The translations under genes were made by a program, and so were the position numbers. This document shows positions 1 to 33,935 of a stretch of DNA of 33,935 nucleotides, one piece after another. The stretch is from Aurantiochytrium sp. KH105 (Eukaryota; Sar; Bigyra; Thraustochytrida; Thraustochytriidae). The DNA lies in NCBI GenBank assembly GCA_003116975.1, contig BGKB01000387.1, positions 1 to 33,935 of the forward strand. Direction: 5' to 3'. The notes under the pieces were generated by a model. That model was not told where the DNA came from and made no database searches. It worked only from the letters and a program-made list of their open reading frames with translations. Position 1 is the first letter of the stretch. Each line of letters opens with the position of its first letter.

Positions 1-104
1 TTACTTGAAGCAATTTTTACCCACCCGAAATTTGAATCAATTAATAATTGAATTGAGCAACAAATTATATTGACGATTAAAATGAACTAGTAATGGTGAG
101 TGCT

Positions 105-213
105 CTCGTGGACGTTCTTATGGATGTTCTCGTGGACGTTCTTATGGATGTTCTCGTGGATGTTCTTGTGGATGTTCTCGTGGATGTTCTTGTGGATGTT
201 CTCATGGATGTTC
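105..213. repeat. 24-bp tandem repeat in gene-free left end
   Basis: Four head-to-tail 24-bp units occupy 105-128, 129-152, 153-176 and 177-200, followed by a partial unit to 213. Each unit is two 12-bp halves of the form CTCGTGGAYGTT / CTTRTGGATGTT. Units 1 and 2 are identical, and units 3 and 4 are identical, which suggests stepwise duplication. The plus strand is open across it from an ATG at 93 to a stop at 228-230 and would encode a 45-residue (VDVL)n peptide; the minus strand would read (NIHE/K)n. I do not call either a gene, because the peptide is only the repeat. The rest of 1-327 is AT-rich and shows no other gene. Confidence 0.9.
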
Positions 214-327
214 ATCATTCACTCTGGTGAAACTGTTCTTCGCGTTGCAGCATGCTTGTGACTGCATTGAATCATTTTCATATTTGCATTGTTGTAACAA
301 GTCCATACAAAATGCACAAAGAAAAGC

Positions 328-789
328 ATGTGGCTGCTGGTGAGCAAACCCAAAACCGAAACGGGAGAACTGAGAAGTACGATGACGGGGATTGCTGATC
401 AGATCATCGCCATTCTGCAAGACATTTATCAGGATGTGCAAAGAAGTCCTTTGAAGGATAATTTCAAAAAGGCAAATGGTGCGGTCGCGGTGAAGGAGAG
501 TGAACGCGTGCGTGATGCTGGTGTTGATGGTGTTGTGTGGTATTTTCCCGAAGCGAATCCATCAGCTGCTTCCATTTCGAGTTCAGATGCTGGTCGAGAC
601 TTGAACATTCCTTTGCTTGGGTCGGAAACAGGCTATGGCAGAATGGACCAATTCGGTGATTTGCAACCAATTCAGGAGGAATCATTTCTTGAAAACGGCT
701 ACGATACAGAAATAGATGATGATAACAAGAAGAGGACAATTTCGTTGACCGAAGAAGACATTGAGATGTTGAGTTGCTTAGAAGATTAA
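328..789 (+). CDS. hypothetical acidic protein, 153 aa
   Basis: I do not recognise this protein. It is open from the ATG at 328; a second in-frame ATG at 382 (residue 19) is an alternative start, and the first 18 residues look less protein-like than the rest. The N-terminal third (about residues 20-45) looks helical and amphipathic. The middle is Ser/Gly-rich, and the C-terminal 35 residues are strongly acidic and end in LSCLED. There is no signal peptide or membrane segment. It lies tail-to-tail with the frameshifted minus-strand gene ending at 802, with only 12 bp between them. A competing minus-strand frame at 464-739 is His-rich and looks like a shadow. Confidence 0.6.
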   Translation: MWLLVSKPKTETGELRSTMTGIADQIIAILQDIYQDVQRSPLKDNFKKANGAVAVKESERVRDAGVDGVVWYFPEANPSAASISSSDAGRDLNIPLLGSETGYGRMDQFGDLQPIQEESFLENGYDTEIDDDNKKRTISLTEEDIEMLSCLED

Positions 790-801
790 AGAAAGCGTGT
801 C

Positions 802-1726
802 TTAATTGTGTTGTCGGTTTTCATTCGAATTAGCTCGCTGTACTCTGTCAACGACCAAATTTTTCATCCCATTGAAGTTGATGTCATTGTCTTGCAAGGT
901 TTTGACGAAATCATGCAAGTATAACTCATCATAGTGTCGATAATCCATGAAAAGATAGGGCGAAAAGGCTTCATCTGGCAATTCTTGAATTGTTTTTTGA
1001 AAAGCAAATATTCCTGGTGCTATATCGGGTGGGAATTGAATTACATTGTTCTTTACGTGTAGAATAACATACATTTTTTCTCGAATATCTTTGACTAAAT
1101 CTTCTATTGCTTTAGTTCTAAACGTGCTCAATTTTGCATCGAGCAGTATCAACTCTCTCTCCACTGCTTGATACTTTGATTTTTGCATTATGTTTCCCAC
1201 GTTGAAGTTCTGCTGCAATTTGTCGACGCAAAATACTTGCAAAAATGTTCCAAATAGGGCCGATTGTAGTGGATAGTGTGAAAGATAGGCCAGTATCTTG
1301 ATCAACGCTGTCCAAGAATTTGGAAAAGAAACGGACTATGAATCCAAATGCGCATGCGTGGTCCATTTTATATACATTTTGCCCAAGGTATTTATGGTAG
1401 TCTTCGCGAAGGGATGTCTCCATTTTGAATATATTTTGCAACGCGCATTTCAGGCCATCAATTATCTTATCGAATGAGCAAATCGTGCTGAGAACGTCAT
1501 GTCGCGTGAGCATAGGTAAATTCGAATGTTTGTTGACAATAGCAATTAATTCATCGAGAGTTGTTCGAATGAGTTCGTTATCATTGCAAAATGAGTTAAA
1601 TTGGGAGAATGCCATCGAGAGCGTATCGCAATCAAATGTTTCGTCCATACTGATACTGTACTCGTTTCGATTTTGCTGGGTGCAGCGAGAACTCATTTCG
1701 AATGCGAAGTTTGTTTTTTGTGACAT
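802..1726 (-). pseudogene. hypothetical protein interrupted by a frameshift
   Basis: Two overlapping minus-strand frames appear to be one gene. The upstream frame starts at the ATG at 1726 (a TTG six codons earlier is less likely) and stops at 1118. The downstream frame is open from about 1338, just after an in-frame TAG, to the stop at 802, and has no ATG where a start would be needed. The frames differ by one base and overlap for about 220 bp, where both look moderately protein-like. Both halves are predicted helical and soluble and I recognise neither. The break is probably around 1300-1330 (residues 130-150). It may be a sequencing error, a real mutation or a programmed shift; the sequence alone cannot decide. 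TGTCACA at 1752-1758 lies just upstream. Confidence 0.6.
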
Positions 1727-1848
1727 GTTGTTACCACTTGACAAGTGTAAATGTCACAAGACCAGTAAAGTTGTTCATTGATTGTGAAATCGGAAAAAAA
1801 GCTTCCCAGAAGTTAAGTTACTTGGAGTGAGCAAAATCTTCGTCGCAC

Positions 1849-2475
1849 ATGGTGAATGGAAAGCAGTTCCGAAACGAGAATCAAGACAAATCAAGTCTGA
1901 GGATGTGTCAATACAATGGACAAGAGCGTGCAAGCCAAGCGGTGCACGAAACTTCGGTCGAACTTATAAATCAGCACGCTGGTGTTGACGATACTAGCGC
2001 TTCCACTTTCACAGATGACATGGAAGTAGAAATCGTCGATCAGCTGTATTTCGACTTCCTCGATAGCGTCCTTAGCTCAATCAGGTGCTATCTGACGTCG
2101 AAGACGTTGAATGATGTGTATAATGCGCATGTGAATATCGATGGTAAATGTCCACCTGTGATGCAATTGGTTTGTTGGCTAATGGACCCAAATCTTATCC
2201 GCAGTGTTCTGATTGCAGTGTATGAGATTGCTGGGCATAACAACACGATTCGTCTGTCGATCATTCAGACCATTCTCGCAAGGGTGGAACCTGTGGAAGA
2301 AGATGAGGTGATTGCTTCTCGATTGCTATTTTCAATCCTTGATGGATTCATTCAACAGAACTTTCAATATTACTCTGGAATGGTCACATACAATAGTGAT
2401 AGGTTCTGGAGCGAGCTCGCTGATAGCATTAGCGTTCTTGTAATTCTCGAAAATGGTGTAATTGCATCTGGTTGA
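1849..2475 (+). CDS. hypothetical protein, 208 aa
   Basis: I do not recognise this protein. It starts at the ATG at 1849, about 120 bp from the divergent start at 1726. The first 60 residues are polar and rich in Gln, Asn and Ser, probably disordered. From about residue 65 the protein becomes hydrophobic and helical, with repeated segments such as YFDFLDSVLSSIRCYL and LLFSILDGFIQQNF, and no membrane segment long enough to be convincing. Its size and helix-rich character resemble the next gene (2607-3188), so the two may be distant relatives, but I see no clear shared motif. Confidence 0.7.
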   Translation: MVNGKQFRNENQDKSSLRMCQYNGQERASQAVHETSVELINQHAGVDDTSASTFTDDMEVEIVDQLYFDFLDSVLSSIRCYLTSKTLNDVYNAHVNIDGKCPPVMQLVCWLMDPNLIRSVLIAVYEIAGHNNTIRLSIIQTILARVEPVEEDEVIASRLLFSILDGFIQQNFQYYSGMVTYNSDRFWSELADSISVLVILENGVIASG

Positions 2476-2606
2476 ATGAGCAAATTGTATATCATCGCAT
2501 CAAAAAAATAAATAAATTTAAAATGTGTCACAATAAAGTTATCGATCATGATTGAGTTGTGCTATGCTAGCGAAGCACGTCTGCAAGCAAAACCAAAAAG
2601 CACAGC

Positions 2607-3188
2607 ATGAACTCAAGTGAAATTCATCTTTTGCGGGGCATGATGGCAGTTGCTGACGAAGACGATGTTGGTGAGCTTGTGCGTGTGGAAGAGCTGATTG
2701 AATTCGACGCCAAGCAGCAGCTGGAGATCATTGTGTCGAATGTAGTTGATGATGAAACGATTCTCTCTACATTAAAGCGTCGCATAGCAGATTACTATGA
2801 CTGGTATGAACTTGGGAATCTCTTTCGAGAGAACATGATGAAGTTTTTCTCAACAAGTTTGGATGTACACGATAACACGTTGCGTCGTATCATTACACCT
2901 AGGGTTTGTGCAATGGCGTTTCGTGTTGCGCTTGTGCTGTGTATGCATGATCATGAGATTGCGAGAAGGCTTCGTGAGAATGTCTTCCTTCGATTTTCGC
3001 ATTTCACGCGCGACACAGACTGGGCGTTCTATACGACCTACGAATTCCTCGAGAGCGTTTTGTTGCATTTCCTCAAAGAGAACATGGCAACGATGCCCAT
3101 GCATTCACTTTGCTTATTCGATGATCCCAAGCAAGCCTACCTAATGTTCGGTGAATGGTTTAGTAAGGAATTGCGATGCTATATATGA
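2607..3188 (+). CDS. hypothetical helical protein, 193 aa
   Basis: I do not recognise this protein. The ATG at 2607 follows an AT-rich spacer of 131 bp that contains TGTCACA at 2526-2532. The N-terminal 55 residues are acidic (EDDVGELVRVEELIEF). The remainder is rich in aromatic and aliphatic residues and looks like an all-helical globular domain, with several Cys and His residues but no regular metal-binding spacing. There is no signal peptide. The stop at 3186-3188 is followed 41 bp later by the methyltransferase-like gene on the same strand. Confidence 0.7.
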   Translation: MNSSEIHLLRGMMAVADEDDVGELVRVEELIEFDAKQQLEIIVSNVVDDETILSTLKRRIADYYDWYELGNLFRENMMKFFSTSLDVHDNTLRRIITPRVCAMAFRVALVLCMHDHEIARRLRENVFLRFSHFTRDTDWAFYTTYEFLESVLLHFLKENMATMPMHSLCLFDDPKQAYLMFGEWFSKELRCYI

Positions 3189-3229
3189 TCACAGTAAACA
3201 AAATCAACGAGCAATCGAAATAAAAAATA

Positions 3230-4093
3230 ATGGCAAACTTTAGCGAGACGCTTCAAGGGACGGGACAGGAAAATGATCGGTACGAGACGCCCCGAAATGT
3301 CTTGGACATGATCCTTCGGCACTTGCAACCATCGAGGGATTATCTTTGGGAGCCATTCCCAGGTACTGGACATAGCACTGCGTACATGCGGCAACGGGGT
3401 TTTGAGGTCTCAAACAACGTCGGTAGTTTGGATTTTTTTCGGTCAAGCGTGCCTGTTCCGAGTAAGGGCAAACGACTCGTTCTTGTCTCAAACCCGCCTT
3501 ATAGTATCAAAAAAGAAGTCTTGGCCCATATCGCACACTTGGGAATCAATCGTCTTTCTTTATTGTTGCCAGCAGGGACATTATTCACAAAGTATTTCCA
3601 CAAATTCTGCAACGGGCGTATGGTTCAACAAGTCTGTCATGTTTCGCGTTGTCGTTTCCTGGATCCCAATACGCGGTTGCCAATGAAAGCAACGCTGCTA
3701 AGTCGGGAAAACAGTTCGATTTCAAGCTTTGACATTGCGTGGATCTGTATTAACATTGGTTTGCCGCGAGATCTGATTTTGTGCCAGCCAAACAAGCTCA
3801 TTGATGACGGTTATATGGATTCGTTCACGTTAGCAGAGAATGCAGCACTGAATCCTGACCGCAAACGTTTGGTAAAGGCGGAACAGGTGGTCGATAAGCT
3901 TCAGAAAAAACGAAGGAAAAGATCTGCGCTTGACGTTTTTATCGATGAAAATATAAAGCACGAAGTGCCACCCAATCCTCCTTCAATTTCTTCATCTGCA
4001 ACAAACAATTCCGGAAATCAAAAAGAAGTGAAATTGGAATACATTACGACGGAAGATGATGATCAACTATTACCAAACACTCTCTGTGAATAA
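3230..4093 (+). CDS. putative class I SAM-dependent DNA adenine methyltransferase, 287 aa
   Basis: The product probably transfers a methyl group from S-adenosylmethionine to adenine N6 in DNA. Visible motifs in order: an ENDRYETP segment at residues 14-21, typical of the start of such enzymes; the SAM-binding motif WEPFPGTGHS at 40-49; and the catalytic motif SNPPYS at 87-92. The region that follows (LSLLLPAGTLF) fits the Rossmann core. The C-terminal 80 residues are basic then acidic (QKKRRKRS near 224) and look like a tail rather than a recognition domain. No restriction endonuclease lies beside it, so it looks like an orphan viral methyltransferase acting on viral or host DNA. Family N6-adenine specificity rests on the NPPY motif; a protein or RNA substrate is not excluded. 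Confidence 0.75.
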   Translation: MANFSETLQGTGQENDRYETPRNVLDMILRHLQPSRDYLWEPFPGTGHSTAYMRQRGFEVSNNVGSLDFFRSSVPVPSKGKRLVLVSNPPYSIKKEVLAHIAHLGINRLSLLLPAGTLFTKYFHKFCNGRMVQQVCHVSRCRFLDPNTRLPMKATLLSRENSSISSFDIAWICINIGLPRDLILCQPNKLIDDGYMDSFTLAENAALNPDRKRLVKAEQVVDKLQKKRRKRSALDVFIDENIKHEVPPNPPSISSSATNNSGNQKEVKLEYITTEDDDQLLPNTLCE

Positions 4094-4122
4094 AACGAAT
4101 TGAAAAGTATGCATTTATGTTG

Positions 4123-5214
4123 TTATGACGTTACCAAGCTAATAATAATGAGTGAGACGACGATTATGACGATGAGAACCAATACACCATTCACGTTGTT
4201 TATTTTCGCATTGGTGAAAAAATCGAATACTTTCTGCAAAATCGCTTCGAAAGAGTTGTCATCATCGTCGTCCCCTGATAAGTACTCATAGGTTGGGTAT
4301 TGTGTTGGGCTCGATGTCGGTGCGTTCGTGGTGGGTGCATAGGTTTCGTTAATCATTGTTGGTTGTCTTGTGAAAAAAGGCGTCGGGGGTACCGGACCAT
4401 CCGTGCAAGTATGGTTGGTCGTGTTGCACGATAGATTTTCAACACAGTGGCTATCTTCATAGCAAGGATATTCGTAAATTGGACAGGGGCAGTTTTCGTC
4501 GCAGAATTGAGTATCATTTCGAGGTCCGTCGTCGCAACGATAAAATAGTTGAAACCTTCTAATATCACTTTGTGCAATATCATAATTGCCAAGAACTCGA
4601 TCTGGGTCTCCGATTGCAGTTATGGTATAAAGATTTTCTGGGTCAATGCTAAATTCTGTCCGCTTGTAGTGCATCACCGAGTTGAGGTCATATCCTGTCC
4701 CAAGCGTATACATGTCTTCCTGTGCGATTGCAAAATTGGACTCCGCTCCGCTACGAATGTTTTCCTCATGAATTGTGACAAAATTGTCTCTGTCCTTGCG
4801 GCTTTGTTCGTGGTAAAATCCGAGTGCATGTAGGATCTCGTGCTTGACTGAATTTCTGTAAATGCACCCTAAATTGTTGAGGATAATTTCTTGTGCGCCA
4901 CCAACGCGTCCAACCCAAGACTGACAACCGTCTCCGTTCTGAAAAAGAATGTAATCATCTTCATTTGTTCGCTCAATGAACGTAATGTATCGAAGTTGTT
5001 CTTGCATTTCTTCAATGTAGGTGTTGATAAGGGTTGCTTCTGATTCCGTGAAATTGTTGGTCATGAAAGTATAAGGCACAACGACGCCTTTTGCATTCCG
5101 TGTGCTCCATCGTGAGTACGTGCCTGTTTGCATTTGCAAATCCCTCTCCGCACTGCATAGTCTATGGAGAAATGCAATGGCAATCAATACTTTCTGTATT
5201 GAAAAATAGGACAT
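4123..5214 (-). CDS. membrane-anchored astacin (M12A) zinc metalloprotease, 363 aa
   Basis: This is a secreted or surface zinc endopeptidase of the astacin family. A hydrophobic signal peptide covers residues 1-22. The zinc site is HEILHALGFYHE (residues 125-136), with His125, His129 and His135 as ligands and Glu126 as the catalytic base, followed by the family-typical QSRKDRD. The Met-turn is SVMHY (179-183), with Met181 and the Tyr183 ligand. Cys97 and Cys117 match the conserved disulfide of the fold. After the catalytic domain comes a Cys-rich segment (about 227-271), a Pro-Thr linker (about 275-309), an acidic patch and a C-terminal membrane anchor (about 343-362). The propeptide is very short. 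The ATG at 5214 gives the signal peptide directly. Astacins are common in eukaryotes, so host acquisition is likely; an entry or release role is inference. Confidence 0.93.
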   Translation of the reverse strand: MSYFSIQKVLIAIAFLHRLCSAERDLQMQTGTYSRWSTRNAKGVVVPYTFMTNNFTESEATLINTYIEEMQEQLRYITFIERTNEDDYILFQNGDGCQSWVGRVGGAQEIILNNLGCIYRNSVKHEILHALGFYHEQSRKDRDNFVTIHEENIRSGAESNFAIAQEDMYTLGTGYDLNSVMHYKRTEFSIDPENLYTITAIGDPDRVLGNYDIAQSDIRRFQLFYRCDDGPRNDTQFCDENCPCPIYEYPCYEDSHCVENLSCNTTNHTCTDGPVPPTPFFTRQPTMINETYAPTTNAPTSSPTQYPTYEYLSGDDDDDNSFEAILQKVFDFFTNAKINNVNGVLVLIVIIVVSLIIISLVTS

Positions 5215-5457
5215 GACACAAGTCGGGTGTGTGAATACGATTAAACATTCTCTACTTAGTGTAAATAAGTGTTATATGTTTTATTTTTAAAAATGATGTC
5301 ACATATTGTGTGCAAAACTTCCAATTAGATCGGGGCTAGCAGGCACGTGCTGGCACGGCACCAAAGCTGTTGCAAATCAATCCTCGAATCAAAAACAAAT
5401 CAGAATCTCGGTGATTGAGAGAATTCAAACCCATATCAAAGCAAGAAGGGTGCCATA
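5215..5457. promoter_or_regulatory. divergent spacer, probable promoter region
   Basis: This 243-bp spacer separates divergent starts at 5214 (minus) and 5458 (plus) and must contain the promoters of both. It has AT-rich runs near 5275-5295, the motif TGTCACA at 5297-5303, a related TGACACA at 5214-5220, and a GCACGTGC palindrome near 5345. No RNA gene is visible. Confidence 0.4.
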
Positions 5458-6282
5458 ATGGTTCATTCCGTGTCTCTCATGGACAAAATGAACATGCAAG
5501 CTTTCATCGAGAGTGGCAACGCCCAAGACGTAGAGAAATACGCTTCTTCGGAGGGCGTGGACATTACTTGTGATGGTTCATACAACTATCATGCTTTCGC
5601 CATTGACAGATGCGAGTTTGAAATATTTCGCGTCCTGTTTGGCTTATTGAAAACTGCCTCTGCGCAGCTTGAGTGTGCGATGCGCATCGTGGAACTGGCC
5701 GTTTCTCGTTTCGATGTTCACGTGCTGTGTTTGCTTGTGAAATGCGAAGGTCTTGCTTTGCGGGAATGTGTGCAATTAACTCTGATGAAGTCGCTTGTGT
5801 TGCATCGTCAGCGCAAGCTGTTCCATGAGTTTTTTAAACGTGGACTTTTGGAGAAGGCATTTACAGTTGGCGTGCAGGATGCCTGTAGATATGGTGTGTT
5901 CTTCGTTGTCGATACGATAATACCTCTTCTTGAGGCGCCTGCAGTTGTATTAATGAATTGCCTGTCTTGTGCACTTCAAATGGGACATCGTCAAATTGCC
6001 AAACGTGTGTTAGCGGTACCGTTCCCGCTGGATAACTGGGACATCATGGAGCTTTTCATGTCCGCTGCCTCAGGTCGCAACCCCGCGGAAACGGTGCGCG
6101 TTCTCCTTGAGGATAGACGTTTCGACCCGTCTATAAACGAAGGGATGATTGCTCATCAGCTCGTGATGAAAGGCTGCACGGAGACTTTCGTTGCTGTGTT
6201 GAAGGATCCTCGTTTTGTAAAGTGTCTGGACGCACGCTGCTTTGGGAATTTAATACGGGCGTCTATGTTAATGGCTGACTTT
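5458..6282 (+). CDS. ankyrin-like repeat protein, 3' end cut off by scaffold join
   Basis: The ATG at 5458 opens a frame that runs into the single N at 6283, so only 275 residues are known. Beyond the N the frame enters antisense sequence of the next gene and must not be counted. The protein is built of helix pairs about 30-35 residues long. The C-terminal portion (about residues 215-265) contains VRVLLEDRRFDPS and VAVLKDPRFVKC, which resemble the degenerate ankyrin-type repeats (LL.DPR.DPS) abundant in giant DNA viruses and their hosts. Earlier repeats are less clear. Such proteins usually mediate protein binding, for example to ubiquitin ligases. No F-box or other partner domain is seen in the available part. 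Ankyrin assignment is moderate. Confidence 0.65.
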
Positions 6283-6283
6283 N
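6283..6283. other. scaffold join (single N)
   Basis: A lone N interrupts the sequence. Left of it an ankyrin-like plus-strand gene is truncated; right of it begins the C-terminal part of a minus-strand gene. Frames read across the N join one gene to the antisense of the other, so this is a contig junction of unknown true gap size. Confidence 0.85.
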
Positions 6284-8117
6284 GAGTTTCATTTTCGGGA
6301 TCTGGGAAGAAGCTCGTTTCGATTTCGTACATGGCACCATTGTACACCATATATGCGCCCATGTATGTGGGTGAGTAATTGCCTGCATCGACGAGGCGTC
6401 GCGCGCCAGTTGTAGGTGCATCTGTAGGTGAATTCGTTGGTGCATCTGTAGGTGAATTCGTTGGTGCATCTGTAGGTGAATTCGTTGGTGCATCTGTAGG
6501 TGAATTTGTCGGTGCATTTGTAGGTGAATTTGTTGTAGGTGCATCTGTTGGTGTCGTTGTTGGACTAGATGTTGTCAATGGTGTGGGTGCGTCGGTTGGG
6601 GCATCTGTAGGTGCATTTGTTGGACTCGATGTTGTCAATGGTGTAGGTGCGTCCGTGGGTACGTCCGTAGGTACGTCCGTAGGTGCATTCGTAGGTACGT
6701 CCGTTGGTGCACTCGTAGGAGCATCCGTAGGTACGTCCGTTGGTGCACTCGTAGGTGATTGGGTGGGTGCTTGTGTAAATTGAAACATGTCCTTTGGAAA
6801 CCTTTCGCCATGTTCGGGTGTATATCCAATGAGTGATTCAAGATATGATGTTTTAATGTACTGACCAAGTTCACTGTAAATAATGGTTGCGTTTGTCGTT
6901 TCGTCGTGATCGATGACCATTTCGCACTCAACGTAAGACTCTCCTCCATCGTATTGAAAATCAATGGAATAGTTTGCACTGACTTCATAGGCATATTTGA
7001 ACTGCAATAGGTCAAAGGTCACATCGGTTGCGTAATTCTCGAGAAAGGAGGATAGACCGATTGCATTGAAATTAAATGTTGCTGCGTCGAAACGGTAAAT
7101 GCGTGGAAAAATGTCAGGTTGCCTATTGGTAAGATGTACATTGCTGTAAAAAGCAACGGACACAAACAAATAGTTCGTTGTAGAGTAGACACTGCACACA
7201 CCGTTATCGAAGACCACCTCTCTCTGTTCCATTGTCGTCATGTCAGTGACAATAAGATTTAAATCGTATCCGATGTTGAACGCGTACCTTCCATTCATGA
7301 ATGGTTTCCTGTGGGCTTGTGCATAAAATTTCTTATTGAATCCAGTGATAGCATCATTGCGTACAGCTGTGGTATGAATGGAAACATTCATATTATCTCG
7401 TGTGTATTCCTCTGGTAGAGGTTCGAAAAGATTGGTTTGTGTATCAAGGGCAAACTTCCTGTTGTTTGCAATGAAGAAGTCTTGTCCAACTTCATTGATT
7501 TTTAACGTACTGTTTGTTTCGTCCGTACTATGGAAGAAGAACATGTGTTGTCCGTCGGCGAGCTTTTGTGTTGCGTCAAAGAGCTGTGAGAAATGATCAT
7601 TCACGTTCGCAATGTGCAATGGGTCGTCCAAGTCGAAAATAACGATTGCAGCATTATTTTCTTTCTGTGTGAAAATGCCGTCCGATGTTGTGACGATGAA
7701 ACGGTCGGCTACAATAGCTGTTTGATCTCCGAATTTGTTGTTTCTCATGGAGGAGGAGACCTTGAGTGGATTGAAAATACCTCGGTGCGTATATTCATCT
7801 CCACTTTTTTCCGCCACAGTAATCGTGGTGAAACCATAACCGTCGGGTGTAACTCCAAGGTAAGAACTATCTTCAGTGCAAACAAATTCCTCGTGTTTGG
7901 TGGTTTTGATAATGAATTTCTGATCCTCTGTCATGGTCCATTTGGTCGGTTTGAATGCGTCTTGAGGGTCGTCTCGCAGAAATTCATCGTCTGTGATCAA
8001 GTTTAGGGCGGCGGGTGCTGGTGAGAGTCCCAGAAATTGATTGACTTCATTGATGGAAACATCTGCATTCGCGACTGCAGCGTATGATAGCAAAACATAA
8101 AAAACAGAGTTTATCAT
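6284..8117 (-). CDS. secreted protein with Pro-Thr repeat tail, 3' end cut off by scaffold join
   Basis: The minus-strand ATG at 8117 encodes a signal peptide (about residues 1-18), then a globular extracellular domain of roughly 420 residues, then a long Pro-Thr repeat, then about 45 residues before the N at 6283. The globular part is rich in beta-strand-like segments and N-glycosylation sequons and could be a beta-propeller, but I recognise no family. The tail repeats PTDAPT, PTSAPT and PTNSPT units, a style common in secreted stramenopile proteins and likely heavily O-glycosylated. The last residues before the N (GNYSPTYMGAYMVYNGAMYE) belong to the gene; sequence beyond the N does not. It is divergent from the PAN-like gene, 81 bp away. 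A surface or secreted role is likely. Confidence 0.8.
6415..6775 (-). repeat. in-frame 12/24-bp repeats encoding Pro-Thr tail
   Basis: At least five near-identical 24-bp units begin at 6415, 6439, 6463, 6487 and 6511 (plus-strand halves GGTGCATCTGTA and GGTGAATTCGTT), followed by diverged 12-bp units to about 6775. All differences keep the frame and mostly keep the P-T-x-x pattern, so the array is maintained as coding sequence. The region between repeat blocks contains two copies of a PLTTSSPT variant. Arrays like this expand and contract easily and could cause assembly breaks such as the nearby join at 6283. Confidence 0.9.
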
Positions 8118-8198
8118 ATTGTATATGTTTAATTCGAATGTTCTTGTTGTAAGTGTATATATGTTTATTGCGTGCGTTTTGCCAAAAAAAACAAATTG

Positions 8199-10451
8199 AT
8201 GGCTTTCCTTGTATCATCATCGTCCTCTTATTTGTTAGCAATTTATATTTGTTTATTGCTGGTCAATTGTAGTATTGCGTCTCCTTCGTGGACTTCATTG
8301 CGGTCGAGTAGTGTGGACGTTATCTCAAGATTAGGGGATTTATCGCGTTCGCTTTCTTGGCAGGATTATAGCATTGATGACCTGGACAATGTGACCCATT
8401 TCGCAGTTCGTACGCAGGTGATCAACGCTTCGTTGGTGTCGAGTGACCGTCTTTGTCGCGTGCTTTGTGAGTCCCAATGGTACTGTGTTGGTGTAAGTGT
8501 GACTGTGAACACAAATGGAGACTTTGAAAATTGTCGTTTGTTGATTTCGTATGACAATCTCTTCTCGATGTCGCCGTCTCGGTTGGTAAACACCTCAATG
8601 TCCCCATTTGCATTCGTGCAAGAGGTTGCCTTAGAGTACGACGACGGTGTTTTGGATTATTACGATGACATCGTGTACGAGCCGCTTTCGATGACGCGAG
8701 GCTGGTTCAACTTGGGTCTCGCTGACGCGTCGCATCCGTATATTGGGTTGCAAATGGAAAATAGTTTGCGTGTCTCCCTCGGAATTACCCGTGGGTCGAC
8801 GCAAGAGGCGTCTTATTTCTCCTTGGTGAAATCTCGGTCGAGCAATTGGTTGTCGAACGTTGCCCGTGAGGATTACCCTTTCGGAGGTGTTTCGGACGAG
8901 TATAGGTTGCTCCCGTATGTTTCCCTTGCAGATGCTTATGGGTTTGATGGTACTGTGACGTGGCTAGAGTTTGACGGTGTGATGGATGGCCAAGATTGGG
9001 ATGTTTGGGTGGACTGTGTTGAATCGTGTCACCGTGTGTTCTATCCAATGCACGAGGATGTTTGTGCTCTCGTAGTTGAATATGGAAATGCAAGCGCTCT
9101 GGAAGGTGGGCATGCCAAGTGTGGTGTGATGACCAATATGGGTAATTTTTCTCGTGGAAATGCCATTGCTAATTTAGATAATGCATCGTACCTCTACAAT
9201 GGTTTAAAGAGAAGTTTCAGTGTGCGGGATGGTTATTTCGCTGTCTTAAGTTTGAATCTCGTGCGGAGTTTGTTAGGCATTAAGTCGTATGACACGGATA
9301 TTTTGGGTGGCTATGAACCTGTTACGCTGGAAAACAACGGCGCGTCCGCAAATCGCTTCCGTGTTCATTTGCGGAACAGTGCACATGAGTCCTTTGGCCT
9401 TGCACTTGACGGAAGCCTCGACATGCTATTGTTTGGATGTTCAGGCGATAGCAGCAGTATCCCAAGTGATGTTTGTTCTTGCGATGCGGGTACGTACGCG
9501 ACAAGTCCGTTCGTCTCGGGTGTGCGTGTGGTTCTTGAATCAACGCACATGTACGAGTGGGATGCGATGAAGTGTCGGTCAATGTGTCGTTTGAATTCTG
9601 ATTTCTGTTTGGGTGCAAATTATATTTCAGGTGAAAACAGATGCGAGCTATTGACGGATGAGAACATTTACAACGGTATTCTCACTGTGCCGACGGATAG
9701 CTTGAATCTCTCCGCATTGGATTGTACATCTTCGGTGTCGTCCTTGGTGCAGTGCGGTTCGGATGACATTGTTCCCTATCGTTTGACGCTGGATGTGTCG
9801 CGTGATGAAGACGTTGCGCAATTCATGATTGGCACTTGCCGCTCAGACCTCAAGGACGTGCGTTCGGGAAACTGTGTCGGTTCTGTTAGGGACGACATTG
9901 TCTATAGTTTGAGTGTTCCCTCGGGCAATACCGATGTGTTTGACATTTGTTCGACGCTGTGTTGCCAAGAGAGGAGTTGGTGCGCAGGTGTGGAGTACAT
10001 TACGCGTGGCGATAGTGCACTGTATCAGCAATGTGATTTTCTGATCCTGAGCGACATTGCCTTCAATGATCAGGTTCTTTATCGTACGGTAGATGCCTCG
10101 CAATTCGTGGGCACGGACGATGCGACCGTCACACTATTCCGACAGGACCGAGAAACGGGCGCAGCCTTGTACGGTGATGGAAAGAGCATGACTTGTGTGA
10201 CGATGGATGGTGTGAGCAATCCTTACCTGGATCCATCGTCTCCATTTTTATATAGCGGTGGTTCTGACTGTGGTGGTGCCTCGGGCAACGAACCAATCGA
10301 GGCTAGTTTCCGATCGAGCGTGAATTTGTCAGAGGTTGAAGATGGGGACTCGTATAGACTTTCCACCGCGCTAGATACTTTGAAATTGGATGCGTGCCGA
10401 GACTACTGTGGTGAGCTAACTGGATTTTGCAATGGTTTCCGCGTTGACTTT
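8199..10451 (+). CDS. secreted Cys-rich protein with PAN/apple-like modules, 3' end cut off by scaffold join
   Basis: I start it at the ATG at 8199; an upstream in-frame GTG at 8172 is less likely because the signal peptide begins cleanly after 8199 (hydrophobic core about residues 10-27). The protein has at least five Cys modules of the type C-x3-C-x(5-8)-C-x(n)-C, for example CRVLCESQWYCVGV, CRSMCRLNSDFCLGA, CSTLCCQERSWCAGV and CRDYCGELTGFCNGF. This spacing and the C-x-G after the third Cys resemble PAN/apple domains, which bind proteins or carbohydrates on cell surfaces. The last module runs into the N at 10452, so the C-terminus and any membrane anchor are missing; 751 residues are known. 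A role in adhesion to a host glycan or protein is inference. Confidence 0.8.
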
Positions 10452-10452
10452 N
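10452..10452. other. scaffold join (single N)
   Basis: A lone N cuts the PAN-like gene on the left and a minus-strand gene on the right. Frames on both strands that cross it switch from protein-like to shadow sequence. The piece 6284-10451 (4168 bp) therefore has both ends at joins, and its placement here rests only on the scaffold. Confidence 0.85.
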
Positions 10453-10797
10453 GGGTACCTTATTCAGGCCTTTCATGACTTGTGCAAAGTGGTCTCTTAG
10501 ATTTCGTTGCGCGATAAGTAATGCTTTGTCGTTTCTGTTAGTGTAGTTATAATTTGCAAAATTGAAGAGAATTTTTCGGAGTTCATCAAATCGACAAGAG
10601 TCATCATTGCAAATGAATTTCATGGTGTCAAAAAAAATCTTGACATTTACCTGGTCTTGGTGGATGTAGATTGCATTGAATATTCGGAAGAGGGCGTCGA
10701 TTGTTTTGTTCAAAAGCTCCTCGATGAGGCCTTTGATAATTTGGAGTTCGGCTTCCTTGAGGAACTTGAAGAGACGTACTTCGGGACGGTGTCGCAT
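10453..10797 (-). CDS. hypothetical helical protein, C-terminus cut off by scaffold join
   Basis: The minus-strand ATG at 10797 (an in-frame TTG at 10845 is less likely) starts a frame that reaches the N at 10452 with 115 residues. The sequence is Leu/Ile/Lys-rich and clearly helical (for example FKFLKEAELQIIKGLIEELL), followed by a segment with two Cys near residue 80. I recognise no family. A very AT-rich stretch with repeated TATAT lies about 50 bp upstream (10845-10860) and is a reasonable promoter element. In size and composition it resembles other small helical proteins of the window (802-1726, 20082-20552), but I see no shared motif. An overlapping 65-residue plus-strand frame at 10657-10854 looks like a shadow. 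Confidence 0.6.
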
Positions 10798-10943
10798 GTT
10801 GGATACCTGTTTCTGTTCTCTTCGTCTCTGTGGAAAATGATCCAATATATATAATATAATACCATCAAATTGTAAGCGTGTGTGATTTGGATCATTGATT
10901 GAATCTGACGTAGGCTCACGTTTTCATTGAAACAGAAACAACA

Positions 10944-11321
10944 ATGGACAATATTTATTATGATGGTGACTCGGGTGAATATTCAGAAATTGGCATTGCA
11001 TTCCTCGTTGTCATTGTTATAGCAATGGTCATCATTGTTTGTATGTTTCCATTGCGCCCTGCCGGTTCAAATGATTCAGATTGTCTTTATCGAACGATGA
11101 GCTTTGTCCTTGCATTTCTATTTGGTTGGCCATATTTTCTAGTTCTCGGTGCGCAAAACCCAATTGAATTTACGTCTGACGATGCTGTGAATATGATTCT
11201 CAGTGCTCTTTTTAGTGTTTTCTTCTGGCCATGCTATGTTTGTGTCATGCCAAAGGACGGGTGGAAAAAAAATGCAAAGAGTGACGATGAAAAAGCTATT
11301 GTGACCAAAATGGAGATTTAG
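10944..11321 (+). CDS. small three-pass membrane protein, 125 aa (paralogue of next gene)
   Basis: The product has three hydrophobic segments at about residues 16-37, 52-70 and 81-102, a short acidic N-terminus and a charged basic/acidic C-terminal tail (from about 103). I recognise no family. The stretch YFLVLGAQNPIEFT (64-77) followed 18 residues later by WPCY (95-98) matches YFIILASRYPLAFT and WPVY in the next gene at identical spacing, so the two are tandem paralogues. A viral membrane or host organelle membrane location is likely. The 148-bp spacer after it contains TGTGAC-type motifs at 11334-11340 and 11351-11359. Confidence 0.8.
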   Translation: MDNIYYDGDSGEYSEIGIAFLVVIVIAMVIIVCMFPLRPAGSNDSDCLYRTMSFVLAFLFGWPYFLVLGAQNPIEFTSDDAVNMILSALFSVFFWPCYVCVMPKDGWKKNAKSDDEKAIVTKMEI

Positions 11322-11469
11322 TGACAATTCATGTTGTGACTTTTATAACACGTGACACAACAACTTATTGTTACTAAACTAAGTAATTAGAGCTCCAGTA
11401 GATGAATGCAGAACTCATTCATACTTTGCAATCAATCCTTAACACGCGCACCTGATATTTTCTACAGAA

Positions 11470-11826
11470 ATGTCTGGAAACTACACTGGGAATCCACTTT
11501 TGGATCCTGCGATGCTCATTCACTCCTCGGCATTTGGAGATGATCCGCACGTTGGTTATCTGATCAGCTCCATCTTTCCACTCATCGACGTCAAGACAAA
11601 TCATGCAATTGTCCACATCTTGTTGGCAATCTTGAGTGTTCTCACTGTCATGAACTTCCCCACCATCTATTTCATCATTCTTGCATCTCGCTATCCGCTC
11701 GCGTTCACTGGCGTTGAGCTCATTGACGCTTCGTGCTCCTTCACGATTTGTTGTTTGTGCTGGCCGGTTTATATTGGTTCGATTGTAACAAGATACAAGA
11801 TGATCAATCTTCGTGGACGTATTTAA
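11470..11826 (+). CDS. small membrane protein, 118 aa (paralogue of previous gene)
   Basis: Hydrophobic segments lie at about residues 45-73 (long enough for one to two passes, broken by NFP) and 86-106. There is no cleavable signal peptide. YFIILASRYPLAFT (67-80) and WPVY (98-101) align without gaps to the previous gene, and the C-terminus is a short basic tail (YKMINLRGRI). The N-terminal 43 residues differ from the neighbour and lack its first acidic stretch. The pair probably arose by local duplication and then diverged. I recognise no wider family; function is unknown. Confidence 0.75.
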   Translation: MSGNYTGNPLLDPAMLIHSSAFGDDPHVGYLISSIFPLIDVKTNHAIVHILLAILSVLTVMNFPTIYFIILASRYPLAFTGVELIDASCSFTICCLCWPVYIGSIVTRYKMINLRGRI

Positions 11827-12177
11827 GTACGCACGCCACGGGGCTAAGCCAGCCTGCTTCCTCTACTAAGAATTTAAAAATAGTGAACTCCATTTCTTTC
11901 ATTTTCAATTGTAATTCTTTATCGTGACAATTTTTGTTTTTGGAATTGTTTAATCGATTGTGTCACAAGTTTTTAAACAGTGATATGATTTTGTGTCACA
12001 ATTTGAATAAACAAATAGTGTTAGGTCGTGGAGTCGTCTGCGCTAGGGAGGGGGACCAGACAGAAATCAATAAAACTCAGCAAAACCGAAACTGCGAGAG
12101 CGAGCAAGCAAATAGGCAAGCAAGCAAGCAGGCAAGCAAGCAAGCAAGCCGGGTGTGAGTGAACGAACGATAAACCA
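11827..12177. promoter_or_regulatory. 351-bp spacer upstream of topoisomerase II
   Basis: No gene is visible here. The left half is AT-rich and holds GTGACA at 11924-11929 and two TGTCACA sites at 11961-11967 and 11994-12000, the second within TTGTGTCACA. The right half is purine-rich. The spacing of these sites to the start at 12178 (about 180-215 bp) is long for a core promoter, so they might instead belong to termination of the previous gene. Confidence 0.35.
12103..12150. repeat. AAGC microsatellite before topoisomerase II
   Basis: An imperfect run of the tetranucleotide AAGC (GCAAGCAAGC with occasional GGC and AATAGG interruptions) spans 12103-12150 and ends 27 bp before the topoisomerase II start codon. 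It lies in the expected 5' untranslated region. Confidence 0.85.
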
Positions 12178-15100
12178 ATGTCTTCATCGTCGTCCTCTTC
12201 TTCGATGTATGTGCAAGGGCATGGCTCGATGGGAATAGATGAAGGTGATGATGATAGCAACAGGTTGGATGATTTTCAACGCAAATCATCTCGAGACCAC
12301 GTGCTGATCCGGCCTCAAATGTTCCTTGGTTCAGTTGAGCCGACGAAACAGGATTTATTCATCCATCACGAAAAAAACAATGAGATTACCAAGCACAAAG
12401 GTGTTGTGTTTAACCCCGGTCTTATGAAGATCATTGACGAAGCCATCGATAATGCCATGGACAATGTGGGACGTTCTCCTCCCACGACGGTCATTCGCGT
12501 CGATCTCGATATCGAGAAGAATACAGTATCCGTGTCGAACAATGGACGGCACATTCCCATCACGAAGAAGGTTTTCACGGAGGGCGACCCTGAAGAGTGG
12601 ATTCCATCTGTCATCTTTGGAGACTGCATGTCTGGGTCCAATTTCAGCGATGAAGGTCGCACGGGTGCTGGTATGAATGGTTTGGGCATCAAGTTGGCGA
12701 ACATTATGTCGTCCTCATTCAAGGTCTCCTGCTACGACCCAACACGGGAACTCTACTTTGTCCAGAAATGGAAAGACAATATGGGTGTTGCTGGTGAGCC
12801 TGTGATACGTGAGAACGTGAAGTCGCCTCCGCGTGGAAAACACAGAATTACCTGCGTTGAGTTTTCCCCGAGGCCTGAGCAATTTCATGGATCTCGCATC
12901 ACCAAGGAAGTTGTGGACATTGTCCGCACACGGCTTTTGGGCATTCTCGGTACGATTCGCTCAAGCAAGCCTCTCAAGGTCTATTTGAATGGGACTCGTT
13001 TAATGATTGCGTCATTCCGGAGCTTTGTGAGTCTTTTCAAACCTGGCAAGTTCTTCCTGGATGAGAGTCATCCCCAGCTCAAGTATGCGGTTGCAATGTC
13101 GAGCACTGATTCGTATGAGCACACGTCGTTCGTGAACAACGTCATGACGACGAGCGCGGACAGTTCGGAGTTGCGTACCGTAACGAGTGCGGTAACCAGT
13201 GCTCTGGCAGACCATCTGAAATCGAGCCGCGGTGCAGGGGACTCTGGTGGTGTATCGACGTACACCATTCAGAGCAAACTACACGTCTGGGTTTCTCTGC
13301 ACATGGAAGCGCCAAACTTCGATTCGCAAGCGAAAACGCGTTTGACTTCGAGTATTCGAAAAATCTTCAAGTTGGACGAAGCCAAGCTCGTGAGCGTTGC
13401 GAAAGCAAGTGGTCTGATGAAGGAGTTGATTGATGCGACCAAGAAGAGGGCTCTTCAAAGTCTCTCTCGTTCTATGAATGGCTCGGGGCGCAACCGGACC
13501 GTGCTCGTGGATAACCTAGACGATGCGCACGTTGCGGGAACTGCTCGTGGCAATCAGGCCACCTTGATGGTCTGTGAGGGTTTCTCTGCAAAGACATTCA
13601 TCATGATCGGTCTGTCGGTTGTGGGTCGCGAACTCTATGGTGTATTTCCATTGAAAGGTAAACCCATCAATGTGCGCAATGCGACGACCTCGCAGCTGAA
13701 AAATAACCCAGAGCTGGTGAACCTCATGAAGATTCTGAATCTTCGGTTTGGTGTAGACTACGAGAGTGATTTGGCATTCTCGGAGTTGCGCTATGGTCGG
13801 CTCTGTATCATCACCGATGCTGATGTGGATGGGTCGGGTCATATTACGGGCCTGCTGCTGAACATTTTCGACAAGTTCTGGCCCAGTCTTATCTACGGAA
13901 AGCGCAAGTTTCTCTGCAGATTCATGACACCGATTGTCAAAGTTACGGGTCCGAGCAAGCACGTCTTTTATGACACAGCTGAATACGACGCATTTGTGCA
14001 AGACAAGGGAGAAGCAAGGATGAAACGATACAATGTGCAACATCTGAAAGGTCTCGGTACCTCGCTTCGTGAGGACACCCTTTCCTACTTCAATGCAATG
14101 AACGAATTTCATCTCAAGGAGTTCGATGGGAGAAATAATGCGTCCAGGCTCTTCGAATTTCTTTTTGACAAGACGGGGACGGAGTGGAGAAAGAGATGGC
14201 TCATGAAGGCAAGTTGTGCCAAATTGCAACTCGACCAAGAGGACGATGAATTCGACCAAGATGAATACGACTACGGGGACGACGACGATGACGCCGATAC
14301 GGTGGTTTTCCCCACTTCGTACGATGTGCATGCACCTACCGTTGACATTGCAGCCTATCTCAACACGGAAATGCTGCAGTATTCGCTTTATAGTATTCAG
14401 CGAAGCATCCCAAGTGCGATTGATGGTCTGAAAGTGAGTCAACGGAAGATCCTGTTTGGTTTTCTGAAGAAATTCAGCAGGTCTTCTCAAACGGGAGAGA
14501 AAGTCGCGCAGCTCGCTGCCTATGTTGCCTCGTGCACAAACTATGCGCACGGAGAAGACTCTTTGCAAAAAGCCGTGGTGAAGCTTGCGCAAGATTTTCC
14601 CGGTTCCAACAACGTGAATCTTTTGGATCCCCTTGGTTCCTTTGGTTCGCGCATGTTGATGGGTGAGGATTGTGCAGCGGGCCGGTACATTTATACGCGT
14701 CTCACGCAGAATGCTCTTGAATTGTTTCCGGCGCGAGACCATGTGGTGCTGAAAAACCTCGTCGAGGAGAACAAGCTAGTCGAGCCGGCCTTTTACGTCC
14801 CTCGGCTCCCGGTCGTCCTTTTGAATGGAACGAATGGTCTCGCGACTGGTTTCAAGAGCTCGGTGCCTTGTTTCAATCCAGATGATATTCGTGCTCTCAT
14901 CGACAAGATTACAAGCAACGAAACACTATCGGACAACGATGAGCCTCTCCCGTGGTATCGTAATTATCGTGCGAATGACACGACGGTGTCTGCAGGTGAT
15001 TCCTGGGAGTTTCGAGGCAAGGTTCGGATTGAAGGGGGTCCTCTTGGTTCCGTTTCCCATCGGATAGTGATTGATGAAATTCCTGTCATGGTGAAAGTGG

Positions 15101-15804
15101 AAAAGTACAAGGACAAGATTTTGACTCCTCTCGTCGACGCCAAGATTCTCACCCATTTCGTTGTTGACCACAAGTCCGAGAATGAACCTACGTTCATCGT
15201 GTATCCTGGTGAGAAGTGGCCTCCGGAAGAAGATGTGCTAAAGACACTCAAGCTGACGCGCACTTTTTCAAAGAGGAACATGAACCTACTCGATCGACAT
15301 GGCAAGGTTGTGAATTTCAAAAAGGTCGTTGATATCGTCAAGTACTGGGTTGAGCTCCGGAAAGAGTTCATCAACCTTCGGATTGAATTCGAAAAGGGAG
15401 ACTTGGACAAAAAGATCGAGGCAATGAATCACAAGCTTCGTTTCCTCCGTGCCATTGTTATACAAGACCTGGACATCCGTCTGGACAGAATTGAAGTGGA
15501 GAAAGTGATGAGTGAGAAACTTGGTATCCCCAAGAGCTTCCACACTGAATTTTTGAACATGCCCATCATGTCCATTACGAAAGACAAAATCCGCGAAGCC
15601 GAAAATGCTGTGGCGGACATGGTGCTGTGTCGTGAAGACTTAAATCGTTGGACGCCTCTACATGTCCTTCGTGAAGAAGCTCTAAACGGCAACGACAGTA
15701 ATTTACACAATCGCGACGCAAAACGTATTCGGCGAGAGCAAGAGCAATTCAATGCTCTCATGGCAGATGTTGAAGAAGACCTGTCAGACATTGAAATGCC
15801 ATAG
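12178..15804 (+). CDS. DNA topoisomerase II (type IIA), 1208 aa
   Basis: This enzyme passes one DNA duplex through a transient double-strand break using ATP and relieves supercoils and tangles during replication. It has the eukaryotic single-chain layout. The GHKL ATPase shows DEAIDNAMDN (Glu88, Asn92) and TGAGMNGLGIKLAN. The TOPRIM domain has EGFSAK (Glu467) and TDADVDGSGH (Asp547, 549, 551), and PLKGKPINVRNA follows the first TOPRIM motif. An acidic Asp-rich insert lies at about 690-715. The breakage-reunion domain has RSIPSAIDGLKVSQRKILF and the catalytic Tyr837 in AAGRYIYT. The protein ends after the coiled-coil gate without the long C-terminal tail of cellular enzymes, as is usual in viral topoisomerase II. 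In TOPRIM the canonical EGDSA is EGFSA, a small oddity. All catalytic residues are present. Confidence 0.97.
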   Translation: MSSSSSSSSMYVQGHGSMGIDEGDDDSNRLDDFQRKSSRDHVLIRPQMFLGSVEPTKQDLFIHHEKNNEITKHKGVVFNPGLMKIIDEAIDNAMDNVGRSPPTTVIRVDLDIEKNTVSVSNNGRHIPITKKVFTEGDPEEWIPSVIFGDCMSGSNFSDEGRTGAGMNGLGIKLANIMSSSFKVSCYDPTRELYFVQKWKDNMGVAGEPVIRENVKSPPRGKHRITCVEFSPRPEQFHGSRITKEVVDIVRTRLLGILGTIRSSKPLKVYLNGTRLMIASFRSFVSLFKPGKFFLDESHPQLKYAVAMSSTDSYEHTSFVNNVMTTSADSSELRTVTSAVTSALADHLKSSRGAGDSGGVSTYTIQSKLHVWVSLHMEAPNFDSQAKTRLTSSIRKIFKLDEAKLVSVAKASGLMKELIDATKKRALQSLSRSMNGSGRNRTVLVDNLDDAHVAGTARGNQATLMVCEGFSAKTFIMIGLSVVGRELYGVFPLKGKPINVRNATTSQLKNNPELVNLMKILNLRFGVDYESDLAFSELRYGRLCIITDADVDGSGHITGLLLNIFDKFWPSLIYGKRKFLCRFMTPIVKVTGPSKHVFYDTAEYDAFVQDKGEARMKRYNVQHLKGLGTSLREDTLSYFNAMNEFHLKEFDGRNNASRLFEFLFDKTGTEWRKRWLMKASCAKLQLDQEDDEFDQDEYDYGDDDDDADTVVFPTSYDVHAPTVDIAAYLNTEMLQYSLYSIQRSIPSAIDGLKVSQRKILFGFLKKFSRSSQTGEKVAQLAAYVASCTNYAHGEDSLQKAVVKLAQDFPGSNNVNLLDPLGSFGSRMLMGEDCAAGRYIYTRLTQNALELFPARDHVVLKNLVEENKLVEPAFYVPRLPVVLLNGTNGLATGFKSSVPCFNPDDIRALIDKITSNETLSDNDEPLPWYRNYRANDTTVSAGDSWEFRGKVRIEGGPLGSVSHRIVIDEIPVMVKVEKYKDKILTPLVDAKILTHFVVDHKSENEPTFIVYPGEKWPPEEDVLKTLKLTRTFSKRNMNLLDRHGKVVNFKKVVDIVKYWVELRKEFINLRIEFEKGDLDKKIEAMNHKLRFLRAIVIQDLDIRLDRIEVEKVMSEKLGIPKSFHTEFLNMPIMSITKDKIREAENAVADMVLCREDLNRWTPLHVLREEALNGNDSNLHNRDAKRIRREQEQFNALMADVEEDLSDIEMP

Positions 15805-15902
15805 ATAATGCAGAGCCAAGCGAAGCACACGATAAAAATATATGTTTACACACACCATTTAAAATGAATGCATAAAGAAAGTTCATTCATTGTCAAATAA
15901 AA

Positions 15903-17054
15903 ATGTCAAGTCGGGGTTCACGTTCCTCTCGTGGTAGTTACGAAAGCGGTAGTGCTAGTAGTCGTTCTTCGGGGGGTTCCAGTGGCGATGACGATGATGA
16001 TAAGACAGTGGGGCAAGTTTCCAACATTTTTTCTCGTAGTGGGTCACGTTCTCGTCATTCGGGTGATTCCCAGCGGTCGACTCGGTCATCAAAAAGAAAA
16101 AGAAGTGGGCGCAATGAGAGAACAACCTTGAGTGCTATCACAGAGGAGGATGAGGAAGGTCAAAGCTCTGTTGTCACTGGAAATGCGAGTGTCAGGTCCG
16201 GTGTCACAAAAACAGTCATCTTGTCAAATGATGAGGAGGGTAGTGTGTCATCTTTATCAGAACAAGAATCAGAGTCAGAATCAGAATCAGAATCAGAATC
16301 AGAAGATATAGTGTCTGTTGACTTACTCGAAGACAGAAAATCATCCAACAAGAAAACAAAAGCACCCAAACTGTCCTCCAAAAAGAAAAAAAGCAAAGAC
16401 CGGTATTCTGATGTGAAAGTAATTCGATGCAACGCCCAAGAAGGATGTATGTGTGGAAACAGTAGCTGCGCATTTCGATCACGCGTGACAACAGAAAGGA
16501 AAGGATGTGTTTGTAAATGCTACTGTGGTGCAAATCGCCCAATTTGTCGGGAAACCACGAGTTACATCTTGATGCATTTCATTGATGAAGACCGTACGTT
16601 GTACTTTGTAAAACTCGTTGCGGGCGGAATAGGATCCACGCTAGAATGTCTAATTGTCGTTGATGGGTGCGACCGAAAATCAATCAACGATGATCGATCT
16701 CGGGTCGTTCTCAAGTACGAATTTAGTGATTCGCTCCTAAGTGCTTGGTCCCAGGCCATTGAAACGACAAAACGCATGATTGGTCCTATGCACAAGAACA
16801 AACTCGAGTGGAAAGATTCGGCCTATATGTTTTCCAGATCAATTACAAACGATGCATTTATCGTTGCATTCTCCGAACTCGTTGTTCATATTATAAATTG
16901 TCGCTCTGAAAAAGTATATCCTCGTTATGCAACGTCTCGGATGATTCAAACGACAGAGAAGCGATATAATGACATTCTTTCGAATCTCATGAAGGTCATG
17001 CATCTTGAATTTCACGTGCTTGACCCAATTTTGGTCCAGTACATTTCAATGTAA
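15903..17054 (+). CDS. Ser-rich protein with Cys cluster and conserved C-terminal domain, 383 aa
   Basis: I recognise no family. Residues 1-95 are Ser/Arg/Gly-rich with an Asp run (GDDDDDK) and a nuclear-localisation-like SSKRKRSGR. An (SE)n run from a TCAGAA repeat at 16265-16302 follows, then a Lys-rich stretch (SSKKKKSK) near 165. Next is a compact Cys cluster, CMCGNSSC then CVCKCYCGANRPIC (about 183-215), with nine Cys that could bind two zinc ions. The C-terminal 165 residues form a folded alpha/beta-looking domain ending in LVQYISM. The combination of charged disordered N-terminus and zinc cluster suggests a nucleic-acid-associated protein, for example a transcription or packaging factor, but that is inference. 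It follows topoisomerase II by 98 bp on the same strand. Confidence 0.75.
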   Translation: MSSRGSRSSRGSYESGSASSRSSGGSSGDDDDDKTVGQVSNIFSRSGSRSRHSGDSQRSTRSSKRKRSGRNERTTLSAITEEDEEGQSSVVTGNASVRSGVTKTVILSNDEEGSVSSLSEQESESESESESESEDIVSVDLLEDRKSSNKKTKAPKLSSKKKKSKDRYSDVKVIRCNAQEGCMCGNSSCAFRSRVTTERKGCVCKCYCGANRPICRETTSYILMHFIDEDRTLYFVKLVAGGIGSTLECLIVVDGCDRKSINDDRSRVVLKYEFSDSLLSAWSQAIETTKRMIGPMHKNKLEWKDSAYMFSRSITNDAFIVAFSELVVHIINCRSEKVYPRYATSRMIQTTEKRYNDILSNLMKVMHLEFHVLDPILVQYISM

Positions 17055-17155
17055 ATCAAATACTATATGTGAGTTTTACTCATAACAATTAAGTTGTAAC
17101 AACAAGCCCTCGTTGTCTTGATTTTATTAGAGGCTATTACTATTCACAAAACAAA

Positions 17156-18751
17156 ATGATCAATGAACAAGATGACAGTGAGCATCAAAAGAATGAATTC
17201 AGTGGAATTTTCTTTAAGCCAGCCAATAATGCAGCCAAACAACGTCTATTAGAAGCCAAGAAAAGAAGTTCCACTCTTTTTGATACAGTCGAGAAAAAGG
17301 CTGCACCACGGCATGCCTTGTCCAAATCGTATTTTAGGGAACGGTCCAGGCAGAGAAATCACATCGAGCAAAACAGGACCCGAGCGCTCCATGAGCACAC
17401 CCACAAAGCTCACAATAGTCGTTTGTACTCGAATGATTATCGGGGAAAACAAGAAGTAAGTCGACCTGCAACGCATCACGAACGTCGAGACTTTTCAAAC
17501 GATTATCATGCTGGTGATAATAGTGAGGATGAAGAGGAAGTATATTTTCGTAAACCATTAACGCAGAGACAACAATATGTGTCACCAATTAAAAGGGTTC
17601 AATCTCATCGTCACCTGACGGAGCATCGACCGCGTCACGTTCCAAGTGTGCGGGAAGACACAGGCCGTTTTGTTCACGTTAAAAGCACACACAGAACGAC
17701 GGACGATGATCAACCACCCCGCTATCATCGTCACGAACAATATGGTAATTATGATAATGTTGACTCTGGTGAAGAGGATGACACCGATGGTCTATTCAGA
17801 GATATTGTGCAATCGCGTTCATCTGGACCTTCTTCTAATGCATATGGTAATAGATCTCAATCTCGGATGAATGGAAATGATACAAACTTAATTGATTTTA
17901 CCGAGGATGATGTTGACTTTTACGATGCAACGGCTGAGCATGATCAGGGAATGCGTTCATCCGGACCTTCTTCTAAGGCATATGGTAATGGATCTCAATC
18001 TCGAAAGAATGGAAATGGAAATGATCAAAGCCGATTTTATCTTAACGAGGATGATTTTGACGTTTACTTTGGAACGGATGAGTATGATAAGGAACAGCGT
18101 TCTCCCGAAAAAGCTGCCGCTGATGGAGATGGGGATTTAATTGATTTTAAATCCGTCTCGTCCATGACCACTGTTGATAATGAAGAGCAAGGAGAGGGAG
18201 GAGGTGCCACGGGTGCTTCCCGTCCGGTTGCGGGTGCTAAGAGTGTACCAACATACAATGAGGTGTCGTCGTCTGAAAAGGATTCTGAAAAAGAAAAACC
18301 GTCGGGTGGTTCTGGTCTCCCCAAGGCTCTCTTAAGTGCAATCGCCGGTGCCGCCGGTGCGACTGGAAGAGGGTTGCAAAGTGCGATTCAAGGATTTGGG
18401 AATATGATATCGGATGGATTTGAGAATGAACTTGATGGTGCTCGCGAGTTTCTGAAAAATGAAGATAATAATCTGGAAGACATTCAAGAATATATTGATT
18501 TGGCTTCTGGAGGTCATCCAGTTTTGCACAGTGCGTATTCTGAAAAGTACGCCACTCTTCTCCTTCTCCACGCGACCGTCAAAGCAGGTCGACGGATTCT
18601 CGGAGACGATAAGAAAAGTGATACCGATGAAAACCGCAATGTTATCAAGAAGATCCTTGAACAGTCGAAAAAAAGAGTAGAAGCTTACGATAAAACAATT
18701 GAAGAACTTCTTACACGTGAAGAGAATGATGAAGACGAAGAAGAATATTAA
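17156..18751 (+). CDS. large disordered protein with 46-aa tandem repeats, 531 aa
   Basis: I recognise no family. Residues 1-370 are polar and probably disordered: basic and His/Arg-rich at first, then acidic Ser/Gly/Asn-rich. Two 46-48-residue repeats sit at about 221-314, each with SSGPSS.AYGN.SQSR, an acidic patch and a DFY/VYF motif; a third partial unit follows. The C-terminal 150 residues include a Gly/Ala-rich amphipathic segment (ALLSAIAGAAGATGRGLQSA, near 385-404) and a helical domain, and end in a Glu/Asp-rich tail. The layout resembles abundant virion matrix or tegument-type proteins, but this is only an analogy. The 101-bp spacer before it is AT-rich. Confidence 0.75.
   Translation: MINEQDDSEHQKNEFSGIFFKPANNAAKQRLLEAKKRSSTLFDTVEKKAAPRHALSKSYFRERSRQRNHIEQNRTRALHEHTHKAHNSRLYSNDYRGKQEVSRPATHHERRDFSNDYHAGDNSEDEEEVYFRKPLTQRQQYVSPIKRVQSHRHLTEHRPRHVPSVREDTGRFVHVKSTHRTTDDDQPPRYHRHEQYGNYDNVDSGEEDDTDGLFRDIVQSRSSGPSSNAYGNRSQSRMNGNDTNLIDFTEDDVDFYDATAEHDQGMRSSGPSSKAYGNGSQSRKNGNGNDQSRFYLNEDDFDVYFGTDEYDKEQRSPEKAAADGDGDLIDFKSVSSMTTVDNEEQGEGGGATGASRPVAGAKSVPTYNEVSSSEKDSEKEKPSGGSGLPKALLSAIAGAAGATGRGLQSAIQGFGNMISDGFENELDGAREFLKNEDNNLEDIQEYIDLASGGHPVLHSAYSEKYATLLLLHATVKAGRRILGDDKKSDTDENRNVIKKILEQSKKRVEAYDKTIEELLTREENDEDEEEY
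17816..18097 (+). repeat. tandem in-frame duplication, units of 138 and 144 bp
   Basis: The unit at 17816-17953 (46 codons) is followed directly by a diverged copy at 17954-18097 (48 codons; two codons inserted at an AATGGA repeat). Identity is highest in the first 65 bp, starting CGTTCATCYGGACC. Differences are mostly substitutions and keep the frame. Confidence 0.85.
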
Positions 18752-18931
18752 TATCTGTTGTAAAAGAAAATTAATTTTAATAAAGATATATGTGACCAAA
18801 ATATAGAAATCATCAGTTGTTTATACATTTCTTGGTGCTCGCCAGCAAACCTCAAACGTCTTCAGAGAAGAAGCTCTGGTGGGAATATACATACAGTCGT
18901 GTGATTCAAAGAGAGAAAACAAAGAATTAGA

Positions 18932-20092
18932 ATGAACCTTTCGTCCGTTGACTGTAGTGGAGTTGGTTTAAAAGGTATCGAGCCTCTTTACACGAGATAT
19001 CTCGAGCATGCGAATCCTCTCAAGTACGACAAGCTGATTCGATTTGTCGAGGAGGGTCATATCTACTATGTGAAGAGCCCTTACATTAAAAATGTTGAAT
19101 TGTCGAAAGACGATGGTGGCGGGTCAATTAAATTGATCTCTGTAACGGGTGTGATTGGCAAATATTTTCCAAGTGGATTTGACGCTGTCCTTCTTCGCAT
19201 TTTCAACAGTGATGATCACAAGAGGCGTTTGAACGAACCAGGCTATCGCTATGAAGGGTGTGATACACCCGATAAAATTCGTGAGATTTGGTCTCAAGGT
19301 GCAAAGGATGGAACGAGAATGCATGCTTTCTTTGAGGATATGGCTAACCTTTTTGAGTACGCACGTGCCAACCAGCACTTTCACCCTGAGTTTGCGTCTA
19401 TTCAGAGAACTGTCGACGTCAGAATTCCTGAATACAGGTACTTTGCTCATTTCATGGAGAAATTTGGTATTTATGAAGGGAGGTCGCGTTTCTTTCGCAC
19501 GGAATACTGCATGTTTCACCCGGAGCTGCACCTTACTGGAATGATCGATTGCCTGCTGCACAACACGGATGATGACACCTACACTATCATCGATTACAAG
19601 AGATGCAAGAAAGGAGTGAGTATTCCTTCGGGACGTTGCAAACCGGTGGAGCAACTCAAAGCCTCTGGGCGCGGTCGGATCATTCCCAGTTTGACAATGC
19701 TACGGAACAACTCTTATACCAAGTACGGTATTCAGCTTTCGCTTTACAAGGAAATGTTCGAGCGGATGTTCCGCGAAGAAGGTTACAAAATTCGCGACAT
19801 GTATCTAATCGTCGTGGACAGCACCAAGATTGGGGATTTTGATGCTCTGAAATGCATTAAAATTCCGGTTACAAAGTACGCCGAACACGTCAAGGATATC
19901 CTCCGCTATCGGGCAGATGAGATCATGGAATCGTTCACGGACGCAATGTCTCATGAGCACGTTACTGCTGTGAACGAGTATTCTTCCTTTGTTTTGGATC
20001 AGAATGCGGTGCAGGCCAATGATCAAGCGTACGATGATTTTGACGAAGAATTTGGTGAGAGTATGGAAGCCCGCAAGCGATTTAAAATTTAA
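18932..20092 (+). CDS. PD-(D/E)XK nuclease, RecB-like exonuclease family, 386 aa
   Basis: The product should cut or resect DNA with a metal-dependent PD-(D/E)XK active site. Visible elements in order: HIYYVKSP and SVTGVIGKYFP (about 43-80), typical of the N-terminal part of viral members; GTRMHAFFE (127-135), the conserved G-x-x-x-H helix; Glu191 in FRTEYCMF; GMID (Asp206); IIDYKRCK with Asp221 and Lys223 as catalytic residues; and QLSLY (268-272), the QxxxY motif of RecB-type nucleases. The C-terminal 60 residues are acidic and end in a basic ARKRFKI. It is placed among replication genes and is likely used in recombination, end processing or concatemer resolution. Exonuclease versus endonuclease activity cannot be told from sequence. 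Its last 11 bp overlap the tail of the minus-strand gene ending at 20082. Confidence 0.88.
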   Translation: MNLSSVDCSGVGLKGIEPLYTRYLEHANPLKYDKLIRFVEEGHIYYVKSPYIKNVELSKDDGGGSIKLISVTGVIGKYFPSGFDAVLLRIFNSDDHKRRLNEPGYRYEGCDTPDKIREIWSQGAKDGTRMHAFFEDMANLFEYARANQHFHPEFASIQRTVDVRIPEYRYFAHFMEKFGIYEGRSRFFRTEYCMFHPELHLTGMIDCLLHNTDDDTYTIIDYKRCKKGVSIPSGRCKPVEQLKASGRGRIIPSLTMLRNNSYTKYGIQLSLYKEMFERMFREEGYKIRDMYLIVVDSTKIGDFDALKCIKIPVTKYAEHVKDILRYRADEIMESFTDAMSHEHVTAVNEYSSFVLDQNAVQANDQAYDDFDEEFGESMEARKRFKI

Positions 20093-20552
20093 AATGCATA
20101 GTAAAACAAGGCGTCTCATCGTGATCTCTTTTGAAAAAAAGCTTGGTTGTTTTTTGTTTTGGCAAAGTGGGAATTAGAATTGTTTCGCCCATGTTGAGGA
20201 GATATTTAATGACAATTGTTCTATTTTTCTTGTCGATCATCGTGGAGAATTTGTGCGGAAGATTGAGATCGAGATGATTGAACATGAGAATGGTATACAA
20301 TGTTTGGTAGAACTCTTGTTTCATGCTAGGGGAAGATTTTCGTTTATTTGCAAAGCATTTGTTGATGATTGCACTGTTCACGGAGAATCTTGCAATGTTT
20401 GTTTGGTAGAATTCAATATTGGACACATTCCTTACAATATTCCATTCCGCAGTCATCCTGCTTGTGCTTGTTTTGGGTGTGATGCTCGTGTTTGAATCGA
20501 ATGTCTCAATTTCGATGACGCGGAAAATTGGAATTCGTTGTTCCGAAGTCAT
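20082..20552 (-). CDS. hypothetical basic protein, 156 aa
   Basis: The minus-strand ATG at 20552 gives a 156-residue basic protein with no signal peptide or membrane segment. I recognise no family. The N-terminal part (RIPIFRVIEIETF) looks beta-like, the middle is helical (MKQEFYQTLYTILMFNHLDL) and the C-terminus is Lys-rich. It is the only minus-strand gene between 10944 and 30048. Tail-to-tail overlap with the nuclease gene is 11 bp. Its start and the start of the plus-strand gene at 20627 are divergent, 74 bp apart, with TGTGACA at 20570-20576 between them. Confidence 0.65.
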   Translation of the reverse strand: MTSEQRIPIFRVIEIETFDSNTSITPKTSTSRMTAEWNIVRNVSNIEFYQTNIARFSVNSAIINKCFANKRKSSPSMKQEFYQTLYTILMFNHLDLNLPHKFSTMIDKKNRTIVIKYLLNMGETILIPTLPKQKTTKLFFKRDHDETPCFTMHFKF

Positions 20553-20569
20553 GTTGAAATCATTTCATA

Positions 20570-20576
20570 TGTGACA
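20570..20576. promoter_or_regulatory. TGTGACA motif in divergent spacer
   Basis: This heptamer, the reverse complement of TGTCACA, lies 18 bp from the minus-strand start at 20552 and 51 bp from the plus-strand start at 20627. The same motif occurs in spacers at 1752-1758, 2526-2532, 5297-5303, 11961-11967 and 11994-12000. A regulatory role is inference from recurrence only. Confidence 0.35.
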
Positions 20577-20626
20577 ATTGAATTATCTTCAACATATAGT
20601 TGGTTAATTCAATTTATTCCCTCGCC

Positions 20627-21463
20627 ATGAGTGCTTATTATGATAGGGATACCGCCTTGCTTGCGCGGCAGCAGCGACTTGAAATGAGCAGCAATATTGT
20701 ACGCCAGCTTCATGATTTCACAGAAATTGGGAGCAGGACGCCGCGCTATTGGTTGTTGGGTGCGATTTACGAGTATTTGGGCCTCATGTGTTTCGTTGCA
20801 ACGGAAACATTTCCTCGGAAAATGGGCATTGCGAGAACGATGGGCACCAAAGCGATTGACCGCAATGCAACTGAGCTCGAGAATCAAGCGTCATCAGATT
20901 CGATTAAGTACTCGGGTGATTTCTTTGACAGTGTGTTGTTTTCCTATTTCCGAATGTGGGGAATGGTTAATCTGGGTCAAGATAGTTTCAAGTTGACCAA
21001 GAATCTCACTTATGCGAATATTTTTCACATGCTGCACAAACTTCATGCCCGTGTCTACTATTTTCGCTTCAATTCTATCAATAGCAACCCACTCACGAGT
21101 CCGGAGGAGAAGTTGTTCACGGCGCGACTGGAAATGATGCTGGTGCATCAGATGATGGACGTCTCCGTTGTTTGCAACTATTACGACCCGATCGGACCGA
21201 GTGGTATGGTGGCGGGTATTTCAAAAGCAGAAGTGCAGGACTATTTGGCAAATAGAAATAAGCACGTGAGCAATGCAATTTTTGCCTCCCGTGACAATTT
21301 GCATGATTTGCAATCGATTGGTCTTGAAAATATGACGCTTGATGCAATTGATCCGAAAGATAAATTCAAGGTACTCGATGCCAATAGGAAGCATCAATAC
21401 GTGCGTCCCGATGAGAGAGAAGATGAAGCAAATGATGAAGACGAGGACGATGATGAAGAATAA
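20627..21463 (+). CDS. hypothetical protein with acidic tail, 278 aa
   Basis: I start it at the ATG at 20627; the frame is open nine codons further upstream to a TTG. The product is a soluble, mostly helical protein. Residues 1-205 look well folded, with aromatic-rich segments such as FFDSVLFSYFRMWGMVN and YANIFHMLHKLHARVYYF. The last 20 residues are almost only Glu and Asp. I recognise no family. Its place between a recombination-type nuclease and DNA polymerase makes a replication accessory role possible; a structural protein is equally open. Confidence 0.75.
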   Translation: MSAYYDRDTALLARQQRLEMSSNIVRQLHDFTEIGSRTPRYWLLGAIYEYLGLMCFVATETFPRKMGIARTMGTKAIDRNATELENQASSDSIKYSGDFFDSVLFSYFRMWGMVNLGQDSFKLTKNLTYANIFHMLHKLHARVYYFRFNSINSNPLTSPEEKLFTARLEMMLVHQMMDVSVVCNYYDPIGPSGMVAGISKAEVQDYLANRNKHVSNAIFASRDNLHDLQSIGLENMTLDAIDPKDKFKVLDANRKHQYVRPDEREDEANDEDEDDDEE

Positions 21464-21737
21464 GAAGTAATAATTGATTAAATAATTAAACAAGCGTTGT
21501 CGTTTGTGTCATGTGATGATAAATTCTTTGCCAAATTGTTACTTGTGATTAAATATTTAAACTTGTCTGTGTGAAAAGAAAGTAAACTCGAAAGCAATCC
21601 AAACCCGCAACTGCTCGAGTCAAAGGATTGTGATTCTTTCGCAAGGCTGAGAGAGCGAGCGCACTCACATACTTGTCTTTTGCTCTTGTTGTTTGAAAGG
21701 GAAATTAATAAAGGAATTCTTGGGACCGGTGGGAGAA

Positions 21738-24700
21738 ATGGCCTTCCTCAATGATGAGCTGAAAAAGGTCAGCTTTCAATGCTGCATGTACACCAAGATT
21801 GACCCAAACGAGGATGATCCTGAGATCATTGAATCTTGGCTTACGCTCCTCGCTGATCTCAAGCCTTACGCCGAAGCCGTGAATAAGCTTCTGAGATGCA
21901 CGTTCACGTATTCAGGTGAGAACTCTTGCTTTCGTGCGGAGTTCTCTCGTGAGAACATCATGGCCCTGCGCGCCTCGTGGATGGAAAAGGTGTCTGAGAT
22001 TGCTCCTGAATCGATGAACATCGGGTATTTTTCCAACGTGTTGGACGAATTGCTGCCCATGCTTCTTGACTCCTCTTCTTCGGAAAAGAAAAAGAATAAC
22101 AAGAAGAAGAATAACAAAGGTGCTTGCACTCAGCGCCAAGATACTCCTTTTGAAGGAGATGCCTTTGTTGTCGATGTTGATTGGGAAGATACAGGTGGTG
22201 GAGCGCAAGCATTTGTTTACATGCGTGATGTGAAAGATTCTTCGCAACGTATCCTGGTGACAGCGGAGCTCGACGACTATTTCTATATTCAGGTTGACGC
22301 ACCTGGACACCCCACGCAAGCTGAGGTGATGCAAGCCCTCTCGAATACGGCGTGGTGGCTGAAGAATTCGAAATACAAAGACTCGTACGTGAATAGCTAT
22401 AGAAATGTGAATGTGGGTGGTGGTCCTCAAAACAAGCCTAGGCGTGGTGGATCTCTCCTTGTGTCCACAACACGTACTTTTATCACCTCAACGCAATACG
22501 TGAGAGACAGGCGCTCCATGTACGGATTTCAACGCCATTGCGGAAACTTTCTGCAGATCAATGTGTTGAGTCCAACCATTGCAAAAGACCTTTTTCGGTC
22601 GCTCTCCAAGAAAAATCCTCAATGGTGTTTTTTCGAGGTAAATCTTGATCCGGTGTGCAAGTTTATGGTTCGCTATGGAATGCACACTGGCTCCTGCGTA
22701 CACGTCAAGGGGACCTCGCTTGCAAAGAATATGTTGAGCACATGTCAAAGGCTCGTGATCAATGGTAAATTCTCCAAAGCTCGGACCCCCGCTGAGGACA
22801 TACCTTTCTTTGCCTCTCGCAACATGTTCTATGATATTGAGTGTCTGAGTATGGAGATCAACACTTTTCCAACGCCTGATAAGTGTCCTGTGATTCAGAT
22901 TTCGTTTGTGATCACTGACGGTGATTCACGTGTTGTCGTCGAGGGTGTGCTCTGTGTCGGTGAAACTGAAACCGGAAGTACATCCTATGATGGCCTGATG
23001 CGGTCGTTTGAGAACGAGACTGACATGCTAATTGGATTTTCCAAACTGATTCGGGAGTATGCGCCTGAGAATTTGGTTGGCTACAATTCGAACAGCTTTG
23101 ATATGCCTTATATTCTCAAGCGCATGGACGTACTCTCCATCGGTTTCGCCAAAGAGTTTTCGAGGCGGAATGGGCTTTTTGTGGAATACAAATCAAGCGA
23201 GCGTTCAAGCAATCAAAGTGGATCAACGATTGTCAACGAATACATCTCCCCTGGTCTCGTATTTTTCGACCAGTTGGACGTGCTAAAGAAAGATGTGACG
23301 GTACACCTCCGCAATCTGCAGCTGAAAACCGTGTGCGAGCACTTTCTGGGAAACCAAAACAAGGAAGATCTTGCCTATCGTGATATTCCTGTACTCTTTA
23401 AAACCCCGCAAGGACGAGGCAAGATTGCCACGTACTGTCTACAAGATTCGCGGTTGCTCCTTGAGCTTGACAAGGTTGCATCTTTTTCTGTCAAAACGGT
23501 GGGTATGGCTAGCGTACTTGGTACGACGTCAACAATCATTCTGATGAGAGGTTTGGTGTTCAAGCTGCTGTGTCGTGTGAAGAAATACACGTTAAAACGT
23601 GGTTATCTCATCCCATCGTACACGGAAGCGCAGCGACCCAAATTCGAAGGAAGTTATCCAGGTGCATTCGTTGTGGAACCTGTTCGTGGTCTGCACGAGG
23701 ATCCCGTGGTCGTGTGTGATGCTGCTTCCTTGTACCCGAGTTGCATGCGGTGCGACAATCTATGCTGGACAACCTATCTGCTTCCAGAAGACCATGCTCG
23801 TGAATTGGCAAACAACAAGGATGATTTCAATGACTTCGAGGGGCATTACTTTGCCAAGAAATCGGTTCGCTTAGGAATTCTTGTGGAGTTGCAGACAGAC
23901 TTGGCCAAAGCGCGCAAAGATGCCAAAAGGACACGAGATACATATGAATCGGGTTCGTCGGGCTGGTTGGTTTATGAGTCTGTCCAGTTGGCTACCAAGG
24001 TTGTGATGAACAGTCTGTATGGTATGGCAGGTGCCAAGACCTCACCTGTTCCCTTGCGCGAACTTGCGCTGACAATTACAGCTCGTGGGCGTTTCATGTT
24101 GAACATGTTCAAGACGTACGTGGAAGAAAACTATGTGAACATCACAGGGGAGGATCAGGGTGTGGAAATTGTCTACGGCGACTCGGTGCACGGTAGTACG
24201 CCAATCATCGTTCGGTTGTCGGATGGCAGCGTTCGTGTTGTCCTCATCGAACACCTTCATCGATATCTTGAGACACCCTATGAACCAGGACATCGGGGCA
24301 AGGAAGTCGTTCCCGTTCTAGATGACAGCGTGCAGGTGTGGAGTGATGCCGGGTGGACCACGGTGCATCAGATTGTTCGGCACAAGTATCACAAGTCTTT
24401 GGTGCGTGTTTCAACCTCGTCTGGTTCAAGTGTGGTGTGTACGCAGGACCATAGTTTGTTGGAAAAGGGAAGTTGCCGAGAGCTCCGACCAAGTGATGTG
24501 AAGATTGGAAAGACTTCATTATGCCATGCGGCTTATACAATTCGGGGCTATGACGATGGAAGCTATTCGCCCATGGTACCAAGCGTACCTGCGCCTATTT
24601 TCTTTGACGCCTTTGTGGCACCGTGTAGTCTTTCGGACCGAGACGCGTGTACATTGGGCATTATTATGGTGCGCGCTGAGTGGCTTGCCAAAGTAAACGA

Positions 24701-26027
24701 GTACTGTGTTCGTATCGATGGAATTCCGAGTGAAAAAGTACGCGCACTTTGTGAATTTCTCAATTTCCGCTGCTGCTCCTCTTCGCAGAGAAATGAATGG
24801 TATATCAGCTATTCACAAAAGCACGGGCGAGTTCTGTGTCGTGGTTTTTTGATGGGTATTGCCTCGTCATCGCAGACAACGTTGCAGAATTGGGACGAAT
24901 TTCTACGAGATGCGTATACGAACGAGCGACACGTGCATCCTTATTTTCTATCAAGTCCGCGTCTTTTTGCGAAGCGAGCCGTCCTGAAATATGCATTCAA
25001 GTATTATGATGGACTTGGTGAGGTGGCAGAGAGTGAAAAGGTGTTCCAGGGCATTCACTGTGCGCTCTCCGGTCAGGGCTTTCGTTCCGCGTTAATGTGC
25101 AGACGCGATGGTGCCCATGTCGTTTCATCGTGTTACCCGGTGCCTGTGTCTGATGAGGGTGTGTATGTGTACGACCTAACGACCTCGAATCATCATTTCC
25201 AAGCTGGTTTGGGGAGCATGGTTGTGCACAATACTGATTCCATCTTTTTCAAACTTCGTGGTGTGGACATCACCAAGGCTATTGGCTATGGTCAGCTCAT
25301 CTCCAGCAAGTTCAGTCAGGACAAACTCGTTGACATGAAGCCGCACGACTTTGAATACGAAAAGGCGTTTGTGAGGTTGATTTTGTTCAAGAAAAAACAT
25401 TACCTTGGCTTCTGCTTCGAGACTGATCCGACCAAGGGTAAACTGAAGGCAATGGGCATCAAGATGGTCCGGCGCGATGCCGCGGTGCTGTGTGTGAAAG
25501 CAATGAAAGGATTCTCCGACGCCTTTATTGTGAATAATGACAAGGCACTTGCGGAAAGACGAATCCGTGAGATTATGAGCAACATGTACGCAGGCAAACT
25601 CCCGATCGAGGACTTTGGTATCGCGCGAAAAATCACGAGGACAGAATACAAAGTGGTTCCACCTCACGTCAAGTGTTGGAAACGAATGGTTGCACGTTAC
25701 GGAGAGATGGACGCGCCTGCCCTTGGTGAGCGCATCGAATTTGTCATCACCAAGAAGCCATACGAAAAGGATTTATCGGCTTGTATGTTGGACCTGCGCT
25801 CTGCAAAAGAATTGCCCGGTGTTGCAATTGACTACGAAAGGTACCGAAAGACCTATATCGACAATCCTCTTCGGGAATTCATGGTATTTGTGTTGGGGGA
25901 GGAGAAGACCAATGAAATTCTAAACGCATCCAATTACGAGCAGGTGTCCTGTGTCGTTGCAAACAAAAGAAACCTGCTTGGTTTTTTTGGAGTGCAGAGT
26001 ATAACGACCAAGAAGAGAAAGAAATAA
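21738..26027 (+). CDS. polB: family B DNA polymerase with intein, 1429 aa precursor
   Basis: This is the replicative polymerase with 3'-5' proofreading. I start at the ATG at 21738; the frame opens at a TTG at 21693 that is less likely. Exonuclease motifs: FYDIE (Asp366, Glu368), GYNSNSFD (Asn450, Asp455) and YCLQD (Tyr566, Asp570). Polymerase motifs: motif A DAASLYPS (661-668), motif B KVVMNSLYG (754-762, Lys754), and motif C YGD/TDS, split by a 350-residue intein after Asp815. KKHYLGF follows as the KKxY motif. A Lys/Asn-rich low-complexity insert (EKKKNNKKKNNK) lies in the N-terminal domain near residue 120. Without the intein the enzyme is about 1079 residues, normal for this family in large DNA viruses. 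All catalytic residues are present, but activity requires intein removal. Confidence 0.97.
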   Translation: MAFLNDELKKVSFQCCMYTKIDPNEDDPEIIESWLTLLADLKPYAEAVNKLLRCTFTYSGENSCFRAEFSRENIMALRASWMEKVSEIAPESMNIGYFSNVLDELLPMLLDSSSSEKKKNNKKKNNKGACTQRQDTPFEGDAFVVDVDWEDTGGGAQAFVYMRDVKDSSQRILVTAELDDYFYIQVDAPGHPTQAEVMQALSNTAWWLKNSKYKDSYVNSYRNVNVGGGPQNKPRRGGSLLVSTTRTFITSTQYVRDRRSMYGFQRHCGNFLQINVLSPTIAKDLFRSLSKKNPQWCFFEVNLDPVCKFMVRYGMHTGSCVHVKGTSLAKNMLSTCQRLVINGKFSKARTPAEDIPFFASRNMFYDIECLSMEINTFPTPDKCPVIQISFVITDGDSRVVVEGVLCVGETETGSTSYDGLMRSFENETDMLIGFSKLIREYAPENLVGYNSNSFDMPYILKRMDVLSIGFAKEFSRRNGLFVEYKSSERSSNQSGSTIVNEYISPGLVFFDQLDVLKKDVTVHLRNLQLKTVCEHFLGNQNKEDLAYRDIPVLFKTPQGRGKIATYCLQDSRLLLELDKVASFSVKTVGMASVLGTTSTIILMRGLVFKLLCRVKKYTLKRGYLIPSYTEAQRPKFEGSYPGAFVVEPVRGLHEDPVVVCDAASLYPSCMRCDNLCWTTYLLPEDHARELANNKDDFNDFEGHYFAKKSVRLGILVELQTDLAKARKDAKRTRDTYESGSSGWLVYESVQLATKVVMNSLYGMAGAKTSPVPLRELALTITARGRFMLNMFKTYVEENYVNITGEDQGVEIVYGDSVHGSTPIIVRLSDGSVRVVLIEHLHRYLETPYEPGHRGKEVVPVLDDSVQVWSDAGWTTVHQIVRHKYHKSLVRVSTSSGSSVVCTQDHSLLEKGSCRELRPSDVKIGKTSLCHAAYTIRGYDDGSYSPMVPSVPAPIFFDAFVAPCSLSDRDACTLGIIMVRAEWLAKVNEYCVRIDGIPSEKVRALCEFLNFRCCSSSQRNEWYISYSQKHGRVLCRGFLMGIASSSQTTLQNWDEFLRDAYTNERHVHPYFLSSPRLFAKRAVLKYAFKYYDGLGEVAESEKVFQGIHCALSGQGFRSALMCRRDGAHVVSSCYPVPVSDEGVYVYDLTTSNHHFQAGLGSMVVHNTDSIFFKLRGVDITKAIGYGQLISSKFSQDKLVDMKPHDFEYEKAFVRLILFKKKHYLGFCFETDPTKGKLKAMGIKMVRRDAAVLCVKAMKGFSDAFIVNNDKALAERRIREIMSNMYAGKLPIEDFGIARKITRTEYKVVPPHVKCWKRMVARYGEMDAPALGERIEFVITKKPYEKDLSACMLDLRSAKELPGVAIDYERYRKTYIDNPLREFMVFVLGEEKTNEILNASNYEQVSCVVANKRNLLGFFGVQSITTKKRKK
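24183..25232 (+). mobile_element. intein in DNA polymerase motif C (YGD/TDS site), 350 aa
   Basis: The intein starts with Ser (SVHGSTPIIVRLSDGS) directly after YGD and ends with VVHN directly before TDS, so the first extein residue after it is Thr. Splicing elements present: nucleophile Ser1, block B CTQDH (Thr87, His90), C-terminal block VYVYDLTTSNHHFQAG, penultimate His349 and Asn350. This is the same insertion point used by inteins in several mimivirus-group and algal virus polymerases. The centre (about 24650-24880) looks like a LAGLIDADG endonuclease that has lost its acidic residues. Splicing should therefore work, but homing probably does not. Confidence 0.93.
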
Positions 26028-26073
26028 TGTATACATTACGATATCGTTTGTACAGATAAATGAATTTGCTTTG

Positions 26074-26090
26074 TATTATTATTATTATTA
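26074..26090. repeat. ATT microsatellite
   Basis: A run of ATT triplets lies in the 82-bp spacer between the DNA polymerase stop and the RPB1 start. It is a short simple repeat in AT-rich sequence; no hairpin or promoter element is evident. Confidence 0.7.
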
Positions 26091-26109
26091 TCATTGATCA
26101 AGTCGATCC

Positions 26110-28917
26110 ATGATGCATTCTTCAAAAATGTCAGTTGAGCCAAGGTCAAGTGAAATTGGAAGTGTTAGTTTTACTCCACTACATAGTTCTGAAGTCTTGA
26201 ATGCTATATCCAAAGTTCATGTGAAAATTCCTTCCCCTCGCGTTTCTTTTGGTTTGAATAACACATTGCACGATTTGCGCATGGGTGCATTTCTGAATAT
26301 GACCTGTGGAACCTGCTCCAAGAATTCCAGGGATTGTCCTGGGCATTTTGGGCACTGTGAGTTGTCAATTCCTATTGCGAACAGTAATTTCATCAAAACC
26401 TTATTAGCTCCCATCCTGCGTAATTTCTGTGCGAATTGCAATAAAATTAGTTGCAAGGATATCATTGATGTCGATGATGACAATTTGAAATGCTCGTGTA
26501 AAAAAGGGGATAGACTTCAATACGTGGTGAAGTATCCTCGATCAGGTGGCGAGTCTACCAGCAAGACTGATGCTTCATTAAAACCCTCAGAGGGTGGATC
26601 CTCAACTCAGTCGAGTAAAGGAAAGAAAGCAAGTGGGAAAGGGGAATCAAATCCCCGTGCGGGCAAAGATGATGCAAGTAGGAAGCGTAAGACGGAATCG
26701 GGTTCGATGTCCGGGGCTGGTCAAAGGAGCAAAAGGGTGAAAAAGGGGGGAGACGACTCTAAGCAGAGTAAAAAGTCTGATGAAGGTGCTTGTAGTAAGC
26801 AAAAGAAGATCACGAAGAAGGAGTTGATTCGCTCTGTGCAGAAAATGTCAAACCGCAAGAGTATTGTAAAGTATGATTTTGTTGAACGCTACTCGGGGGA
26901 AAGTGTTAGTTCTTTGAAAGTATTTGAATTTGTTTCCGTGATTGCGCAAGTTCTAAAGGATGTTCCGGAAAAGGTTGTGTTCGCGTCGGAAGCGATGGAA
27001 TTACTAAGAAAGTATGATGACCTCACAGATGTAGTTTATATTAAATACCTGCCAATCCTGCCAATATGTGGTAGGATACCTAACAAATGTAATGGTGAAT
27101 GGTTTCCACATCATCTCACAGTAATGTATTCTGCTGTGCTGAAAAAGAACATTCAGCTAAAAAACGCCATTTCAAATGGCTTGCACACCGGTCTTATCAA
27201 CGAGTATTATACTGAGTTGCAGGACTGTGTGAACATTCTTTTTGATGTAAAAAACACCTCCAGGGTGCTTCGAAACAAGGTGATTGGAACGGGTAGTCTT
27301 CGTCAACTCATCGATGGCAAAAAAGGTCGAATTCGAGGAAATCTTATGGGCAAGCGTGTTGAATTTTGCAGTCGCAGCGTTCTCTCAGGTGATCCCGTTT
27401 TAAGAATCAACGAGGTGGGTCTGCCACGCAGCGTTTGTCAAAATTTGACAATACCCGTCCTGGTGACACAGTATAATATCGGTAAAATGTCATCGTGGAA
27501 CATTCGGTACATTTCGAAGCGAGGCTCGGGTCAGCGATTTGATGCATCCTTGCTTTCTTTCCCAATTTCTGAAATGATCGAGATTGGAGATACCGTTGAG
27601 CGTTCACTTATTGATGGTGACATCGTCGCGGTAAATCGACAGCCAAGTCTGCATAGAGCCTCAATGAATGCAATGTACGTCCGTGCTTTTGATTGCAATA
27701 CAATTCGTCTTAATTACTCGAGTATGCCTGGGTTAGGTGCGGACACGGACGGTGATGAGCTCAACATTCATGTGCCGCAGGATGAAAAATCGCGCGCTGA
27801 GCTGGAGGAATTGATGCTCATGAGTACCACAATTGTTTCAAATCAGAGCTCGATGCCAATTCTGGGACTCACCCAAGACAGTTTGTTGGGGTGCTACCTT
27901 CTGAGCAAGGCTATTCTGTGTGAAGCTGATTTTTTTGACATTCTCTACAAGTCCGGGGTCGATAAGGTTTGTTCTTTGGGACCCGAGTCCTGTGCGGTAG
28001 CTAGACCTTGCATTCTGTGTCCCCGTCGTATGTACTCGGGCTTGCAGCTTTTTGACTGTGTAATGTATCACATTGATGTGAGCATTGGCGACATCGTCGA
28101 CTATGAAAAAAACGGTGTCATCGTCCGCTGCGGTGAATTTATCCAAGGTATCCTGTCCAAGAAGGTGATTGGTATTTCTGATCATAGCATTATTCATTTC
28201 ATTTATGTGAAATATGGGCATAAAAAGGCAGCCGATTTTATGTACTTTGCACAAAGGCTGGCAGACAATTTCCTCAATATTGAAGGCTTCTCTGTGGGAG
28301 TCAGCGATTGTGTAATAGACGACGACGTTGATCTCAATGTCGATGGCGTTGATGAATTGATTCGACAAGACTTGGAAGAGAGAGGAAAGCTGCCAGATGA
28401 AGCGCAATTGTGTGAGGCATTGAATGGAATCACGCAGTTGCCACCGTCATCGTCCCCTATTGCTCAAAATGCAGAAAATCGATTGCTGGACATGATTGAA
28501 TCGGGGTCAAAGGGCTCAATTGTAAATTATAATCAAATCACGCGGTGCTTGGGTCAGCAATTCTCGTCTCGTGGACGCTTAGGCTTTGAGCTTTCCGATA
28601 AAACACGGACTTTCCCACATAAAAGTCGTTTTGACAACTCGTTGGACTCTCGTGGTTTTGTGAGAAATTCATTTATTTCTGGTCTCACGCCGATTGAATT
28701 TTGGAATCACTCCAAGCCTTCGCGAATTTCAATGATTGACACAGCGTGTAAAACGAGTGTGACAGGTGCTCAGCAGCGTAGACTGGTTAAATCTCTCGAG
28801 AAGATTATTGTGGAAGATGGTGGAGATGGTTCCCGACTTGTAAAAAATATGACGGATGGGATGGTTGTTCAATTCAATTATGGAGATGATGGTCTCGATG
28901 CAACAGACCTAATTTGA
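26110..28917 (+). CDS. DNA-directed RNA polymerase largest subunit, N-terminal part (RPB1-N), 935 aa
   Basis: This subunit forms the clamp, active centre and bridge helix of a multi-subunit RNA polymerase for viral transcription. The clamp zinc site is CGTCSKNSRDCPGHFGH (Cys66, Cys69, Cys76, His79); CANC (107-110) and CSC (128-130) follow. A Lys/Ser-rich low-complexity insert of about 90 residues (roughly 145-236) interrupts the clamp. Core motifs are RGNLMGKRVEFCSRSV, NRQPSLHRASM and GADTDGDELNIHVP, with the Mg-binding Asp545, 547 and 549 in place but Gly instead of Asn at 543. The bridge helix region reads IDTACKTSVTGAQQRRLVK. The protein stops at YGDDGLDATDLI, where RPB1 normally continues into the jaw and trigger loop. 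Those parts must be encoded elsewhere. Three close ATGs exist (26110, 26113, 26128). Confidence 0.95.
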   Translation: MMHSSKMSVEPRSSEIGSVSFTPLHSSEVLNAISKVHVKIPSPRVSFGLNNTLHDLRMGAFLNMTCGTCSKNSRDCPGHFGHCELSIPIANSNFIKTLLAPILRNFCANCNKISCKDIIDVDDDNLKCSCKKGDRLQYVVKYPRSGGESTSKTDASLKPSEGGSSTQSSKGKKASGKGESNPRAGKDDASRKRKTESGSMSGAGQRSKRVKKGGDDSKQSKKSDEGACSKQKKITKKELIRSVQKMSNRKSIVKYDFVERYSGESVSSLKVFEFVSVIAQVLKDVPEKVVFASEAMELLRKYDDLTDVVYIKYLPILPICGRIPNKCNGEWFPHHLTVMYSAVLKKNIQLKNAISNGLHTGLINEYYTELQDCVNILFDVKNTSRVLRNKVIGTGSLRQLIDGKKGRIRGNLMGKRVEFCSRSVLSGDPVLRINEVGLPRSVCQNLTIPVLVTQYNIGKMSSWNIRYISKRGSGQRFDASLLSFPISEMIEIGDTVERSLIDGDIVAVNRQPSLHRASMNAMYVRAFDCNTIRLNYSSMPGLGADTDGDELNIHVPQDEKSRAELEELMLMSTTIVSNQSSMPILGLTQDSLLGCYLLSKAILCEADFFDILYKSGVDKVCSLGPESCAVARPCILCPRRMYSGLQLFDCVMYHIDVSIGDIVDYEKNGVIVRCGEFIQGILSKKVIGISDHSIIHFIYVKYGHKKAADFMYFAQRLADNFLNIEGFSVGVSDCVIDDDVDLNVDGVDELIRQDLEERGKLPDEAQLCEALNGITQLPPSSSPIAQNAENRLLDMIESGSKGSIVNYNQITRCLGQQFSSRGRLGFELSDKTRTFPHKSRFDNSLDSRGFVRNSFISGLTPIEFWNHSKPSRISMIDTACKTSVTGAQQRRLVKSLEKIIVEDGGDGSRLVKNMTDGMVVQFNYGDDGLDATDLI

Positions 28918-29011
28918 ATGAAGAATTCACCACACGACTTCATCTATCAAGTAAGTGGAAACATGTGAAGCAGTAATAAAGAAATAGTCAAAAGATAGTT
29001 TCGGTCAGAGT

Positions 29012-29263
29012 ATGTCAAATGTAGTTGCTTGGTCTATCGTGCGCTTCTTAGGTGCTCAATTTATAGCGTCATGTTCGAAAAAATATATCATTCCAATTGT
29101 GTCAAGAGTCATCGTGAATCGTATTTCAAACTCTTACTTTCACGAACATGATCAAAGTGGTGTCGTATTCATTCATTGTGTACTCTTAAAAGAAGGCATC
29201 GGTGATTGTGATGATGAAGTAGAAGAATCAAGTATATTATTATTTGAAGTTGTAGAAGCATAG
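29012..29263 (+). CDS. small hypothetical protein, 83 aa
   Basis: A short plus-strand gene starts at the ATG at 29012, 94 bp after the RPB1 stop. The N-terminal 38 residues are hydrophobic and basic (VAWSIVRFLGAQFIA, YIIPIVSRVIV) and could be an amphipathic or membrane-associated helix; the C-terminal third is acidic (DCDDEVEESS). It is not the missing RPB1 C-terminal half. I recognise no family. Support is codon-like openness in the gene direction and placement between two same-strand genes, so confidence is modest. Confidence 0.5.
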   Translation: MSNVVAWSIVRFLGAQFIASCSKKYIIPIVSRVIVNRISNSYFHEHDQSGVVFIHCVLLKEGIGDCDDEVEESSILLFEVVEA

Positions 29264-29310
29264 AAGAATGAAATAAAAAATATTACGTGGGTGGGGGTGG
29301 GGAAACAATA

Positions 29311-30048
29311 ATGGGTTTTGATGTACGTAAGGATGTCGACATCGAGGTTGGGGATTTGAATATCAATAAGAGACTTCGTCAACTTTTACTATTTTCCCAA
29401 ATGAATAAAAAACAGTTGAAGAGACTTTTTGTGCTTTTAGTTGTTGTCACCATTGGGATGTTAATAAAAATTGCAACACAGAATGTTGAGGAAGTGATTG
29501 GTAGTGTTGATGGCATTACACAGACCATCATGATCTCTGAACAAACCTACGTTCCATTCACGATGTCTGATGATCTCGTGCTTGCACAGGCGGTCCCACG
29601 GGCTGTCCCAGAGTTCCAAGTCAAGAACACGGAGCTCAATAGACGTATGCAAGCTGTACATTTGCATCGTGTCGCGACGTTGATGCAGGAAAAACTGTCT
29701 TTGCAGAAAACCGTCTGTGTTCACTTAAAATATTATGGGGTAGACCGAGACATTCTCGTCCTTAATCGAGTCGACGCATTCTCAACAAGTAATCATAACC
29801 CCCTCATGGGTCATGATGATGAGACGAGCTTTTCGCATTTGGGAGACAAAATGGTCGTGAATCCCCGTGTCCGTGAGGTAGCTGCGGAGCAGGTCAACTT
29901 ACACATTGAGAATATTTATGGTCATCCTGAATGGGTCAAGGTCCCTGAGCGAATTGTTCTGGATTACTACAACGAAGATCTCAATGCAAGAAAAGGGATC
30001 GAATTCAAGAATGAAGTGGCTTGTTGTCTTTGGTATTATCTAAATTAG
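29311..30048 (+). CDS. type II single-pass membrane protein, 245 aa
   Basis: I start it at the ATG at 29311; an upstream in-frame GTG at 29287 would add only a Gly-rich octapeptide. Residues 1-33 are charged (NKKQLKRLF just before the membrane), residues 34-54 (LFVLLVVVTIGMLIKIA) form one membrane segment, and about 190 residues follow. Positive charges before the helix predict that the large C-terminal domain faces out of the cytoplasm. That domain has few Cys and no long repeats. I recognise no family. It precedes, tail-to-tail, the glycoprotein-like gene that ends at 30141, and could be a virion membrane component. Confidence 0.75.
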   Translation: MGFDVRKDVDIEVGDLNINKRLRQLLLFSQMNKKQLKRLFVLLVVVTIGMLIKIATQNVEEVIGSVDGITQTIMISEQTYVPFTMSDDLVLAQAVPRAVPEFQVKNTELNRRMQAVHLHRVATLMQEKLSLQKTVCVHLKYYGVDRDILVLNRVDAFSTSNHNPLMGHDDETSFSHLGDKMVVNPRVREVAAEQVNLHIENIYGHPEWVKVPERIVLDYYNEDLNARKGIEFKNEVACCLWYYLN

Positions 30049-30140
30049 CAAAGTCATGAGCTCTGTTGAATCGTAAAAAAAAATAATAGTAATAAAATGG
30101 TTTTATTCTGCATGTGTGTTCATAATTATTGTTAATTTGA

Positions 30141-32932
30141 TCAGAACGAGAACTCATCCCGAACAATTCGATGACCAGGCTTTCGACCCACGTTTCCTCC
30201 TTGCATCAATTCCCTCGCACGCCTGTTTCCACATCGAGAAGCAACAAAAATTGCAATGAATGCAAGGTTAACGCTGATGGTAATCGCTGCTGCGATGGTC
30301 ATTCCGGGGTAATTCTCAAAGAATGTTCCGGTTGCAACAGTCTGGGTCGTTTCGGCGTTGCTTCCTGCATCACCAATCACAAAACGCGTGCTTCCCCTTG
30401 CGTACATGGTGTTGATGGAAGATCCCACGCTCGATTGTGGTCGTGCCCCGCATCCACCAATCACGCTGATGGTTTCGACGTCGACGACCAGATAGGGACG
30501 GTCATAGTCTGTTGGGAACCAATTCTCAGGTTTGACAAGGACAAAATCGGTGTTGCTGTTGTCCTCAAACCCGCGCCAGGTATTTGTGACTTGGCACATG
30601 TCCTCGAGAACGGCAGTGCTGAGACTTCCTGTCAACGAGTTGAGCTGATTCTTCCGCTGACCATCAAAGAATTCGTTGCATCGCTCACTTGTGCTGTTGA
30701 AGTCATACCAGCTGCAAAAGATTCCATCGGCGTAGTATGGGCTGGATGTGTACTTCATAAGTTGTGTTTTCTCGCCGGCGTTAATCGTAGTTTGTGCGAT
30801 AACCTGGTTGTCGCCAGTGGGTTCTCGCAAGGTGATGATGACGGTCTTGATCGAGTTCTCCAATGAGGTAAATGGGTTCGTCGAGGGATCTCCTGCGGTC
30901 GACCGAATGATAATCTTATCGCTCATGTCGATGGTTGCGTTGCTTGTCCAGTTTGTGCTTCCGCCGCTGTAATAGTTCTTGACTTCGACGGAAATTGGAA
31001 ACACCTCCGATACATCGTTAAGTGTAAGTGTGTCAGAATCGGACATGCAGGTCTCCATCGAGAAAGTCTGATCCTGAATGTTCGATTGTGTTGTTGCCAT
31101 CGCATGGTTGAGATAAATATCGGTGTCCCCAATGTATTCCTTGNGGCGTTAATCGTAGTTTGTGCGATAACCTGGTTGTCGCCAGTGGGTTCTCGCAAGG
31201 TGATGATGACGGTCTTGATCGAGTTCTCCAATGAGGTAAATGGGTTCGTCGAGGGATCTCCTGCGGTCGACCGAATGATAATCTTATCGCTCATGTCGAT
31301 GGTTGCGTTGCTTGTCCAGTTTGTGCTTCCGCCGCTGTAATAGTTCTTGACTTCGACGGAAATTGGAAACACCTCCGATACATCGTTAAGTGTAAGTGTG
31401 TCAGAATCGGACATGCAGGTCTCCATCGAGAAAGTCTGATCCTGAATGTTCGATTGTGTTGTTGCCATCGCATGGTTGAGATAAATATCGGTGTCCCCAA
31501 TGTATTCCTTGAAATGCATGTTTTTGATGGGACGCTTATCGGGACGTTCAAGAATGCAGTTCAGGTCGTCATCAAGAGCCATGTTTTCGCAATTTCGCGT
31601 GTGGAAGTAGTGAATGCAATCGTAGAGCGTAGACTCTGAGTCTGCGATTTGCGATGTTGTGCAGGTACGTTGCGGAAGAGGGCTTGCAACATCAGGGTCG
31701 ACGCCTCCGTAAAGCATAGAACCTCCAATGGTTGCAGGCTGGTCCGAATCCCAGTAAATCTTATCACTGACGCTCGTTGTCTGTACCATCAGAACAATGT
31801 AGCTCTGAGGAATAACGTAAAACTCGCTCGGTGTGCATCGCTCAGCGTTGATATTTACAATCTCGGTGTTAAAAATGACATATTGGCTGAGATCATTGCT
31901 GTCCACGACGATATCATGTGTAATCGACGCAGGCACAGAGTTGCTATCAGGGGAGAAATAATTGCACGCTCCACTCGTTGAAGAAATCTGCACTGAGGTA
32001 TCCATAGTAATCGACTCGGTACCAACCTGTACGCTCGATGAGCACTGCTTGAGTTGTTCTAATGTGAGTGTAAACTCATAGTATGCCACATTGTCCACTT
32101 CTGGTTCAGCGGGCATGGTGAAATTTTCCGTAAGCGATAGCGTGCAATTGTCAGGGTCGTTGTTCAGGTAGACATTTGTTGTAATGAAGTCTCCAAGTGT
32201 TCCGCAAGTCTCGGGAATCGGGAGCTCATTTGCTCGATTGACAATGACCTCGAGAACAACGTCGATGCTAGTTGTGCTGATGTCAAGAGAAATGACGGCG
32301 TCATCGATTGTGAATGGGAATTGGTCCATGTAATCGGAAGGAATAAGGATTGTATCATAGTCAAACGCAACGATGATCTCCTCGCCGTCGTCTGTGAAGT
32401 TCTGAAAGTAAAAGTACACTGTGGAGTCATCCAGCATGTCCTCTGTGCTGAGTACCTCATCCAAATTGTAATTGCAGTACGTGAATGATCCATCAGATTC
32501 ATCTTCGTCGCCGGGATTCATGTTCACTTCGGCAAAACTCAACCCGGTGTCATTTTGGCCGAAAAAGAGACCACTCTCGCCACAGTTGATTCGGGCATTG
32601 CTGTTCTTTGGGTATACCCTGAAGTTTCTTTTGAAAGTGGTCGTCGCGTTGTTATAGTAGCGCATGACGATGTCGAATTCGGAGCCATCCATAGAAGCTC
32701 CATCTTCAAAGTGCGAGCCTCCGTCATTGACAATGGTTTTGGAATCGCTTGAATACGTCAATGAAATGAAGTTCTGTCCGGTCATGTCTGCCATTGTCAT
32801 GTTGCATGAGGCATCGCCGGGTACAATACAGAACATGTCATCCGACAACGCCAAGGTGGTCTTGGTGTTCAAGAGAATCAAAAATGCAATAGCTGCAAAA
32901 GGAACCATTTGAGAAAGCATTATAAAAGCCAA
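30141..32932 (-). CDS. large type I membrane glycoprotein-like protein, split by duplicated scaffold overlap
   Basis: The minus-strand ATG at 32932 begins a signal peptide (about residues 10-29), followed by a large Cys-containing ectodomain rich in beta-type sequence and N-glycosylation sequons. A membrane segment (MTIAAAITISVNLAFIAIFV) and a short basic tail with RRARELMQ and KPGHRIV follow at the 3' end. The frame is interrupted at the N at 31144 because 367 bp are duplicated on both sides. Counting the duplicate and the N once less leaves 2424 nt, an exact multiple of three, about 807 residues, so the gene is most likely intact in the virus. I recognise no fold or family. Topology suggests an envelope or surface protein; fusion or attachment roles are speculation. 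Confidence 0.82.
30777..31511. repeat. 367-bp direct duplication flanking an N (assembly artefact)
   Basis: Bases 30777-31143 reappear as 31145-31511 with a constant offset of 368. Every stretch I compared was identical. The copies abut a single N at 31144. Perfect identity, position exactly at the join and restoration of the reading frame on collapse all indicate two overlapping contig ends that were concatenated instead of merged. Confidence 0.95.
31144..31144. other. scaffold join (single N) inside duplicated overlap
   Basis: This N separates the two copies of the 367-bp overlap. Unlike the joins at 6283 and 10452, this one supports true adjacency of the two contigs, because they share sequence. 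Confidence 0.95.
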
Positions 32933-33013
32933 TCTGTTTTTATCGTCAAATATTGAATACGGCTCTCTGGTATTCTTTCACTCTTATCAGCGAAAGCGCA
33001 TTTTTACATATGT

Positions 33014-33935
33014 TTAATTGTTTTCGATTTCTTGTCGCAACTGGGCAGCAATTTTGTGTTTGCGGCAAAGATATAATTCGACAGTACCATCTCCTTCCGG
33101 TACTTTGTACATCTCGTATCCCTTACAATTCTTCTTGCCAAAAACAATCGGTGTCCTGCAAAAGTGGCAAATTTGCTTGAGCGTGTTGTATTTTTCAATA
33201 AAGGACACTTCGCATATTCTGCAGACTTGCACTGTCGAAGTTGGGTTAAACGATATGATATTGTGGCAGAATATGCATTGTGTTAGATGATAGGTCTCTT
33301 TTCTTTTATCATAGGTGAATGCAATCGTGCATACATTGCGTTTGGGGTCTGGTTTTTTGTAGCTTGCGAGTTGCATACAAGATGAGCATTTCACCTTTTC
33401 GTCTTCTGTGTCCATTGTCGTATTGTACACGCCAATATCGTCAGAGTCGTTTACGAATGATAGAATGTTGCGATTGCAATCTTGATTGTTGCAGTAGCAT
33501 ACTGACCATTCGTTATTGTTATAAATCTCGAACCCAGGGTGTTCTTGTACAAAATCATCCTTCTTCGTGAGGTCGAAAAGCTCCGTGAGCCATGGTACCT
33601 CTTGCTTAATATTGGGAACTTTCGGGGGAATGCTTTCTTTCCCACTATTGAGTAGCCGTTGGTGTCTGCGGAGTGCTGACTTGTGTTTTGCTCCCCGGAC
33701 AGCACGTTCATAATGTGTTTTAACAAAGACCTTTTGTGATACGTTGATTGATTCCGCTGCAGCATCATAGGGATCTGCGGAGCTGAAGGGATGGGGTACT
33801 TTATCTTGTGTGATTGCATTTGTGTCAATACGCTTGTAATGGTGCTTGTTGTATCGGATGAATGCCCCCGAGGTGAAATTCGGATTGCTAATAAAAGCAG
33901 AAGATGCAAAGTCTAGTGTGTAGTTCACATAGTGA
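33014..33935 (-). CDS. multi-zinc-finger protein, 5' end beyond the window
   Basis: The minus-strand frame is open to the right edge of the window; a GTG at 33928 is the only start-like codon nearby, so the true start is probably outside. About 307 residues are visible. The N-terminal half is basic (HKSALRRHQRLL) without Cys. The C-terminal half contains a series of paired Cys: CYCNNQDC, CSSC, CIFC, CRIC, CHFC and a later CRKHK, enough for three or four zinc ribbons. This pattern is seen in viral transcription factors and in zinc-ribbon proteins of RNA polymerase systems, but I cannot match it to a specific family. No signal peptide is visible. Confidence 0.75.
   Translation of the reverse strand, partial: HYVNYTLDFASSAFISNPNFTSGAFIRYNKHHYKRIDTNAITQDKVPHPFSSADPYDAAAESINVSQKVFVKTHYERAVRGAKHKSALRRHQRLLNSGKESIPPKVPNIKQEVPWLTELFDLTKKDDFVQEHPGFEIYNNNEWSVCYCNNQDCNRNILSFVNDSDDIGVYNTTMDTEDEKVKCSSCMQLASYKKPDPKRNVCTIAFTYDKRKETYHLTQCIFCHNIISFNPTSTVQVCRICEVSFIEKYNTLKQICHFCRTPIVFGKKNCKGYEMYKVPEGDGTVELYLCRKHKIAAQLRQEIENN

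Follow-up and report, generated by a model that had tools for sequence, protein, structure and literature searches.

In the window, i.e., the whole stretch of 33,935 nucleotides that was analysed (contig C358 of an assembly of 76 Mb and 367 contigs), the gene for the largest RNA polymerase subunit encodes the N-terminal half of RPB1 only. A free gene for the C-terminal half is present on another contig of the assembly, C168. It is quite probable that the product of the window gene is one of two chains that are translated separately and would assemble like archaeal Rpo1N and Rpo1C, with the C-half gene at another place in a genome that is likely mirusvirus-like and shared by both genes. The C168 gene would be the partner, and in the simplest reading the two chains would meet in one enzyme. 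Clamp, catalytic aspartates and bridge helix would come from the N-half, and the trigger loop, the remaining cleft and clamp and a short CTD-like tail from the C-half; the assembled enzyme would transcribe viral genes. This reading draws on an end that is shared by all N-halves compared, on the C168 gene together with eight database C-halves, on separate halves in Hondaea fermentalgiana, on shared GC content and codon usage, on complementary gene content, and on the nearness of the break to the archaeal one. Against it stand the unjoined contigs, the missing viral RPB2, the weak likeness of the C168 leader to other leaders, the non-adjacent genes, and a poor model of the C-half.

The N-terminal half and its conserved end

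The following features were assigned in the window, all on the plus strand:

12178..15804, type II DNA topoisomerase (Pfam)
21693..26027, family B DNA polymerase with intein (Pfam), directly upstream of the RPB1 gene on the same strand
26110..28917, RPB1 N-terminal half, 935 amino acids, stop codon TGA at 28915-28917
27736..27759, catalytic motif GADTDGDE, residues 543-550 of the N-half
28690..28797, bridge-helix region, residues 861-896, three predicted helices; Rpb1 domain 5 starts at residue 858
28879..28914, conserved N-half terminus YGDDGLDATDLI, with the YG codon at 28879 and the TGA next
28951..28956, donor-like GTAAGT, 34 bases past the stop; one of six on the plus strand of the window, with no function shown

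The N-half contains Rpb1 domains 1-4 (Pfam), and of domain 5 just positions 1-66 of 267. An AlphaFold2 model (mean pLDDT 76.0) has helices at residues 861-868, 872-882, and 884-896, a region that we take to be the bridge helix. It is followed by a YGDD motif, and the stop comes right after this motif. A preliminary description of the sequence had placed the end of RPB1 directly behind the bridge helix, which is borne out by the extent of the frame and of domain 5. Two other features of the window are recorded here. The intein of the DNA polymerase sits between two DNA_pol_B matches, and an Astacin-type metalloprotease (Pfam) with a PT-rich stretch and a hydrophobic end is encoded at 4123-5214 on the minus strand.

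The end of the N-half is conserved. A database search gave 671 matches, of which the best 120 were listed; scoring covered the 7,993 candidates with the most shared words. The 47 closest relatives are 727-880 amino acids long, are 40-57% identical to the window protein, and are set apart among the matches listed by a gap in score, from 477 bits for the last of them to 397 bits for the next match. Candidates of 514-1636 amino acids were eligible, and therefore unsplit members could have shown up among the relatives. All 48 N-halves (window and 47 relatives) end 12-38 residues, with a median of 16, past the start of the YG motif. In addition, three decayed copies with internal stops and host-like GC content were found on other contigs of the assembly:

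C155:120881-122808, decayed N-half
C142:194442-196361, decayed N-half
C72:260067-260681, decayed N-half

They are 40-53% identical to the window protein, and all three end 29 residues past the motif, with EEHLS preceding the stop. Segment by segment they are 76-97% alike and thus represent one lineage. A distant viral RPB1 frame on an IMG/VR contig (IMGVR_UViG_3300025141_008390, L042:9917-12691) has 925 codons from stop to stop and likewise terminates close to the motif, with position 64 of 267 as the end of its domain 5 match; the next frame encodes a beta-type DNA polymerase.

A truncated gene, a pseudogene or a misread base might be suspected in a sequence with three single-N joints. However, these joints lie at 6283, 10452, and 31144, and the RPB1 gene is clear of all of them. 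The frame is otherwise open, and D545, D547, G548, and D549 are invariant in all 48 aligned rows. Truncation, which the preliminary description had put forward, is refuted by the conserved end, and the same end speaks against a misread base at TGA 28915, which it had named as a refuting case; moreover, reading through the TGA adds 16 codons before a second stop. This whole group of explanations has a practically negligible probability. The joint at 31144 is flanked by identical 367-bp copies (30777-31143 and 31145-31511), which look like unmerged contig ends, and frames in that stretch are therefore unsafe.

The free C-terminal half

An assembly-wide search with Rpb1 domain 5 found ten places. 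Five are whole genes, on C30, C87, C57, C77, and C26. Four stop at profile position 66-67, namely, the window gene and the copies on C142, C72, and C155. The last one, C168:129856-130836, starts at profile position 66 and runs to 264. It lies in the only free C-terminal RPB1 gene of the assembly, on a contig from which an N-half is absent:

C168:129592-131301, free C-terminal RPB1 gene, 570 codons from a TTG; the first ATG, at 129604, gives 566 codons

The separate C-half that the preliminary description proposed to look for is thus present in the assembly, and the notion of a split gene is supported, with an end common to 48 of 48 N-halves and free C-halves on C168 and in eight database proteins. 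The same break in other genomes, also proposed there, was met in the 47 relatives and in the decayed copies on three contigs. The window contig has a single domain 5 match, to profile positions 1-67, and the three plus-strand frames 3' of the N-half contain no C-terminal half up to 29400, as the preliminary description had noted for the downstream DNA. Mirusviruses can be intron-rich (PMC12768974), and a missed cis intron at the break, with the C-half following downstream, might be imagined. However, all four contigs with an N-type match (C358, C142, C72, and C155) are devoid of a C-type match in the assembly-wide search, and a canonical donor before the stop is absent from the window gene, which makes this explanation very improbable.

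Including the C168 protein, nine C-halves were available, the eight from the database being P0121-P0127 and P0141. Hondaea fermentalgiana has the two halves in separate proteins that are encoded on different contigs, one of 32.6 kb and the other of 6.3 kb. The C168 protein matches Rpb1 domain 5 alone (positions 66-264, Pfam), and none of the nine contains a Pol II foot or jaw domain of Pfam. All nine have AAQS[IC]SE[RQ]F as their trigger-loop signature; the corresponding sequence in six further short A''-like rows, of which one is labelled archaeal by its source, is AAQS.GEPGTQM. The change in the trigger loop, S/T where other rows show M after GEP.TQ, may alter catalysis, although this is a guess. 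P0141 carries an intein with a LAGLIDADG domain (residues about 163-660) inserted at the trigger loop, after TQSTLN. At the C-terminal end of eight of the nine proteins the Pol II heptad-like motif [YF]xPxSP is found, doubled in four, and the ninth, P0123, has a near form. Shuffled tails yield the motif in 0.05 of nine proteins on average; near the end it also occurs in 19 of 73 other listed proteins (from the best 120 of 671 matches), and P0073 and P0104 are unsplit virus-like RPB1 proteins bearing heptads. The structure model of the C-half is poor.

The leader before AAQS comprises 89-158 residues in the C-halves, compared to 20-72 in the six other A''-like rows. Several leaders resemble each other from residue 1 or close to it (P0124-P0127, E 4e-14; P0125-P0141, 9e-14; P0126-P0127, 2e-8), which suggests that the C-half is started independently; the C168 protein has a leader with a weak likeness to the others (best E 0.01). 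A common leader is not expected if the two halves were joined by trans-splicing of two messages, an explanation that we regard as highly unlikely. It has a model in the mirusvirus terminase, reported to be trans-spliced (PMC12768974), and a donor-like GTAAGT is present at 28951. However, this GTAAGT lies past the stop, and a donor there is unable to remove it; from the YG codon to the stop the sole GT is in GTCTCG at 28892, which is not a canonical donor. Also, in close pairs the N-half tails behave as coding sequence would. Beyond the tenth tail residue their identity is 15, 33, 47, 65, and 88% for pairs with a body identity of 30-45, 45-55, 55-65, 65-80, and 80-100%, respectively. Tail and body are thus about equally conserved when the pair is close, and the tails drop faster in distant pairs; the share of pairs with equal tail length climbs from 9 to 62%. 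Joining of the chains after translation by a split intein would be in line with the inteins in the window DNA polymerase and in P0141, but tails of 12-38 residues leave no space for the N-part of an intein, and the C168 protein has no match besides domain 5; this possibility is next to nil. Two chains that stay separate remain the preferred reading.

One virus or two

The GC content of the window is 0.444, and three pieces of C168 around the C-half gene have 0.43, the two ends of C168 having 0.476 and 0.395; host loci have 0.56-0.59. Codon usage correlates with 0.83 between four window genes and five C168 frames, versus 0.64 and 0.40 with three host frames. The gene content is complementary, with a family B DNA polymerase on the window and no DNA_pol_B match on C168. 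For each half, the two nearest database proteins come from the same two sources, one of which is Hondaea fermentalgiana. All this argues against the explanation that the C168 gene stems from a second virus and that the true partner of the window gene lies outside of the assembly. That explanation is unlikely, yet it deserves to be taken seriously: the two contigs have no overlap, the sole match being 74 bp at 76% (40 kb of the 176-kb C168 were compared), and the three decayed N-halves of another lineage indicate that more than one such virus has entered the host, although these copies have a host-like GC content. Furthermore, a viral RPB2 was not found in the assembly. Its Rpb2_6 matches, six in all, group into three host-type pairs with equal scores within each pair, the pattern expected of three nuclear polymerases when two haplotypes are present. 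With the viral RPB2 missing, the viral genome in the assembly is incomplete, and therefore another C-half could be missing as well.

The preliminary description referred to nucleocytoviral RPB1 proteins, and a correction is due here, as the virus looks mirusvirus-like rather than nucleocytoviral. The only heliorhodopsin match of the assembly is on C168 (C168:140487-141188). Heliorhodopsin is described as a core function of mirusviruses which not many lineages of nucleocytoviruses share (PMC12768974), and the thraustochytrid Aurantiochytrium is a known source of mirusviruses (PMC12911909). Together with the low GC content of C358 and C168 relative to the host, these points suggest a mirusvirus-like virus and a host that is probably related to the thraustochytrids; the window contig is likely DNA of such a large virus. 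Among the mirusvirus informational genes, both RNApolA halves, DNApolB and a TFIIS ribbon (nine matches in the assembly, one of them on C168) were found, and a viral RNApolB was not. The assembly gave no match to Terminase_6N, a model that may not reach mirusvirus terminases, and none to the double jelly-roll capsid model Capsid_NCLDV, with which control genomes were silent as well. C168 also encodes an apparent pair of a serine recombinase with a MerR-like start and a TnpB-like protein (L038:5874-7910, minus strand), which is presumably of the IS607 type.

Position and origin of the break, and known systems

On solved chains, the match of the N-half profile extends as far as residue 881 in yeast RPB1, residue 860 in Sulfolobus Rpo1N (880 residues), and residue 878 in another Rpo1N, which is 907 residues long. 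The match of the C-half profile begins at yeast residue 1021; in the two best Rpo1C chains it starts with residue 13 and residue 5. Yeast residues 882-1020 have no counterpart in the matches of the two viral halves. The viral break is the archaeal break to within about 30 residues, and the archaeal-like position proposed in the preliminary description is thereby supported.

In three trees all split rows group in a single clade with an SH-aLRT support of 100, and in a fourth tree two decayed pieces fall within it, nearest to P0040. In two trees the clade adjoins the unsplit P0048 and P0049 (support 95 and 94.7). The larger trees sampled 30 of the remaining 73 proteins of the list (P0048-P0120), and P0141 was omitted from alignments A2 and A3, where its intein would sit. 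Constraining the split rows with three archaeal rows gave AU p-values of 0.66, 0.063, and 0.43 in three trees. The first of these included the decayed pieces, and there the constrained tree even outscored the free tree; the other two comprised 19 of 48 split rows, 20 of those 30 other proteins and two of three host rows, without the decayed copies, and the distant L042 frame was added to the last one. A better score than that of the free tree was also reached when this frame was constrained to the split clade (AU p 0.62), so its placement is unsure. Therefore, the split may have been regained within a viral Pol II-like lineage or may have been kept from an archaeal-type ancestor, and both stand with AU p-values of 0.06-0.66. 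The N-half, which scores 625 bits against Pol II and 506 against Rpo1N, and the CTD-like end lean toward a regained split, whereas the C-half, with 180 bits against Rpo1C and 164 against Pol II, leans toward a kept one, perhaps only because both lack the foot. It is a rather doubtful idea that the mirusvirus clade keeps a two-chain subunit from before the eukaryotic RPB1 fusion, with a Pol II-style heptad tail already present, and would thus be a living record of a polymerase between archaea and eukaryotes.

The archaeal split itself is already known; new here is a viral multisubunit polymerase with a split of the archaeal type, of which no prior description was present in the literature searched. 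If the two-chain reading is true, eukaryotic viruses of a widespread group build their largest subunit from two chains divided at the archaeal cut, the second chain ending in Pol II-like heptads. This would be relevant to whether the fusion of RPB1 in eukaryotes is ancient or can be reversed, and would offer a natural two-part viral polymerase for biochemistry. It would also mean that the trait can go unnoticed in surveys that fuse split hallmark genes or that seek a single long RPB1.

Viral beta and beta' homologues in several chains are known from the RNA polymerases of jumbo phages (phiKZ-type), which differ in being from bacterial viruses and in having other break points. Mirusvirus RNApolA is an informational gene like the one analysed here, and it is unsplit or fused in published data sets, clearly split hallmark sequences having been fused and labelled before analysis; neither the split place nor a conserved two-gene arrangement is described in the available text (PMC10132985). 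The trans-spliced mirusvirus terminase is likewise a core gene in two distant pieces (PMC12768974), but its pieces are joined at the RNA level by canonical splice sites, and none is seen at the break of the N-half. The nearest eukaryotic precedent in the literature searched is the RNA polymerase of yeast linear plasmids, K2ORF6p/K2ORF7p. It also belongs to a cytoplasmic virus-like element of a eukaryote and has its beta' homologue in two polypeptides, a division that its authors liken to some archaea (PMC6211774). Unlike the viral N-half with its Rpb1 domains 1-4, however, it has beta fused to part of beta' and is devoid of over half of the conserved regions of beta' (PMC6211774).

Archaeal Rpo1N (A') and Rpo1C (A'') likewise form a two-chain largest subunit that is divided between the bridge helix and the trigger loop, and the viral C-halves resemble the archaeal chain in that no Pol II-type foot or jaw domain of Pfam was found in them. 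The archaeal chains pair unjoined. The split of the archaeal largest subunit is stated, for example, in PMC2675907. In contrast to the archaeal proteins, the viral N-half scores higher against Pol II than against Rpo1N, and the viral C-half has a longer leader and a CTD-like end. In addition, the archaeal genes lie side by side at each of the three loci examined, whereas the viral genes are located on the separate contigs C358 and C168.
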